From assembly GCA_026982315.1 (NCBI GenBank), contig JALSHI010000050.1:1-64000 (forward strand): a stretch of 64,000 nt of DNA, in the 5' to 3' direction. This document shows, one piece after another, positions 1-64,000 of the stretch. The stretch's first letter is position 1; each line of letters opens with the position of its first letter. The translations under genes and the position numbers were made by a program. Under the pieces are notes generated by a model. It did not search any database. It was not told where the DNA came from and saw nothing but the letters and a program-made list of their open reading frames with translations. This DNA is from Lysobacterales bacterium (GTDB lineage: Bacteria; Pseudomonadota; Gammaproteobacteria; Xanthomonadales; Marinicellaceae).

Positions 1-1265
1 TGACGGATCCACCAGGTGGCGTAGGTGGAAAACTTGTAACCCCGGCGGTATTCAAACTTATCCACGGCTTTCATCAGGCCAACATTTCCTTCCTGAATCA
101 AATCAAGGAACTGCAGTCCGCGATTGGTGTATTTTTTGGCAATGGAAATCACCAGCCGCAAGTTGGCTTCGATCATTTCCTTTTTGGCGCGCCGGGTTTT
201 GGCTTCATTAACCGTCACATTGCGGTTGATTTCCTTGATTTTACTGATGGGCAGCATGTAGCGCTGCTCCAGTTTTTGCAGCTCCTTTTGCAGGTCAATA
301 ATCTCGTCCCGGTACACGGCCAGCAAGGTGGCTTTGGAGTCATCCTGCTCAATAAATTTTTCAATCCAGTCGATATCGGCCTCAGCCCCAACAAACGATT
401 TAATAAACTGCTGCCTGGGCACCCCACAGTGCTCCACCACAATATTCATAATACGACGCTCAATGTGGCGGATATTTTCTTGCGCCACCTTCAGTTGCAT
501 AATCAGCTTTTGGTGCAAATTGGGGTGAAACTTGAATTCAATCAGTTCTTCACGCATTTGCTCCAGCAGTTTCTGGCCGTCTTTATGGCCGATACCGTGT
601 TTTTCCACGTTTTTGAGGAACTTTTTCCACAGTTTCTGCAACCGCTTCATGCGTTTGACCACATCTTCCGGGTCAAACTTTTCTTCAGGAACTTCCTCTT
701 CTTCGTCGCTTTTGTCACCAGGCTTTTTGACTGTGGGAATCACCACCTCAGCATAGGGGTTGTAAATGTCCAGAACGAAATCATCCAGCTTGATTTCATC
801 ATTCTGCCAGGCTTCAAACTCTTCCAGCACGGTTTCAATGGTTTTGGGAAAGACGCACACCGAGGCGTAAACCTGTTGCGTGCCGGACTCTATGCGTTTG
901 GCGATGGCGATTTCCACATCCCGGCTTAACAGGTTGACCGAACCCATTTCCCGCATGTACATGCGCACCGGATCTGTGGTGCGGCCAATATTGGGATCCA
1001 CCGCGGACAGCACCGCCGCGGCTTCTTCGGCCGCCGTTTCGTCGTCATTTTTGGCGGTACCGTCGTTCAGAATCAGCGTATCGGCATCCGGCGCTTCGTC
1101 AAAGACCTGAATACCCATATCGTTGATCATGTTGATGACTTCTTCCACAGCATCGGTTTCGACGACGCTGTCAGGCAAATGGTCATTGATTTCCGCATAG
1201 GTCAAGTAGCCTTGCTCCTTGCCTTTGAAAATCAGCTCTTTCATGAGAGATCGTTCTTTTTCCAT
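1..1265 (-). CDS. rpoD: RNA polymerase sigma-70 factor RpoD (partial, C-terminus beyond the window)
   Basis: Primary sigma factor that directs RNA polymerase to housekeeping promoters. The visible part holds region 1.1 ([17 protein letters not shown] near the start), region 1.2 ([11 protein letters not shown]), the long non-conserved acidic region ([10 protein letters not shown]) and region 2 up to YATWWIRQ, where the window ends. The -10-melting aromatic stretch of region 2.3 is therefore present, while regions 3 and 4 are missing only because of the edge. ATG at 1265 gives [12 protein letters not shown]; an in-frame TTG at 1322 would add 19 residues and cannot be excluded, as the ATG has a weak ribosome site. 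It is the last gene of the rpsU-yqeY-dnaG-rpoD cluster, 63 bases after dnaG. Confidence 0.97.
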
Positions 1266-1328
1266 GGGGTCTTTGGTACCTGTTGAGTCTTTACTTTGCG
1301 AATTCGTTTCTTGGACAGTCAAACATTG

Positions 1329-3068
1329 TCAAGGTTGCGCTTTTTGCACACGGGAAGCCAATAATTGCAGCAGTTCCTGCTGCTCTTCCACCGTCAGGCC
1401 ATTTTGGGCCTGCTTTCTGCGTAAACCTTCGATTTTATTACGGTTTATCGCCTGTTGCAAATAAGCCGCCAAATCGTGCATTTCGGGGAGAACCTGTTCT
1501 GGCGTCAGCCCCAAATCGCGGCTTGCCAAACGGCTCAAATGCGAATATTCCGGCCGTGACCGCCATTGTTCCAGTAACGCCGCGGTGTTTAACTGAGGAC
1601 TGGCAGCCACTTGTTCCAGCAACTGCTGCAAAATATGACCGCCTTTATACCCGCATGCCTCCAGCCCGGATGGCCAGTTGACCTGGGCGGCCACAGACGG
1701 GTGCTGTATCACCAGCGCAATGGCTTTTTTTATCGGACTCCAGTCATCCATGGCTGGATTCTCGGCCGCTTTCTGGGCTGGCGGCATAAATGACTTGGTG
1801 GCTGTCGCCTCCCAATCCACGGGTATGTGCACCAGTGACTCCAAGTGCCGGGTTAATATGTGCCGGAATTGGCCTTTGGGCAACTGTTGAACATAGGGCC
1901 TGGCCCGCTCAATGAGCCGCGCCCGATCGTCCAGCGATGCAAGATCCAGGCCTTTTTTGAGCCCTTGCAACAGCCAGTCCGACAGGCTCATGGCCTCACC
2001 CACCAAACGCTGAAACGCCTCGGCGCCATGGGTATTCACATAGCTGTCAGGGTCTTCACCCTGTGGCAGAAAAACAAATTTCAACGACTTGTCATCACGA
2101 TACTGGGGCAGGGCCGACTCCATGGCTTTCCAGGCCGCCTTGCGCCCGGCTTTATCGCCATCAAAACAAAACACCACGGTATCGAAATAGCGCATCAGCA
2201 AGGCGACCTGTTCAGGCGTGGTGGCTGTTCCCAGTGTGGCAACGGCGTTGGGCAGTCCATGCTGGTGCAACGCCACCACATCCATATACCCTTCCACTAC
2301 CAACACTGCGCGGCTGTTGCCATGTTTGCGCGCCAGATGCAGGCCATACAGTTCCCGGCCTTTATGAAACAAAGGCGTTTCTGGCGAATTCAGGTATTTC
2401 GGCATGTGCTCATCACCGATGGCCCGACCGCCAAAAGCAATCACACGGCCACGCCGGTCATGAATGGGGAATATCAGGCGATGGCGGAATTTGTCATACA
2501 CCTTGCCACTGTCATTGCGGGTAATCAGCCCGGCGCTCATCAAAAGCGGTTCTTCAGCCGGAGAAAAGGCGCGCAAGAGGTAATCCCAGGCATCCGGCGC
2601 AGAACCAATCTGGAAGGTTTCTATGGTTTTCTCGCTTAATCCGCGGCGGCGCACATACTCGCGGGCCTGGACATTGTTCTGTAAATTATTCTGAAACAAG
2701 CGCCGAGCCTTGTCGGTAATGGCGTAAAGGTTAGTGTGCTTGTCCGCCGATGTCCGCGAACCGCTGCGCGGCACTTCCACACCCGCCATTTGCGCCAGCG
2801 ACTCTACGGCATCAAGAAAGTCAAGGCCCTCATATTCCATAAGAAAGCCAATGGCGCTGCCATGCTTGCCACAACCAAAGCAGTGAAAAAACTGTTTGTG
2901 CGGACTAACGGTAAAAGAAGGTGTATTTTCCGCGTGGAAGGGACACAGGGCCTGATAGTCCCGGCCGGCTTTTTTCAGATTGATGCGCGGCGCGATCACA
3001 TCGACAATATCAATGCGATCCAGCAACTCGGTAATAAACTCATTGGGAATACGCAAAACCGAAGACAC
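1329..3068 (-). CDS. dnaG: DNA primase DnaG
   Basis: Synthesises RNA primers for leading- and lagging-strand replication in partnership with DnaB. At 579 residues it has the usual family length. The N-terminal CHC2 zinc finger is complete (C42, H45, C63, C66). The TOPRIM catalytic core follows, with the conserved glutamate E259 in VVEGYMD and the metal-binding DGD at about 303-305. The C-terminal third is the helical DnaB-interacting domain, which is less conserved. It lies between yqeY and rpoD on the same strand, as in the macromolecular synthesis operon. A terminator-like hairpin at 3124-3160 separates it from yqeY, so a promoter of its own or read-through is likely. Confidence 0.97.
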   Translation of the reverse strand: MSSVLRIPNEFITELLDRIDIVDVIAPRINLKKAGRDYQALCPFHAENTPSFTVSPHKQFFHCFGCGKHGSAIGFLMEYEGLDFLDAVESLAQMAGVEVPRSGSRTSADKHTNLYAITDKARRLFQNNLQNNVQAREYVRRRGLSEKTIETFQIGSAPDAWDYLLRAFSPAEEPLLMSAGLITRNDSGKVYDKFRHRLIFPIHDRRGRVIAFGGRAIGDEHMPKYLNSPETPLFHKGRELYGLHLARKHGNSRAVLVVEGYMDVVALHQHGLPNAVATLGTATTPEQVALLMRYFDTVVFCFDGDKAGRKAAWKAMESALPQYRDDKSLKFVFLPQGEDPDSYVNTHGAEAFQRLVGEAMSLSDWLLQGLKKGLDLASLDDRARLIERARPYVQQLPKGQFRHILTRHLESLVHIPVDWEATATKSFMPPAQKAAENPAMDDWSPIKKAIALVIQHPSVAAQVNWPSGLEACGYKGGHILQQLLEQVAASPQLNTAALLEQWRSRPEYSHLSRLASRDLGLTPEQVLPEMHDLAAYLQQAINRNKIEGLRRKQAQNGLTVEEQQELLQLLASRVQKAQP

Positions 3069-3123
3069 TCCCGCAAGGCCGATGGCTTATTCTACAAAAA
3101 AAACCACCAATGAGAAGGCTGGC

Positions 3124-3160
3124 AAAAAAACGGCCTGAACACCTGGCTCAGGCCGTTTTT
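3124..3160 (-). terminator. Intrinsic terminator between yqeY and dnaG
   Basis: An inverted repeat with arms ACGGCCTGA and TCAGGCCGT and a run of seven A on the plus strand, which is a U-tract in minus-strand RNA. It lies just after the yqeY stop in the direction of transcription. It may be a partial terminator that lowers dnaG and rpoD expression relative to rpsU, as known in the E. coli operon; the attenuation role is inferred. Confidence 0.75.
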
Positions 3161-3190
3161 GTCAGAAGATGTGCTTGAAGGAGAACGATT

Positions 3191-3634
3191 TTAACTCAGC
3201 AACGCACGAATTTTGGCGCTGGCTACACCCATATCCGCCCGGCCTGCGATTTTTGGGCGTAAGGCATTCATGACCACACCCATGTCCGCCATACTGCTGG
3301 CGCCTGTTTCGTTGATGGTGGCCTGAATCACGGCGTCCAGCTCGGCTTCACTCAATGGTTCTGGCAAATACGCCTGCAATACCGAAATCTCGTAGTTTTC
3401 CTGTTCGGCCAGCTCGGTTCGCCCGGCCTGCTGGTATTGCTCGGCGGAATCCTTGCGCTGTTTGATCATTTTAGTGATGATGGCGGTGATATCATCATCA
3501 CTGAGTTCCACCCGATCATCCACTTCCCGCTGCTTGATGGCGGCGCCAAGCAACCTTAACGTGCCCAGGCGCTGTTTGTCGCGCGCCTTCATGGCGGCCT
3601 TGGTGTCCTGGCTAATCTGCTCTTTCAGTGACAT
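3191..3634 (-). CDS. GatB/YqeY domain protein
   Basis: A 147-residue protein of the YqeY family, related to the tail domain of the GatB subunit of Asp/Glu-tRNA amidotransferase; the domain is thought to bind tRNA, but the stand-alone protein has no settled role. The sequence starts MSLKEQISQDTKAAMKARDK and ends in the family-typical GRADMGVASAKIRALL. It covers the whole length of the family. It sits between rpsU and dnaG, an arrangement seen in several gammaproteobacteria and other phyla. ATG 3634 is preceded by GAGGAGTCGACC, a good ribosome site. Co-transcription with rpsU is likely (73-base gap). Confidence 0.92.
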   Translation of the reverse strand: MSLKEQISQDTKAAMKARDKQRLGTLRLLGAAIKQREVDDRVELSDDDITAIITKMIKQRKDSAEQYQQAGRTELAEQENYEISVLQAYLPEPLSEAELDAVIQATINETGASSMADMGVVMNALRPKIAGRADMGVASAKIRALLS

Positions 3635-3707
3635 GGTCGACTCCTCAAGCCGGGAAACTTATGCGAACCTGATGCATAACCTGATGGTTGCACCAAAGAA
3701 ATATGGT

Positions 3708-3920
3708 TTAGTAAGGCTTGCTGCGGATGGTTTCGCGAGACACCCGACGTAAATGACGCTTGATGGCGGCGGCGCGCTTGCGCTTTCTTTCCTGCGTGGG
3801 CTTTTCATAAAACTGACGCTTGCGGGATTCAGCCAAAATTCCCGCTTTTTCACAGGCGCGCTTGAAACGGCGCAGTGCCAGATCAAAAGGTTCGTTATCC
3901 CGCAATTTTACACTAGGCAT
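3708..3920 (-). CDS. rpsU: 30S ribosomal protein S21
   Basis: Small basic ribosomal protein of the 30S platform, needed for natural mRNA binding. The 70-residue product begins [21 protein letters not shown] and ends in a lysine/arginine-rich tail, which matches the family in length and composition. Longer in-frame starts upstream were rejected because the family begins at MPSVK. It is the first gene of the rpsU-yqeY-dnaG-rpoD cluster and is divergent from yggS; the operon promoter should lie in the roughly 140 bases between 3921 and 4059. Confidence 0.97.
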
Positions 3921-4059
3921 ATGCTCATCTTCTCCAGACAGTGGTTTGCAAAGGGGCGTTATTTTAACGGCTGAACGCCATGAATGCAAAGCCAATCGGC
4001 CGGTTTTGCAGTAAAATATGGGGCTGGAAGCCATTTGCCAGGCCCTGTCCCGGAAAAAT

Positions 4060-4773
4060 ATGAATCCCGCGACCCGTGAAACCACCCTCAACCAGCGTTA
4101 TCAACAGCTTATCCAACGCATCAACCAGGCCGCCAGAGCGGCTGGGTGCGAACCAGGCCAGATTCACCTGCTGGCTGTGAGCAAAAAACACCCGCTGGAA
4201 AAAATTGCGGCCCTGCATACCCTCGGCCAGCAATGCTTTGGTGAAAGTTATGCCCAGGAAGGCGTAAAAAAAATCCAGCAATGGCACACCGAACATCCGG
4301 AAACGCCACTGCAGTGGCATTTTATCGGCCCCCTGCAAAGCAACAAAACCCGCCTGGTGGCCGAGCATTTCGACTGGGTACAGTCTGTAGACTCATTAAA
4401 ACTGTTGCAACGTCTGAACCGCCAGCGGCCATCCTGGCTACCGCCTCTGAATATCTGCTTGCAGTATCAGCCGGTGCCTGAAGCGGGCAAACGCGGGGTG
4501 GATTTAAGCGAGCTTGTCACACTGGCCGCAGCCTGCCAGGAAATGCCCCGCCTGCAATTGCGCGGGGTTATGAGTATTCCACCAAAAACCACCGATAAAG
4601 CCGTCCAATTCGCCCACTTTGAGCGGGTCCGAAAGGCATATGAAACCCTTAAACAGGACTACCCGCTGGATACCTTGTCCATGGGCATGTCCGGCGACCT
4701 GGAAACCGCCGTGGCCGCTGGCAGCACTTTGTTACGCATTGGCACTGCCCTATTCGGCCCCAGACCCGCCTGA
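4060..4773 (+). CDS. YggS/PROSC family pyridoxal phosphate homeostasis protein
   Basis: A PLP-binding protein of the alanine-racemase-like fold type III that buffers free PLP and affects amino-acid and 2-ketoacid balance; it has no known catalytic reaction. The PLP lysine is K42 in AVSKKHP. Family motifs [19 protein letters not shown] and the C-terminal [17 protein letters not shown]-type phosphate-binding stretch are all present. ATG 4060 (MNPATRETT, 237 residues) fits the family length; an upstream ATG at 4018 would add 14 unsupported residues. In many relatives yggS is next to proC and pilT; here it stands divergent from rpsU and convergent with the DUF4426 gene. Confidence 0.93.
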
Positions 4774-4779
4774 GCCCGG

Positions 4780-5238
4780 CTATTCGGTAAAGAATTCCTT
4801 GCTGAATTTGATATCGATAGGCCGCTGTTCACCCTGTGGTTTTACCTGGATGTGAAAATTGACCTGTTCCCGATTACTCACTTTGAATGTGGTCAAATAA
4901 TAGATGGCCTGATCGCTTTCCGTGTCACCGGCTTCGACAACCTTGCGCGGCTTGACGCTTTTTTCCTGACCATAGGCATTGCGAATACGCATATGAATCT
5001 CTGCCTCCACCGCCCGGGGCTTTTCACCTGACACATCCAGCACTGAAACATTCAAGACCGCCTTGTTTTTCGATCGCCCTATCTGATAAGCTTTCGCCAC
5101 TTGCGGTGACAAAAAAGTGGAAAGAAAGGCATTATAGTGAACCTCATACTTACCTGCTTTGACAGATTGTTCGGCCATGGCCAAACCGCCTGCTGTAATT
5201 GCCAGTAAAACACCAAATAACCAGCCCAAACGTTTCAT
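4780..5238 (-). CDS. DUF4426 domain exported protein
   Basis: A 152-residue protein starting MKRLGWLFGVLLAITAGGLAMA, a clear signal peptide with cleavage near residue 21-22, followed by one DUF4426 domain. The family is found in Pseudomonas and relatives, often near yggS, proC or metXW; its function is unknown. Recognisable traits are the HYNAFLSTFL motif after the signal and a beta-rich body. ATG 5238 is chosen because TGGAGGTGTAG precedes it closely. It is convergent with yggS, with only six bases between the stops. The adjacency to yggS matches the family context, which supports the call. Confidence 0.82.
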   Translation of the reverse strand: MKRLGWLFGVLLAITAGGLAMAEQSVKAGKYEVHYNAFLSTFLSPQVAKAYQIGRSKNKAVLNVSVLDVSGEKPRAVEAEIHMRIRNAYGQEKSVKPRKVVEAGDTESDQAIYYLTTFKVSNREQVNFHIQVKPQGEQRPIDIKFSKEFFTE

Positions 5239-5783
5239 GCTACACCTCCACAAGGGGAATTTGTCATGCTGCAAGACCACTATACCACGGAAATAATCCC
5301 ACAAAAAACAACGACATACCGCTATTACCACACCTATCTGAAAAGCAGAGGCGAGAACCCACTGAACCTTACTAAATCAGACCCGTATATTGTCATTCCC
5401 GCGCAAGCGGGAATCCATACCGCACAATGACGCACTGCCGCCAGAAACCCATTTTATTCCAGACGCTTTCTGGCAACATGGCCCCGGTGGCAACACCTTG
5501 TCACTCGCAGATGGATTCCGGGTCTCGCGACGCTCGCCCGGAATGACAAGTAATGAGTAGTGTGCCCGAAATGACGGAGGGAAAACCCTGTCTAGAGTGG
5601 CGGATAACAAGAGTCCCCGTCCGGGATGACGAGACAGAAAACGGTCACTCAAGGGAAGAAAAACGCTGGCCGAAAGAACCAAGGAGCTTTCCCCGCAAAC
5701 ATTTTGATGCAAGACACAAAAAAGCCTGCATGCAACTGCGGTTAGGCAGTGCACGCAGGCTTGATACGGCGATGACAAGCAGG
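5239..5783. other. 545-base gene-free gap with repeats
   Basis: The gap between the DUF4426 gene and sucD holds no convincing gene. The part next to the DUF4426 start should contain its promoter. From 5389 to about 5635 there are hairpin-forming repeats of the GTCATTCCCG type, described separately. Open frames across the region have no family resemblance and derive from repeat sequence. Confidence 0.7.
5389..5549. repeat. MITE-like or REP-like inverted repeat element
   Basis: The left end, about 5390-5416, reads TTGTCATTCCCG followed by a CGCAAGCGGGAATCC hairpin. The right end, about 5511-5549, has ATTCCGGG, a short loop and CCCGGAAT, then GACAA. The outer ends are near-perfect inverted copies (TTGTCATTCCCG against CCGGAATGACAA), so the roughly 160-base unit resembles a small non-autonomous element. 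Truncated fragments (CCCGAAATGACGG near 5565 and GTCCGGGATGACGAGAC near 5620) follow. Such GTCATTCCCGCG repeats are scattered in many proteobacterial genomes. Copy number cannot be judged from one window. Confidence 0.7.
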
Positions 5784-6656
5784 CTAGCCCACTTGTTTTT
5801 TAATGGCTTCTCCCAGTAAAGTGGGGGAACGCACCGTGGTCACGCCAGCGGCTTCCAGGGCCGCATATTTGGCTTCGGCGGTTCCCTTGCCACCGGCCAC
5901 AATGGCGCCAGCGTGCCCCATGCGCTTGCCAGGCGGCGCAGTAACACCAGCGATATAAGCCACTACCGGCTTGGTGACGTAGTTTTTGATAAATTCCGCA
6001 CCTTCTTCTTCCTCGCCACCACCAATTTCACCCACCATGATGATGCCTTCGGTTTGTGGATCGTCCTGAAACAACTGCAAGGCTTCAACAAAATTCATGC
6101 CATGAATGGGGTCACCACCAATGCCAATGCAGGTGCTTTGCCCCAGACCCGCTTGCGTGGTTTGATGGACGGCTTCGTAAGTGAGGGTGCCGGAACGGGA
6201 CACAATGCCAATTTTGCCAGGCTGGTGAATGGCGCCGGGCATAATGCCGATTTTACACTCGCCGGGGGTGATAATGCCCGGGCAGTTAGGGCCAATCAGG
6301 GTGATATCCGGGTGCTGGTCCAGCACCGTGCGTACGCGCATCATGTCATTGACAGGGATGCCCTCGGTAATGGCCACAATCACCTTGATGCCCGCATCAA
6401 TGGCTTCCAGAATGGCGTCAGCCGCAAACGGTGGCGGCACAAAAATCATGCTGGCATCAGCGCCGGTGGCGTCCACCGCCTGTGCCACGGTATCAAAAAC
6501 CGGCCGATCCAGGTGGGTTTGCCCGCCTTTCCCAGGTGTGACCCCGCCCACAAGGTTGGTGCCATACTCAATGGCCTGCTGGGAATGAAACGTGCCCTGG
6601 GAACCGGTAAAGCCCTGGCAAATCACCTTGGTATCTTTATTGACGAGAACGCTCAT
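5784..6656 (-). CDS. sucD: Succinyl-CoA synthetase subunit alpha
   Basis: Alpha subunit of the TCA-cycle enzyme that converts succinyl-CoA to succinate with formation of a nucleoside triphosphate. The 290-residue product has the CoA-binding Rossmann domain at the N-terminus ([10 protein letters not shown] near residues 16-24) and the ligase domain with the phosphorylated histidine H248 in [11 protein letters not shown]. Length and motifs match the family fully. Its ATG overlaps the sucC stop by four bases (ATGA), so the two subunits are translationally coupled. The rest of the sdh-suc operon (sucAB) is not adjacent; infA lies divergently upstream. Confidence 0.98.
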
Positions 6657-7825
6657 GCCTGCACCCCCTTGGCCGCGGCCACGGCCTTGTTTGCGGCATC
6701 ATCCAGGTCATCCGCCGGAATGATCGCCAAACCACTTTCCGCCAGCAATTGTTTGCCTTTTTCGACATTGGTGCCTTCCAGGCGAACAATCACCGGCACA
6801 TTGATACCGACTTCCCTGACCGCCTCGATAATGCCATTGGCGATCAGATCACAACGCACTATGCCGCCAAAGATATTCACCAGAATCGCCTTGACATTGG
6901 GGTCGGAAAGAATGATTTTGAAAGCCACCGCCACCCGTTCGGCCGTGGCACCGCCACCCACATCGAGAAAATTGGCCGGCTCACCGCCTTTGAGCTTGAT
7001 GACGTCCATGGTGGCCATGGCCAAACCCGCGCCATTGACCATGCAGGCGATATCGCCATCCAGCTTGATATAGTTCAGGTCGTGCCGACGGGCTTCGGCC
7101 TCGGCCGGGTCTTCCTGGGAATCATCGCGCATGGCGGCCAGGTCAGGGTGCCGAAACAGGGCGTTATCGTCCACCGCCACTTTGGCATCCAGCGCCACGA
7201 CGTTGTCGTTGCCGTCAATAATCAACGGGTTGACTTCCACCAGGGACAGGTCTTTTTCCAGATATATTTCGTGCAGGGCGCCCATGATCTTGCTTAGCTG
7301 ATTCACCTGCTTGGCCGTCAGCGCCATGGCAAAACCGGTGTCCCGGCCCTGGTAGGGAGAATAACCCTGAATATTGTCCACATGAACAGTTTGAATCGCC
7401 TCGGGCTTGGTGGCAGCCACTTCCTCAATGTCCACGCCGCCTTCGGCGGATGCCACGAAAGATAACTGTTTGCTGGCGCGATCCAGCAACAGACTGAGAT
7501 AGAGTTCTTTTTTGATGTCTGCTGCTGAGGTAATCAGCACCTCATTGACAGGCAAAGCCAACCCGCCGGTCTGATAGGTTTTGATTTTCATGCCCAGCAT
7601 CTGCTCGGCATAATCGCGCACTTCGTCCAGCGAACGGGCCAGCTTGACGCCGCCGGCCTTGCCCCGACCACCGGCGTGCACCTGGGCCTTGACCACCCAC
7701 ATGTCGCCACCAAGATTTTCCGCTGCGCGAACAGCTTCTGCCGGGGTACGGGCGACCTCACCCGGCGGAACGGGAATGCCATATTGAGCAAACAGCTCTT
7801 TGGCCTGGTATTCATGGAGATTCAT
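6653..7825 (-). CDS. sucC: ADP-forming succinyl-CoA synthetase subunit beta
   Basis: Beta subunit of succinyl-CoA synthetase, carrying the nucleotide-binding ATP-grasp domain. The 390-residue product starts [16 protein letters not shown], which fixes the start at ATG 7825, and has the grasp-loop motif [11 protein letters not shown] at about residues 50-60. The C-terminal half has the ligase domain with [11 protein letters not shown]. Family length is normal. It is the first gene of a sucCD unit and overlaps sucD by four bases. The promoter must lie in the 190 bases between 7826 and infA. Confidence 0.98.
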
Positions 7826-7978
7826 TGTTTGGATAACCCCTTGATTTATTGAAAAGTTTTGCCAACCCGCCTGTGTGGTACAGAAACAGCCCGGATGAGC
7901 CATATAAATGGAGCCGGCAAATGCCGGCGCTATTGTAGCTTATCTGCCCGGGTTGTTCATGCAATAGTCAGCTTTGTT

Positions 7979-7987
7979 TGCTAGAAT
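7979..7987 (+). promoter_or_regulatory. Putative extended -10 promoter of infA
   Basis: TGCTAGAAT matches an extended -10 (TGnTAnAAT) 31 bases before the infA start. No good -35 box is seen at the usual spacing, which is tolerated by extended -10 promoters. This is a pattern match only. Confidence 0.45.
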
Positions 7988-8017
7988 ACGCGGCGTATTT
8001 AACCTGTGAGAGAATTT

Positions 8018-8236
8018 ATGGCAAAAGAAGACGTCATCGAGCTGGAAGGAAAGGTGATTGAAACCTTGCCCAACACCATGTTTCGGGTCGAACTGGACAA
8101 TGGGCATATCGTCACCGCCCACATTTCCGGCCGCATGCGCAAAAATTATATCCGTATCCTGACCGGCGACCGGGTTCGCGTCGAGCTGACCCCTTATGAC
8201 CTGTCCAAAGGCCGCATTACTTTCCGTATGAAATAA
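8018..8236 (+). CDS. infA: Translation initiation factor IF-1
   Basis: A 72-residue S1-like OB-fold protein that binds the 30S A site during initiation. The sequence [19 protein letters not shown] through GRITFRMK is the full canonical IF-1. ATG 8018 is preceded by GTGAGAGAATTT, a modest ribosome site; an in-frame GTG at 8006 is not needed. It is monocistronic, with its own extended -10 and a strong terminator right after the stop, between divergent sucC and convergent clpA. Confidence 0.98.
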
Positions 8237-8262
8237 AACCGGCCGTTTTCATGGCCGGTTTT
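8235..8262 (+). terminator. Bidirectional intrinsic terminator between infA and clpA
   Basis: AAAACCGGCC, a loop of eight bases, then GGCCGGTTTT. The symmetric A and T runs make it effective on both strands, so it can end infA on plus and clpA on minus. Confidence 0.85.
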
Positions 8263-8299
8263 CCTGCTATCCCCAAATTTCGTGATTCTTGCTGCCAGC

Positions 8300-10615
8300 C
8301 TATTCTGGTACCAGGGCTTCGGTGTCTGTTGTCTGGGTGACTGGCTGAATATCAAACGCCAGCGCGTCTCCTTTCACATCCACTCTCACCAGTCCGCCTT
8401 TTTCCAGGCGTCCGAACAGCATTTCATCCACCAGGGGCTTTTTGATATTGTCGGTAATGGCCCGTTGCATGGGGCGCGCGCCCATGGCTTCGTCATAACC
8501 ATGCTGCACCAGCCATTGTCGGGCAGCCGGCGTGAGCGCAAAACGCACGCCCTGGTCGGCAAGGTCATGCTCCAGTTCCAGCATCAGTTTGTCCACGATC
8601 AGCGCCACATGTTCCGGGGACAGGGGGCCAAACTGCACAATGGCGTCCAGCCGGTTGCGAAACTCCGGACTAAACAGGCGTTTAATGGCCTGCATGGCGT
8701 CACTGCTGTGGTCCTGCTCGGTAAAGCCATAGGAACCGCGAGATTGTTCCTGGGCGCCGGCATTGGTGGTCATAACCAGCAACACATTGCGAAAATCCGC
8801 TTCGCGCCCCAGAGCGTCAGTCAACGTGCCGCGGTCCATAATCTGCAACAACACATTGAAAATATCCGGATGGGCTTTTTCGATTTCATCCAGCAAGACG
8901 ATGGCATGGGGTTTTTGATGCACCTGATCGGTGAGTAGTCCACCCTGCTCATGCCCCACATAGCCTGGCGGCGCGCCAATCAGGCGTGATACCGCGTGAG
9001 GCTCCATGTACTCCGACATGTCAAACCGCAACAATTTAAGCCCGAGTTGAGAGGCCAGTTGTTTCACCACCTCGGTTTTGCCCACGCCGGTGGGGCCGGC
9101 AAATAACAAATTGGCGATGGGCTTGTCCTGCCGACCCATGCCAGCCCGGGACAGTTTAATGGCCGTACTCAGGCTTTCAATGGCTTCATCCTGGCCAAAA
9201 ATCACCAGCTTGAGATTATCCGCGATGCGCTGCAGGCGCGCCTTGTCATCGCTATTGAGATCATCCACCGGGATCTTGGCCATGGAGGCCACCACCTGAC
9301 GAATGGCGCTGCGGTCAATGGCCCGGGCCTGCTGGCTGTGCATCCGTTGCCAAGCCCCGGCTTCGTCAATGGCGTCAATGGCCTTGTCCGGTAAAAACCG
9401 GTCGTTCATATAACGGCTGGTGAGTTTAACGGCTTCCTCCAGTGCTTCGTCAAGAAACTCCACACCGTGATGCTTTTCGAACTGTGGCTTGAGCCCTTGC
9501 AATATCTGGATGGTTTCTTCCGCGCTGGGTTCGGCCACATCAATTTTCTGAAAACGCCGCGACAAGGCGCGATCCTTGTCGAAGATACTGCGGGCTTCCT
9601 GGCTGGTGGTGGCGCCGATGCAACGGATTTTTCCCGAACTTAACGCAGGTTTGAGCATATTGGATGCATCCAGCGCCCCGCCAGAAACGGCCCCTGCGCC
9701 AATCAGTGTGTGGATCTCGTCAATAAAAAGGATGGCTTCGGGCATTTTTGAAATATGCGCGATGATTTTTTTCATGCGCTTTTCAAAGTCTCCGCGATAC
9801 TTTGTGCCCGCCAGCAAGGAACCCAGCTCCAGGGAGTAGACCACGGATTGCTTCATCAGATCCGGCACATCGCCGTCAACGATGCGCTTGGCCAGGCCGG
9901 CTGCCAAAGCGGTTTTGCCCACGCCCGGCTCACCCACCAGCAAAGGGTTATTTTTGGCCCGGCGCAAAAGAATCTGGATCATGCGCTCCAGCTCGGCATC
10001 GCGGCCAATAAGCGGATCCACTTCGCCTGCCATGGCTTTTTCGTTCAGGTTTTCCAGGAAAGATTCCGGCGAGTCTTCTGCTTCCCTTTTACGTTTGGAT
10101 TTGTTCTTGCCCGCATCCTTGTCCGAGTTGTCGGTTTTTTTTGTTTCTGCGGCCGGAGAGGTCAGGTCAGGGTTTTCTCCTTCCATATCAAGCATGGCAT
10201 GGGAGATATAGGAGACAACATCCAGCCGGGTAACGCCCTGCTTGGTCAGCAGATAATAGGCATAGCTGTCCTTTTCCTCAAACAGGGAAACCACCACCCT
10301 TTCTGTGGTAACCGGTTCCTTTTCCGCCGCCTGGGCCGAATAAATGGCGCGTTGCATAACCCGCTGAAACGCCAGGGTGGTTTGCGGTTTTTGGTCGCTG
10401 TCCGGCGGCAGCACCTGCACCTGCTGCTCAATGGCAAAACGGACTTCGTTAGCCAGCAGCTCAATATCCACGCCCACATCCTGAAAGATGACTCTTGCCA
10501 CCGGATTATCCAGCAAGCCCAGCAGCAAATGCTCCACCGTCAGGTATTCATGCCTTTGCGCATGCGCCTCACGATAGATTTGAGCGATGGTTTTTTCAAG
10601 GATGGGATCAAACAT
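8300..10615 (-). CDS. clpA: ATP-dependent Clp protease ATP-binding subunit ClpA
   Basis: AAA+ unfoldase that feeds N-degron and ssrA-tagged substrates to ClpP. At 771 residues it has the N-terminal Clp repeat domain (1-145), a charged linker (about 155-185), a first AAA module with Walker A GEPGVGKT (228-235) and Walker B LFIDE (297-301), and a second with GPTGVGKT (507-514). The position of the ClpP-docking IGL loop reads YGF (SYGFTEQ), a conservative variant. It directly follows clpS: the clpS stop and the clpA ATG are adjacent, so translation is coupled. The C-terminal tail is short and acidic. No clpP lies in the window. Confidence 0.97.
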   Translation of the reverse strand: MFDPILEKTIAQIYREAHAQRHEYLTVEHLLLGLLDNPVARVIFQDVGVDIELLANEVRFAIEQQVQVLPPDSDQKPQTTLAFQRVMQRAIYSAQAAEKEPVTTERVVVSLFEEKDSYAYYLLTKQGVTRLDVVSYISHAMLDMEGENPDLTSPAAETKKTDNSDKDAGKNKSKRKREAEDSPESFLENLNEKAMAGEVDPLIGRDAELERMIQILLRRAKNNPLLVGEPGVGKTALAAGLAKRIVDGDVPDLMKQSVVYSLELGSLLAGTKYRGDFEKRMKKIIAHISKMPEAILFIDEIHTLIGAGAVSGGALDASNMLKPALSSGKIRCIGATTSQEARSIFDKDRALSRRFQKIDVAEPSAEETIQILQGLKPQFEKHHGVEFLDEALEEAVKLTSRYMNDRFLPDKAIDAIDEAGAWQRMHSQQARAIDRSAIRQVVASMAKIPVDDLNSDDKARLQRIADNLKLVIFGQDEAIESLSTAIKLSRAGMGRQDKPIANLLFAGPTGVGKTEVVKQLASQLGLKLLRFDMSEYMEPHAVSRLIGAPPGYVGHEQGGLLTDQVHQKPHAIVLLDEIEKAHPDIFNVLLQIMDRGTLTDALGREADFRNVLLVMTTNAGAQEQSRGSYGFTEQDHSSDAMQAIKRLFSPEFRNRLDAIVQFGPLSPEHVALIVDKLMLELEHDLADQGVRFALTPAARQWLVQHGYDEAMGARPMQRAITDNIKKPLVDEMLFGRLEKGGLVRVDVKGDALAFDIQPVTQTTDTEALVPE

Positions 10616-10936
10616 TCACACTGGCTCCACAATGCATAACAGGGGGTGTTCATGCTCACGGGCATAGTCATTGACCTGGGCGCTTTTGGTTTCGGCAATT
10701 TCGTGGCTGTAAATGCCGCATAATCCCTTGCCGCGCGTGTGCACATGCAACATGATTTGCGTGGCACGGGATTCGTCCATGTGAAAGACCTTTTGCAGCA
10801 CCTCAATGACAAAGTCCATGGGCGTATAATCGTCATTCAATATGACAACTTTATACATGGGAGGTTCCTGCACCCGTGGCTTTTCAGCCACCTGTTGTTG
10901 CTGGAAATCATCAGGTTTTTGGTTGTCTTCGCTCAT
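10616..10936 (-). CDS. clpS: ATP-dependent Clp protease adaptor ClpS
   Basis: Adaptor that binds N-terminal destabilising residues (N-end rule) and hands substrates to ClpA. The 106-residue product has the core motifs [16 protein letters not shown] and [16 protein letters not shown], which build the N-degron pocket, after a disordered N-terminal extension that reaches into ClpA. ATG 10936 ([10 protein letters not shown]) is preferred; in-frame starts up to 10990 would lengthen only the unconserved N-terminus. It is the first gene of a clpS-clpA operon. The divergent neighbour is the FadL-like porin, with 230 bases between. Confidence 0.96.
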
Positions 10937-11166
10937 GGGCCAAATTGTAGCAGAATTTGTTTTACCGTCTGTTAATTGTCGCCCATTCATTCACCCACCT
11001 GCCACAAACCAGCACAAGTAAACCTGTCGCGCCCGTGCGTCAATCACCAGTAGCGGCCAGCTATGGCTTTACAAATGACCGGCGGGATTTTATGATTGCT
11101 AGTTAACCAATAAGTTTACGTTATTTTAACAAACTGCCTTTTAACCATAACAACAGGGGAAACCTT

Positions 11167-12618
11167 ATGAAACCGAACAAACGCGCCATCTTGGCAACAT
11201 CACTGTGCGCCCTGCTGGGCATCAGCAGCTCCGCACTGGCCACCAATGGCTATTTTTCGCACGCCTACTCCATGAAAGAAGCCGGCATGGCCGGCGCTGG
11301 CGTGGCCAATGCCGACAAGGACGCCGACTCGCTGGCCGGCGCCACCAACCCGGCCAACCTGGTCTTTGTGGGTAAACGCATGGATTTTGGCGCCAATCTG
11401 TTTACACCTTTGCGTGAATACGAAGTTCAGGGCCAACCAGCCATTCCTTCTTTTTCCGGGGTCATTTCCGGTGGCGGACTGGGACCCGGATCGCCATGTC
11501 CGGCACCTGGCGTGCAGCCATGTCAACTGCCCTTTTCCCTGGGGCCTGGCAAGGTGAAAAGCGACAAAAACCTGTTTGTGATTCCGCACTTTGGCTGGAA
11601 CACCATGCTCAGCGATAACACTTCCGTGGGCGTGGTTGTGTATGGCAATGGCGGCATGAACACCACCTGGCAAAGTGGTTCAGCCTATGTCTACAACCCA
11701 CAAACCGATTCCATTGGCCAGGCGCCTGGCACATTTGGCGCCGGTGACACAGGTGTGGATTTGATGCAATTATTTGTCGCCCCCAGCATCTCCCACAAAG
11801 TGGGTGAAAACTCATCTATTGGCGCCAGCCTGATTCTGGGCTACCAGCGCTTCAAGGCCGAAGGCCTGAGCAATTTCGCCGGGGTGGTGCTTGACCCCAC
11901 AAAACTCACCAATAACGGCTATGACAACGCCTTTGGCTACGGCCTCAAAATAGGGTTCAATCTGGGCGTGGCCGAAGGCATGCGTCTGGGTGGTTCCTGG
12001 CAGAGTAAAATCGATTTTGACAAGTTCAAGGATTATTCCAGCTTGTTCGCCGAAGGTGGCAACTTCGATATTCCCTCCACCTGGACCATTGGCGTTTCCG
12101 CCGACGTGGGCGAAACCGGCACCTTGCTCATTGACCTGCAACGCATCAACTACACCGATGTCAAGGCACTGGAAAACGGCATCGCGCCATTGCTGCAAGG
12201 CCAATGTCTGGATGCCCTCAATGCCACCTTGTTTAATGGCACCCCCACTGGTGCTTCCGGCCCCGGCTGTGGCGGCGGCCCCAATGGCTTCGGATTTGGC
12301 TGGGACGACATGAGTGTGGTCAAGATTGGCTATCAGTGGCAACACAACAAGGACTGGACCTTGCGTGTGGGCTACAGCAAAACCAACCAGCCCATTGGCC
12401 CAAGTGAAGTCATTTTCAACATTCTTGCCCCGGGTGTGATTGAAGACCACTTTACCGCCGGATTCACCAAGAAACTGGCCAGCGGTAACGAGCTCACTTT
12501 TGCTGCCATGTATGGTGCGGGCACCAAAGTCACCGGCCCCAATCCCTTTGACCCGGGTCAAACCATCAGCATTGATATGGACCAATACCAGATTGGTATC
12601 AGTTACGGAATCAAGTAA
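11167..12618 (+). CDS. OmpP1/FadL family outer membrane transport protein
   Basis: Outer-membrane beta-barrel of the FadL/TodX group, used for uptake of long-chain fatty acids or other hydrophobic compounds. Length is 483 residues. A signal peptide (residues 1-25, ending SSALA) is followed by NGYFSHAYSMKEAGMAGAG, the family's conserved N-terminal hatch signature. The remainder alternates polar and hydrophobic strands and ends in YQIGISYGIK, a short beta-barrel terminus. A glycine/proline/cysteine-rich loop at about 110-125 and another at about 365-375 are likely extracellular. Substrate cannot be told from sequence. AT-rich DNA upstream (11090-11150) should hold its promoter; a strong terminator follows. 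Confidence 0.93.
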   Translation: MKPNKRAILATSLCALLGISSSALATNGYFSHAYSMKEAGMAGAGVANADKDADSLAGATNPANLVFVGKRMDFGANLFTPLREYEVQGQPAIPSFSGVISGGGLGPGSPCPAPGVQPCQLPFSLGPGKVKSDKNLFVIPHFGWNTMLSDNTSVGVVVYGNGGMNTTWQSGSAYVYNPQTDSIGQAPGTFGAGDTGVDLMQLFVAPSISHKVGENSSIGASLILGYQRFKAEGLSNFAGVVLDPTKLTNNGYDNAFGYGLKIGFNLGVAEGMRLGGSWQSKIDFDKFKDYSSLFAEGGNFDIPSTWTIGVSADVGETGTLLIDLQRINYTDVKALENGIAPLLQGQCLDALNATLFNGTPTGASGPGCGGGPNGFGFGWDDMSVVKIGYQWQHNKDWTLRVGYSKTNQPIGPSEVIFNILAPGVIEDHFTAGFTKKLASGNELTFAAMYGAGTKVTGPNPFDPGQTISIDMDQYQIGISYGIK

Positions 12619-12632
12619 CCTCACTGGCAATC

Positions 12633-12660
12633 AAAAAACCCCGCTGATGCGGGGTTTTTT
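12633..12660 (+). terminator. Intrinsic terminator after the FadL-like gene
   Basis: AAAAAACCCCGC, a four-base loop, and GCGGGGTTTTTT form a strong hairpin with a T-run, 14 bases after the porin stop. Confidence 0.9.
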
Positions 12661-12714
12661 TATGCCTGAGGAAGGCTATAATCACCCCTCCACGCCCAGC
12701 CGTTTTTTTTTGCC

Positions 12715-14415
12715 ATGAGTCACACTTCCGTCACACTCACCCCAGAATACTTGCGCAAACACCTGATTGGCGCCGACGCGCCGTTTTGCACGCCTTTTGG
12801 CCCGCGTCTGATGACCTATGCCGACTACACTGCGTCAGGACGCACCCTGACTTTTGTGGAAAAATACCTGATGCGACTACAGCGGCATTATGCCAACACC
12901 CATACCGAGGATGACATGACTGGCCGCTCCATGACACGCTTGTTGCATGATGCCGAGGCCGCCATCAAACGACTGGTGGGCGCTGGAATCGATGATTGTC
13001 TGATTGCCACAGGCACCGGCGCCACCGGCGCCATCACCAAGCTGCAACAAATCTTGGGCATTTATTTGCCCCCGGCCAGCCGGCATCGCATTGAGTCCTT
13101 GTGCGACACCGACTTGTCCGCCTTGAAGTCACAACTGCCGGTGGTTTTTATTGGCCCTTACGAGCATCATTCCAATGATATTTCCTGGCGGGATGGCTTG
13201 TGCGAAGTGGTCGAAGTGGAACTGGACGAACATGGTCACATTGACTTGAATCACTTGCAACTGCTACTGACTGATCCGCGTTATCAGCACCGGCAAAAGA
13301 TTGGCTCGTTTTCCGCCGCATCCAATGTCACAGGCCTGAAGTCCCCCGTGCATGAGCTGGCCGCCATATTGCACCGGCATAATGCCCTGGCTTTTTTCGA
13401 CTATGCCGCCAGTGCGCCCTATGTGCCCATCAACATGCACCCGGAAAACGCCACGCCGGAACATGACACCCGGCTGGACGCCATTTTTCTCTCGCCCCAC
13501 AAGTTCATTGGCGGCCCCGGCGCCAGTGGCATACTGGTTTTCAATCGCGCTCTCTATCGCCAAGACCTGCCCCCCACTGTCAGTGGCGGCGGTACGGTCA
13601 GCTATGTGGCCCCGCGCGAGCATGATTTTATTCCGGACATTGAAGAGCGGGAAAAAGCCGGCACACCCGGCGTTCTTCAGGTTTTACGCGCGGCCTTGAG
13701 CCTGGAAATCAAGGAACGAATTGGCACCGACAACATTGAAAAGATTGAACATCAGTGGCTGCAACGCGCCTTCAACCGCTGGCTGCCCAATCCGCGTATT
13801 GAAATTCTGGGCGACCCGGACCCTGCCCGGCGGATTGCCATTGTCTCCTTCAACATTCGCACAGCCAGTGGAAAATACCTTCACCCCCGTTTTGTCACCG
13901 TGCTGTTAAACGACCTTTTTGGCATCCAGTCGCGCGCCGGGTGTTCCTGTGCCGGGCCCTATGGCCATCGGCTGCTGCACATTGACGAGGCCACCTCCCA
14001 CGCCTTCCGCGCCCTGATACACAGAGGCTACGAAGGCATCAAACCCGGCTGGTGCCGCCTGGGGTTTCACTACGCCATGGACGCCGCTGAAGTGGATTTC
14101 ATTATTGATGCTGTGGAGTTTATCGCCGAACACGGTGAGCGCTTTTTGCCCTGGTACCGGTTCTGCATCAAGCAGGCCTGCTGGAAGCACATTAACGATG
14201 ATGGCCAGTGCCCACAACTCAAACTGGAAGACGCTTTTAGCGAAGATGACTTTTGCCCTCAGCCTTTGCCAGTCGGTGTTCGCAAACAGTTATACAACCA
14301 GTATTTTGAAGAAGCCCGGCAGTGGGCCGCCAAAGCCAAAGGGCAGAGTTGCCAACATGCTGTGACTGGCATTAACGATGCCGAGGCGGTATTTTTCCAG
14401 CGATTCCAGCTTTAA
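12715..14415 (+). CDS. Class V aminotransferase / cysteine desulfurase-like protein, long form
   Basis: A PLP fold-type I enzyme of 566 residues, longer than typical cysteine desulfurases (about 400). PLP features are clear: EHHSN at 150-154, FFDYA with D229, and the Schiff-base lysine K263 in LSPHKFIGG. SRAGCSCAGPYG (C410, C412) lies where SufS-type desulfurases carry their catalytic cysteine loop, so sulfur transfer from a cysteine-like substrate is possible. About 90 extra C-terminal residues (DDGQCPQLKLEDAF onward) are not part of the core. It stands alone between a terminator and typA, with no suf or isc genes near. The exact reaction is unknown. Confidence 0.85.
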   Translation: MSHTSVTLTPEYLRKHLIGADAPFCTPFGPRLMTYADYTASGRTLTFVEKYLMRLQRHYANTHTEDDMTGRSMTRLLHDAEAAIKRLVGAGIDDCLIATGTGATGAITKLQQILGIYLPPASRHRIESLCDTDLSALKSQLPVVFIGPYEHHSNDISWRDGLCEVVEVELDEHGHIDLNHLQLLLTDPRYQHRQKIGSFSAASNVTGLKSPVHELAAILHRHNALAFFDYAASAPYVPINMHPENATPEHDTRLDAIFLSPHKFIGGPGASGILVFNRALYRQDLPPTVSGGGTVSYVAPREHDFIPDIEEREKAGTPGVLQVLRAALSLEIKERIGTDNIEKIEHQWLQRAFNRWLPNPRIEILGDPDPARRIAIVSFNIRTASGKYLHPRFVTVLLNDLFGIQSRAGCSCAGPYGHRLLHIDEATSHAFRALIHRGYEGIKPGWCRLGFHYAMDAAEVDFIIDAVEFIAEHGERFLPWYRFCIKQACWKHINDDGQCPQLKLEDAFSEDDFCPQPLPVGVRKQLYNQYFEEARQWAAKAKGQSCQHAVTGINDAEAVFFQRFQL

Positions 14416-14594
14416 GACAACGTAACGATTGAATAAGTCACTGGCTGGCTATCCTGGCAACCACACCCTGGATACGGTTTTTCCCCGCCCCGGTCAGTAT
14501 TGCGCTAAAATGGCCGGCTTTGCGCGCCGCCTTTGGCCTTGACACTGGTCAACGCCCGCGTTTCGCGCCTTTGTATTTTTATCAGGAACACCGC

Positions 14595-16415
14595 ATGACC
14601 CAGAATATCCGTAACATTGCCATTATCGCGCACGTTGACCACGGCAAAACCACTCTCCTCGACCAACTGCTCAAGCAGTCCGGCACACTGGGAGAGCGCG
14701 CCGCCGACCCGGTGCGGGTTATGGATTCCAATGATCTGGAAAAAGAGCGTGGCATCACCATTTTGTCAAAAAACACCAGCATCAACTGGAAAGATCACCG
14801 CATTAACATCGTTGACACCCCCGGCCACGCGGATTTTGGCGGGGAAGTCGAGCGCGTACTGGGCATGGTGGATTCGGTTTTATTGCTGGTGGATGCCGTG
14901 GAAGGCCCCATGCCACAAACCCGCTTTGTGACCCAAAAGGCCTTTGAACTGGGCTTCAAGCCCATTGTGGTTATCAACAAAATCGACCGCGACGGCGCCC
15001 GCCCGGACTGGGTCATTGAAAAGACCTTCGACTTGTTTGACTCTCTGGGCGCCACCGACGAGCAACTGGACTTTCCCGTGGTGTACGCCTCGGCCATTAA
15101 CGGCTATGCCAGCTTCGATGACACTGCGCGCGAAGGCGACATGACCCCCTTGTTTGAAACCATTATCGAAAAAGTGCCGCCACCGGATGTGGAGCCGGAC
15201 GCACCTTTCCAAATGCAGATTTCCACACTGGACTACAGTAATTTTGTCGGCCTGATCGGTATTGGCCGCATCAAGCGGGGCACCATCAAGACCAACACCC
15301 CTGTGGCTGTGATTGACAAGGACGGCAAGCAGCGCAATGGCCGCATCTTACAAGTGATGGGCTTTGAGGGATTGAAACGCGTCGAAGTGCCAGAAGCCAG
15401 CGCCGGTGATATCGTCGCCATTTCCGGTGTGGAGAACCTGGCCATTTCCGACACATTATGCGACCGTGAACACCCCGAAGCGCTACCGCCCCTGACGGTA
15501 GACCGGCCCACCATTTCCATGTTTTTCAGCGTCAACGATTCACCTTTCGCTGGCAAGGAAGGCAAGTATCTGACATCGCGCCAGATCAAGGAACGGCTGG
15601 AAAAAGAGGTCACTTACAATGTGGCCCTGCAGGTTGAGGCCACCGACAGCCCGGATACTTTCAAGGTGTCCGGCCGTGGTGAACTGCATTTGTCGGTATT
15701 GCTGGAAACCATGCGCCGCGAGGGCTTTGAGCTGGCCATTTCCCGTCCGGAGGTCATTTACCGGGAAGAAAACGGCGAAATCCAAGAGCCTTTCGAGGAA
15801 CTGGTGGTGGACGTGCAAACCGAACACCAGGGCACACTGATGGAACGCCTGCTGGAACGCCGGGCGGAAATGCAGGACATGCAGCCTGATCCCAGCGGCC
15901 GGGTGCGCATCACCTTTACGGTTCCGGCCCGGGGGTTGATTGGCTTTCAAAGCGAATTCAATACCATCACCTCAGGCACTGGTCTGATGTCCCATGTTTT
16001 TTCCCATTATGGACGCAAGTTACAGCATGTTTTCAGCGGCCGGAAAAATGGCGTGCTGATTTCCAATGGCACCGGCAAGGCGCTGGCCTACGCCCTGTTC
16101 ACCCTGCAGGATCGCGGCCGCCTGATTATTGATGCCGGTGTCGATGTCTACGAGGGCCAGGTCATCGGCATTCATTCACGCAGCAACGACCTGACTGTCA
16201 ACCCTCTCAAGGGCAAAAAACTTTCCAATGTGCGCGCCGCGGGAAAGGACGACGCCCTGCTGCTGGCGCCGCCCATTCGCCTGAGTCTGGAGCAGGCCAT
16301 GGAGTTTATCGAAGATGATGAACTGGTGGAACTGACCCCGGAAAGCATCCGCATTCGCAAGAAAATCCTCACAGAAAGCGGCCGCAAACGGGCCGGTCGC
16401 GAATCAAAAACCTAG
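14595..16415 (+). CDS. typA: Translational GTPase TypA/BipA
   Basis: Ribosome-associated GTPase related to EF-G and LepA, needed for 50S assembly at low temperature and stress. The 606-residue product has G1 AHVDHGKTT (11-19), G3 [11 protein letters not shown], and G4 NKID, then domains II, III, V and the TypA-specific C-terminal domain with [22 protein letters not shown] 14595 ([10 protein letters not shown]) is the family start; GTG 14520 would add an unsupported leader. Monocistronic, with a 179-base upstream gap that should hold the promoter. Confidence 0.97.
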
Positions 16416-16631
16416 CCTCTGATTGTTTCATTCCTGAATCGCCATAACAGACATTCACAACACCGTGTGTCGGCCCCATGACGGTCAACACACACGGCGC
16501 CGCTTTTCCTCTCGCCACTTGCAAGCACGCCGTATTGTCGCTTTCTGCCGGGTTTTCCGCTGGTGTCAAACAACACCATCATAAAAGCTCTTTCTTGTCC
16601 TTGACAAAACTGAAGGGGGGTATGTTTATTA

Positions 16632-16646
16632 TATCCAATTTGGATA
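16632..16646. promoter_or_regulatory. Perfect 15-base palindrome upstream of the 16678 gene
   Basis: TATCCAA-T-TTGGATA is a perfect inverted repeat with a one-base centre, 31 bases before the start codon. A TTGACA at 16601-16606, a G6 run at 16615-16620 and TATTATA at 16627-16633 precede it. The size and place fit an operator for a dimeric regulator or the hairpin of a short leader; which one is not known. Confidence 0.45.
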
Positions 16647-16677
16647 CAATATCACTTCCCACACAAGGAGAAACCAC

Positions 16678-17682
16678 ATGTCCCGATTAATACTTACCTT
16701 TCTGACCCTGTTACTGGCTAGTCCAACATTGACCGCTGGCACCACCCTGGCCGAGTGTAGCCTCTGTAACGGACCGGACAGTTATGAACTCAAAGCACGG
16801 CAGATGTACACCGGTTTAGAGCCTGTACAGCAAGTTTACGTGTTCAAAACGACCCCTGTGCGCATCAAAAAATTCCTGGTATCCAATCCCACGGGAGGCA
16901 CCTTCAACTACCCCATTGACTCCCAGGACGCACAAAACAGTACCAATCGTCCACCGGCAGCAAGCCGTGCCTATATGCCGGGCCTGCACGTCGAGGAAGA
17001 ACCAATTTCTTCGACAGAACTGAATCTTTTACAGGAGCTTATTCACGCCTACGCGGCGCTAAAAAATGAGCTTCTGGAGCACGACACCACGGTTTCACTC
17101 ACCCCTTTTTACCTGCCAGGGAATATCGAGATTGCCAGCGTTTGGGACATGGTCATGGTCGAGAACGAACAATTGGCCATGATGCGCCAAATGCTAGGAC
17201 AAATGACCCTTTGGCAACGCTTCCAGGCAGCACTGAATGATTGGAAGGCGGCCATTTCTCTTGTCCCACCTGGTTCATTACGACTGGTGTCACTGGCCCT
17301 GGAAATACCCTCAAACGCATGGATTGCACGATTTATCTTTCCCGACAACACCAGTGTCCTAATCGCCTTTCCACCAGGCGGACTGCCGCAAATGATTAAC
17401 ATGGCAGACAGTGAGGGACGGAGTATCAAATTCCCCAGCCATGCTGGAAGTTATCAATATCTCTCATTCGACGTGGAAAACAATGGTTGGGATAACTATT
17501 TAAACTGGCGCCGGTATCTGGAATTTATTGGCTTTGACTTTGAATCTGGCGTCATTGGTATTGACACCGTGCCCAACTGCGTGGTCACTCATATTGAGGA
17601 AACATGCCGACTGCTGACAGACCCGGAAACAGGTCAGACTCGACGCGTATGCACCACAAAATACACCTACGAATGTCCCTGA
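16678..17682 (+). CDS. Exported protein of unknown function, six cysteines
   Basis: I do not recognise this 334-residue protein. It has a signal peptide (residues 1-20, ending LTAG), so it is likely periplasmic or secreted. Cysteines occur only as a pair right after the signal (C27, C30) and as four near the C-terminus (NCVVTH, ETCRLL, RVCTTK, YECP), which suggests disulfide links between the ends. The central part (about 110-210) is helical and amphipathic, and the part after 210 is beta-rich. ATG 16678 has the strong site AAGGAGAAACCAC. It lies alone between typA and convergent gpsA. Its upstream block resembles that of the Cys-rich gene at 26097 (see findings). Confidence 0.75.
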   Translation: MSRLILTFLTLLLASPTLTAGTTLAECSLCNGPDSYELKARQMYTGLEPVQQVYVFKTTPVRIKKFLVSNPTGGTFNYPIDSQDAQNSTNRPPAASRAYMPGLHVEEEPISSTELNLLQELIHAYAALKNELLEHDTTVSLTPFYLPGNIEIASVWDMVMVENEQLAMMRQMLGQMTLWQRFQAALNDWKAAISLVPPGSLRLVSLALEIPSNAWIARFIFPDNTSVLIAFPPGGLPQMINMADSEGRSIKFPSHAGSYQYLSFDVENNGWDNYLNWRRYLEFIGFDFESGVIGIDTVPNCVVTHIEETCRLLTDPETGQTRRVCTTKYTYECP

Positions 17683-17730
17683 ATTGAGAGCGCCTTTCTG
17701 AAAGGCAAAGGTGACTTTTCGCAACCCCTT

Positions 17731-17761
17731 CGCCCCGGCTGGCATTGAGTTGGCCGGGGCG
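17731..17761. other. GC-rich hairpin between convergent genes
   Basis: CGCCCCGGC at 17731-17739 pairs with GCCGGGGCG at 17753-17761. It lies between the stops of the exported-protein gene and gpsA. There is no clean T-run, so it may be a weak or Rho-assisted end point, or may only protect the 3' ends of the transcripts. Confidence 0.45.
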
Positions 17762-17831
17762 ATTCGTTCCCCGGCAGATTTTTGTGAATTTCAGGTGCGA
17801 CCTTAAGAAGCCGGTTAAAGACGCCAAACCC

Positions 17832-18860
17832 TTATGAGTCGAGCTCATCGAACTCGGGCTTGGGATCCCGCCGCATCAACGCTTCCACGGCTTGTTGCGG
17901 TGTCATTTCACCCTGGATGACCTTGAGCACATGCCGGGAAATGGGCATGGATACCTGATATTTATCCGCCAGCCGCACCACTTCTTCGGCCGTCCCAATG
18001 CCTTCCACCACCTGGCCGATTTCCGCCTGGGCTTCGGCCACGCTTTTGCCCTGGCCCAGCGCCAGCCCCATGCGCCGGTTACGCGATAAATCGCCGGTAC
18101 AGGTCAACACCAGATCACCCAACCCGGAAAGGCCCATAAGGGTTTCCGCCCTGGCGCCCATGGCCTTGCCCAGACGCATCATTTCGGCCATGCCGCGGGT
18201 CAAAATGGCCGCGCGGGTATTGTCGCCCAGTTGCATGCCGTCACAAATCCCGGTGGCCAAAGCCAGCACGTTCTTGACCGCCCCGCCCAACTCAGCACCC
18301 ACCACGTCGGATGAGTAATACACCCTGAATCGCTCGTTGTTCAAGGCATGGGCCACCTGCCGGGCAAAATCGGGATGCGACGAAGCCACGGTAACCAGCG
18401 TGGGCTTGCCCGCGGCCACATCTTTGGCGAAAGACGGGCCTGTCACCAGCGCAATGGGCGTTTTTGGCCCCAGAATGTCCTCGGCCACCTGATGCAAGAA
18501 CCGCCCTGTGCCCGGCTCAAAACCCTTGCTGGCCCAGGCCACCGGTTGCGTGTCCCGCAAGGGTTGGATGCGCCGCACAATATCGGCGAACGCGTGGCTG
18601 GGGCTAACCACCAGCAAGGCGTCGGCATCATGCACCGCACGCGCCAGATCCGGCTCAACGCGCAAACCATCGGGAAAACGAAAGCCCGGCAAATAGTAGG
18701 GGTTACTGCGGGTTCTGGCCATTTCGGCCATTTTTTCCGCATCGCGCCCCCACAGGCTGACAGGTGTCCCTGCCCTGGCCATTTGCATGGCCAGGGCCGT
18801 CCCCCAGGAACCGGCGCCAAGCACCGCGAACGATGTCCGGGGCGGTTCATTGCCAACCAT
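17832..18860 (-). CDS. gpsA: NAD(P)-dependent glycerol-3-phosphate dehydrogenase
   Basis: Cytoplasmic enzyme that reduces dihydroxyacetone phosphate to sn-glycerol 3-phosphate for phospholipid synthesis. The 342-residue product has the nucleotide-binding loop AVLGAGSWGTALA near the N-terminus, the active-site lysine in GGAVKNVLALATGICDG, and the C-terminal helical domain with GDLVLTCTGDLSRNR. ATG 18860 is chosen; a TTG at 18884 would add eight residues but has no ribosome site. It lies downstream of secB in the same direction, the usual secB-gpsA order. Confidence 0.96.
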   Translation of the reverse strand: MVGNEPPRTSFAVLGAGSWGTALAMQMARAGTPVSLWGRDAEKMAEMARTRSNPYYLPGFRFPDGLRVEPDLARAVHDADALLVVSPSHAFADIVRRIQPLRDTQPVAWASKGFEPGTGRFLHQVAEDILGPKTPIALVTGPSFAKDVAAGKPTLVTVASSHPDFARQVAHALNNERFRVYYSSDVVGAELGGAVKNVLALATGICDGMQLGDNTRAAILTRGMAEMMRLGKAMGARAETLMGLSGLGDLVLTCTGDLSRNRRMGLALGQGKSVAEAQAEIGQVVEGIGTAEEVVRLADKYQVSMPISRHVLKVIQGEMTPQQAVEALMRRDPKPEFDELDS

Positions 18861-18893
18861 AGTCTCTGCTGCTGTGTAATTCAAGGGATGAAT

Positions 18894-19391
18894 TTACTGC
18901 GTGGTGTCGCTGCCGGCGTTTTCCTGCGCCCGCTGCATTTGCTCGGCATACAGCTGATCGAAATTCACCGGCTGCAATAACAACGGCTGGAAGCCGCCGT
19001 GCATCACCAAATCCGCAATGGCCTGACGCGCAAAGGGGAATAAAACATTCGGCGCATAAGCACCCAGGGTTTGATGCAAAAGCTGCTCGGGAAAATTCAC
19101 TAGGCTGAATATGCCGGCCTGCTGGACTTCCACCAGATACGCCGTTTTTTCATTCACTGTGCATGTTACCGTGACAGTCAGCACCACATCGTAGGTGTTT
19201 TCAGCAATTGTCGTGACTTTCTGGTTCAGATTCATTTGAATCTGCGGCTGGCCTTGTTCCTGGAAAATCTGGGGCGCATTGGGCGCTTCAAAAGAGGCGT
19301 CTTTCAGATAAATTTTTTGCAATGCCATAACCGGATTTTTTGCTTCGGTCTGTTCTGTGGCTTGGGATTGGGTTTTGTTCTCTTCAGTCAT
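18894..19391 (-). CDS. secB: Protein-export chaperone SecB
   Basis: Tetrameric cytosolic chaperone that keeps preproteins unfolded and passes them to SecA. The 165-residue product has the core IYLKDASFEAPNAP and the conserved APNVLFPFARQAIADLV. The glutamine-rich N-terminal extension and the variable C-tail are normal. It lies between a rhodanese gene and gpsA; the grxC gene, which often separates rhodanese and secB, is absent here. Confidence 0.96.
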   Translation of the reverse strand: MTEENKTQSQATEQTEAKNPVMALQKIYLKDASFEAPNAPQIFQEQGQPQIQMNLNQKVTTIAENTYDVVLTVTVTCTVNEKTAYLVEVQQAGIFSLVNFPEQLLHQTLGAYAPNVLFPFARQAIADLVMHGGFQPLLLQPVNFDQLYAEQMQRAQENAGSDTTQ

Positions 19392-19471
19392 ATCGATATC
19401 CTGATTGTTTTAAGTGATGAGGATGACGGCCACAGCGGCCGCCGAAAAGGGGTAATGCAGCCATCGCCAAA

Positions 19472-19903
19472 CTATTTTTTGCTCAGCGGTAATTTGTCAG
19501 CCACCCAGCCATTGATGCCGCCTTTAAGGTTAAAGACCTTGTCAAAACCTGCATGCGTCAACACATTGACGCCCCGCAGAGAGGTCACGCCTCGCTGGCA
19601 ACAGACAATAATGGGTTTGTCCTTGTGATTTTCCAGCTCATTGAGTCGCTTGGGTAATTGTTCGATGGGGATATTCTTGGCATTGACAATATGCCCTTGC
19701 TTGAAAACCGCGGCATCACGCACATCCAGCACCATGCCGTCCTGGTGATTGACCAGTTGCGTTAACTGCATCGGCCCCACATCGCGCATGGTCATGCGCT
19801 TGCGGTTCAGCTCAGTGACAATAATCAAGAACAACACGCCAATAAAGGCCATCACCAGCAGGCTGTGATTGCCGGCAAATTCAACCAACTGAGAGAAATT
19901 CAT
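19472..19903 (-). CDS. Membrane-anchored rhodanese-like protein
   Basis: A 143-residue protein with one N-terminal membrane helix (about 14-30) and a single rhodanese domain. The active-site loop is C102-QRGVTS, matching CxxGxxS, with a threonine where an arginine is more usual. Such proteins move sulfane sulfur, but the substrate is unknown. ATG 19903 follows AGGAGTCTGC. The genomic place, upstream of secB and divergent from envC, is conserved in gammaproteobacteria (YibN-like). Confidence 0.9.
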   Translation of the reverse strand: MNFSQLVEFAGNHSLLVMAFIGVLFLIIVTELNRKRMTMRDVGPMQLTQLVNHQDGMVLDVRDAAVFKQGHIVNAKNIPIEQLPKRLNELENHKDKPIIVCCQRGVTSLRGVNVLTHAGFDKVFNLKGGINGWVADKLPLSKK

Positions 19904-19987
19904 GCAGACTCCTGAACGGTTTTTCACGCCTGTCCAAAGCAATACGGACAAGCCGCCCAAACCGGCTATTATACACGCTATAATGGA

Positions 19988-21145
19988 ATGATGAGACAAT
20001 CCCTGCTCCTGTCGGTTGCGTTTTTGTGGCTGGCCGTCCACGTTGCCATGGCCGCCGACAAACCAGCCGATGAGGCCGCCGTTCAAAAGCAGCTACAACG
20101 CATCAGCCAGCAGATCGCTCACCTGCGTGCCGCCCTTGATACGGCCAGCGCCGAAGAAAAGAAACTGGTTGCAGAATTACAACAGCAGGATCAGCGCATC
20201 AATGTCCAGCACCAGCGCATCAGACACAAAAAAGAACAAATCAAAGTCATTCAGCGCAAGATAGAAGACGTTCGCGCACAAATTGCTGCCGGCGAGCAGC
20301 GCATCCATAGCCAGAAACAGGAATTGGCGAACTTGCTGAAGCTGGCGGTTTATACACGCCATGATCTGGCGCTCAAACGCTTGCTGCTCACCGAAGGCAG
20401 CCGCCGGGATGACCTGGCTGGCCACCAGATTCGTTACCTGCAGCACCGCCTGTTTTCTCTGGTCAAAACCGTTGCCAGCGAACTGCAACAACTGCAAGCC
20501 CTGCACAATCAACTGAAAACCGAACAACAACACCAGCAGGAAGAACAACAGCGCTTGCTGGCCGAACAGGACAAATTGCAGCAGCAACGTCAACAACGCG
20601 CCTTTGTGCTTGCCGCATTGCGACAAAAAATGCAGGCTGACAAGTCTGAAATACGCCAACTGGACCGCAATCGCCAGCGGCTCAACCAACTGCTGACAGA
20701 GTTGAAAAATCTTCTGGACGATCTGCCGGACAACCTGGGCGCCGTCCGCTTTGCGCGCTTAAAGGGGCGCCTGCCGCCACCAGTGAGTGGCGCCATCATT
20801 CATGCCTATGGCGCCCCGAAAGGACGCCAAGGGCGCCGCTGGGAAGGGCTTGTCTTTGCCGCCACTGCTGGCGAACCGGTAAAAGCCGTGGCCTATGGCC
20901 GGGTGGCTTTTGCCGACTGGCTGCGGGGGTATGGCTTGCTGGTGGTGATGGACCATGGGGATGGCTATATGAGCCTTTATGGCCATAATGAAGCCTTGCT
21001 GGTGGAGCCTGGCGACTGGGTTGACGCCGGCGAGGAGATTGCGCTGGCCGGTAACAGCGGAGCCCTGGCGCAACCGGCGCTTTATTTCGAACTGCGCCAC
21101 AACGCCCAGCCCGTTAATCCACAACTCTGGCTGAAAAAGCCCTAG
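19988..21145 (+). CDS. envC: Murein hydrolase activator EnvC
   Basis: Periplasmic activator of the AmiA/AmiB amidases that split septal peptidoglycan under FtsEX control. The 385-residue product has a signal peptide (ending VAMAA), two long coiled-coil stretches rich in glutamine (about 30-110 and 155-250) and a C-terminal LytM domain. The LytM zinc and catalytic positions are degenerate: GRRWEGLVF in place of the first H/D motif and ALYFEL in place of HLHFE. This is typical of EnvC and argues against direct hydrolase activity. It is divergent from the rhodanese gene and overlaps the 3' end of trhO by four bases. Confidence 0.94.
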
Positions 21146-22152
21146 GCGTTTTTTTCTGTGGCGCGAATACTCGATAACGGCGCATCGGCTTGCTGCCGGG
21201 TTCTGGCCCGGCGCTTGGCTTCCTTGTGTCGGCGCGCCGCTTCCCGGGCGGCCTCGCCAATGTGGGCTTCACCCCGTTGACGCGCCAGTTCAATCTGCTT
21301 TTGGCGCTCGGCAAAACGCTGTTTCTGCTCCTCGCTGAGCTTTTCGTAACAATGCGGGCAACTCACCCCTTTCTGGTAGTGAGGATGCGCCTTGTCCGCC
21401 TTGGTAATGGGCAAGCGGCAGGCATGGCACTGGTCATAGTTGCCCGGTTGCAGCTTGTGGCCCACGGTCACCCGGTTGTCAAACACAAAGCATTCGCCGC
21501 ACCACAGGGATTCTTCCTCTGGCACCTCTTCCAGATATTTGAGGATACCGCCTTGCAAGTGATAAACATCCTTAAAGCCCATTTTCTTCAACAAGGCTGT
21601 GGATTTTTCGCAGCGGATGCCACCAGTGCAAAACATGGCCACCTTGGTGTGTTTTTCCGGGTCCAGGTTTTTCCTGACATACTCGGGAAACTGGCGAAAA
21701 GCCTCGGTATGGGGATTCAGGGCGTTGACAAAGGTGCCCACCTGATATTCGTATTCGTTACGGGTATCGATAACCACCACGTCCGGGTCGCTAATCAGGG
21801 CATTCCAGTCTGCTGGCCTGACATAGGTTCCCACCACTTTTTTAGGGTCAATGCCGTCAACACCCAAAGTCACGATTTCTTTCTTGAGTTTGACCTTGGT
21901 GCGGTAAAAGGGCATCTCTTCAGCCAGAGATTGCTTGCTGTCCAGCCCAGCCAGACGCGGATCAGAACGCAACCAGTCCAGCACAGCCTGTGTGCCTTCA
22001 GCGGTACCGGCGATGGTACCGTTCACGCCTTCGGCCGCCAACAGGATTGTGCCCTTGACACCCTGTTCCTGCATTAGTTGCAACAAGGGCTGGCGCAAAT
22101 CCTGATAATCGTCCAGCTCGACAAAGTGATACAAGGCGGTGACAACAAACAT
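21142..22152 (-). CDS. trhO: tRNA uridine(34) hydroxylase TrhO (YceA)
   Basis: Oxygen-dependent enzyme that hydroxylates uridine 34 of some tRNAs on the way to cmo5U/mo5U. The 336-residue product has an N-terminal acylphosphatase-like part ([11 protein letters not shown]), a rhodanese domain with the catalytic cysteine C175 in [11 protein letters not shown], and a C-terminal segment with zinc-ribbon-like cysteine pairs (WCGEC, CHAC, CPHC). The very basic C-tail may bind tRNA. ATG 22152 follows GGAGAACCCC. It lies downstream of tRNA-Phe on the same strand. Confidence 0.93.
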
Positions 22153-22242
22153 GGGGGTTCTCCAGACAATCCAGACGCAATGCAATTGCGGGATATTTTA
22201 GCGCGAATCAAGCAGGTTGGGGGCAGCGTGGTTATTAAGAAG

Positions 22243-22318
22243 TGGTGGCCGGTCGCGGAATCGAACCACGGACACGGGGATTTTCAGTCCCCTGCTCTAC
22301 CGACTGAGCTAACCGGCC
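22243..22318 (-). tRNA. tRNA-Phe (anticodon GAA)
   Basis: A 76-base cloverleaf on the minus strand. The acceptor arms GGCCGGT and ACCGGCC pair over seven bases, with discriminator A and encoded CCA. The D-arm carries AGCTCAGTCGGTAGAGC, the anticodon loop is C-T-GAA-A-A on a GGGGA/TCCCC stem, and the T-loop is GGTTCGATTCC. The anticodon GAA identifies phenylalanine. It lies 119 bases downstream of yggX. Confidence 0.97.
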
Positions 22319-22437
22319 ACTGGGTGCGACAGCATGGGAAGGCTTCCAACCATCGGGAGGCGGTATTAAACCGTTTTGCTCCGGCAAGGTCAAGAATTTT
22401 GTTGAAAAAATGCCCTGTACGCCGATACAAACGCACA

Positions 22438-22725
22438 TCAGGCACCATCGGCTGGCGGCACATAACCGGCCACTTCCGCCACCGTGCCTTCGCCAAACAA
22501 AAAAGCGCGCATTTGCTCCTCAAGACGGGCCCGGTGCGCCGGGTCGCGCACCGACCAGCGGTTTTCGTTAATCAGCCGGGTCTGATGCGCCAGCCATTCT
22601 TCCCAAAAACGGGCGCTGACTTCCTGATAAATGCGTTGGCCCAGTTCGCCCGGATAAGGCACATAATCCAGACCCGGCTGATTGGGACCATACTTGATGC
22701 AATGAATGTGTCTTTGTGTAGTCAT
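22438..22725 (-). CDS. yggX: Fe(2+)-trafficking / oxidative damage protection protein YggX
   Basis: A 95-residue protein of the YggX family, which protects iron-sulfur clusters from oxidation and may move ferrous iron. Family hallmarks are HCIKYG with the conserved C9, DYVPYPGELGQRIY, HQTRLINENR and the C-terminal EQMRAFLFGEG. It normally follows mutY directly. Here two PH-domain genes stand between, but spacing (21 bases to the previous stop) still suggests one mutY-to-yggX operon. Confidence 0.95.
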   Translation of the reverse strand: MTTQRHIHCIKYGPNQPGLDYVPYPGELGQRIYQEVSARFWEEWLAHQTRLINENRWSVRDPAHRARLEEQMRAFLFGEGTVAEVAGYVPPADGA

Positions 22726-22746
22726 AGGCCGGATTGTAACGCATTT

Positions 22747-24273
22747 TTATCCTTCGGCGGCCCTGTCCGGGGTGGCGAAACACCCCTGTTGCAATACCCG
22801 CTCGCGAATACGCCGGACTTCGGCCACAGGCAAATATGGCATGGCAACCAAAGAACCCAGCGGATGACCACCGGCGGTGTCGATTTTAACTGTGGCCATG
22901 CCATGGCGGCGATCAAAGGGCGACTGATGAACGCTGATAACCTGCGCCTTGTTCAGCCGCACATGATTCTGCTGGCGAAAAAACACCCCATGACGGGTAC
23001 CGAAACGCACATCGTCCAATACATACCCTGCCTGCCGAACCCAGGCTCTGGCATACCAGAACAGCACCGGCCAACCCGCCAGAAAAAGTCCCACCGCCCA
23101 CCAGACGGGAGTTTCGGTTTCCCGCCCAAGCAACAGGGCGACAAGCCCCACCAACAACAGCCAGAACACCAGCAAGCGTTTAAAAATCCGCCGCCAGGCG
23201 CAAAATGGCAAGCGGCGCCATGACACATCTTGCCACGACACCGCCGGTTCGATCGTAGATAAAAGCCCCGCCACCTTTTCCCGTGACATATAAGGGGCCA
23301 GCCATGGCATGAGCAGACCTTCCTGCTCAGCATGCACACCACCGGCCGTTTCCACCGTTACCGTGGCGCCGCCAAAAAACCGGTGCAAGGGGTTTTCGCT
23401 GAGGCGATACCGCTGGATACGCCGCACGGGAATGGTTGCCGTGGCCCGGGAAAACAACCCCATCTCAACAAACAGGCGCCCAGGCTTGCGCCACACACAA
23501 AAATCATAAAACCGCAACACAGCCCAAGCCATGGTAAAAAACTGTAGCAACAAAAACACCAATACCACCATCGCCACAGCAAAAACCACCATCTGCCGAT
23601 GGGACCAATCAGACCAGTGAGGCAACCACCCCCAGCGTGCCAATTGAGTCGCCATTCCTTGAAACCAGTGCACATTCTGGCCAAAAAAACCTGAAAGCAG
23701 GGCAAACACCAAAAAGCCTTTCTGGCTCACCAGACCATAGCGCAACACATCAGCCAATGGCATGTGCACAATAACAGCCTCGTCTGGTTGCCGGCCCGGA
23801 GTGGTCATCGCAGCCGGCGATGATGCCCGCACGTTTTCACCAGTAACAAAGTGACCACTGACATGCGCCGCTTGGACTTTTTGCCGCAAGCGGTCTATGA
23901 CAGCCCCGTCCACAACCCGCAAAACGGCCTCGGGTTTATTCCCGGATGCCGACTCCAGTTGCACGGTAGCCACGCCCAGCAGGCGATGAAGGGGGTTTTG
24001 GGCGGTATTGATATTTTGAATGCGCGCATAGGGGATTTTCCGGTTTTTTCGAAAAATCAGCCCTTCAACCACCACCATGTCATCATCATCCAGGGAAAAA
24101 CGAAAAAACAGATAGCGCCACAGCGCCACAACAGGCATGAGGGCGAGCGCCCCGTACAACAGCCATTGTGACTGGTAAGACGACCAGGCGAATACCCCCA
24201 GCAAAGGATAAATCATCTGGTAGGCGACTGTAGCCAACAAAAAAACCGGAGAAACCGGATGCAAGCGCTGCAT
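22747..24273 (-). CDS. PH domain-containing membrane protein (YdbT-like)
   Basis: A 508-residue membrane protein with repeated bacterial PH (bPH2, YdbS-like) domains separated by pairs of membrane helices (about 10-50, 185-240 and 345-390). Each domain shows the pattern RKNRKIPYARIQNI / NPLHRLLGVATVQLES, then again PVRRIQRYRLSENPLHRFFGGATVTVE. In Bacillus, ydbS and ydbT help defence against antimicrobial compounds; in proteobacteria the role is unclear. ATG 24273 is chosen, five bases after the stop of the preceding gene; an earlier ATG at 24303 would overlap it. The pair looks translationally linked. Confidence 0.87.
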   Translation of the reverse strand: MQRLHPVSPVFLLATVAYQMIYPLLGVFAWSSYQSQWLLYGALALMPVVALWRYLFFRFSLDDDDMVVVEGLIFRKNRKIPYARIQNINTAQNPLHRLLGVATVQLESASGNKPEAVLRVVDGAVIDRLRQKVQAAHVSGHFVTGENVRASSPAAMTTPGRQPDEAVIVHMPLADVLRYGLVSQKGFLVFALLSGFFGQNVHWFQGMATQLARWGWLPHWSDWSHRQMVVFAVAMVVLVFLLLQFFTMAWAVLRFYDFCVWRKPGRLFVEMGLFSRATATIPVRRIQRYRLSENPLHRFFGGATVTVETAGGVHAEQEGLLMPWLAPYMSREKVAGLLSTIEPAVSWQDVSWRRLPFCAWRRIFKRLLVFWLLLVGLVALLLGRETETPVWWAVGLFLAGWPVLFWYARAWVRQAGYVLDDVRFGTRHGVFFRQQNHVRLNKAQVISVHQSPFDRRHGMATVKIDTAGGHPLGSLVAMPYLPVAEVRRIRERVLQQGCFATPDRAAEG

Positions 24274-24277
24274 GCAA

Positions 24278-24814
24278 CTACACCGCGCCACTATCAGCAT
24301 CAACGGTCATGTACTCACGCAAGGCCACGGCCTGTGGCTGGCTGATACCCACAAGGTTCACCACCGCATGCCGGGTTCCGGCGGTATGAATCACCAGGGT
24401 GGCCAGCCCATAGCGGCGTTGCAGAGGGCCGCGGATCACATCCGTATGTTGGACACGGCACAAGGGCACCACGGTTTCCTTGCGCCAGAAAACCCCTTGG
24501 CGACGGTGCACGGCCACATCATCCAGGCAAAAGGCATAATGCCCAAAGGCGGCTGTGCTGTACCACAACCCAACCAGCGCGATAATCGTCAATGCTCCCA
24601 GCAAGCTCCCCAAAAGCCATAAGGGATAAACCGGTATCACAAAGTAGAAACCAATCGCCACTGCGGCCAGGGCCACAACCACCACCGCGCCGATCCCGTG
24701 GTGCACGCGCAAATACGCCGGCTGCTGGCCACACCAGCGCCCGGTTGCTGCGGCTTCCGCCGCCGGTGTTTCTATCTTTCCGGCTGACGCCTTTGTTTCA
24801 TGCGCGTGATTCAT
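24278..24814 (-). CDS. PH domain-containing membrane protein (YdbS-like)
   Basis: A 178-residue protein with two membrane helices (about 40-62 and 65-85) and one bPH2 domain (about 95-165; RRQGVFWRKETVVPLCRVQHTDV and QRRYGLATLVIHTAG). It is the small partner of the larger PH-domain protein immediately downstream, the usual two-gene arrangement. The N-terminal 30 residues are soluble and alanine-rich. It follows mutY by 64 bases on the same strand. Function is inferred only from the family. Confidence 0.87.
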   Translation of the reverse strand: MNHAHETKASAGKIETPAAEAAATGRWCGQQPAYLRVHHGIGAVVVVALAAVAIGFYFVIPVYPLWLLGSLLGALTIIALVGLWYSTAAFGHYAFCLDDVAVHRRQGVFWRKETVVPLCRVQHTDVIRGPLQRRYGLATLVIHTAGTRHAVVNLVGISQPQAVALREYMTVDADSGAV

Positions 24815-24878
24815 GCCTCAAACATAACTCACATGCGGTGCTGCGGCATGTGCCAATCGTCATGCACTGGCCACTTAT

Positions 24879-25997
24879 TCACAGTCCGGCCACCGTTATC
24901 ATCCAGCCACCCATTAAATCCCTGTACTTATCCAGCAGCCGGGACAACGCCCGCGGGTGTGCGACCTCGTCCAGTTTGTCAACCGCCAGCCAACGGCCTT
25001 CAAGCCTGTCAGCAACATCTGCTTGCACCCAGGTGCAGAAAGGATATAACTGTAATCGCCGGTGGGTCAGGACATGCTCCACAACGGGCAACTGTTGGCC
25101 GACGTTCACATCATGGCATTGCTGCCACTGGCGCAATGCCTGTTCGTCATCAAAAACCGGCACAAACCACAAACCCGGCCAGATTCCGCTGGTGTTACGC
25201 TGTTGCAGAAACACTTCCGGCCCGTCTGCCCCCTGACGCATGAGTACCGCCAGATACAGGGTCACCTTTCGACTGGACTGTTTGCGTTTTGCCGCTGGCA
25301 GTTCATGCACCCGCCCGGCCTGGAAAGCCCCACAGGACGCCTGCAGTGGACAATGCAAGCATTGAGGTTTCCCCCTGGTACACACGGTGGCGCCCAAATC
25401 CATCAAGGCCTGATTGTACTTGCCGCAATGACGCAAAGGCACATGCGCCTCCGCCAATTGCCACAATGTCCTCAACGTATTGCCGCCGCCAGTGTCGCCA
25501 TCCACCGCAAAATACCGCGCAAACAGCCGTTTAACATTACCATCCAGCACCGGGTAAGCCCCCTGGCCGGAAAGGGATAAAATCGCTCCGGCGGTAGATC
25601 GGCCAATACCCGGCAAGGCCATCAGGGCATCCAGGCTGGATGGCAGCGCACCTGCGTGTTTTTCCACACATATTTGCGCTGCCCGGTGTAAGTAGCGCGC
25701 CCGGTTGTAGTAGCCTAAACCGGACCATAGCGCCAGCACTTCGTCTTCCGATGCCTCAGCCACATGCCCAAGGGTGGGAAAACGCTGCATGAAACGTGCG
25801 TAGTAGTCCAGCACCTTGGCCACCTGGGTTTGCTGCAACATGATTTCCGAGACCCAGACCGCGTAAGGGTCTTCCACCTGCCAGGGCAAGTCCTTTCGCC
25901 CGTGCCGGGCAAACCAGTCCAGCACCCGCGCGCAAAAACCGGCGCAATACGGATTTTCTGAACATTTTTCCTCAGTGAGATTCGTTTTTTCTCGCAT
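24879..25997 (-). CDS. mutY: A/G-specific adenine glycosylase MutY
   Basis: Base-excision repair glycosylase that removes adenine opposite 8-oxoguanine. The 372-residue product has the helix-hairpin-helix core with catalytic E51 (SEIMLQQTQV) and D152 (LDGNVKR), the HhH motif LPGIGRSTAG (about 128-137), and a complete [4Fe-4S] set C206-x6-C213-x2-C216-x5-C222. A C-terminal NUDIX-like domain (from about residue 240) recognises 8-oxoG. ATG 25997 has no clear ribosome site, but in-frame alternatives upstream are worse. It is divergent from the Cys-rich gene at 26097, so both share a 99-base promoter region. Confidence 0.96.
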   Translation of the reverse strand: MREKTNLTEEKCSENPYCAGFCARVLDWFARHGRKDLPWQVEDPYAVWVSEIMLQQTQVAKVLDYYARFMQRFPTLGHVAEASEDEVLALWSGLGYYNRARYLHRAAQICVEKHAGALPSSLDALMALPGIGRSTAGAILSLSGQGAYPVLDGNVKRLFARYFAVDGDTGGGNTLRTLWQLAEAHVPLRHCGKYNQALMDLGATVCTRGKPQCLHCPLQASCGAFQAGRVHELPAAKRKQSSRKVTLYLAVLMRQGADGPEVFLQQRNTSGIWPGLWFVPVFDDEQALRQWQQCHDVNVGQQLPVVEHVLTHRRLQLYPFCTWVQADVADRLEGRWLAVDKLDEVAHPRALSRLLDKYRDLMGGWMITVAGL

Positions 25998-26002
25998 ATG
26001 TA

Positions 26003-26037
26003 TTGACTTGGATATACATGGGGGGGGTAGTATTATA
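26003..26037 (+). promoter_or_regulatory. Putative promoter of the Cys-rich protein gene, with G8 tract
   Basis: TTGGAT at 26008-26013 and TATTAT at 26031-26036 are 17 bases apart, a good sigma-70 layout. The spacer holds a run of eight G (26020-26027). A TTGAC lies at 26003-26007. The region also separates the divergent mutY. A homopolymer in the spacer can vary in length and so change promoter strength; whether it does here is unknown. Confidence 0.5.
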
Positions 26038-26096
26038 AGGGTCAATACAGTCACTAGTTACTGATTGACGCCCCACAAAGCCTGAGGAGATCTATT

Positions 26097-26609
26097 ATGA
26101 AAACCCGTTTTTTATCACAACTCTGTCTTGTTTTGCTGCTGGCAGGCGTCAGCGCATCCGCTTTTGGCCGTGACTTCGCTGACGATGTCATTGAATATTT
26201 TGACAGTGTCATGCAGGTCTGGAAGAGTCAACGGTTAGAAAATGCTTTGATAAAGTCACCGAAAGATATGGCAGTTTATGCCAGCTTGCATGAGCCATCC
26301 TTTCCACTGAACAAGTTGGCTCCTGATGACAAAAAGCGGTTTCTTGACAACCTGCAATTCAATGAAAAAGGCTTGACCAGTTTTTATTATGAGCCATTAC
26401 TGACCCTCGAGCCAGCCGACAGGTACAAACTTCTTTCGCTCTTTGGGTTTGAAAGGCTCAACCCAACAATAAACAACAGCCGCTCTGACAATAAATCCTG
26501 CATCTTTGGAAACCAACATAACAAGTGCAATGATTACATAGGCTATAAATGTGTTGGCAAAGGCACGTGCCAATCATCTGCCGGATTCATTTGCACAAGC
26601 AACTGTTGA
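26097..26609 (+). CDS. Secreted protein with six-cysteine C-terminal tail, possibly fulvocin C-like precursor
   Basis: A 170-residue protein with a signal peptide (residues 1-24, ending SAFG), a soluble middle part (25-128) and a compact tail with all six mature cysteines (C135, 144, 152, 158, 166, 170) among glycine, serine and asparagine. The layout, a helical leader domain followed by a short disulfide-rich end, recalls precursors annotated as bacteriocin fulvocin C-related; the middle motif LAPDDKKRFLDNL also fits my memory of that group, but no search was possible. ATG 26097 follows GAGGAGATCTATT. Codon use is more AT-rich than in flanking genes, hinting at transfer. The next gene encodes an exported thioredoxin-fold protein, a possible maturation partner. 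Confidence 0.7.
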   Translation: MKTRFLSQLCLVLLLAGVSASAFGRDFADDVIEYFDSVMQVWKSQRLENALIKSPKDMAVYASLHEPSFPLNKLAPDDKKRFLDNLQFNEKGLTSFYYEPLLTLEPADRYKLLSLFGFERLNPTINNSRSDNKSCIFGNQHNKCNDYIGYKCVGKGTCQSSAGFICTSNC

Positions 26610-26699
26610 AATCCGCGCTAAAAATACCGTTTGAGTCCGCAATCAACTGGGTATCATGGAACCATTGGTAAGTGATAACCAAAAACAAAGAGAAGTCCA

Positions 26700-27647
26700 G
26701 TGAGTAAAAATACATGCCTTGCCGCCCTGATACTGTTCTTATTCATGACCGGCCTTTGGGCCAGCGAATCGCCATTGTCCACCATCGAAAACATGCGCAA
26801 TCGGCACGAACAGTCAAAAGCCTTCCAGCAGTATTTTATTCACAACATACAGCCCCAGTTGACTGCCCCGCAGACGCAACCCATTGATAAACAACGCCTG
26901 TCCAGTTTACTGAAAGACATCGAAATCATCGCCTTTTATACACAGGATAAAAAAATAGCCCGGGCACACCTGGACCTGTTTCAGAAGGCTTACAAGCAGG
27001 GACTGACTAACACGGATAATACCCTTAGGGCCTACGGCACACTGCTCTACAATCGGCTTTTTTCTGAGGCAGAGGGATTTTACCGCGCCCATCCAGGCAG
27101 CGGCCTCTCCCCGCCGCCGGTTATCATAACGCGGCCAATAAGCACCTTTGAGAACGGCACTGTGACTATTTATTTTCCAGCGCACAACCAACCAAACACC
27201 TTTGAAGAAAAAGCCATTAACCCGTTACAAGGAAGCTTCCTGCTTGTGCTGGCTCACCCGCTGTGCCATTTTTGTTTTCGCGCGGCCACCGCAATTGGCC
27301 AGAATGCTGACCTGGTGGCATTCATGAAGCAACACGCATTGTGGCTAAGCCCGCCGGACGCCAATTTGAGCTGGCAAGCATTCAATCAATGGAATCAACG
27401 GTTTCCGTACGCCCGGATTAAAGTCATCAAATACCTGAGAGACTTTCCATTACTGACCTCATGGGGCACACCCACTTTTTATGTGGTAAGCAATGGTCAA
27501 ATCGTTGATAAACTGGTCGGCTGGCCAGATGCGGCCCAGCTTCAGAAGCTCAAGCGTTTAATCCAAAAGCACTTCCCGAAAGCCGCTCCCGCTCGTGACC
27601 CTCAATCTTATTCCATCAAGGCAGAGACGAACTCTGCGGCGTTATAA
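26700..27647 (+). CDS. Exported thioredoxin-fold protein with CHFC motif
   Basis: A 315-residue protein with a signal peptide (1-22, ending WAS), a helical N-terminal half (about 25-135) and a C-terminal thioredoxin fold. The redox motif C189-HF-C192 lies after a beta strand (LLVLAHPLCHFC), and the cis-proline is P258 in WGTPTFYV, so a thiol-disulfide exchange role in the periplasm is well supported. It is not a plain DsbA or DsbC: the N-terminal half is unfamiliar. GTG 26700 follows AGAGAAGTCCA. It lies 90 bases after the six-cysteine protein, in line with a two-gene unit. The last 13 codons overlap the 3' end of ftsY on the other strand. Confidence 0.75.
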   Translation: MSKNTCLAALILFLFMTGLWASESPLSTIENMRNRHEQSKAFQQYFIHNIQPQLTAPQTQPIDKQRLSSLLKDIEIIAFYTQDKKIARAHLDLFQKAYKQGLTNTDNTLRAYGTLLYNRLFSEAEGFYRAHPGSGLSPPPVIITRPISTFENGTVTIYFPAHNQPNTFEEKAINPLQGSFLLVLAHPLCHFCFRAATAIGQNADLVAFMKQHALWLSPPDANLSWQAFNQWNQRFPYARIKVIKYLRDFPLLTSWGTPTFYVVSNGQIVDKLVGWPDAAQLQKLKRLIQKHFPKAAPARDPQSYSIKAETNSAAL

Positions 27648-28672
27648 GGTTTCAAATCGCCGGACTTTTCACCCACGCCGATAAAGCGCACCGGCAGGCC
27701 AAATTCCCACGCCAGGTTGAACAGCACGCCGCCTTTGGCGGTGCCATCCAGCTTGGTAATCACTATGCCGGTCAGATCCACGGCTTTGTTGAACTCCCGT
27801 ACCTGGGCAATGGCGTTCTGGCCAGTGCCGCCATCCACCACAATGAGGGTTTCATGCGGTGCAGCCGGATCGGCTTTTTTCATTACCCGATTGATTTTTT
27901 CCAGCTCGCCCATCAGGTTGGACTGAGTATGCAGGCGGCCGGCGGTGTCCGCAATCAGCACATCCACGCCTCGGGCCTTGGCCGCCGACATGGCATCGAA
28001 GATCACCGAGGCCGAGTCTGCGCCGGTGGCCTGGGCGATCACCGGAATGCCTTCGCGCTCGCCCCAGGTTTTAAGTTGCTCCACGGCGGCGGCGCGAAAA
28101 GTGTCGCCCGCTGCCAGCATGACCGATTTGCCCTGCGCTTTGAAACGCCGCGCCAGCTTGGCAATGGTGGTGGTTTTGCCCACACCATTGACACCGGTGA
28201 CCAGAATCACAAAAGGCTTGTGGTTTTCATCAATGGTCAGGGGCTTTTCCACCCGGGCGGCCAGTTGCTGTAATTGCTCCCGAAGCGCCGCCGAAACTGC
28301 CTGGGCATCATCCAGTTGGCGGCGCTTCACAGCACGGGCGACATTGTCGATAATTTCCGTGGTGGCTGTGGCGCCCACATCCGCCATCAGCAAGGTGGTT
28401 TCCAGTTCCTCCAGCAAGTCTTCGTCAATTTTTTTGCGGACTGAAAACAGTTGCTTGAATTTTTTGCCAAAGCCTGCCCGGCTTTTATCCAGTTGTTGGG
28501 CCAGTTCGGCAGATGGTGGCGAGTCATCGCTCCGAGAGGCTTGTTGAGGTGAAGGTGACGAAGTCACAGCCTTGTTTTCAGAAATAGGGGCATCATCCGG
28601 TTTTTTCTCAGGCGCCTGGGGCGATTGTTCAGCCGCCGCGGCTTGTTTGTTTTTCTTCAGGAACTTAAACAT
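27608..28672 (-). CDS. ftsY: Signal recognition particle receptor FtsY
   Basis: SRP receptor GTPase that brings ribosome-nascent chain complexes to the SecYEG translocon. The 354-residue product has a short acidic/glutamine-rich A domain (1-65), the N domain (about 70-145) and the G domain with G1 GVNGVGKTT (160-168), DTAGR and [10 protein letters not shown]. It ends with the typical [24 protein letters not shown] 28672 (MFKFLKKNK) is the normal start. The usual ftsYEX order is not kept: the next gene is the accessory thioredoxin-fold gene, which overlaps the 3' end by 40 bases. Confidence 0.96.
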
Positions 28673-28802
28673 TTCATTCACGTCCTTAAATGAGACTTGC
28701 TACAATAGACAGCTGGCATTGTAATGGTTCCCGGGCTTTTCTGAAACCCGGGCCGCGAGCCAGTCGCCTTGCCCCAAGGCCTGTTGCCGGATGATTTTCC
28801 GT

Positions 28803-30173
<1,371 letters not shown>

Positions 30174-30175
30174 AC

Positions 30176-31849
30176 ATGATGAATAAACTGGTTTGTCTGC
30201 TGCTGGCTGTGTTCAGTTTCACAAGCGCTGCCCAACCGCCCCGCAAGGCCGCCATTGCCTCGGCCCACTTTCTGGCCACCGAAGCCGGCCATGAGATTCT
30301 TGCCAAAGGCGGCAATGCCTTTGATGCAGCCGTGGCAGTCAGCGCCGTTTTATCCGTGGTAGAGCCACAGAGCTCTGGGCTGGGCGGCGGCGGTTTTTAT
30401 CTATTGCACCGCGCCAGCGACGGCAAACAGGTTATGCTGGATGCCCGCGAGGAGGCCCCGCAAGCGGCGCATCGTGACATGTACCTGGACACAAACGGCC
30501 AGGTGGTGCGCGACTGGCTGCTGAACGGCCCCAAAGCCGCCGGTATTCCCGGATTACCGGCGGGACTGGTGCACCTCAACCGCCATTATGGCCGTCTGTC
30601 CCTGGCTGAAGATCTGGCGCCGGCCATTCGCATCGCCGAACAAGGCTTCCCGGCTTACCCCCGGTATGTGGAAGCCATCAAGCGAAAAATTGATGTTATC
30701 CGCCGCTATCCAGCCAGTCAAAAAGCCTTTCTCATCAATGGCCGGGTGCCGAAAGTGGGGGACATTATCCGCAGACCGGATCTGGCCAAAACCCTTAAAG
30801 CCATAGCCCGTAAGGGGCGGGCCGGATTCTACCAAGGCCCGGTGGCACGTAAACTGGTCAAAGCAAGCCGCAAACATGGCGGCATCTGGACACGTGAAGA
30901 TTTGAAAAAATATCAGGTCAAGGAACGCGCACCCATTATCACCACCTATGGCGGCAAAACCCTGGTCACAGCACCGCCACCGTCTTCCGGCGGTATTGCC
31001 CTGGCCACCATGTTGAATATTTTATCGGCCTGGGATTTGAAAAAAATGGCCAAAACCGATCCGGCCAAACGGGTTCACCTGACGGTAGAGGCCATGCGCC
31101 GGGCCTATCGCGACCGCAGCGTTTATCTGGGCGATCCGGACTTTGTGGACATTCCCGTCAAACGCCTGATTCACCCCTATTACGCCGATGGCCTGCGCGC
31201 CAGCATCCGCGACGACAAGGCCATGCCCAGTAACTTGCTGCCGGGCCTGAAACACGCTCCTCAGGGCAATCACACCACCCATTTTTCCATTATCGACAAA
31301 GAAGGCAATCTGGTTTCTGCCACGCTGACAGTCAACACCAGCCTGGCCTCGGGCTTTGTGGCCGCAGGCACCGGCGTTTTGTTCAATAACGAAATGGATG
31401 ATTTTTCCGCCAAACCCGGCCAGCCCAATGCCTACGGCCTGATTGGTGGCGAAGCCAATGCCATTGCGCCGGGCAAACGCCCCTTGTCGAGCATGACACC
31501 CACCTTTGTCATGGGGCCGGATGACGTGGCCGTGCTGGGCACCCCCGGCGGCAGCCGCATCATTACCATGGTGCTGCTGGGCATTCTGGATTTCTATGAC
31601 GGCCATGGCCCCGCATCGTGGGTGAGCCTGCCACGCTATCATCATCAATATTTGCCTGATGCCATTTATCTGGAGCCCAACGCCCTCAATACGGACATTG
31701 TCAAACAACTGGAGCAACGCGGCCACCGCGTGGTGCGCATGAGCCACCCCTGGGGCTTTATGAACGCCACCTGGTGGGATAAACACAGCGGCCAGACCAA
31801 AGCCGCCAGCGACCCGCGCTGGACCACCGGCAAGGGCGAAGTCAAATGA
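30176..31849 (+). CDS. ggt: Gamma-glutamyltransferase
   Basis: N-terminal-nucleophile hydrolase that cleaves glutathione and other gamma-glutamyl compounds in the periplasm. The 557-residue precursor has a signal peptide (1-18, ending TSA) and self-cleaves before T368 in HTTHFSIID to give the large and small subunits. The small subunit keeps the conserved NNEMDDF and GGSRI stretches (PLSSMTPTFV, GTPGGSRI). Two adjacent ATG codons (30176, 30179) can serve; the signal peptide fits either. It directly follows the ferredoxin gene and could share its transcript. Confidence 0.95.
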   Translation: MMNKLVCLLLAVFSFTSAAQPPRKAAIASAHFLATEAGHEILAKGGNAFDAAVAVSAVLSVVEPQSSGLGGGGFYLLHRASDGKQVMLDAREEAPQAAHRDMYLDTNGQVVRDWLLNGPKAAGIPGLPAGLVHLNRHYGRLSLAEDLAPAIRIAEQGFPAYPRYVEAIKRKIDVIRRYPASQKAFLINGRVPKVGDIIRRPDLAKTLKAIARKGRAGFYQGPVARKLVKASRKHGGIWTREDLKKYQVKERAPIITTYGGKTLVTAPPPSSGGIALATMLNILSAWDLKKMAKTDPAKRVHLTVEAMRRAYRDRSVYLGDPDFVDIPVKRLIHPYYADGLRASIRDDKAMPSNLLPGLKHAPQGNHTTHFSIIDKEGNLVSATLTVNTSLASGFVAAGTGVLFNNEMDDFSAKPGQPNAYGLIGGEANAIAPGKRPLSSMTPTFVMGPDDVAVLGTPGGSRIITMVLLGILDFYDGHGPASWVSLPRYHHQYLPDAIYLEPNALNTDIVKQLEQRGHRVVRMSHPWGFMNATWWDKHSGQTKAASDPRWTTGKGEVK

Positions 31850-31901
31850 TATGGGCACAGGCTCAAGTGCCCCTTAACCGATTTGAAGGTAAAATAAGCC
31901 C

Positions 31902-32747
31902 ATGCGACTGATTTCTCTGGAAGGCAATAGCCAAAAACTCGATGGCGGCGCCATGTTCGGCAATGTCCCCAAGGCGCTCTGGAGCCGCTGGATGCCTGCA
32001 GATGAGCTGAACCGCATTAAAATTGCCTGCCGCTGCCTGCTGATTCAGGACAACCAGGGACGTAATATCCTGCTGGAAACCGGTATCGGCGCTTTTTTTG
32101 AACCCAAATTGCGCGAGCGTTATGGCGTGGAGCCAGAACGCCATGTCTTGCTGGACTCCCTGGCTGAACACGGGCTTGGCCATGAAGACATCGACGCGGT
32201 CATCCTCAGCCACCTGCATTTCGACCATGCCGGTGGCCTGCTTAGCGCCTGGCGCGCCGACAAGGAACCGGAACTGCTGTTTCCAAAAGCCCGTTTCTTC
32301 GTCTCCCGTGATCACTGGAAACGCGCCATGAATCCCCACCCGCGTGACCGGGCCTCTTTTCTGCCCACCCTCAATCAGCAACTGCAGGACACAGGCCGTC
32401 TGGAACTGGTGGATGGCCAGCATCATCCATGGCTGGGACAGGCATTTGCATTTGAATTCACCGAAGGGCATACGCTCGGGCTCATGCATACCACGGTGGG
32501 CAATACCGTATTTTGCGCCGACCTGATTCCCGGCACGGCCTGGATGCATGTCCCTGTTTCCATGGGCTACGACCGCTTTCCCGAGCGCTTGATCGACGAA
32601 AAACGCGAGTTTCTGAAACGCCATCAGGCCGCAGGCCACCACCTGTTTTTCACCCACGACCCGGCCTACGCCACAGCCGCTATCGGACTGGACAATGGCC
32701 GCTATGTGCCCATCACCCCGGAAACAGCCATTAACCAGGAGATTTGA
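31902..32747 (+). CDS. MBL-fold metallo-hydrolase
   Basis: A 281-residue metallo-beta-lactamase superfamily enzyme. The metal site is H104-LH-FDH109 (HLHFDHAGG), with further ligands in FTEGHTLG, FCADLIPG and FFTHD. The layout resembles the lactonase/quinolone-degrading side of the superfamily (AiiA/YtnP-like), but the substrate is not predictable. No signal peptide, so cytoplasmic. It lies 52 bases after ggt, and its stop overlaps the ribosome site of the MAPEG gene, so the run ggt-MBL-MAPEG may be one operon. Confidence 0.86.
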   Translation: MRLISLEGNSQKLDGGAMFGNVPKALWSRWMPADELNRIKIACRCLLIQDNQGRNILLETGIGAFFEPKLRERYGVEPERHVLLDSLAEHGLGHEDIDAVILSHLHFDHAGGLLSAWRADKEPELLFPKARFFVSRDHWKRAMNPHPRDRASFLPTLNQQLQDTGRLELVDGQHHPWLGQAFAFEFTEGHTLGLMHTTVGNTVFCADLIPGTAWMHVPVSMGYDRFPERLIDEKREFLKRHQAAGHHLFFTHDPAYATAAIGLDNGRYVPITPETAINQEI

Positions 32748-32748
32748 C

Positions 32749-33156
32749 ATGCCTGTGGCCATTACTGCCTTTTATGCCGCCTTGCTGGCCCTACTGTATG
32801 TAACACTCAGCCTGAAAGTGGCGTTTTTTCGCAAAAACCAGCGTGTGGGCCTGGGCGATGGCGGTAACACACAGGCCCGGCGACTCATTCGCGCCCATGG
32901 CAATGCCAGCGAATATATTCCCATCGTACTGATCTTAATGGGCCTTTATGAACTCAATGGCGGCCATACCATGCTCTTACATGGCGCAGGCAGTACTTTT
33001 TTTGTTGCCCGCATGCTGCATGCCTATGGCCTGGTCAACAGCGCCGGGGCTTCTGCCGCGCGTTTCATCGGCGCGACCTTGACCTTTGTCTGTCTGACTG
33101 GGCTGGCCGTGCTCAATGGGTTGCAGTCACTGTCTCAATTACTTTCACTAAACTGA
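32749..33156 (+). CDS. MAPEG family membrane protein
   Basis: A 135-residue protein with four hydrophobic helices (about 3-22, 50-70, 75-95, 110-130), like the membrane-associated proteins in eicosanoid and glutathione metabolism. The signature ARRLIRAHGNASEYIPIVLILMG places the conserved arginine, asparagine and glutamate at the glutathione site. ATG 32749 starts directly at the TGA of the MBL gene. With ggt two genes upstream, a shared link to glutathione is possible but only inferred. Confidence 0.9.
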   Translation: MPVAITAFYAALLALLYVTLSLKVAFFRKNQRVGLGDGGNTQARRLIRAHGNASEYIPIVLILMGLYELNGGHTMLLHGAGSTFFVARMLHAYGLVNSAGASAARFIGATLTFVCLTGLAVLNGLQSLSQLLSLN

Positions 33157-33179
33157 TTACCTGACTTTTACACACTATC

Positions 33180-34823
33180 ATGACAAATAAATCATCATTC
33201 TCTTTTGGCCTGTTGTTGATAACGGGCCTGGGCTTTTCTGCCATCAGTCTGAATGCGGATAGCCAGCTGGTAACCGCCACATCCCAGCAGCAATTACTGA
33301 GCCCTGACCAATGGTACCAGCAAGGCCAGAAAACAGCCCACAGGCTCAGTGCCGGCGACTCCTTTCCTGTCACCGGGAAAAATATCATTCTGTTTATTGG
33401 CGATGGCATGAGTATCAGCACCATCACCGCTGCGCGCATCCTGGCCGGCCAGCAAAAAGGCGGGTTTGGCGAGGAAAACACGCTGGTGTTTGAACGTTTT
33501 CCCCACACCGCCCTGGCCAAAACCTACAATACCAACCAGCAAACACCGGATTCAGCCGGCACCATGAGCGCCATAATGACCGGTGTCAAAACCAAAGCCG
33601 GAGTCATCGCCATGGACGGCGAAGTGTTGCTGGGTGATTGTGAGTCTGGCAAGGGCCACGAAGCGCCAACCCTGCTGGAGCGGGCCGAAACCGCCGGAAT
33701 GAATACCGGCGTGGTCACCACCGCCCGCCTCACCCATGCCACGCCAGCGGCCACCTATGCCCACAGTGTCATGCGCGATTGGGAAAGCGATGCCGATATC
33801 CCCAAAAGCGAACGCGCCAAAGGCTGCCGGGACATTGCCCGGCAACTCATCGAGTTTCCTTTTGGTGATGGCCTGGAAGTGGCTCTGGGCGGCGGCCGTC
33901 GTAACTTTTTGCCCCGCTCAATGCCCGACCCGGAATATCCGCAGCAACAGGGTAAACGTCTGGATGGCCGGAACCTGATGGACGAATGGCAAAAGCAGCG
34001 CCCACATGCGGCCAGTGTATGGAATAAAAAGCAGTTCGACGCCATTAACCCTGAACAAACCCGGCACCTGCTGGGCCTGTTTGAGCCAAAACACATGCAA
34101 TACGAGCATGATCGCCCCAATGACACAGGCGGCGAACCGGCCCTGCATGAAATGACCGCCAAGGCCCTGGATATTCTGCAGGCCGATGGCAAGCCGTTTT
34201 TCCTGATGGTGGAAGCCGGCCGTATCGATCATGCACACCACGCCGGAAACGCCTACCGGGCGCTGACCGATACCATTGAGCTGGACCGCGCCGTGGCCAC
34301 AGCCCTGAAAAAAGTCGACCTCAACAACACGTTGATTATCGTCACTGCCGACCATTCCCACACCTTCAATATGGCCGGCTACCCCCAGCGCGGCAATCCC
34401 ATTCTCGGCAAAGTCATGCATAATGACAAACACGGCCAGCCCGCCCATATCATGATGCGCGACGCCCAGAACAAACCTTACACCACGCTTGGCTATCAAA
34501 ATGGCCCAGGCTACATTAATGGCGATCAACGCCCGGATTTGACCCATGTGGACACCGAAGCCCCCGATTACAAGCAAGCCGCAGCCATTCCGCTTCATTC
34601 AGAAACCCACAGTGGGGAGGACGTGGCGGTATTCGCCAATGGCGCTGGCAGCCAAGGCGTGCACGGGGTGTTTGAGCAAAATGTGCTTTACCATTTGATG
34701 CTCCAAAGCCACCCGGAAATCCTCGGCATTGATCATACCCTGCAACAACTGGAAGGCCAGCGCAGTTTATCGGCACTGAAGAATATCGATCAACTCATCA
34801 AGACCCGACAGCCGAAGTCATGA
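33180..34823 (+). CDS. Alkaline phosphatase
   Basis: A periplasmic or secreted alkaline phosphatase of 547 residues. A signal-like N-terminus (1-26) is followed by the metal motif LFIGDGMS (D75), the nucleophile S125 in TPDSAGTMSA, and the metal ligands EAGRIDHAHH and TADHSHTF. Length exceeds that of E. coli PhoA because of insertions between these motifs, as in the PhoA2 and eukaryote-like types. The ATGA overlap with trmH (34820-34823) couples two functionally unrelated genes. No pho box was identified in the short upstream gap (23 bases). Confidence 0.92.
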   Translation: MTNKSSFSFGLLLITGLGFSAISLNADSQLVTATSQQQLLSPDQWYQQGQKTAHRLSAGDSFPVTGKNIILFIGDGMSISTITAARILAGQQKGGFGEENTLVFERFPHTALAKTYNTNQQTPDSAGTMSAIMTGVKTKAGVIAMDGEVLLGDCESGKGHEAPTLLERAETAGMNTGVVTTARLTHATPAATYAHSVMRDWESDADIPKSERAKGCRDIARQLIEFPFGDGLEVALGGGRRNFLPRSMPDPEYPQQQGKRLDGRNLMDEWQKQRPHAASVWNKKQFDAINPEQTRHLLGLFEPKHMQYEHDRPNDTGGEPALHEMTAKALDILQADGKPFFLMVEAGRIDHAHHAGNAYRALTDTIELDRAVATALKKVDLNNTLIIVTADHSHTFNMAGYPQRGNPILGKVMHNDKHGQPAHIMMRDAQNKPYTTLGYQNGPGYINGDQRPDLTHVDTEAPDYKQAAAIPLHSETHSGEDVAVFANGAGSQGVHGVFEQNVLYHLMLQSHPEILGIDHTLQQLEGQRSLSALKNIDQLIKTRQPKS

Positions 34824-35491
34824 CACCGCAACGGTTCGCACTGATTCAGTCCGTACTGGCCCGCCGCCAGCCGGATTTGACGGTTGTCATGGACGGCGTG
34901 CATAAGCCACACAACCTCAACGCCATTATTCGCTCCTGTGACGCCGTGGGCGTGCTGGAGGCCCATTATGTGCCGGTCACAGGAGGCTATGAACCGTTAA
35001 ACCACTATGCCAAGGGCGCGCAAAAATGGGTTCGCACGCACGAACACGCCAGCTTCAGCGAAGCCGCAAAAACACTAAAAGAACGGGGGTTTCAATTATT
35101 GGCGGCGCATTTGTCCGCCACAGCCGTGGATTACCGGCAAGTGGACTATACACGCCCCACGGCGATTGTCCTTGGTGAAGAACTGCACGGCATTTCGGAA
35201 AAAACCGCGGCACTGGCCGATAAGCACATTGTGATTCCCATGCTGGGCATGACCGAATCCCTGAATGTGTCAGTGGCCGCCGCGGTGATCTTGTTTGAGG
35301 CGCAGAAACAGCGGCTGGCTCACGGCATGTACGAAAACTGCCGCTTGCCAACCCATATCTACCAAAAGCTGCTGTTTGAATGGACATGGCCGGATGTGGC
35401 CCGCCGCTTGCAACAACAGGGCAAACCCTATCCGCCGCTGGATGAAAACGGCAATCTGCTCAATGAGCGCCCCATTCGCTTGCCAGGCTAG
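34820..35491 (+). CDS. trmH: tRNA (guanosine(18)-2'-O)-methyltransferase TrmH
   Basis: SpoU-family enzyme that methylates the 2'-OH of G18 in tRNA. The 223-residue product shows the three trefoil-knot motifs: NLNAIIRSCDAVG with the catalytic arginine, AIVLGEELHG, and MTESLNVSVAAAV. The C-terminal extension (WTWPDVARRLQQQGKPYPPLDENG) is typical of TrmH. Its ATG overlaps the stop of the phosphatase gene. Confidence 0.95.
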   Translation: MTPQRFALIQSVLARRQPDLTVVMDGVHKPHNLNAIIRSCDAVGVLEAHYVPVTGGYEPLNHYAKGAQKWVRTHEHASFSEAAKTLKERGFQLLAAHLSATAVDYRQVDYTRPTAIVLGEELHGISEKTAALADKHIVIPMLGMTESLNVSVAAAVILFEAQKQRLAHGMYENCRLPTHIYQKLLFEWTWPDVARRLQQQGKPYPPLDENGNLLNERPIRLPG

Positions 35492-35547
35492 CCTTCATCT
35501 CCAGTCCACACTCGGAATTGGCAAAATAAAAACCGCGGGGCAACCGT

Positions 35548-35907
35548 CTAGCGGCGGCGGGCTTGCCAATAGGTCCGTAACACCTGATTGGTCAATGCCT
35601 CAACATCAAGATTACGTTGATAGGCCAGCAGTATTTGCTGTTGCTTGTCCCGTTCGAGCTGATCAAAATAACGCCAGGTGGCGCGCTTGTTAAGCACCAG
35701 CCAGTCTTCCAGCTCCTCCACGGTTGTCACTTGTGGACCCGTTTCTGCCATACCGGTTTCCGCAGGCGCTCCTTTGATCGCTGTTGGTTTTTGAATAACA
35801 ACAACAGATTCTTTTTCCACCAGCGGCTTGACAAGAATGTTGCCCCAGACCGTGCTGCTAAAAAGCACAAGTGCCAGGCAAAAGCCAGCCATACGAATGT
35901 TATTCAT
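35548..35907 (-). CDS. Small exported protein of unknown function
   Basis: A 119-residue protein with a signal peptide (1-22, ending VWG), a linker rich in valine, lysine and threonine, and a helical C-terminal half (about 65-119) with aromatic residues (EDWLVLNKRATWRYFDQL). I do not recognise the family. It ends in RRR. It lies between convergent trmH and sbcB with its own upstream gap (228 bases). Coding is supported by the signal peptide and by base composition like that of its neighbours. Confidence 0.6.
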   Translation of the reverse strand: MNNIRMAGFCLALVLFSSTVWGNILVKPLVEKESVVVIQKPTAIKGAPAETGMAETGPQVTTVEELEDWLVLNKRATWRYFDQLERDKQQQILLAYQRNLDVEALTNQVLRTYWQARRR

Positions 35908-36135
35908 GCTGTTTCCCTCCCACAGGAATCAATGGTTAAAAATATCTGGCGCTTATTATCCACCCTGTTTCAGGAAACAAATTTCAACTAATGTGAACTG
36001 GAACTCCCTGTAACATTTGTTATCACACCTGGCGGCAAAACGGCCAAAATGGCTGTGGACCCTCGACATAACGGGGATGGCCACTGACCACTTTTGTCAC
36101 CAACAAAAGGGTTATTGCCAAAATGTGTCAGGCTC

Positions 36136-37626
36136 TCAGATATTATGTTTTTCCTGGAAGGCAGAATCATCCAGTGGCAACCGGGCAACCTTATCCTCGA
36201 ACCATTGAGCCAGGCGATGCAAAATGGCTTGTTTTTTCGCATCACCCCCATGCTGGTGCTGCAAGTCAGCCAGTGTTTTGCGCCACTGAACCAGCCCCGG
36301 GCCGTGCCGCTGCTGCAGACGCTTGGCGCTCTCCTGTATCCAGCGCTCGGTTTCCTCGCCGGTGAGCGTACCCCCCCAGTTCCGGGCCCGGTAGCGCCAG
36401 ACAAGCGCCAGCCATTTGCTATCATCAAAATCCGGCGGAGGCTGAAGCAGGCTGGTCGGGGCGTTTTGCCGCAATTGCGCCAGCAAAAACCGGTCTTTGT
36501 CGGTAGGAAAACCACCGGCATACAGAGCCTCATCCACATCCGGTTGTGGCAAGTCGTCACGGGCAAGCGCATCCTGCACAGTGGCGCGCAGCGATGACGG
36601 CGCCTGACGAATGCGTTGCCAATGCGCCTTGATCGTTTCCCAATTCAGCCCCAGGCGACCCAAATCCACACCTTTGAGCACCCTGTAAGGCGCCAGAACC
36701 GGCGCACGATTGACATGAATTACTTTCAGGGGCACACGCTGATGGCCTTCTGGCAATTCATCCTGGCGCGTAAACACCCGCTCCCGAATGGCGTCGGCAT
36801 CCAGCGATAACAAATCATCCGGGTCATAGGACAAGTCATAGGCAATAACCGCGTTTTGATTGCCCGGCACTGGCGCCAGGGGCAACATGACAGCCAGATG
36901 CCCCCTTTCTGCGGAAATTTTGCCTGAAACATGCACCACTGGCTGCATACGCTGATAATCCAACAAACCAGCTGCTTTCCGCTTGTTGCGTAAATCCAGA
37001 AAATAGGCAAACAGCCGGGGCTGTTTTTGTTTAATCAGACGCGCCAGGGCCACGGTAGCCAGAACATCCGAAACTGCATCGTGCGCAGATTCATGTTGCA
37101 AACCGTTGGCCACAGTCAAGTCCTCCAATTTGAAGCTGGGTCTGCCGTCTTCATGCCGCGGCCACTGAATGCCCTCCGGCCGCAAAGCATAAGTGGCGCG
37201 CACCACATCCAGAATATCCCAGCGGCTGTTGCCATCTTGCCAGTGCCAGCCATAAGGGTCATGCAGATTGCGATAAAGCAGAAAACGAATAAACTCGTCA
37301 TCAAAACGAATATTGTTATAGCCGGCAATACAGGTGTTTGACTGAGCGCGAAAAATATCGTGTATGGCATTGGCGAAATCCGCTTCTTTCAGCCCTTGTG
37401 ATTCACACTGATCCGGCGTGATAGCAGTCATCAGACAACTTTCAGGATTGGGCAAATAATCAAATACCGGCTGGCAAAAGTGTTCATCCGGCTCGCCGAT
37501 GATGTTCAGGTCCATATCCGTACGCACCCCGGCAAACTGGGCGATGCGGTCATAGCGTCTTGTCAGTCCAAAGGTTTCCAGGTCGTACCAATAGAAAGTG
37601 GGCGGGGCAGATTGATCATGACTCAT
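36136..37626 (-). CDS. sbcB: Exodeoxyribonuclease I
   Basis: A 3'-5' exonuclease specific for single-stranded DNA, used in recombination and mismatch repair. The 496-residue product starts with the DEDDh nuclease domain (YDLETFG with D15 and E17, IAGYNNIRFDDEF, and the H/D of HDAVSDV), followed by the SH3-like domain and the C-terminal helical domain that binds SSB. The family length is about 475. Monocistronic, on the minus strand, 42 bases from the DUF368 gene. Confidence 0.96.
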   Translation of the reverse strand: MSHDQSAPPTFYWYDLETFGLTRRYDRIAQFAGVRTDMDLNIIGEPDEHFCQPVFDYLPNPESCLMTAITPDQCESQGLKEADFANAIHDIFRAQSNTCIAGYNNIRFDDEFIRFLLYRNLHDPYGWHWQDGNSRWDILDVVRATYALRPEGIQWPRHEDGRPSFKLEDLTVANGLQHESAHDAVSDVLATVALARLIKQKQPRLFAYFLDLRNKRKAAGLLDYQRMQPVVHVSGKISAERGHLAVMLPLAPVPGNQNAVIAYDLSYDPDDLLSLDADAIRERVFTRQDELPEGHQRVPLKVIHVNRAPVLAPYRVLKGVDLGRLGLNWETIKAHWQRIRQAPSSLRATVQDALARDDLPQPDVDEALYAGGFPTDKDRFLLAQLRQNAPTSLLQPPPDFDDSKWLALVWRYRARNWGGTLTGEETERWIQESAKRLQQRHGPGLVQWRKTLADLQHQHGGDAKKQAILHRLAQWFEDKVARLPLDDSAFQEKHNI

Positions 37627-37668
37627 GGCATTTCTCCGAAAAGCAAGCGGCCAAAAGGGTTCGTGGTT

Positions 37669-38571
37669 TCACCGCCTGACGGAAGCGGCTGATAATTTTT
37701 GGCCGAGCCAGTGTGTTACGAACACCAATAGCATGGCCGCTGCCACCACCAGTACAGAAAACATCGCTTCACTGGCCGGCAATTGCCACGGCCATACTTT
37801 TGCACTGATGCCGCCCAGATGTGATATATCATGCCACGGCCATATTTTTCGCAGGGAACCCAGCATTAAACCACAGAGAAACAACAGAGTTTGACCGTGA
37901 TAACGGCTCAATAGCCACTTGAGGAAATGGGAAAACCCCAGCAAACCGATGAGCGCTCCGGCGACAAATGTCGCCAATACCAGCCATTGGCGCTCGTCCA
38001 CTGCCGCCAGTAAAACGCCATACATACCCAACAGCAGCAGAATAAAACTGCCGGAAATACCCGGCAGAATCATGGCCATAATCGCCAGCATACCGGAAAA
38101 AAACACCATAAGCCATGAGGCATCAACCTGCCCTTGCGTCAAGTCACTGATCCACCAGCCAAGCAGAAAACCGGGCAGCAGCCACCAATACTGGCGCCAG
38201 TCACGAATGTCTGCGCGTTGCACAATCAGCACCGCCGAGGCCAGAATCAGCCCAAAAAAGAAGGACCAGGTCAATAATGGCTGGTGGTTCAACAGCCAGC
38301 GAATACCCCCGGCCAGAAACACGAAAGCCGAACCAATGCCCGCCAGCAACACCAGCAGAAACGTGCCGTCAATCTGCCGCCAAAACGCACGCCAGCGGCC
38401 TTGCCAGAGTGACGACAAACGCGCCGGTGTAATCGCAGCGATGGCCGCCACCAGACGGTCATAAATGCCGGTAATCAACGCCATGGTACCGCCAGAAACC
38501 CCCGGCACCACATCCGCCGCGCCCATAAGCACTCCTTTTAGCCAGAGTATGCCTGCCTGTTTTGGTGTCAT
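37669..38571 (-). CDS. DUF368 domain-containing membrane protein (undecaprenyl-phosphate transporter family)
   Basis: A 300-residue integral membrane protein with about eight to nine helices. The N-terminal GVLMGAADVVPGVSGGTMALITGIYDR holds the family's paired GxSGGT motif, and an internal repeat MILPGISGSFILLLLGMY lies near the middle. DUF368 (PopT) proteins have been shown to recycle undecaprenyl phosphate across the membrane; that role here is by homology. ATG 38571 is chosen because the longer in-frame start is not conserved. The divergent neighbour is dusA, 142 bases away. Confidence 0.92.
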   Translation of the reverse strand: MTPKQAGILWLKGVLMGAADVVPGVSGGTMALITGIYDRLVAAIAAITPARLSSLWQGRWRAFWRQIDGTFLLVLLAGIGSAFVFLAGGIRWLLNHQPLLTWSFFFGLILASAVLIVQRADIRDWRQYWWLLPGFLLGWWISDLTQGQVDASWLMVFFSGMLAIMAMILPGISGSFILLLLGMYGVLLAAVDERQWLVLATFVAGALIGLLGFSHFLKWLLSRYHGQTLLFLCGLMLGSLRKIWPWHDISHLGGISAKVWPWQLPASEAMFSVLVVAAAMLLVFVTHWLGQKLSAASVRR

Positions 38572-38713
38572 GGAAGTGTCTCGAGGCCGGGAACGGTGGC
38601 TTATTTTGGTATCTTCAGCACTGGACGGCAAGGGAGAGTAATCGGGCACAATTTAATCCTGTTGATTGCAACAGGCCCATTGTATCATTGCATTTTTTCA
38701 GCGTAACAGACCC

Positions 38714-39730
38714 ATGCCCGCGGCACACCAAGAATCCGACAAGCCACCTTCCCCACACCGGCTGTGTGTGGCGCCCATGCTGGACTGGACTGATCGCCAC
38801 TGTCGCTATTTTCACCGGCTGCTGGCGCCCTCGGCATTTCTCTACAGCGAAATGATCACCACCGGCGCGTTGCTGCATGGCAAGCCGGAGCGTCATTTGG
38901 ATTTTTCCTCTGAAGAAAAGCCCGTGGCATTGCAACTGGGCGGCAGCGACCCTGATGCCCTGGCGCACGCAGCACAGCTGGGTGCACAATGGGGTTACAA
39001 CGAAATCAACCTCAATGTCGGTTGCCCCAGTGACCGGGTGCAGCAAGGTCGTTTTGGCGCTTGTCTGATGAAGGAGCCATCGCTGGTGGCTGATTGTCTG
39101 CAAGCCATGAGCGAGGCGGTCAATGTGCCGGTGACACTCAAAACCCGCATTGGCGTGGACGAAATGGAAAGCTATGAATCATTGCGGGATTTTATCGACA
39201 CCTGCCAGCGCAGCGGCTGCCGCACGGTGATAATCCATGCCCGCAAGGCCTGGCTCCAGGGCTTGAGTCCCAAACAAAACCGAACCATACCGCCACTCAA
39301 ATATGATTATGCCTATCGATTGAAACAGGATTTTCCCGGGTTGGAAGTGATTGTCAACGGCGGCATCGAAAATGCTGACCAGGCATATAAGCACCTGCAG
39401 CACGTGGATGGTGTGATGATAGGCCGGGCCGCCTGGAACACCCCCTGGGTTTTGACAGACATGCAGCGCGCCTTGTTGCCTCCTCATGCCCACACACCAG
39501 AAACACGGGACAGCGTACTCCAGCAATATCGCAGCTATTGCCAACGACAAATCCGGCATGGAACACCGCTCAACTGGTTGATTCGCCCCATACTTGGCCT
39601 GTATCATGGCTTGCCGGGCAACCGCTTGTGGAAGAACCACCTGGTCAGCCAGGCGGCTCGCCGGCCAACAGATATCACCATACTGGAGGAAGCGCGCCAG
39701 AAGATTCCTCATCCGGCAGGCAGCGTATAA
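38714..39730 (+). CDS. dusA: tRNA-dihydrouridine(20/20a) synthase DusA
   Basis: Flavin enzyme that reduces uridine 20/20a in the tRNA D-loop. The 338-residue product has the TIM-barrel start RLCVAPMLDWTDRHCRYF, catalytic cysteine C104 in NVGCPSDRVQQG, and the phosphate-binding VIVNGGIE and GVMIGRAA. ATG 38714 (MPAAHQESDK) is preferred to the upstream ATG at 38666. It is followed after 33 bases by an arginine-deiminase-superfamily gene. Confidence 0.95.
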   Translation: MPAAHQESDKPPSPHRLCVAPMLDWTDRHCRYFHRLLAPSAFLYSEMITTGALLHGKPERHLDFSSEEKPVALQLGGSDPDALAHAAQLGAQWGYNEINLNVGCPSDRVQQGRFGACLMKEPSLVADCLQAMSEAVNVPVTLKTRIGVDEMESYESLRDFIDTCQRSGCRTVIIHARKAWLQGLSPKQNRTIPPLKYDYAYRLKQDFPGLEVIVNGGIENADQAYKHLQHVDGVMIGRAAWNTPWVLTDMQRALLPPHAHTPETRDSVLQQYRSYCQRQIRHGTPLNWLIRPILGLYHGLPGNRLWKNHLVSQAARRPTDITILEEARQKIPHPAGSV

Positions 39731-39763
39731 ATCCCAAAAAGAAACCTTAAGGAGTTCACACCC

Positions 39764-40684
39764 TTGATTTACAGTCGCGTTGATGAATTTGTCCGGCACA
39801 TAACGCCCGAGCGTTATCCGTGCCGCTTTCCGCCCACCATGAAAGCCGCCTTTATGGTCTCGCCGGTGGGCTTTTTCCTGGATAATCAGACAGCACAGGA
39901 CAATCGCTATATGCGCATGGGCGAAAACGTCGATACAGCCCGCGCCATGGCTCAGCAAATGGAGCTGGCCCGGCGTATCGGCGAATGCGGTGTGCCGGTG
40001 GTGACTTTTCCCGGACATCCGGACACGCCGGATGCTGTCTTTCCCAACAATGCTTTCGCCACCGCACATGGCAAACGTTACATTGTCGGCCACATGCGCC
40101 ACCCGAACCGCCAAAAAGAAACCCGGCGCGAGGACATCCGCCGCTTTTTTCGCAGTGTGCTGGGTTATACCGAACATGACCTGTCGCAACAGCCGGTGGT
40201 GGCCGAACTGACCGGCGCGCTGGTGCCCGACCGCGCCCGCAATATCGGCTTTGTGGGCTTGAGTGAACGCGCAGACACAGCCGGCGCCAAGGCCATGGCC
40301 GAGTCCTTTGGCCTGGAGGCCCTGTTTCAGTTTCCATTGCAGCCTGACGAATACCATACCAATGTGGTCATGGCGATTCTGGCTGGCCGTGCGCTGGTGA
40401 TTCACCCGGAATCCTTCGCTGATCCGGCCGTACCAGCGGCCATCAGTAAATTTTATGCCGACCGCACCGTGGTGCTGGATGAATCGGAAAAACTGGCTTT
40501 TGCCGGTAATTGCATCAGCATCACCGACAATGACGTTTTTTTCAGCCAGACAGCCCTGAATGCTCTGGCCCCGAAAAAACGCCAACAACTGGAAAACTGG
40601 GGGTTTCGCCTGCATGGCGTGGATGTGAGCGAACTGGAAAAAGCCGGCGGCTCATTGCGCTGCATGGTGGGAGAAATTTTCTAG
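39764..40684 (+). CDS. Arginine deiminase / amidinotransferase superfamily hydrolase
   Basis: A 306-residue member of the guanidino-group-modifying superfamily (dimethylarginine dimethylaminohydrolase, CtlX and arginine deiminase types). Visible motifs are TPDAVFPNNAF, the catalytic histidine in EYHTNVVMA, and the nucleophile cysteine in SLRCMVGEIF near the end. It likely hydrolyses arginine, citrulline or methylated arginine; the exact substrate is open. TTG 39764 follows a strong AAGGAG nine bases upstream, so it is preferred to ATG 39839. The next gene starts 12 bases after its stop. Confidence 0.85.
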   Translation: MIYSRVDEFVRHITPERYPCRFPPTMKAAFMVSPVGFFLDNQTAQDNRYMRMGENVDTARAMAQQMELARRIGECGVPVVTFPGHPDTPDAVFPNNAFATAHGKRYIVGHMRHPNRQKETRREDIRRFFRSVLGYTEHDLSQQPVVAELTGALVPDRARNIGFVGLSERADTAGAKAMAESFGLEALFQFPLQPDEYHTNVVMAILAGRALVIHPESFADPAVPAAISKFYADRTVVLDESEKLAFAGNCISITDNDVFFSQTALNALAPKKRQQLENWGFRLHGVDVSELEKAGGSLRCMVGEIF

Positions 40685-40696
40685 GAGAAGCGGCTT

Positions 40697-41122
40697 ATGT
40701 ATGAATACGTTTTTTTTCACAAAAACTTGGCCGAAGAGTTGTTAAAAGAAGCCAGAAAACATGACCCAAACGCCACCATTGTGCACGAAAAACCCGCCTG
40801 GGAAGTGCATGTTGCCGAAACCATCAGCGATGCCACCGAGGCCCGGCTGTCTGCACTGTACGATACGCTTTTTGAACAGGATCGCGACCAGTATGAAAGC
40901 GAACACGCACACGACCCAGCCAATGGCTACCACGCCGCCAGTGTGGAGCTGGTATTGAGCAATGGCCAGCGCGTCTACGCCCAAACGGACCCGGTCATTA
41001 TGGACAAAATCACCAACGCCTTAAGCCATCAGGAGCTGCTGCAATTTCTGGCCGATATTGTCTTTGCCGTGGAAAACCCCGATGAACGCAGCATTTGCCA
41101 GCGCTACCGGGATCAGCAATAA
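40697..41122 (+). CDS. Small conserved-looking protein of unknown function
   Basis: A 141-residue acidic soluble protein (MYEYVFFHKNLAEELLKEARK at the start). No signal peptide or membrane helix. The fold seems alpha/beta, with a C-terminal helical end (FLADIVFAVENPDERSICQRY). I cannot name the family. ATG 40697 follows AGGAGAAGCGGCTT, and it starts only 12 bases after the arginine-deiminase-type gene, so they form an operon and perhaps act together. Confidence 0.75.
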   Translation: MYEYVFFHKNLAEELLKEARKHDPNATIVHEKPAWEVHVAETISDATEARLSALYDTLFEQDRDQYESEHAHDPANGYHAASVELVLSNGQRVYAQTDPVIMDKITNALSHQELLQFLADIVFAVENPDERSICQRYRDQQ

Positions 41123-41226
41123 GGGTTTAAACAATCAGTCCGACCCGACCCACCGGGCAATAACCTCGATAACCGTCAAAATATCCCGATTTTTTCGTTA
41201 AGGTTATGTTAATTCTGACCTTTTTT

Positions 41227-41235
41227 TGCTATAAA
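41227..41235 (+). promoter_or_regulatory. Putative extended -10 of the TonB receptor gene
   Basis: TGCTATAAA at 41227-41235 fits an extended -10 about 60 bases before the start. The region before it is AT-rich (TTAATTCTGACC then T-run). The 174-base gap 41123-41296 holds nothing else that I can name. Confidence 0.45.
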
Positions 41236-41296
41236 GCTGGTAACGCTTGTGACAAAAAGCGTCTTTAAGCCTTAAACCGAAAAAAGAGGAAATACC

Positions 41297-44170
41297 ATGA
41301 AAAAGAGCTTTCTTGGCCTGGTGCTGACGCTGTTTGCGTCCCTGGTACTGGCCCAATCCAACACCGTAGGCTACATCTACGGCACCGTGGTCGATGACTC
41401 CGGCCAGCCTGTGGGTGAAGCTGTTGTGATTATCAAAAACCCGGCCACCGGCTTCAAGCGGGAAGTCAAGGTCAAAAATGATGGCTCCTTCCGCGTGCCA
41501 TCGCTGCCTGTGGGCAAATATGACATTGTCATCACCGCCCCGGGGCAGAAAGACTTTACCATTGAGGGTCTGACTGTCAATGTCGGTACTGGCACCAACG
41601 CCAGTGCCGTGCTGGGTGATGAAGGCGCCACCAAACTGGACAATGTGGTGGCCTACGGCGGCAAAATCTCTCCCATTGACGTATCCTCGGTGGAATCCAC
41701 CACCGTCTTTGATGAAGACACCTATGACCGCCTGCCGGTATCGCGCGACCTGACCTCTGTGGCCCTGCTGGCCCCAGGCACCGTCGTGGGTGATGGCGCG
41801 TTTGGCAATCTGGCCTCTTTTGGCGGCGCCTCTGTGGGTGAAAACGCTTACTTTATCAACGGTATGGATGTCACCAACTTCCGTAATGGTCTGGGTGGAT
41901 CCACTGTTCCGTTTGAGTTTTACAAGGAATTCCAGGTCAAAACTGGCGGTTACGGCGTTGAATTCGGCCGCTCCACCGGCGGTGTGGTGAATGCCGTTAC
42001 CAAAAGCGGCACCAACGAATGGCAATTTGGCGCGGGTATCTATTACACCCCCAACAAATTCCGCAAGACCGACCCGGATGTCTATCGCCAGGACGGTGAA
42101 CTGTTTGACTTCAACTCTCAAAACGAGCGTGACAGCCTGACCGCCTATGTGGAAGCCGGCGGCCCCATTATCAAAGACAAGCTGTTTGTCTACGCCCTGT
42201 ACGAGGCCCGTGATCTGGAAACAAAAACCGTCGGTAACCAGGGGACTCGCCTGTATGACGCCAAGCAGAACGATCCATTCTGGGGTTTAAAGCTGGACTG
42301 GAACATTACCGATAACCATAAACTGGAACTGACCGCCTGGTCTGACAAGCGCCAAACCGATACCACCACTTTCCTTTATGACATAGACACCAAACAGCCT
42401 GGCGAACAGGTTGGCACCAGCACCTCTTATGCCGGTGGCAAAAACGGCCTGTTGAAATACACTGGCTATTTGACCCCTGATTTCACCTTGTCCGCCATGG
42501 TTGGTGTCAACAAATACGACCGCACCAGCGGCAGCCCCCTGGATAGCAACCCGGTCATCGGCGACAGCCGCCAAGGTGGTTTTATACCTTTGGGCAACTG
42601 GGTGAATTTCGCTCCCACTACAGCTTTTGACAAACGCAAGCAGGCGCGTGTGGATGCGGAATGGGCGGCTCTGGAAAACCACACTTTCCGTTTTGGTATC
42701 GATTACCAGAAAAACAACTCCTATAACCTGCAACAGTATTCCGGCGGTGTTTATTACCGTTATTTCCTCGACGATCGTTCCGGGACCGGGGAATCCGTGC
42801 GGGTGCGGGTGTTCCAAAACGGCGGCTCGTTCGACGTTATCTCCAGCGCCATCTATGTGGAAGACACCTGGCAGCTTAATGACAACATGACATTGGTGCT
42901 GGGACTGCGTAACGAAGCCTTTGACAACAAAAATTCCATTGGCGATTCTTTCATTAAAATCACCAACCAGATTGCCCCGCGCCTGGGCTTTACCTGGGAC
43001 GTGAACGGTGACGGCACTTCCAAAGTGTTCGCCACCCTGGGACGCTATCATTTACCCATTGCCTCCAACACCAATGTGCGTTTAGCCGGTGCAGAGCTGT
43101 TTACGCAAGACTACTATGAACTGCTTGGCCTAAATGCCGATGACACCCCCATTATCGGCGATTTGATCGAGCATGCGGTGTTTGGTGACGGCACCATCCC
43201 TGACCCCGATGCCATTCGTGATCTGAATATCGACCCCATGTATCAGGATGAACTTATTATCGGCTACGAGAGGGAATGGTTTGACGGCTTCCGTGGTGGC
43301 GTACGATATATTTATCGCGACCTGAAAAGCACCATCGAAGACGTGGCCATTGACGCGGCTGTTATTCAGTGGGCTGGAGACCGCCTGACGCTGGACGGTC
43401 AAACCGCCGAGGAAGTCTGGGGCGGATTCCACCAGTATGTCCTGACCAATCCCGGCGAAGACATGCGGATTTTCCTGCCGGAATATGGCGAGTATGCTGA
43501 CCTGTCTGCTGAAATGCTGGGCTATCCCAAATCCAAGCGCACGTACAAGGCGGTTGAGTTCTTCTTCGAAAAAGTCTGGGATGGCCAGTATTACCTGCAA
43601 GGCTCCTATACCTACTCCAAGAGCTATGGCAATAACGAAGGTTATGTGCGTTCCGACAATGGTCAGGACGATGCCGGCTTGACCACACTGTTTGACCAGC
43701 CCGGTTTGCTGGATGGCGCCTATGGACCATTGCCCAACGACCGGACACACGTGGTGAAACTGTTCGGCGCCTGGGAGTTTATTCCCGACTGGCAAATGGG
43801 CTTCAACGTGCTGATGCAAACCGGCCGTCCCATCAATGCCTTCGGCATCCACCCAACCGACCCATTTGCCGCTCTGTACGGCGCAGAGTCCTTCTATCAA
43901 AATGGCCAGTTGGTGCCCCGTGGCACACGCGGACGCACCCCGTTTGTGACCAATGTGGATTTGTCCTTGCAATATACACAGCATTTGAACTGGCGTAATG
44001 CACAGGCCATTTACCGCATTGACGTATTCAACCTGTTCAACGCACACAATGTCACCGAAGTGGTGGAGACAGCCGAGCAAGAATCCGGTGTGCCGGATCC
44101 CAACTATTTGCTGCCCACCAACTTCCAGGATCCGCAAGCTGTGCGTTTCTCTGCCCGAATCGAGTTCTGA
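41297..44170 (+). CDS. Oar-like TonB-dependent receptor with CarboxypepD_reg domain
   Basis: A 957-residue outer-membrane protein. A signal peptide (1-19, ending VLA) is followed by a carboxypeptidase-regulatory-like domain (about 24-105; GTVVDDSGQPVGEAVVIIKNPATG), a plug (about 120-235; NAYFINGMDV, TGGYGVEFGRSTGGVVNAVTKSG) and a large beta-barrel ending in VRFSARIEF with a C-terminal phenylalanine. The lack of a strong TonB box and the domain order match the Oar group found in myxobacteria, Xanthomonadales and relatives. Ligand unknown; peptides or proteins are suspected for this group. Single gene with own promoter and terminator; adjacency to the paa cluster is probably accidental. Confidence 0.94.
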   Translation: MKKSFLGLVLTLFASLVLAQSNTVGYIYGTVVDDSGQPVGEAVVIIKNPATGFKREVKVKNDGSFRVPSLPVGKYDIVITAPGQKDFTIEGLTVNVGTGTNASAVLGDEGATKLDNVVAYGGKISPIDVSSVESTTVFDEDTYDRLPVSRDLTSVALLAPGTVVGDGAFGNLASFGGASVGENAYFINGMDVTNFRNGLGGSTVPFEFYKEFQVKTGGYGVEFGRSTGGVVNAVTKSGTNEWQFGAGIYYTPNKFRKTDPDVYRQDGELFDFNSQNERDSLTAYVEAGGPIIKDKLFVYALYEARDLETKTVGNQGTRLYDAKQNDPFWGLKLDWNITDNHKLELTAWSDKRQTDTTTFLYDIDTKQPGEQVGTSTSYAGGKNGLLKYTGYLTPDFTLSAMVGVNKYDRTSGSPLDSNPVIGDSRQGGFIPLGNWVNFAPTTAFDKRKQARVDAEWAALENHTFRFGIDYQKNNSYNLQQYSGGVYYRYFLDDRSGTGESVRVRVFQNGGSFDVISSAIYVEDTWQLNDNMTLVLGLRNEAFDNKNSIGDSFIKITNQIAPRLGFTWDVNGDGTSKVFATLGRYHLPIASNTNVRLAGAELFTQDYYELLGLNADDTPIIGDLIEHAVFGDGTIPDPDAIRDLNIDPMYQDELIIGYEREWFDGFRGGVRYIYRDLKSTIEDVAIDAAVIQWAGDRLTLDGQTAEEVWGGFHQYVLTNPGEDMRIFLPEYGEYADLSAEMLGYPKSKRTYKAVEFFFEKVWDGQYYLQGSYTYSKSYGNNEGYVRSDNGQDDAGLTTLFDQPGLLDGAYGPLPNDRTHVVKLFGAWEFIPDWQMGFNVLMQTGRPINAFGIHPTDPFAALYGAESFYQNGQLVPRGTRGRTPFVTNVDLSLQYTQHLNWRNAQAIYRIDVFNLFNAHNVTEVVETAEQESGVPDPNYLLPTNFQDPQAVRFSARIEF

Positions 44171-44198
44171 TCCCAGCCACAAAATTCGATTCAGACAC

Positions 44199-44233
44199 CA
44201 AAAAGCCGACTCTTTCCAGAGTCGGCTTTTTTA
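44199..44233 (+). terminator. Intrinsic terminator between the TonB receptor and paaE
   Basis: AAAAGCCGACTCT, a three-base loop region, and AGAGTCGGCTTTTTT. Placed after the receptor stop; the A-run on the left could let it also serve the minus strand after paaE. Confidence 0.88.
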
Positions 44234-44290
44234 TTGCAACACAATAAGTCGGAAAGCGTCCGGGGCGGTTTAACCGCAAAGCACAAAGAC

Positions 44291-45373
44291 CTACTCGTCG
44301 TAGGAAATAACGATTTTTTCCGATCGCGGAACCGCCTGACAACTCAGAATATAACCTGTTTCCAGTTCCCAGGGCTCCAGACAGTAGTTATTCACCAGGT
44401 CCACCCTGCCGGACTTGAGCTTGCACCGGCAGGTGGCGCAGACCCCGGCCTTGCAGGAGTAAGGCAAGACCACTCCAGCGGCTTCGGCGGCTTCCAGAAG
44501 GGTTTTTTCTTCGCCTTTCTTGATATCGAAACGATGCGTAACACCATCCACAGTCACCGTCACACCGGCGTCCTGATAGACGGTTTTTTGTTGCGGAGTG
44601 ATTTCCTGCCCTTCGGAAAGAAACTGTTCGTGATGAATGTCCGCCGCTGGCACACCCAGAGCTTTCAGCGTGGTGGATAAGTCCTCAATCATGCTGCCTG
44701 GCCCGCACAGGTAGTAACCGCTTGGCCGGGTATGGGCAAACTCCGCAGCATGCAGACGCCGGATCTTGTCGCTGTCAATACGCCCGGATAACACCGGGAT
44801 GTCCACCGGTTCCCGACTGATGGCATGTAATACCGATAACCGGTGCGGATACTGGTCCTTGAGATCAGCCAGTTTCTCCAGAAACAATATGGAGTCGGTG
44901 GTGGCATTGCCATAAAGCAGGGTAAAGTGACTGTGCTCGGTTTGTTCCAGCACCGCCTGCAGCATGCCAAGAATGGGTGTAATGCCACTGCCGGCGGCCA
45001 TGCCCACATAATGCCGGTTTTCTGCCGGTTGCAGCACAAAGTGACCGGTCGGCGGCATTGCTTCTACTACGTCACCTGCCTGAAATTGCTGTGCAGGCTC
45101 GGAAAACTGGCCACCGGGAATACGTTTAATCAGCACGCTAAGGTCTTTTTTTGACGGCGCCGAGCAAATGGAATAGCTGCGGCGAATTTCTTCTTTCTGG
45201 CCTGCTTCTCCAGTCACCATGCGCCGAAAAGTCAAATGCTGCCCGGGCTGCCAGGCAAACAGTTCCCGCCATTGCTCGGGAATTTCCAGTGTCAGCACAA
45301 TGGCTTCCCGGGTTTCCTTGCGGGCCTGGCGAATCGTAAGCGGATAAAACTGATGGCTGCTGCTTGAAGTCAT
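44291..45373 (-). CDS. paaE: Phenylacetyl-CoA 1,2-epoxidase reductase subunit PaaE
   Basis: Electron-transfer subunit of the ring-epoxidising complex. The 360-residue product has an FAD-binding ferredoxin-reductase domain (about 8-110; RRSYSICSAPS), an NAD(P)H domain (AAGSGITPILGM) and a C-terminal plant-type [2Fe-2S] ferredoxin domain with CKAGVCATCRC and a distant YILSC. It passes electrons from NADPH to the PaaA di-iron site. Last gene of the paaABCDE run, 36 bases after paaD. Confidence 0.96.
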   Translation of the reverse strand: MTSSSSHQFYPLTIRQARKETREAIVLTLEIPEQWRELFAWQPGQHLTFRRMVTGEAGQKEEIRRSYSICSAPSKKDLSVLIKRIPGGQFSEPAQQFQAGDVVEAMPPTGHFVLQPAENRHYVGMAAGSGITPILGMLQAVLEQTEHSHFTLLYGNATTDSILFLEKLADLKDQYPHRLSVLHAISREPVDIPVLSGRIDSDKIRRLHAAEFAHTRPSGYYLCGPGSMIEDLSTTLKALGVPAADIHHEQFLSEGQEITPQQKTVYQDAGVTVTVDGVTHRFDIKKGEEKTLLEAAEAAGVVLPYSCKAGVCATCRCKLKSGRVDLVNNYCLEPWELETGYILSCQAVPRSEKIVISYDE

Positions 45374-45409
45374 GGACTAGGTTTTCCCGAAGCAATAAGA
45401 CACATTTGC

Positions 45410-45892
45410 CTAGTGGCACTTAAAGTAATCGAAAGGCTCCAGACAGTCTTCACATTTGTACAGGGCCTTACAGGCCGTGGAGCCAAAGCGGCTGATACAG
45501 GTGGTGTGGGCCGAGCCACATTGCGGGCAGCGCACCGAACCGGAGCGCACTGGTGGCGCCACTCCCCAGGCTTGCAACGCCGCACGCCCGGCAGGCGATA
45601 TCCAGTCACTGCTCCAGGGCGGGTCCAACTGCTCCTTGATACGCAGTTTCTGAAGACCGCGGGCGCGCAAGGCAGCCTCGATATCGGCACGCATGCGATC
45701 CATGGCCGGGCAGCCGGTATATGTGGGCGAGATGGTAATCTCCAGGGTGTCGCCACGCCATTCAATCGCCCGCAAAACCCCCAAATCTTCCAGGCTGAGT
45801 ACCGGAATTTCCGGGTCTGTCACCACGGCCAGCCAGCCACGCACGGTATCGGCGTCTGGCTGATGAGCCTGTGCTGGCCTGGAAGCACACAT
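45410..45892 (-). CDS. paaD: Phenylacetate degradation protein PaaD
   Basis: A 160-residue MIP18/DUF59-type protein thought to mature the metal centre of the epoxidase. Core motifs are VTDPEIPVLSLEDLGVLR and TYTGCPAMDRM, with a C-terminal zinc-ribbon-like segment (RCPQCGS, CKALYKCEDC). ATG 45892 follows five bases after the paaC stop; a GTG at 45904 would overlap paaC. Confidence 0.95.
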   Translation of the reverse strand: MCASRPAQAHQPDADTVRGWLAVVTDPEIPVLSLEDLGVLRAIEWRGDTLEITISPTYTGCPAMDRMRADIEAALRARGLQKLRIKEQLDPPWSSDWISPAGRAALQAWGVAPPVRSGSVRCPQCGSAHTTCISRFGSTACKALYKCEDCLEPFDYFKCH

Positions 45893-45897
45893 GACAC

Positions 45898-46686
45898 TCA
45901 CCACTCACAACCGGGATAGGCCCGTTGCAAGAATTGCATTTCCGCCAGAATATAACCCAGATGTTCGCTGTGGTGGCCTTTTCTGCCACCGGTAGCCACC
46001 CAGCCGGATTCCGGTGGACGCAAACCGGCCTGTTTCAATGCTGGCAGCACCCCGGCTTGCCAGCGCGTCTGTATACTGGCCATATCCGGGGCAACACCCG
46101 CAGCCTGCAGGCGCTGTTGAAGGTCATCATTCTCGAACAGCTCGGGCGTATAGAACCACAAGTCGTCCACTGCCTGCTGCATACGCTGGTGGCTTTCGTC
46201 CGTGCCCTGACCCAAACGCCACAGCCAGTCGCCACTGTGCTGTTTGTGATAGCGGATTTCCTTGAGAACTTTGCGGGCAATATCCGCCAGTGGCTGCCAA
46301 CCGCTGCGTATCAACTCGCTGTAAAGGATTTCATCGTAAACGTCCATCAAATACTGGCGCACCATGGTGTGGGCAAAATCGCCATTGGGCTGCTCCACCA
46401 GCAGAACATTCCGGAAAGCGTCGGCATCTCGCAAATAAGCCAGTTCATCGGCGGTTTTTTGTTCAGTATCATCGCCTTGCGACCCTGCCAACTCCAACAG
46501 CAACTGGGCCTGCCCGATCAAATCCAGGGAAAGGTTTGTCAGGGCGATATCTTCTTCCAGAAACGGCCCGTGGCCGCACCACTCGCTCAAACGCTGGCCC
46601 AAAATCAGGGCGTTATCCCCCAATCGCAAGGCATATTCCCGATAGTCGGCCGGCAGCAGGCCGGTTGTTATGGCACTGGCGCTCAT
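45898..46686 (-). CDS. paaC: Phenylacetyl-CoA 1,2-epoxidase structural subunit PaaC
   Basis: A 262-residue ferritin-like protein that pairs with PaaA as a catalytically silent scaffold. Motifs YALRLGDNALILGQRLSEW and DIALTNLSLDLIGQAQLLL fit the family; a full di-iron ligand set is not expected. Its ATG overlaps the paaB stop (TGATG), which couples translation. Confidence 0.96.
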   Translation of the reverse strand: MSASAITTGLLPADYREYALRLGDNALILGQRLSEWCGHGPFLEEDIALTNLSLDLIGQAQLLLELAGSQGDDTEQKTADELAYLRDADAFRNVLLVEQPNGDFAHTMVRQYLMDVYDEILYSELIRSGWQPLADIARKVLKEIRYHKQHSGDWLWRLGQGTDESHQRMQQAVDDLWFYTPELFENDDLQQRLQAAGVAPDMASIQTRWQAGVLPALKQAGLRPPESGWVATGGRKGHHSEHLGYILAEMQFLQRAYPGCEW

Positions 46687-46967
46687 CAGATATTTTTCAC
46701 TTCATCGGGCAAGTCATAAAACGTCGGATGCCGGTAGATCTTGTCATCCGCCGGTTCAAACCAGACGGCCTTGTCTTGTGGATCAGAGGCATGAACGTGC
46801 CGGGATTCCACCACCCAGATACTCACGCCTTCCTTGCGCCGGGTATAAACATCACGGGCATTCTGCAAGGCCATTTTTTCATCAGCCGCATGCAGCGAGC
46901 CCACATGCTTGTGGTGCAAGCCATTCTGGTTGCGAATAAATACTTCCCATAAAGGCATGTCAGCCAT
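46686..46967 (-). CDS. paaB: Phenylacetyl-CoA 1,2-epoxidase subunit PaaB
   Basis: A 93-residue subunit needed for assembly of the PaaAC complex, starting MADMPLWEVFIRNQNGLHHKHVGS, close to known PaaB. ATG 46967 directly follows the paaA stop. The product has no catalytic residues of its own. The gene overlaps paaC by one base (TGATG). Confidence 0.96.
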   Translation of the reverse strand: MADMPLWEVFIRNQNGLHHKHVGSLHAADEKMALQNARDVYTRRKEGVSIWVVESRHVHASDPQDKAVWFEPADDKIYRHPTFYDLPDEVKNI

Positions 46968-46968
46968 T

Positions 46969-47952
46969 TTACGCCACCTCCCGGGGTTGCTTGTGTTTCT
47001 GCTGAGACGCCAGCACAGCTTCCCGCACCCAGGCGCCTGCTTCGTGAGCGCGGCGGCGCGCAGCCAGACGCTCACGATTGCAAGGCCCGTTACCGGCGAT
47101 CACCTGATAAAATTCGTCCCAGTTGATTTCACCATGATCCCAATGGCCGGTTTCCTCATTGAACTTTAATTCCGGGTCGGGAATCTCCAACCCCAGATAG
47201 TGCGCCTGGGGCACGGTGGCATCAATAAACTTCTGGCGCAAATCGTCATTGGAAAACCGCTTGATTTTCCATTTCATGGACTGGGCCGAATGAATGGAGT
47301 CCTTATCGCTGGGACCAAACATCATCAATGCCGGCCACCAGAACCGGTTCAGCGCGTCCTGGGCCATGCGCCTTTGTTCCGGGCTTCCATTGGCCATTTT
47401 CAGCATGACTTCATAGCCCTGACGCTGGTGGAAACTTTCTTCCTTGCAGACGCGAATCATGGCCCGCGAATAGGGTCCATAGGAACACCGGCACAAAGGC
47501 ACCTGGTTCATGATCGCAGCGCCGTCCACCAACCAGCCTATCGCACCCATGTCCGCCCAGGTCAAGGTTGGATAGTTGAATATGCTGGAGTATTTGGCTT
47601 TTCCCGACAGCAGATCGTCGATCATTTGCTCGCGGGAAACACCCAGGGTCTCAGCCGCGGAATACAGATACAAACCGTGACCGGCCTCATCCTGGATTTT
47701 GGCCAGCAAAATCAGCTTGCGCTTCAGTGTGGGCGCCCGCGTGACCCAGTTACCCTCGGGCAATTGCCCCACCACTTCGGAGTGAGCATGCTGGGAGATT
47801 TGCCGGATCAGTGTTTTCCGGTAGCCGCTGGGCATCCAGTCGCGCGGTTCAATTTTTTCTTCCGCGTCAATGCGTTTTTGAAAGGCCGCCAATTGCTCAG
47901 GCGAGTCATCAGTGTTTTTTTCTGCCGGGCCATTCAAGCCTTGTGAATACAT
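46969..47952 (-). CDS. paaA: Phenylacetyl-CoA 1,2-epoxidase catalytic subunit PaaA
   Basis: Di-iron oxygenase subunit that epoxidises the aromatic ring of phenylacetyl-CoA. The 327-residue product has the two ligand helices [13 protein letters not shown] (ExxH) and [13 protein letters not shown] (ExxH) plus further acidic ligands between. It starts [13 protein letters not shown] and has the family length. First gene of the ABCDE run and separated from paaJ by 69 bases. Confidence 0.97.
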
Positions 47953-48021
47953 ATGGTTGTCCCCGATTACCTAACAAATATCCCGTTATTTTTATTCTCC
48001 GCAGGCATCGCAGATGCTGGT

Positions 48022-49227
48022 TCAAGCGCTTTCCAGCAACATGGCCACACCCTGGCCCACGCCCACGCACAATGTCACTATGGCGAGTTTACCATTCTGG
48101 CGCTGGAGTTGTTTGACCGCCGTCAAAACCAGCCGCGCTCCGCTCATTCCCAGAGGGTGCCCCAAAGCAATGGCGCCGCCATTGGGGTTGACCCGCGGAT
48201 CATCATCAGCCAGTCCCAGTTGCCGCAAAACAGCCAACGACTGGGCGGCAAAGGCCTCATTCAGCTCAATCACATCGATATCATCCAGTCTGACCCCGGT
48301 TTTTTGCAACAGTTTCTGCACCGCCGGCACCGGCCCAATGCCCATGTAAGCCGGCTCCACACCCACGGCCACACTGGCCACAACCCGCGCCAAAGGCTTC
48401 AAACCATACTGGTCAATGGCTTCAGAGGAAGCCAGTAACAGCGCCGCTGCCCCATCGTTGACCCCCGAGGCATTACCCGCTGTCACCGTCCCGTCGCGGC
48501 GAAAAGGTGTGCGCAAACTGGCCAGTTTGTCCAGCGTGGTGTCCGGCCGCGGATGCTCATCGTATTCCACGACAATATCCCCGCCTTTGCGCCTGGAGAT
48601 AAAAACCGGCACGATTTCTTCTTCGAAAACGCCACGCGCCTGCGCCTGGGCGGCTTTGTGCTGGGACCGCAAGGCGAATTTGTCCTGGTCTTCCCGGCTG
48701 ATGGCGAATTTTTCGGCCACATTTTCGGCAGTTTCCGGCATGGAGTCCGTACCATATTCCGCTGCCAGCCTGGGGTTGATAAAACGCCAGCCAATGGTGG
48801 TGTCGTAAATTTCCGCCTGCCGTGACCAGGCTTGATCCGCCTTGGGCATCACCAGCGGCGCACGGGTCATGGATTCCACCCCACCGGCCAGAATGACATC
48901 GGCCTCGCCGGTGGCGATATGCCGTGCACCGGCGGCCACCGCATCCAACCCCGAAGCGCACAGGCGGTTAACCGTCACGCCCGGCACACTGGCGGGAAAA
49001 CCAGCCAGCAAAGCCGCCATGCGCGCCACATTGCGATTGTCCTCACCGGCCTGATTGGCGCAACCGGCAATCACGTCCTCTGCCGCTTCTGGCGGCAGCG
49101 AAGGATTATTTGTCATCACCGTGGATAGCACATGCGCCAACATATCGTCTGGCCGCACCGCCGCCAGTTCCCCACCAAAACGGCCTATGGGTGTTCTGAT
49201 ACCGTCACAAATGTATGCTTTTTTCAT
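48022..49227 (-). CDS. paaJ: 3-oxoadipyl-CoA / 3-oxo-5,6-dehydrosuberyl-CoA thiolase
   Basis: A 401-residue thiolase with the nucleophile cysteine in NRLCASGLDAVAAG, the histidine in GGAIALGHPLGMSG and the second cysteine in TLCVGVGQG. In the paa pathway it cleaves 3-oxo-5,6-dehydrosuberyl-CoA and later 3-oxoadipyl-CoA to succinyl-CoA and acetyl-CoA. The same enzyme type serves the beta-ketoadipate pathway (pcaF), but the context favours paaJ. Confidence 0.93.
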   Translation of the reverse strand: MKKAYICDGIRTPIGRFGGELAAVRPDDMLAHVLSTVMTNNPSLPPEAAEDVIAGCANQAGEDNRNVARMAALLAGFPASVPGVTVNRLCASGLDAVAAGARHIATGEADVILAGGVESMTRAPLVMPKADQAWSRQAEIYDTTIGWRFINPRLAAEYGTDSMPETAENVAEKFAISREDQDKFALRSQHKAAQAQARGVFEEEIVPVFISRRKGGDIVVEYDEHPRPDTTLDKLASLRTPFRRDGTVTAGNASGVNDGAAALLLASSEAIDQYGLKPLARVVASVAVGVEPAYMGIGPVPAVQKLLQKTGVRLDDIDVIELNEAFAAQSLAVLRQLGLADDDPRVNPNGGAIALGHPLGMSGARLVLTAVKQLQRQNGKLAIVTLCVGVGQGVAMLLESA

Positions 49228-49295
49228 TATTTCGCCTCGATCAGCATTGGGCTTTTACGATAAACGGGGCCGATTCGATTCCATCAGCAGCCCTG

Positions 49296-50843
49296 TCAGT
49301 CTTGCGGTTTTCCGGCAGTGCCCGCCTCTACTTGATGGCGTAGCCAGGGCGAGGGCCGATAGCGGTCATCCCCAAACCACTGCTGCAAGCCTTCCAGGGT
49401 CTGTAGTACATGACGTAAACCGATTTTTTCCCCCCAGGCCAGAAGACCCTCTGGGTAATTGACACCATAGCGCATGGCCAAGTCCACATCGGCTTCACTG
49501 CAGACCCCATTAAATACCGCATCGGCGGCTTCATTAATCAGCATTACCACTGTGCGCATGGCGATCAGGCCCGGCGCATCCGGCACCACCAGCACTTTCT
49601 TCCCCAATGCCTGAAAAAGCCCGATAACACTGTCCTGACTGGCTTTTGCACAGCGTTCGGAAAACGCCAGGGTGATGGTTTCGGCACTGGCGAAATCGTG
49701 CGCCAGGTCCACATGTACCAGGCATTTATAGCCATGTTCCCTGGCCCTGGCCGTCGCGCTTTGGCCATTGGCCAGCACCACCGCACAACCACCGGCCAGT
49801 AAATAACCCGAGCCTTTTGACTCCATCAGGGAAATGCATCGCCGGGCGCGGATCAAACCCCGCAAGGGTTCGCCCAGGCCCATATTACCGCGAATGGTGA
49901 CGGTGCCTTTTTGCACGCAACCGGGCGCATAAGGCACCTCAGCGGGCGTACTTTCAGTATAGTGGTAAAAACCCCTGCCCGTTTTTCTGCCAAGCAAACC
50001 GGCCGCCACCATTTCCTGTTGAATCAGGGAGGGCCGGTAACGCGGATCATTGAAAAAGGCGGAAAAAACGCTGCGGCTAACAGCAAAGTTCACGTCAATG
50101 CCAATCAGGTCCATTAACTGGAAAGGCCCCATGCGAAAGCCAGCGCTTTCCCGCATCACCGCATCAATCACCGCTGGTGTTGACAGTTGTTCCTGGAGCA
50201 TTTTCAGCGGCTCGCCATAAAACGGGCGCGCCACCCGATTGACAATAAACCCGGGCGTGGAACGCGCGCGCACAGGCACTTTCCCCCAGGCCCGGCACAC
50301 ATCTTCTGCCAGCCGCAACCATGACTCGTCACTCCGCATCCCGGCAATCACCTCAACCAGTTTCATCACCGGTGCGGGATTAAAAAAGTGCATGCCTATG
50401 AGTCGCGAAGGCTGTTTCAAACCCGCCGCAATCGCAGTAATCGACAGGGAGGAGGTATTACTGGCCAGCATCGTATCTGGCAAACAAATGGACTCCAGTT
50501 GTTGGAAAATTGTCTGTTTAATGGCCAGGTCCTCAACCACTGCTTCGATCACTAGGCTGGCATCAGCCAGTTCATCCAGGGTTTCGACCAGGCTAATGGC
50601 ATTGAGTATCTCCTGCCGGGCATGGGCGCTGATTCGTCCCTTGTCCACGCGCTTCTGCAAACGGGCCGCCAGGGCATCTTTTGCCTTCATGGCTGCTTGC
50701 GGCTGGGCATCATGGACAATCACTTTGTGCCCATGGGCGGCCGCCACTTCGGCGATGCCGATACCCATGGTGCCAGCGCCAACCACGCCCACCACAGGAA
50801 AGCGCTGGATGACATCTTTCCGGTTTTCTGCCTGCCGCGTCAT
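49296..50843 (-). CDS. paaH: 3-hydroxyadipyl-CoA dehydrogenase PaaH
   Basis: A 515-residue 3-hydroxyacyl-CoA dehydrogenase with the NAD-binding loop VGAGTMGIGIAEVAAAHGHKV, two 3HCDH C-terminal domains (FIVNRVARPFYGEP and a second near YPEGLLAWGEKIGL) and an intervening extra segment. It oxidises 3-hydroxyadipyl-CoA. It follows paaG directly: the paaH start and paaG stop are one base apart. The C-terminal repeat is usual for PaaH. Confidence 0.94.
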   Translation of the reverse strand: MTRQAENRKDVIQRFPVVGVVGAGTMGIGIAEVAAAHGHKVIVHDAQPQAAMKAKDALAARLQKRVDKGRISAHARQEILNAISLVETLDELADASLVIEAVVEDLAIKQTIFQQLESICLPDTMLASNTSSLSITAIAAGLKQPSRLIGMHFFNPAPVMKLVEVIAGMRSDESWLRLAEDVCRAWGKVPVRARSTPGFIVNRVARPFYGEPLKMLQEQLSTPAVIDAVMRESAGFRMGPFQLMDLIGIDVNFAVSRSVFSAFFNDPRYRPSLIQQEMVAAGLLGRKTGRGFYHYTESTPAEVPYAPGCVQKGTVTIRGNMGLGEPLRGLIRARRCISLMESKGSGYLLAGGCAVVLANGQSATARAREHGYKCLVHVDLAHDFASAETITLAFSERCAKASQDSVIGLFQALGKKVLVVPDAPGLIAMRTVVMLINEAADAVFNGVCSEADVDLAMRYGVNYPEGLLAWGEKIGLRHVLQTLEGLQQWFGDDRYRPSPWLRHQVEAGTAGKPQD

Positions 50844-51629
50844 TCAGCGCCCCTCAAAAACAGGGGGGCGTTTTTCACTGAAAGCTGTCACGCCTTCGGC
50901 AAAATCCAGGGTCAACCCGGCAATGCGCTGATAATCACGCTCCAGATCCAGTTGCTCATCCAGGCTGTTGTTCCAGCTTTTCTGCATGGCGTCCTTGATT
51001 AGCCCCAGGGCGATGGTTGGGCGATTGGCGACATTGTCCACCAGTTCAGTCAGTGCCTGGTCAAAATCCGCATCATCCACACAGCGGTATATCATGCCCC
51101 ATTGTTCAGCTGTTTCCGCATCCACGGGAATACCCAGCATGGTAATGGCGCGAGCCCGGGCGCTACCAATCAAACGCGGCAAATGCCAGGTCATGCCACT
51201 GTCGGGAATCAGACCGATATTGCTGAAAGCCTGAATAAAACGGGCCGACTTTTTCGCCAGCACCAGATCGCAGTTCAGGGCAATACCGGCACCGGCACCC
51301 GCGGCCACGCCATTGACCGCGGCAATCACGGGAATTTTGAGCGCATGCAAAAGGCGCAGGCTTTTGTTATAGCCGACTTCCAGCGTTTCTCCCAAATCAG
51401 GCTTTTTCCCCTTTTCCGGTTGGCGCTCACCCAAATCCTGCCCGGCGCAAAAACCCCTGCCTGCACCGGCGATAACCATCGCCCGCAGGAAATCATTGTT
51501 AGCCACGGTTTCCAGCGCCTGCTGAAACTCGCGGTGCATGGTTTTGTTAAAGGCATTAAGCCGTTCAGGACGATTTAACGTAATGGTGGCAACGGCACCG
51601 GATATGTTCAGTTCTATGGTCTCAAACAT
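50844..51629 (-). CDS. paaG: 2-(1,2-epoxy-1,2-dihydrophenyl)acetyl-CoA isomerase PaaG
   Basis: A 261-residue crotonase-fold enzyme that isomerises the ring epoxide to the oxepin. Motifs ITLNRPERLNAFN, the oxyanion-hole stretch GAGRGFCAGQDLGER, and AAGAGAGIALNCDLV fit the PaaG type. First gene of the minus-strand paaGHJABCDE unit and 65 bases from the divergent paaY start, so both share a regulatory region. Confidence 0.93.
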   Translation of the reverse strand: MFETIELNISGAVATITLNRPERLNAFNKTMHREFQQALETVANNDFLRAMVIAGAGRGFCAGQDLGERQPEKGKKPDLGETLEVGYNKSLRLLHALKIPVIAAVNGVAAGAGAGIALNCDLVLAKKSARFIQAFSNIGLIPDSGMTWHLPRLIGSARARAITMLGIPVDAETAEQWGMIYRCVDDADFDQALTELVDNVANRPTIALGLIKDAMQKSWNNSLDEQLDLERDYQRIAGLTLDFAEGVTAFSEKRPPVFEGR

Positions 51630-51694
51630 GCGGCCACTCTTGCGGATGGAAGGCTTTGTATTATACTCAAGCCTTTCACAATTTCTGGATGATT

Positions 51695-52294
51695 ATGCCC
51701 CCGGTTTATGAAATTGACGGTGTTGTACCGGTGATTGACCCCAGCAGTTTTGTGCACCCGCAAGCCTGTGTGATTGGCGATGTGGTGATTGGAAAAAATT
51801 GCTATATCGGCCCCCATGCCAGCTTGCGTGGCGACTACGGGCGTATTGTGCTGGAGGATGGCGTCAATTTTCAGGACGGCTGCATTGCCCACTGTTTTCC
51901 CGGTGGAGAAACCCGCATTTGCGAAAATGGCCATATCAGTCATGGGGCGGTTTTGCATGGCTGCACCATCGGCCGCAATGCCATGGTGGGCATTCAGTGC
52001 GTTATCATGGACAATGCCAGCATTGGCGAGGAATGCATGGTGGCGGCTTTAAGCTATGTGAAACCCGGATTCAGTTGCGCTCCCCGGCAAGTCATTGCCG
52101 GAATTCCCGCGGTCTGCAAACGCCCGCTCCGCGATGCAGAAGTCCACTGGAAAACTCAAGGGACCGCGGTTTATCAGGACTTAACCCGACGGTGCCTGCA
52201 CACACTCCGGGAGGCCTCGCCATTGCCTTCCACCGAACACCGTTGTAATGCAGGCCAGCTACAGACGCCGGCTTTCAAACCGCTGAAAAAGTAG
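51695..52294 (+). CDS. paaY: Phenylacetic acid degradation protein PaaY
   Basis: A 199-residue left-handed beta-helix hexapeptide protein, gamma-carbonic-anhydrase-like, with thioesterase activity on CoA intermediates in the Paa pathway. The start MPPVYEIDGVVPV matches known PaaY, which sets ATG 51695. Metal-binding histidines occur in CIAHCF, GHISHGAVLHG. The C-terminal 45 residues are low in conservation. It is divergent from paaG. Confidence 0.92.
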   Translation: MPPVYEIDGVVPVIDPSSFVHPQACVIGDVVIGKNCYIGPHASLRGDYGRIVLEDGVNFQDGCIAHCFPGGETRICENGHISHGAVLHGCTIGRNAMVGIQCVIMDNASIGEECMVAALSYVKPGFSCAPRQVIAGIPAVCKRPLRDAEVHWKTQGTAVYQDLTRRCLHTLREASPLPSTEHRCNAGQLQTPAFKPLKK

Positions 52295-52384
52295 CGTATG
52301 AAATGCGCCACATCACGGGCATTTGAGCAGCCGTTCCTTTCCAAGAACCGCACAGCGGCTGATAAGCTCTAGACTCAACGGCAG

Positions 52385-53671
52385 TTACTCAAAGCCATGG
52401 GCAAATATCAGATCTCCTCGCTGGATACGGAATACAGACCCGCCCAAAGAGATCACGTAAACATTGCCGGCTTCGTCCTCGCCAAAAGAGCCCAGACTAA
52501 ATTGCAAGGCACTCTCCCCATGCACCCATTCCTGGCGTGACCAGACACCCCCGTTTTCACTGGCATACCAGATGCGTCCTGAACAGACATCTCCATAAAA
52601 ATATAAGCCATTTATGGCTGTGATGGGCCCCCGATACCGGTAACCACCGGTAATGGCGCAATTGCCACCGGCATGCGTCTCTGTCAAAATCGGCGCAGTC
52701 AATGTCACCCCCGGCAGGCAGCGACCACTGTCGTAGACCTGGTCGCCTTCCATGCAGCTCCAGCCATAATGTTCGCCACCACTACTGGAAGCTGGCTGGA
52801 AACTGATTTCTTCCACAGTATTTTGCCCCACATCGCCAATAAAAATATCCCCGGTTTGGCGGTCAAAACTCCAGCGCCAGGGATTACGCAAGCCCCAGGC
52901 CCACACTTCCGAGCAACGCGAGTCGTTGCTGGCCTCAAAGGGATTATCGCCTGGAATGCCATAATTGACGCCCTCGGCACAGGTACCATCGGTATTGACC
53001 CCGGGGTTATCCACATCGATACGCAGCATTTTGCCTAACAAGGCGCGTGAGTCCGGGTTGCCGCCAAAGTTGCCATCCGGCGCGCAACTGCCACTGTTAT
53101 CCAAGTTAACCGGATCCAGGGTTTGCGCCCGATCACACGGGTCTCCAAAACTACCGCCATCACCCATGCCAATGTATAAATAGCCGTCCGGGCCAAACAG
53201 AATATTGCCGCCATTATGGTTGCTGAAATCCTGGTCTACAGTCAGCACAATACTGGCTGAGGCCGGGTCGGCCTGATTGGCGTCACCCGCGGAAACCTGG
53301 TAACGGGCCACCACCGTGTCGCCCTGGGCGTTGGTGTAGTTGACGTAGAAGTAACCGTTGTTGGCATAGTCGGGATGAAAAGCCAAGCCCAGCAACCCCC
53401 GTTCACCACAACAATTAACAATGCTGGAAATATCCAGAAACGGCGTCGGTAACATCTGAGCGCCATCCCAGATGCGGATAACACCAGCCTGCTCCACCAC
53501 AAACAAGCGGCCACTGCCATCGCCGGCATGGCGCGCGGCCAGTGGGCTGGATAAACCTGAAGCGACAGGCTGCAACCATAAATCAGCCGGCAGTTGCGCC
53601 CGGACCGGCACAAAGAAAAACAAAAGTAACGCGAAAACCACAGAAAAACGTTTCAACCATTCAGATAACAT
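52385..53671 (-). CDS. PQQ-dependent sugar dehydrogenase-like protein with IFxHGFE C-terminus
   Basis: A 428-residue exported beta-propeller of the soluble glucose dehydrogenase / HHIP-like group. A signal peptide (1-25, ending VRA) is followed by repeats such as GLLGLAFHPDYANNGYFYVNY, QDFSNHNGGNILFGPDGYLYIGMGDGG and EVWAWGLRNPWRWSFD, which include the catalytic-site histidine and PQQ-binding residues. Many cysteines (NCCGE, GSCAPD, GTCAEG) suggest disulfides. The C-terminal nine residues are DLIFAHGFE, a motif recalled from secreted proteins of Xanthomonadales-like bacteria and possibly used for sorting. Substrate unknown. Confidence 0.87.
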   Translation of the reverse strand: MLSEWLKRFSVVFALLLFFFVPVRAQLPADLWLQPVASGLSSPLAARHAGDGSGRLFVVEQAGVIRIWDGAQMLPTPFLDISSIVNCCGERGLLGLAFHPDYANNGYFYVNYTNAQGDTVVARYQVSAGDANQADPASASIVLTVDQDFSNHNGGNILFGPDGYLYIGMGDGGSFGDPCDRAQTLDPVNLDNSGSCAPDGNFGGNPDSRALLGKMLRIDVDNPGVNTDGTCAEGVNYGIPGDNPFEASNDSRCSEVWAWGLRNPWRWSFDRQTGDIFIGDVGQNTVEEISFQPASSSGGEHYGWSCMEGDQVYDSGRCLPGVTLTAPILTETHAGGNCAITGGYRYRGPITAINGLYFYGDVCSGRIWYASENGGVWSRQEWVHGESALQFSLGSFGEDEAGNVYVISLGGSVFRIQRGDLIFAHGFE

Positions 53672-53855
53672 TGCTTTGCCCCCCTCTTGCGTTGATTATT
53701 TAGCGATACCGCTCAATTCTTTTGCCAGTTGCCACGCGCAGGACTCTCACGCCTGATTCGCCAAACCAATGGACAACCAGTATAAGGTCATCTTCCTTGC
53801 GAAAATGTTAAGCCCGTCTCACCTTGACCCGTTGACATGAGACTCCACAAGTCCT

Positions 53856-54461
53856 TTAGCGAATGCGCCGCACTTTAACTGTGCGCCCAGTGGCCTTGAG
53901 GCGCAAGCCCCAGCTACCCAGCGCCATGGGCACCAGTTCCACTTCCGGATTGTCCATGCGGCGCACAAAATAGGTTTCTCCACCCACTTGCCGCCACACC
54001 TGGCCATTGTCCAGCACAAACTCCGTGTTACCACGCCATCCCTTGAAAGATCCGGCAATACGCGCCTTCAGCGCCTGACGCGGCCTTTTTTGTTCCCGGC
54101 CGGTATCCGCAGCCTGCTGCGCGGCCAGCTCTGCAGCCACGCGCCGGCGCACTTCGGCTTCTATTTGCGACTCCTTGCTGGTGCCGGGTTGCGGTGTACT
54201 CCGGTTTTCTCCACCTGCCCCCCTTGCTTGCACACAAGCCACGCCTAAACGCTTGACCATCCATGCGCTCAAGGCATCCCGCTGACCCGCAGATAACTGC
54301 GCAATGCCAGTCTCATGCTGATCTTCCACGGACATGCCGGAAAAGCAGTCTGGTGTTTGTTTACGGTTCTTGTCAGGTTTTGCAGCGTGGGCAGAGGCTG
54401 CCAGCATCAGCGCCAGTATGCCCCAGAAACAGTCATAAACCCATATGTCACTTTTTGTCAT
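53856..54461 (-). CDS. Exported protein of unknown function
   Basis: A protein of about 201 residues (ATG 54461; GTG-type start upstream possible) with a signal peptide ending AHA, a central charged part with a coiled-coil-like AEVRRRVAAELAAQQAAD, and a C-terminal beta-rich part (FKGWRGNTEFVLDNGQVWRQ). This last pattern recurs in exported proteins of Xanthomonadales, as far as I recall, but no function is known. Basic end KVRRIR. It lies convergent to nothing and stands in a 1 kb accessory stretch. Confidence 0.65.
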   Translation of the reverse strand: MTKSDIWVYDCFWGILALMLAASAHAAKPDKNRKQTPDCFSGMSVEDQHETGIAQLSAGQRDALSAWMVKRLGVACVQARGAGGENRSTPQPGTSKESQIEAEVRRRVAAELAAQQAADTGREQKRPRQALKARIAGSFKGWRGNTEFVLDNGQVWRQVGGETYFVRRMDNPEVELVPMALGSWGLRLKATGRTVKVRRIR

Positions 54462-54738
54462 ATTGTCACTCACCAAGCAGTTTAGCCAAATAGGGAATTA
54501 TAGGGAATTGAGACAGCTATCAAACCGGTCATCCAACAGCAAAAAAATAACCTCATCTAATGCCTATTTAACAACCGTTTCGTTAAATTATCACAAATGA
54601 TAGCGATACTGCGGGAAAACCACTCTCTGAAGGCATTGCAGCCTGACTTCACTGTAGCGAAGCGGCACGGAATACCGTAACATATGCCCAGGTATACAAC
54701 GCATATCGCACACTCTGCCAAAGACTAGGAATCAACAC

Positions 54739-56682
54739 GTGAAACTGAAACACATACTCTGCATCACCGGCACCATCAGCGCCACCTTTATGCTCACCGG
54801 CCTTATGGCTGCCGGTCTGTCCATTAATGGCTCCAACGCCGTGCCGACCACTGCCAATATTGATTATGACCTGGCAAACAGCCGCATTGACGTTTCGGTG
54901 GCCGAACCTTTTTTCTGCACCAATTTCGGCAGTTCCTCCCTGCCTATCGGTTTACGTATTTTCGATCCCAACAACGAGTCTCCCGCTGTTTTGACCGGGT
55001 TGCAAGACATTCAGTATGACCCCAGTAGCAACAGCCTGAATATTATTGGCGACACCACACTGGTGTGCATGGATGCCGCCGGCAGCAGTGGCAATGGCAG
55101 CAGTGATATTATTTTTACCCATGGATTTGACCCCGCCGGCGGCGCCCCCAACTCGGATATCAGCGTTAACTATACGGCCAGCAACAACACCATAGCAGCC
55201 GGGTTCAACTTTGTGTATCACATCGTCGCCACCAATAACGGCACCAATCTGGCGCATTTCAACCTCACCGACTTCTTCCCCAAAACGGGCAATTTCGATC
55301 CAGCCCTGGGCAGTGGCACCTGGAGCTGTGCCGTGGTCACTGGCGCATCCGCCAATGCCACCTGTGGCAATAATGTCTCCGGCACGGACGTGGTGGATAT
55401 CGTTGACGCCGTGCTGGATGCCGGGGACTCCATTGACATTACCGTGACCCGGCTGGTGATCAATAACTCCGCCGCGCTTCCGCAAACCCTGACACTGACA
55501 GCCGCGGCATTGGTGGATCCGCAGTACACCGACAGCCTGTTAAGCAACAACGTCGATAATTTCAGCCTCAATGTGGTGAATAACCAACCACCCACCATCA
55601 CGGCCATACCAGACCAAAGTATTCTGGAAGACACAGCAACTGCCGCTTTGCCATTCAGCATCAGTGATGTCGAAACAAGCGTTACTTGTCTGAACAATGT
55701 CACGGCCAGCAGTTCTGATCCGGCCATGATTCCTGCCACCGGTATCGCCATTGCCGACACCGGAAATGGCACTGACTGCACAGTCACAGTCACTCCGGCT
55801 GCCAATGCCAATGGCTCAGCCAGCGTGACACTGACTGTCACCGATGGCACAACGGCGGTGAACAGCGTTTTTACTGTCAATATCACCGCTGTCAATGACA
55901 AGCCTGTCTTCAGCGTCAATCCCACCGTTATCGTCGACGGCCCCTATGCCCCGGCATCCGGCAATATCGTCGTTAAAGGGATCGACTCACCGAACAGCAC
56001 TGTCACCACATTCGCCACGGTCAATACCTTTGGCGCTGCTGACGAGGACAATAACCAGCAGGTTCTGGCCTACACTGTGACCGTGGTTGCCGACCCTGAC
56101 GGTATTATCGCCCGCGACGGTTTTACCAACGAGCCCATCGTCAGCATGGCCACTGATGGCTCATTCACTTATGCCCTGGCAGGCAACTTTGGCACCGCCA
56201 CCCTGCAAGCGGTTTTACAGGACAATGGTGGCACCGCCAACGGTGGCAACGACACCTCCGATCCGGTCACCTTTACCATTGAGGTGCCTGCGCCCAATCC
56301 GGCCTTGACTCTGGCTAAAACCGTATATGGTTCCTGGGACGCCGGTGCCGGATGCGCCACCGCCGGAGAGAACGTAACCAATGTGGCCGGTGCCGTCATC
56401 ACCTACTGCTTTACGGTGACCAACACCGGTGATGTGGCCCTCGATATCACCTCCTTGAACGATATTGACCTGAATCTCAGCATGAACGACCTGACCCTGC
56501 TGGGCAACCCCAGTTTACCTTTAGCACCGGGAGCCAGCTCCACCTGGTATTTTGAAACCAACATCAATGGCACTTTGACCAACCACGCCACTGTCAGCGG
56601 CACACCGGTAGACGCCAATGGAACGCCGCTGGGGTTTCCCGATGCCACCGCCAATGACACAGCCAACGTCACACAACTGTAA
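54739..56682 (+). CDS. Exported multidomain protein with DUF11/cadherin-like repeats and IFxHGF motif
   Basis: A 647-residue protein with a signal peptide (about 1-25), a first module (30-115), the short motif DIIFTHGFD (about 126-134), a DUF11-type domain (about 140-285; VNYTASNNTIAAGFNFVYHIVATNNGT), a cadherin-like or tandem repeat region (285-510; ITAIPDQSILEDTATA, NITAVNDKPVF) and a second DUF11-type domain (525-640; TYCFTVTNTGDVALDITSL). Such proteins are surface or secreted. GTG 54739 has a weak ribosome site (AGGAATCAACAC). Anchoring is unknown. Followed by a terminator. Confidence 0.8.
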   Translation: MKLKHILCITGTISATFMLTGLMAAGLSINGSNAVPTTANIDYDLANSRIDVSVAEPFFCTNFGSSSLPIGLRIFDPNNESPAVLTGLQDIQYDPSSNSLNIIGDTTLVCMDAAGSSGNGSSDIIFTHGFDPAGGAPNSDISVNYTASNNTIAAGFNFVYHIVATNNGTNLAHFNLTDFFPKTGNFDPALGSGTWSCAVVTGASANATCGNNVSGTDVVDIVDAVLDAGDSIDITVTRLVINNSAALPQTLTLTAAALVDPQYTDSLLSNNVDNFSLNVVNNQPPTITAIPDQSILEDTATAALPFSISDVETSVTCLNNVTASSSDPAMIPATGIAIADTGNGTDCTVTVTPAANANGSASVTLTVTDGTTAVNSVFTVNITAVNDKPVFSVNPTVIVDGPYAPASGNIVVKGIDSPNSTVTTFATVNTFGAADEDNNQQVLAYTVTVVADPDGIIARDGFTNEPIVSMATDGSFTYALAGNFGTATLQAVLQDNGGTANGGNDTSDPVTFTIEVPAPNPALTLAKTVYGSWDAGAGCATAGENVTNVAGAVITYCFTVTNTGDVALDITSLNDIDLNLSMNDLTLLGNPSLPLAPGASSTWYFETNINGTLTNHATVSGTPVDANGTPLGFPDATANDTANVTQL

Positions 56683-56702
56683 AACAAGTGACTCACCGGC
56701 AC

Positions 56703-56729
56703 AAAAAACCCCGCTTTTGCGGGGTTTTT
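56703..56729 (+). terminator. Intrinsic terminator after the multidomain protein gene
   Basis: AAAAAACCCCGC, TTTT loop, GCGGGGTTTTT. It ends the 54739 gene and may also serve the channel gene from the other strand. Confidence 0.88.
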
Positions 56730-56767
56730 CTGTGGCCTGTCAACACCGTTTCCAGCCTGAGTCGGCA

Positions 56768-57892
56768 TTATTGTGTGCCTTTCATAATCTTCAAATGCCC
56801 GGTGCTGTTATCGATTTGCAGGGGAAAGTGGCAGTGCGGGCACTCGGTTTGCACAAAGACCCGGACCTCGTGAGAGACCTCCTTGATGATCAGATTGGCA
56901 TCAGATGGCGGAATACCTAGCTCTTCGGCCAGATTACGCAGTTTTTTGCGCTCTTTTTTATCCAGTTGACCATCGGCCATCATGGCCATGACCTTGCTGC
57001 GAAACACTTCCCGACGGCGATTGATTTCATAAGAAAACCCGGAGGCCAAAATCGCCGCGGGCAAGGCCGCCATGGCCACGCCAATCAAGACAATAAACGT
57101 GCCAAAAGTCTTGCCCATAGGAGTCACCGGCACCACATCACCATAACCCACAGTGGTCAAGGTGACCGCCGCCCACCAAATGGCGCGCAAAACGGTGCCA
57201 AAGGCTTCAGGCTGCTTGTCGCCTTCAACCATATGAATACCGGCGGCCGCCATGACAATCAACATACCCAGAATAAAAAAAGCCGACGCCAGCGTCCCTT
57301 TTTCCTGCTTTAGCACCGCCACCATCAAATCCATGCTTCGAGAGTAACGGGTCAGCTTGAACACCCGAATCAGCCGGAACCCCCGCAAAATCATCAAGTC
57401 CCGGTAAATCAGCATGCCAAACCATACCGGCGCCACCGCCAACAAATCCACCAGGGCCATGGGCGTTAACATATAGCGCAAGCGGCCTCTTACCGGAGAG
57501 CGAAAACGCTTGTCTGGTGACTCCACAGCCACCCACACACGCAACAGGTATTCAACCGTAAAAACCACCAGGGAAAAGACTTCCAATGTCGTAAAAAAAA
57601 CCGCATAACGCGCAAAAATGGCTGGATCAGACTCGAGAATCACAGCCACCACATTCACTAAAATCAGTCCCATCAAAGACACCCGGATCAAACGGGCGGT
57701 ATGATTGGTTTTTTCCTTTTCCAGGATTTTGAACAACTGCTTGCGCCACCGCAGCCAGCGGCTTTGGGATTCCCGATGACTCTCCCGGCTCTGTCCAGAA
57801 GGCGCATGAGCCGTAACCGATTTCGGTTTTATTTCTCCGGCGCTGGCGCCAACTAGTGGCTCATCTGTGGTGTGACTGCTATTTTTCGGCAT
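56768..57892 (-). CDS. Voltage-gated-type potassium channel with C-terminal extension
   Basis: A 374-residue membrane protein of the six-helix Kv type. The voltage-sensor helix S4 carries regularly spaced arginines (ILRGFRLIRVFKLTRYSR), and the pore loop holds the selectivity filter TTVGYGD. A 65-residue cytoplasmic N-terminus is charged, and the C-terminus has a helical segment (DKKERKKLRNLAEELGIP) followed by a CPHC cysteine pair that may bind a metal. ATG 57892 (MPKNSSHTTDE) is chosen over an earlier GTG-like start. Potassium flux across the inner membrane. Confidence 0.92.
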   Translation of the reverse strand: MPKNSSHTTDEPLVGASAGEIKPKSVTAHAPSGQSRESHRESQSRWLRWRKQLFKILEKEKTNHTARLIRVSLMGLILVNVVAVILESDPAIFARYAVFFTTLEVFSLVVFTVEYLLRVWVAVESPDKRFRSPVRGRLRYMLTPMALVDLLAVAPVWFGMLIYRDLMILRGFRLIRVFKLTRYSRSMDLMVAVLKQEKGTLASAFFILGMLIVMAAAGIHMVEGDKQPEAFGTVLRAIWWAAVTLTTVGYGDVVPVTPMGKTFGTFIVLIGVAMAALPAAILASGFSYEINRRREVFRSKVMAMMADGQLDKKERKKLRNLAEELGIPPSDANLIIKEVSHEVRVFVQTECPHCHFPLQIDNSTGHLKIMKGTQ

Positions 57893-57983
57893 GGGTTCTG
57901 GGCCTTTATCCTGGTCGTTGCCATCAACGTTGGTCCCCTGCAAGCATAACCGCCAGCACTCGGGCAATCAATGCGCACCGGCA

Positions 57984-58874
57984 TCATTTCGAAGGCAAAC
58001 GCGCCGCTGGAATCATCCTCACCAAGGCCCGTAATAGCGGGTTACGGCTGTGTTGGCGCCAATAACGGCGCAAACCATACCATTTGAGGCGCTGCACCAA
58101 TGGTTGATTATGGCTGCAACTGCCCTGGTAGTGCGTGGCCCGGGCCTCGGGCACCAGCAGAATTTTTTTTCCTGATTTCTGCAAGCGGGCAAACAGGTCC
58201 AGATCTTCAAAGTGCAAGGGATAGCCCTCATCAAAACCACCCACCACTTCAAAGGCATCGCGCTTGACCACCATCAAGGCGCCAGAGACGGCTTCCACCG
58301 AGGCAACAGCTTGCGGCAATGGTTTATGAGAGAGGTTTATGCCTGCCAGCGCGTTCAGCTGTGCCGGATATCGCAGGGCCAGTTTTTCCAGACCCAGATA
58401 GGTTTTCAGCATGCGTGGAAAAGTGGGCAGGCGGCGGCGTGTGGCCCGTTGTTCACTGCCATCCGGATTCATGATCCAGGCCCCGGCCAAACCGGCCTCC
58501 GGTGTTGAACGCAGGGCCGAAAGCATACGAAAGATTGTATCCGGCTGTACCACGCAGTCAGGATTGACAAACGCCAGAAAGGGAGTGCCTACGCCATGTG
58601 CTGCCCGGTTACAGGCCGCGGCAAAGCCCCGGTTAGTGTCTTCTTTTAGCAGTTGCAACCGGCCTGATGCCAGGGCTTCTGCATGGGCTTTGTGCACCTG
58701 TTCGAGACTGTCATCGGTCGAGGCGTTGTCAATCAAACGAACCGAGCTCACACCTTCGGCATGCAGCAATGCTGCGATGGACTGTTCCAGGATGGCGCCG
58801 GCATTGTGGTTGACAACAATGGCCGTGCACGCATCGCTATTTGTCTCAGGTGGTGAAGACCGGCTCGCCATCAT
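57984..58874 (-). CDS. Family 2 glycosyltransferase (rhamnosyltransferase-like)
   Basis: A 296-residue GT-A enzyme with an N-terminal TAIVVNHNAG, NRGFAAACNRAA and FVNPDCVVQPD (a DxD-like position NPD), then GGFDEGYPLHFEDLDL, the ED motif. The C-terminus is basic and membrane-proximal. It resembles dTDP-rhamnosyltransferases, but sugar and acceptor are not predictable. It is the last gene of the surface-polysaccharide unit, six bases after the 608-residue gene stop. Confidence 0.88.
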   Translation of the reverse strand: MMASRSSPPETNSDACTAIVVNHNAGAILEQSIAALLHAEGVSSVRLIDNASTDDSLEQVHKAHAEALASGRLQLLKEDTNRGFAAACNRAAHGVGTPFLAFVNPDCVVQPDTIFRMLSALRSTPEAGLAGAWIMNPDGSEQRATRRRLPTFPRMLKTYLGLEKLALRYPAQLNALAGINLSHKPLPQAVASVEAVSGALMVVKRDAFEVVGGFDEGYPLHFEDLDLFARLQKSGKKILLVPEARATHYQGSCSHNQPLVQRLKWYGLRRYWRQHSRNPLLRALVRMIPAARLPSK

Positions 58875-58880
58875 TTGTGT

Positions 58881-60707
58881 CTAGTGACTGTGGCAGAATT
58901 CCCACAGCCGGGGCCACACTGCCAGACCCTGAGCAATGGCTTTCAGCTCGTGCCGCGCCCGCCTGGCGCATCCGCCCAGATCAAGGTCTTCCGGCCAGCC
59001 CCGGAATACTGGTGGCTCATTGCTGGCCAGGGCCTTGCCATTGGCTTCAATCAGTTCGCGCACATCGGCCTGCCAGTAAATGGGCGCATCCGGAGACTGG
59101 GCCAGTTGCTCCTGCAGGGAAGAGACGATATTGGCGCGCACGTGAATCATGTATTCCTGCAAACGATTGCTCAACACGCGAAAATCGGCATCCGCCAGTG
59201 ACCGCAAATTTTCGGCGGCCATGGTGATACGCTGGGCCGGGGAGCTGGCCTCACACTGCTCGGACTTGGATAGCAGATAATCCGTAACAAACAAGTTAAA
59301 GTTTGGCCGGCGGGCGATATGGTTCATACCACTGCGGCGCCGTTTTTCACCCTGGATATGCCCCAGCATCCACGGAAAATGTAATGCGACCTGATCAGGA
59401 TAGGTAAACAGCATCATGCCATTAAAAAAATGATCTTCGTTTTTGTCCACCGGCATGGCGAAAGGCGCCAATGTGGTGTTATCAATGGCCGAAGGCGCAA
59501 ACTGCCCCAAAGACAGGGTTTGGTAATCCGGCGAGTAATGCAACAAATGCGAGGCTTCAATGTGTTCCAGATAGCTGTCACGGGTGTGCCAGAAGGCCTG
59601 TTTTTGTTCGCCCTTGAGAAAATACAGCCAGTAATTGCTTTCCGCCCGGGGAGAGCCCCAGGTGCCATTGCCTGTAAGCTTGATGGGGCTGTTTCCATGC
59701 AGACGTTGCAACTCAGCCAATGGCTGGGCTTGCAGGCTTTTCACCGCCTTAGGGGCTTGCTGCAACCAGGCGGACAGGGGCTGTCCCACTGTCGCAATGA
59801 GATCCGACAGCACATCGGCTTCGACATGTTCGGTTTTTTCGCGGATTTCGTCCAGGTTGGCCCCAAAAGACACACTCAGCTGGGCATCCACTGAAAAATC
59901 CACCTGCGGCGAGGCCGCCTGCTTCAGGCGACGCGGTTCAAACAGAAAATCGTCATCGAAAAACAGAATCTTTTTCCCCGCCAACGCCAACAAGGCCAGG
60001 TTCCAGCTTCGCCCACCGGTAAACGGGTTGCCGTTTTCCGGCCGGTCCAGCAACCATTTGATGGCGGCTTTATGCGCGGGAAATTCCTTTTCCAGCATGG
60101 CAATAAACGAACGTTGCCAGACACTGCCATGATGCTGCACTGACAGTCCCGACTCCCGGCATATTTTTTCATTCAGCTTCTGGTTTTTTTCTTCACGCGA
60201 GTCATCAAAAACATGCACCGGCCAGCGATGGTTAAAACGCTGGCAGTAAACGCTGAGCGACTCCAGAAATCGCTGCAAGTTTTCAGGCCGGTCACAGGTG
60301 CGCACCACAAGACCTGCAAAAGCCTTGGTGTCTGCAGCAGAAAAGTCATCTGTTTGCGGCGGTGCCTGCAGTGTCTGCAACCACTGCTCATCGGACAGCA
60401 TTGCGCCCTTTTTTTGCAGGTATTCGAACACCGTGGCTATGGCGCCGCGCTGTGGCTTGAGAGCCGGAATGTGATGCGCCACACGATCAATGTGGGTCGC
60501 TAGCGGCTGAAAGTCCCGAGACAAAGCCAACGCTTGCAGGACTTGCTGGGTCATCACATGACTGCGCCCGTCGACAGGGTTGAAAAAAACCACTTCTTCG
60601 GCAGACAGTGGCGCGGCCACCCCGGAAACCGAGGCAAACAACGGGCTCTTTTCTGTTTTTGGGTTATTGGCCGTGGTCTGGGGACCAAAATCAAATTCAA
60701 ATTCCAT
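58881..60707 (-). CDS. Large glycosyltransferase-like protein of unknown specificity
   Basis: A 608-residue protein without signal or membrane segments. The N-terminal 120 residues contain a helical, winged-helix-like region (VVFFNPVDGRSHVMT). A GT-A-like part follows with VVRTCDRPENLQRFLES (a GT2-type start), VFDDSR, a GGRSWNLALLALAGKK stretch and the metal-type acidic motif FFDDDFLF (about 252-259). The last 200 residues are helical. The order and the operon fit a sugar-transferase or glycan-modifying role; I cannot assign a family. It overlaps the methyltransferase gene by 11 bases. Confidence 0.75.
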   Translation of the reverse strand: MEFEFDFGPQTTANNPKTEKSPLFASVSGVAAPLSAEEVVFFNPVDGRSHVMTQQVLQALALSRDFQPLATHIDRVAHHIPALKPQRGAIATVFEYLQKKGAMLSDEQWLQTLQAPPQTDDFSAADTKAFAGLVVRTCDRPENLQRFLESLSVYCQRFNHRWPVHVFDDSREEKNQKLNEKICRESGLSVQHHGSVWQRSFIAMLEKEFPAHKAAIKWLLDRPENGNPFTGGRSWNLALLALAGKKILFFDDDFLFEPRRLKQAASPQVDFSVDAQLSVSFGANLDEIREKTEHVEADVLSDLIATVGQPLSAWLQQAPKAVKSLQAQPLAELQRLHGNSPIKLTGNGTWGSPRAESNYWLYFLKGEQKQAFWHTRDSYLEHIEASHLLHYSPDYQTLSLGQFAPSAIDNTTLAPFAMPVDKNEDHFFNGMMLFTYPDQVALHFPWMLGHIQGEKRRRSGMNHIARRPNFNLFVTDYLLSKSEQCEASSPAQRITMAAENLRSLADADFRVLSNRLQEYMIHVRANIVSSLQEQLAQSPDAPIYWQADVRELIEANGKALASNEPPVFRGWPEDLDLGGCARRARHELKAIAQGLAVWPRLWEFCHSH

Positions 60708-61626
60708 GTTTTTTTTCCAGATATTTCAGCCAGCGGCCCAGCACGGGAATCCGGTGCCAGCGCCGCAGTGCGTTTTTCAAGTGATGCAATTCCTGTTCGG
60801 CCCGGATATGAGCGCGGATGACGGCATGATAATGGCCATACACCGACTCCGGCTCATCGGCAAAAAAATGTACATCAGCCACCGGTGGCAAGTATTCGGC
60901 CTTCTTGGCCGCCACCACCACATGATAGACCGGCACCCAGGGGATTTTGCCGGCGAGCAAGGCGCCATCTTTCCCCAATATCCGGGCATCCATCGAGGAC
61001 AGACCATTGCGCTGTTGATGCCACAACACGGAAAAAAAGGCCATTTTCTGCCCCAGCCACTGCTGCGCTGGCCAGTGTTCATCCAGTAGTGCCTGAAACT
61101 CATGCCGGTACAATTCTTTTACGTGGTAGGGGTTGTCATAGCCGGTGGCATCGGAATATATCGCCTTATCCGGCGTGGAAATGATAATAAAGCCATTCGG
61201 CTTGAGGACGCGTTCAAACTCTGCCAGCATGGCCTCTTGCGCGGACAGGTGTTCCAGAGTTTCAAAGGAAACCACCACATCAAAACTGCTATCCTCAAAA
61301 GGCAAGTGATCACACGACGCCTGGATAAATTCAGGCACTTTCCCACGGGTAACAGCTCCGTAACGCCGCCGGGCGTGTGCAATGGTGTCCGAGTCCACAT
61401 CCACACCCACTGCCCGGGCGGCGGTAGTGGCCAATAAATGTGTGCCGTAGCCTTCGCCGCTGGCCGCATCGAGGACGGTTTTCCCTTTCACCAACGGGCA
61501 GGCAAACGCATAGCGGTGGTAATGCTCGTACCAGATCTCGCGCTCACACTCCGGGGTAAAGCGCTCGCCGGTAAAAGGCATGACCGGCTGATCGGACTCG
61601 TGGTCAGCGGTTTCAGTGCTCGTCAT
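60697..61626 (-). CDS. Class I SAM-dependent methyltransferase
   Basis: A 309-residue methyltransferase with motif I VLDAASGEGYGTHLLA, motif II GVDVDSD and the FDVVVSFETLEHL motif. The N-terminal MPFTGERFTPECEREIWYEHYHRYAFA is typical of methyltransferases in O-antigen clusters. A C-terminal helical extension (about 250-309) may bind the glycan. ATG 61626 (MTSTETAD) or ATG 61632. It overlaps both neighbours, so it belongs to the polysaccharide unit and may cap or decorate the glycan. Confidence 0.88.
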   Translation of the reverse strand: MTSTETADHESDQPVMPFTGERFTPECEREIWYEHYHRYAFACPLVKGKTVLDAASGEGYGTHLLATTAARAVGVDVDSDTIAHARRRYGAVTRGKVPEFIQASCDHLPFEDSSFDVVVSFETLEHLSAQEAMLAEFERVLKPNGFIIISTPDKAIYSDATGYDNPYHVKELYRHEFQALLDEHWPAQQWLGQKMAFFSVLWHQQRNGLSSMDARILGKDGALLAGKIPWVPVYHVVVAAKKAEYLPPVADVHFFADEPESVYGHYHAVIRAHIRAEQELHHLKNALRRWHRIPVLGRWLKYLEKKHGI

Positions 61627-62482
61627 GAACATTTTCCAGTTGCGCGGCCAATTGTGGCCGCTGTTTTTTCAGGGTGTTGATTATCTCACAACGCAACGGC
61701 GCCAAAGGATCAGCCGTGATATATTCAGCGATCATTTGCCGGTAATGCGGGTGCTTGCGCAATAATCTCTGCATGGATTGCTCATCGGCCTTGAGATTCA
61801 GATCGCAAAAGCTCTGATTGCCGATATGGGCCACATAGGCATTATCAATGAGGATATTTTTCATCCCTGCCGCCTGTGCCCGCAGGCAATAGTCGTTTTC
61901 TTCTCCATAACCATGGCCGAACGTGGCTTCATCCAGCACACCAATGTGTTTTTGTGCCTCGGCGGTAATCAGCAGGCAAAAACCCACGCCCGTGGGAATT
62001 TCCGGGTATTCCGGCGTGTGATATTGATAAAGGCTTTCTGCCAGTTCATCACGATAAACCGGCACAGGCTGAGCCGCCAGAAACCGGGGAAAGCTGCAAA
62101 TCTCGGCATTATTGGACCATGGCGTGGCCGTGGCCAGGTCGGGATGATTTGCAATGGCCTGATCCACGGCAGAGAGCCAATGCGGCGTGACAATGGCATC
62201 CGCATTCAGCAAAACCACATGCCCGTCGGCCTGCTGTAATCCGGTATTGGCCGTAAGCACAAACCCCCGGTTATCCCGATGCTGCTGCAACTCCCAATGA
62301 TTACGCGCTGAAAACTGCTGCAGCAAGGGAGCCACGCGGGGATCAGTGGAAGCATCGTCAATCAACAGCACCCGTGCCCGGGCGCTGTGTTTTTCCAGGG
62401 CCTGAAGACAGCGGGCCAGCGCCGGAAAACCATTGTAAACCGGCACCACGACAGTGACAGGGGGGGCGGCCTCATGCCTCAT
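61613..62482 (-). CDS. Family 2 glycosyltransferase
   Basis: A 289-residue GT2 enzyme starting with TVVVPVYNGFPALARCLQAL, DRGF-like HRDNRGFVLTANTGL, the DxD-like LLNADAIV, and GHGYGEENDYCLRAQ (ED motif). A signal or membrane helix is absent. The acceptor is not predictable. Its ATG overlaps the end of the wzt gene by 11 bases and its stop overlaps the methyltransferase start. Confidence 0.9.
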   Translation of the reverse strand: MRHEAAPPVTVVVPVYNGFPALARCLQALEKHSARARVLLIDDASTDPRVAPLLQQFSARNHWELQQHRDNRGFVLTANTGLQQADGHVVLLNADAIVTPHWLSAVDQAIANHPDLATATPWSNNAEICSFPRFLAAQPVPVYRDELAESLYQYHTPEYPEIPTGVGFCLLITAEAQKHIGVLDEATFGHGYGEENDYCLRAQAAGMKNILIDNAYVAHIGNQSFCDLNLKADEQSMQRLLRKHPHYRQMIAEYITADPLAPLRCEIINTLKKQRPQLAAQLENVHDEH

Positions 62483-63692
62483 GCGACGTGGAGACCGGTT
62501 TGCTTTCGGTTTCTTGCCCGGTGTCGGCGCCCCATTGCACGGGGAGTTTAACCACGCCCAGTTCCCGGGAATGGCCCTGGACCCGTAATTCCATTTCCCA
62601 GGTGTCCATCAGGCGGATGCCTTCCGGGTCCATGGCGTGAGTGCGTATGCTGTAAGTGCCCGGCAACAAGGGAATCTCGGGAAAACGCACCTGAAAGCGC
62701 CACTGCTGACGATCCAATGGCTGTGGTTTGACATCGAACAGTTCGGACAAGGTGCCATAGACCGGCACCCCATCACTGCGAACAATACCCAGCGCCAGCC
62801 CGGGAGGCCGATCATCAGGCGACCAGCAGACCACGGAAATATCAAGATTTTCGTGACTGAGGATACGGTCAACAGGCCTGCCATTTTGCAACAGCTGCAT
62901 TGCCTTGATGTGATAATTGCTTTTGTCTGCCTGATTAACGTGCTGGTTTTGCTTGTCCATCACATTATGCTCATCTTCATAAGCCTGAGCCACCTGGTAC
63001 ACATCACCATGCTGTTTGACCCGGCCGTTTTCCAGCCAAAGCGCGGTTTTGCAGAGCTTTTTAACATGGTACATGCTGTGGGAAACCAGCATCAAGGTGC
63101 CGCCGCCGGTCAGGTATTCATCAATCCACTGGGTGCATTTTCTCTGAAAATTTTGATCGCCAACGGCCAGTATCTCATCGGTAATCAGCAACTCCGGCCG
63201 CGTTACGGTCACCACCGAAAAACCCAACCGCACCACCATGCCCGAAGAATAATGTTTAACCGGCTCGTCAATATAATCTCCAATATCGGCAAACTCGATC
63301 ATCTGATCCAGCTTGTCCTGGATGTTTTTTTTGTCCAACCCCGCCAGCGCCGCTGCCATTTTCAGGTTTTCTCGCCCTGTGTATTCCGGATGAAAACCGG
63401 AACCCAGCTCAAGCAAAGCGCCGATTTTTCCGTTGACAGTTACCTGCCCTGTGGTGGGCTGAATCATGCCGGAAATGATTTTCAGCAAAGTGCTTTTGCC
63501 CGCGCCATTCTTGCCAATAATTGCCAGAGACTCGCCCGGGTAAATCTCGAAATTAATATCCCTTAAAATCTCGCTGCCTTCTGTCAATGGCCGGGAGCGA
63601 AGCAGCGACACCATGGCGCGCAGGCGACTACCCGCCGTACTGGTTTTCGGATAAATTTTGCTGACACCGCTGACCTTGACCAGGGGACGCAT
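62472..63692 (-). CDS. wzt: ABC transporter ATP-binding protein for polysaccharide export (Wzt-like)
   Basis: A 406-residue ATPase with Walker A IIGKNGAGKSTL, a signature loop VKHYSSGMVVRLG, and Walker B LLITDEILAVGD. The C-terminal part (about 265-400; LDISVVCWSPDD, FPEIPLLPGTYSIRTHAMD) looks like the Wzt_C carbohydrate-binding domain that recognises a finished O-antigen end, often a methyl-capped one. This fits the methyltransferase gene downstream. ATG 63692 overlaps the wzm stop (TAATG). Confidence 0.94.
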   Translation of the reverse strand: MRPLVKVSGVSKIYPKTSTAGSRLRAMVSLLRSRPLTEGSEILRDINFEIYPGESLAIIGKNGAGKSTLLKIISGMIQPTTGQVTVNGKIGALLELGSGFHPEYTGRENLKMAAALAGLDKKNIQDKLDQMIEFADIGDYIDEPVKHYSSGMVVRLGFSVVTVTRPELLITDEILAVGDQNFQRKCTQWIDEYLTGGGTLMLVSHSMYHVKKLCKTALWLENGRVKQHGDVYQVAQAYEDEHNVMDKQNQHVNQADKSNYHIKAMQLLQNGRPVDRILSHENLDISVVCWSPDDRPPGLALGIVRSDGVPVYGTLSELFDVKPQPLDRQQWRFQVRFPEIPLLPGTYSIRTHAMDPEGIRLMDTWEMELRVQGHSRELGVVKLPVQWGADTGQETESKPVSTSHEA

Positions 63693-64000
63693 TAAATAAA
63701 ATCCTCAAAACGGGTGGATAAGCGGTTGAACACCCTAAGGCTCATCCATAACAGCCCCACCGCAAACAAACCTGAACTCAGTAAGGACAACCAGGGTAGA
63801 TTGGTGCCAAACAGCAAAGCCTGATGAATAAAGTCAATCGCAGGATAAACCGGGTTCAGGAAAAGCCATTGACGCACGGTTTCCGGCAGCAAGGACTTGG
63901 AATAAATGACGGGTGTGGCAAAAAACCACAGCATCAAAACCGAGGCCATGATTTGCGCCGTATCTCTCAGGTAAACCTGAACAGCGGCCAGCAAGAAGCC
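63692..64000 (-). CDS. wzm: ABC-2 type polysaccharide export permease (Wzm-like), partial
   Basis: The C-terminal about 100 residues of a membrane permease; the rest is beyond the window edge. Hydrophobic helices and the pattern VQVYLRDTAQIMASVLMLWFFATPVIYS with LNPVYPAIDFIHQALL fit the ABC-2 exporter family (Wzm/KpsM). It forms the transporter with the Wzt protein just downstream, to which it is joined by a TAATG overlap. Confidence 0.93.
   Translation of the reverse strand, partial: GFLLAAVQVYLRDTAQIMASVLMLWFFATPVIYSKSLLPETVRQWLFLNPVYPAIDFIHQALLFGTNLPWLSLLSSGLFAVGLLWMSLRVFNRLSTRFEDFI

What the first reader, a model, noticed from the sequence alone, without database searches (positions are those of the whole stretch)
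52385..52411. C-terminal DLIFAHGFE motif on an exported quinoprotein
The dehydrogenase ends with DLIFAHGFE. I recall IFxxGFE-type ends on exported proteins of Xanthomonadales-like bacteria. A shared short end on unrelated exported proteins would act like a sorting or anchoring tag, similar in idea to LPXTG, PEP-CTERM or type IX signals, but here there is no membrane helix or basic tail.
Basis: partly seen in the sequence, partly recalled or inferred. Interest (0 to 1): 0.5.

Follow-up and report, generated by a model that had tools for sequence, protein, structure and literature searches.

The report
Short tail tag on exported proteins
Dozens of unrelated exported proteins in one group of bacteria end in the same nine-letter tag, and genomes that carry the tag almost always carry one particular outer-membrane export machine, so the tag may be a shipping label that this machine reads.

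Summary
Real and far from chance. The window's quinoprotein ends DLIFAHGFE-stop. The 2.24-Mb own genome has 17 tag-pattern hits, 0 for the reversed control; 13 end 0-1 residues before a stop, on unrelated exported proteins. Relatives carry up to 96 hits. Consensus: D-[LIV]-I-F-x-[DNH]-G-F-E; one group uses F-x-D-R-F-E. No helix or basic tail follows. Copies also occur in tandem, between domains and behind signal peptides. Many carriers belong to families that elsewhere bear GlyGly-CTERM, MYXO-CTERM or T9SS ends. The tag tracks a canonical type II secretion system (gspC with PDZ, gspD, gspE, gspF beside ftsEX): of 176 order genomes at least 95% complete, 59 of 62 with it are tagged and 4 of 114 without it (after rechecking discordant genomes; uncorrected 58 of 64 and 4 of 112). 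A same-family genome without any GspD lacks the tag. Five apparent exceptions were guessed in advance to carry a variant tag, and did. Best reading: a linear export address for this system, whose known signals are described as structural. The link is correlation; family f8 contradicts it, and no unbiased search for partner genes was run.

The parts
52385..53671 (-). Exported glucose/sorbosone (PQQ-type) dehydrogenase, 428 aa, carrying the tag
   Evidence: ORF; PF07995 E 4e-29; PDB relatives include soluble quinoprotein glucose dehydrogenase and hedgehog-interacting protein; N-terminal MLSEWLKRFSVVFALLLFFFVPVRAQ is signal-peptide-like by inspection
52388..52414 (-). C-terminal tag DLIFAHGFE, directly before the TAA stop (52385-52387)
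   Evidence: aligned with five relatives whose ends are DLIFEDGFE/DLIFADGFE/DLIFANGFE after the last propeller strand
54739..56682 (+). Second exported protein with an internal tag; DUF11/DUF7507 and cadherin-like domains follow the tag
   Evidence: ORF; Pfam; GTG start, signal-peptide-like N-terminus by inspection
55105..55131 (+). Internal tag DIIFTHGFD in a Gly/Ser-rich linker (SSGNGSSDIIFTHGFDPAGG)

Best explanation
D-[LIV]-I-F-x-[DNH]-G-F-E is a short linear address carried by proteins that enter the periplasm through Sec (or Tat), fold there, and are then picked out for passage through the outer membrane by the canonical PDZ-bearing type II secretion system of these bacteria (gspC-gspD-gspE-gspF beside ftsEX). 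It usually hangs as a flexible tail from the C-terminus but is also found as a tandem pair, in a linker, or just behind the signal peptide. Shown here: the tag, its placement, its carriers, the absence of a helix, and co-inheritance with this T2SS including a variant form. Inferred: that the T2SS reads it.
For: Co-inheritance: after choosing 21 tag-rich and 18 tag-poor genomes, all 21 tag-rich ones have a GspD match (G129 only fragments) and same-family G001 has none. A GspD tree puts the second GspD of all 20 tag-rich genomes fetched in one clade (clade support 0.98 in the enlarged tree). Five tag-poor genomes also sit in that clade; a variant tag F-x-D-R-F-E was written down as the thing to check before the search found it: 94, 45, 40, 15 and 13 hits against 3, 2, 0, 2 and 1 in the control, while 13 genomes without this T2SS gave 0-4 hits against 0-5. 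Order-wide, 250 genomes: >=95% complete, uncorrected 58 tagged and 6 untagged with GspC-B, 4 tagged and 108 untagged without; corrected 59/3/4/110. Within families: f2 2/0/0/51, f12 5/0/0/47; label shuffling within families never reached the observed concordance (190 of 200; maximum 184 in 5000 shuffles). Carriers: 11 of 80 match choice-of-anchor Q and others match rhombosortase-, myxosortase- and T9SS-dependent M36 or ExeM/NucH models. Both Sec-type and twin-arginine (L003, L119) carriers occur. Position tolerance fits an address rather than a processing site. GspC-B has T2SSC and PDZ domains.
Against: Family f8 breaks the rule: G088 (25 hits, control 2), G082, G100 and G116 (10-11 hits) have only the other GspD clade, and G104 has this T2SS but 2 hits. 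G109 and G184 (f9) have it with 4 and 7 hits. Papers seen state that T2SS substrates share no linear signal (PMC12369372, PMC7949064, passages). Copies with 1-8 extra residues, internal copies and N-terminal copies speak against a classical PDZ grip on a free carboxylate. Only four T2SS genes lie at the locus; pseudopilin genes were not located.
Confidence: 0.58

Rival explanations
1. The tag acts after export: it holds already secreted proteins on the cell surface by binding an outer-membrane receptor or polymer. Carriers use this T2SS for export, so receptor, tag and T2SS are co-inherited, but the T2SS does not read the tag.
For: Carrier families are those with alternative anchors elsewhere (choice-of-anchor Q, J, O, X; M36). 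A non-covalent binding motif would tolerate N-terminal, linker and tandem copies.
Against: No receptor candidate found; clustering of neighbouring genes gave no recurrent partner. The tag vanishes in every f2 and f12 genome that lacks this T2SS although the other GspD remains in nearly all of those examined.
Confidence: 0.2
2. Another, unknown envelope machine (chaperone, protease or transporter) reads the tag; its gene is lost and kept together with the T2SS by ecology or chance.
For: Only T2SS genes were profiled; f8 has tag-bearing genomes without the T2SS.
Against: Same loss pattern in f1, f2 and f12, and the variant-tag genomes tested all carry this T2SS.
Confidence: 0.13
3. Tripartite C-terminal sorting signal of the sortase kind (GlyGly-CTERM, PEP-CTERM, MYXO-CTERM, LPXTG) that has lost its helix.
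For: Occupies the same place on the same protein families.
Against: 0 of 83 carriers have a transmembrane-like stretch in the last 70 aa and basic residues are rare there (0.30 per last nine); the tag also sits behind signal peptides and between domains.
Confidence: 0.03
4. Not a signal: a structural end-cap, leftover of domain fusion, or selfish DNA insert that happens to encode the end.
For: Internal copies at domain borders (L011, L014).
Against: Carriers are unrelated (13-31% identity to the first sequence) and codons vary freely while residues do not (ATT/ATC/ATA 111/64/31, GGT/GGC/GGA/GGG 75/57/36/35 in 218 tails). Presence follows genome, not protein family.
Confidence: 0.04

Closest known systems
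GlyGly-CTERM / rhombosortase (PMC3237569, passages read)
   Same: Many-to-one C-terminal end on exported hydrolases with signal peptides; overlapping carrier families (M36, S8, ExeM-like); partner suggested by phylogenetic profile; in Vibrio coupled to the T2SS
   Different: No Gly-rich motif, no helix, no basic cluster; tag may be internal or N-terminal; partner candidate is a T2SS, not a rhomboid protease
Type IX secretion C-terminal domains
   Same: C-terminal feature on Sec-exported proteins for passage of the outer membrane
   Different: Nine residues instead of a folded domain of roughly 80 (size recalled); the bacteria are Gammaproteobacteria; T9SS genes not searched
T2SS recognition through GspC PDZ (EpsC/VesB, OutC/PelI; PMC12369372 and PMC7949064, passages read)
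   Same: Canonical GspC with PDZ; carriers are Sec- or Tat-exported proteins
   Different: Described signals are loops or an Ig fold on single substrates; here one linear motif is shared by dozens of unrelated proteins
PEP-CTERM / exosortase, MYXO-CTERM / myxosortase, LPXTG / sortase
   Same: Genome-wide tag on unrelated exported proteins
   Different: All are tripartite with a helix and basic tail; no tail model of these matched among the families shown

Membership tests
Tripartite CTERM sorting signals (GlyGly, PEP, MYXO, LPXTG) | Signature motif followed by transmembrane helix | tested here: not met
   0 of 83 tagged ORFs with a KD>1.6 19-residue stretch in the last 70 aa
Tripartite CTERM sorting signals (GlyGly, PEP, MYXO, LPXTG) | Basic cluster at the extreme C-terminus | tested here: not met
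   mean 0.30 K/R in the last nine residues
Tripartite CTERM sorting signals (GlyGly, PEP, MYXO, LPXTG) | Match to a curated CTERM model | tested here: not met
   Window proteins: none at E<=10; 80 carriers: no CTERM tail model among the 25 of 34 families shown at E<=1e-5, though models of anchor-dependent proteins match
Tripartite CTERM sorting signals (GlyGly, PEP, MYXO, LPXTG) | Cognate membrane peptidase co-distributed | not tested
T2SS substrate | N-terminal Sec or Tat signal peptide | tested here: met
   75 of 83 tagged against 179 of 454 neighbour ORFs by a crude predictor; two twin-arginine N-termini
T2SS substrate | T2SS present in the genome | tested here: met
   all 21 tag-rich genomes chosen have a GspD match; order-wide 59 of 63 tagged genomes >=95% complete have the canonical one, and the other four have another GspD
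T2SS substrate | Export abolished without the T2SS | not testable with these tools
   needs a mutant
PDZ C-terminal ligand | Motif at the free C-terminus | tested here: inconclusive
   Mostly yes (13 of 17, 23 of 35, 10 of 15, 13 of 15 within 0-3 residues) but 1-8 extra residues in the variant group and N-terminal or internal copies
PF07995 glucose/sorbosone dehydrogenase (window protein) | Score over the Pfam gathering cut-off | tested here: met
   102.4 bits against 25

The most novel reading that the evidence does not exclude
The order uses a genuine, transferable, position-tolerant linear address for type II secretion: a nine-residue peptide, C-terminal, N-terminal, in a linker or in tandem, suffices to send a folded periplasmic protein through the canonical T2SS, with lineage dialects (H-G, N/D-G, D-R) that co-evolve with GspC/GspD. 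This would give the T2SS the readable signal it is said to lack and make its cargo predictable from sequence.
Probability: 0.45. Interest if true: 0.95.

Novelty: categorically new. Interest (0 to 1): 0.85.

Why it matters
How a T2SS tells cargo from resident periplasmic proteins is an old open question; papers I read passages of say there is no linear signal (PMC12369372, PMC7949064). A short tag on dozens of cargo candidates per genome makes the question directly testable by grafting nine residues, gives a list of predicted exoproteins for a poorly studied order, and would offer an export tag for biotechnology.

Tried and rejected
Common neighbour gene: clustering 454 neighbour ORFs of the fetched loci gave no recurrent partner, largest clusters 5 loci. 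Class-wide spread: a strict pattern with stop codon found almost nothing (2 of 369 genomes) but is insensitive (G043 falls from 24 to 1 hit), so it was repeated loosely: 364 genomes outside the order gave 0-13 hits, mostly at control level; G339 and G560 (one family, 10 hits each, control 0) were not followed up. Literature: six tag strings hit 18 papers on unrelated subjects, judged from the listing to be chance letter runs; searches showed no description of this tag in their listings. DNA-level element: rejected on codon variation.

Full report
WHAT IS IN THE WINDOW. The ORF 52385-53671 (-) encodes 428 aa and ends ...VFRIQRGDLIFAHGFE-stop. The nine residues are at 52388-52414; the finding's interval covers the stop and eight of them. 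The protein is a PF07995 glucose/sorbosone dehydrogenase. Five relatives from other genomes end their last propeller strand and then carry DLIFEDGFE, DLIFADGFE or DLIFANGFE, so the tag is appended to the domain. A second exported protein, 54739-56682 (+), carries DIIFTHGFD at 55105-55131 in a Gly/Ser-rich linker before DUF11/DUF7507-like domains. The pattern is expected 0.04 times in the window by shuffling and is found twice.

IT IS A GENOME-WIDE TAG. The own genome (2,244,227 bases) has 17 hits and 0 in the reversed control: 13 end 0-1 residues before a stop, 2 are internal in exported proteins, 2 are spurious frames. The 33 genomes of the family, the own one included, have 2 to 96 hits, with 0 to 11 in the control. 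For three further genomes the listed hits were read in context: G002 35 hits, 23 within 0-3 residues of the stop, 5 first copies of tandem pairs, 2 at 4-12 residues, 5 other; G037 15 hits, 10 within 0-3, 1 at four residues, 4 other; G035 15 distinct of 16 listed, 13 within 0-3, 2 other. These counts include at least one chance frame (L370, 12 aa).

POSITION IS FLEXIBLE. Besides tandem copies and linkers, five proteins carry the tag just behind what looks like a signal peptide (L065, L377, L384, L386, L389). Two of them go on as AARFLTQA(S/T)FGP, which I recall as the start of DUF1800 (not scanned). In 218 tails collected from all loci the consensus is D(82%)-[LVI]-I(94%)-F-x-[D43 N41 H11]-G(93%)-F-E(93%), 163 of 218 exactly at the stop. 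Many of these loci were fetched with patterns that demand part of this, so the percentages are not an unbiased logo; the free codon choice at synonymous sites is informative and argues for selection on the peptide.

CARRIERS ARE UNRELATED EXPORTED PROTEINS. Of 83 complete tagged ORFs of 150 aa or more, 75 have a signal-peptide-like start by a crude rule, against 179 of 454 neighbouring ORFs; several of the eight misses are wrong or missing starts by eye. Lipobox 2 of 83; twin-arginine 2 (L003 and L119). Eighty of the 83 (three longest dropped) were aligned; the others share 13-31% identity with the first. NCBIfam at E<=1e-5: choice-of-anchor Q in 11 of 80, choice-of-anchor J, O and X once each, rhombosortase-dependent and myxosortase-dependent M36 three each, T9SS-dependent M36 one, ExeM/NucH three, rhombotarget A two (these models overlap and curated cut-offs were not applied). 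Pfam: FG-GAP, GSDH, reprolysins, S8, endonuclease I, beta-helix and others. None has a helix near its end (0 of 83). The tag thus stands where relatives elsewhere have a sorting tail.

WHICH MACHINE. Over 250 genomes of the order, tag counts are patchy: families f2 and f12 are nearly empty except for a few genera with 22-69 hits. From these I chose 21 rich and 18 poor genomes and searched GspD: all rich genomes have a match (G129 only fragments), G001 (the tag-poor member of the window's own family, 2 hits) has none, and G033 has only weak, PilQ-like matches. In a tree of 60 GspD, the second GspD of the 20 rich genomes fetched forms one clade with five poor ones (G038, G040, G065, G071, G113); the other GspD of rich and poor genomes forms a second clade, with one outlier in G053. 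The first is canonical: its best solved relatives are full-length T2SS secretins (376 bits), while the second is divergent (168 bits). The canonical genes lie as gspC-gspD-gspE-gspF next to ftsE-ftsX (ftsE/ftsX by inspection). GspC has T2SSC and PDZ domains. A GspC profile hits all 25 such loci and none of the 35 other GspD loci fetched.

A PREDICTION THAT HELD. For the five poor genomes in the canonical clade I noted, before testing, that they might use F-x-D-R-F-E (the variant was a recollection). The variant pattern gave 94, 45, 40, 15 and 13 hits against 3, 2, 0, 2 and 1 in the control (G038 mainly with G or S instead of R). Of 24 such places read in context outside the own genome, 19 lie 0-8 residues before a stop. 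Thirteen genomes without canonical GspD gave 0-4 hits against 0-5.

ORDER-WIDE TEST. GspC profile against variant-pattern counts, 250 genomes; tagged = at least 10 hits and three times the control. Uncorrected, >=95% complete: with GspC 58 tagged and 6 not; without 4 tagged and 108 not. GspD was then checked in 20 genomes, mostly chosen because they disagreed; G229, G246, G163 and G179 fall outside the canonical clade, and the window's genus, whose H-type tag this pattern misses, was counted as tagged. Corrected: 59/3/4/110 of 176; all 250: 100/7/17/126. By family, tagged and untagged with the T2SS, tagged and untagged without: f2 2/0/0/51, f12 5/0/0/47, f1 (>=95%) 19/0/0/1, f8 2/2/8/27. Shuffling tags within families (>=90% complete) gave a mean of 173 and a maximum of 184 concordant genomes in 5000 runs, against 190 of 200 observed.

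WHAT SPEAKS AGAINST. Family f8 has tagged genomes without this T2SS (G088, 25 hits) and one with it and without tags (G104). f9 genomes G109 and G184 have few hits. Genomes are related, so the test is not of independent events, although losses appear in at least f1, f2 and f12. No other gene was profiled.

MECHANISM. Most likely carriers cross the inner membrane by Sec or Tat, fold, and display the tag on a flexible tail that the T2SS recognises. GspC PDZ is an attractive reader: deletion of the PDZ of EpsC stops secretion of VesB in V. cholerae, and PelI loop 3 is reported to act through GspC and GspD (PMC12369372 and PMC7949064, passages read). But tags behind signal peptides, in linkers or followed by 1-8 residues do not fit a simple carboxylate-binding groove. 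Both papers say that T2SS substrates lack a common linear signal, which is why this would be surprising. The profile logic is that by which rhombosortase was found (104 of 108 genomes; PMC3237569, passages).

NOVELTY. Not a member of the tripartite CTERM families (tested, not met). I found no description of the tag in the searches, which cover open-licence PubMed Central papers only. Protein-sorting tags as such are a known idea; a helix-free, position-tolerant linear tag tied to a T2SS is not one I could match to anything.

Noticed in passing
L065, L377, L384, L386, L389: The same tag placed directly behind signal peptides, two of them in front of a DUF1800-like start (family name recalled), while DUF1501 protein L003 carries it at the C-terminus.
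   Followed up: partly
L105, L120, L137, L185; G002 loci L348, L365, L366, L374, L375: Tandem tag pairs 27-33 bases apart in G002; 5 pairs among its 35 hits.
   Followed up: partly
G001 (same family): A 4.7-Mb, 100% complete genome of the window's family with no GspD match at all and only 2 tag-pattern hits.
   Followed up: partly
L091, L120, L148, L152, L179, L181: Tag-bearing loci in several genomes also hold a serine/threonine kinase-like gene or an ECF sigma-like gene (by inspection).
   Followed up: no
G339 and G560 (family f102, outside the order): Ten tag-pattern hits each against 0 in the control; possibly a distant occurrence of the tag.
   Followed up: no
window 45898-51629: Genes that look like a phenylacetate degradation operon (paa-type, by inspection) lie beside the tagged dehydrogenase.
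   Followed up: no
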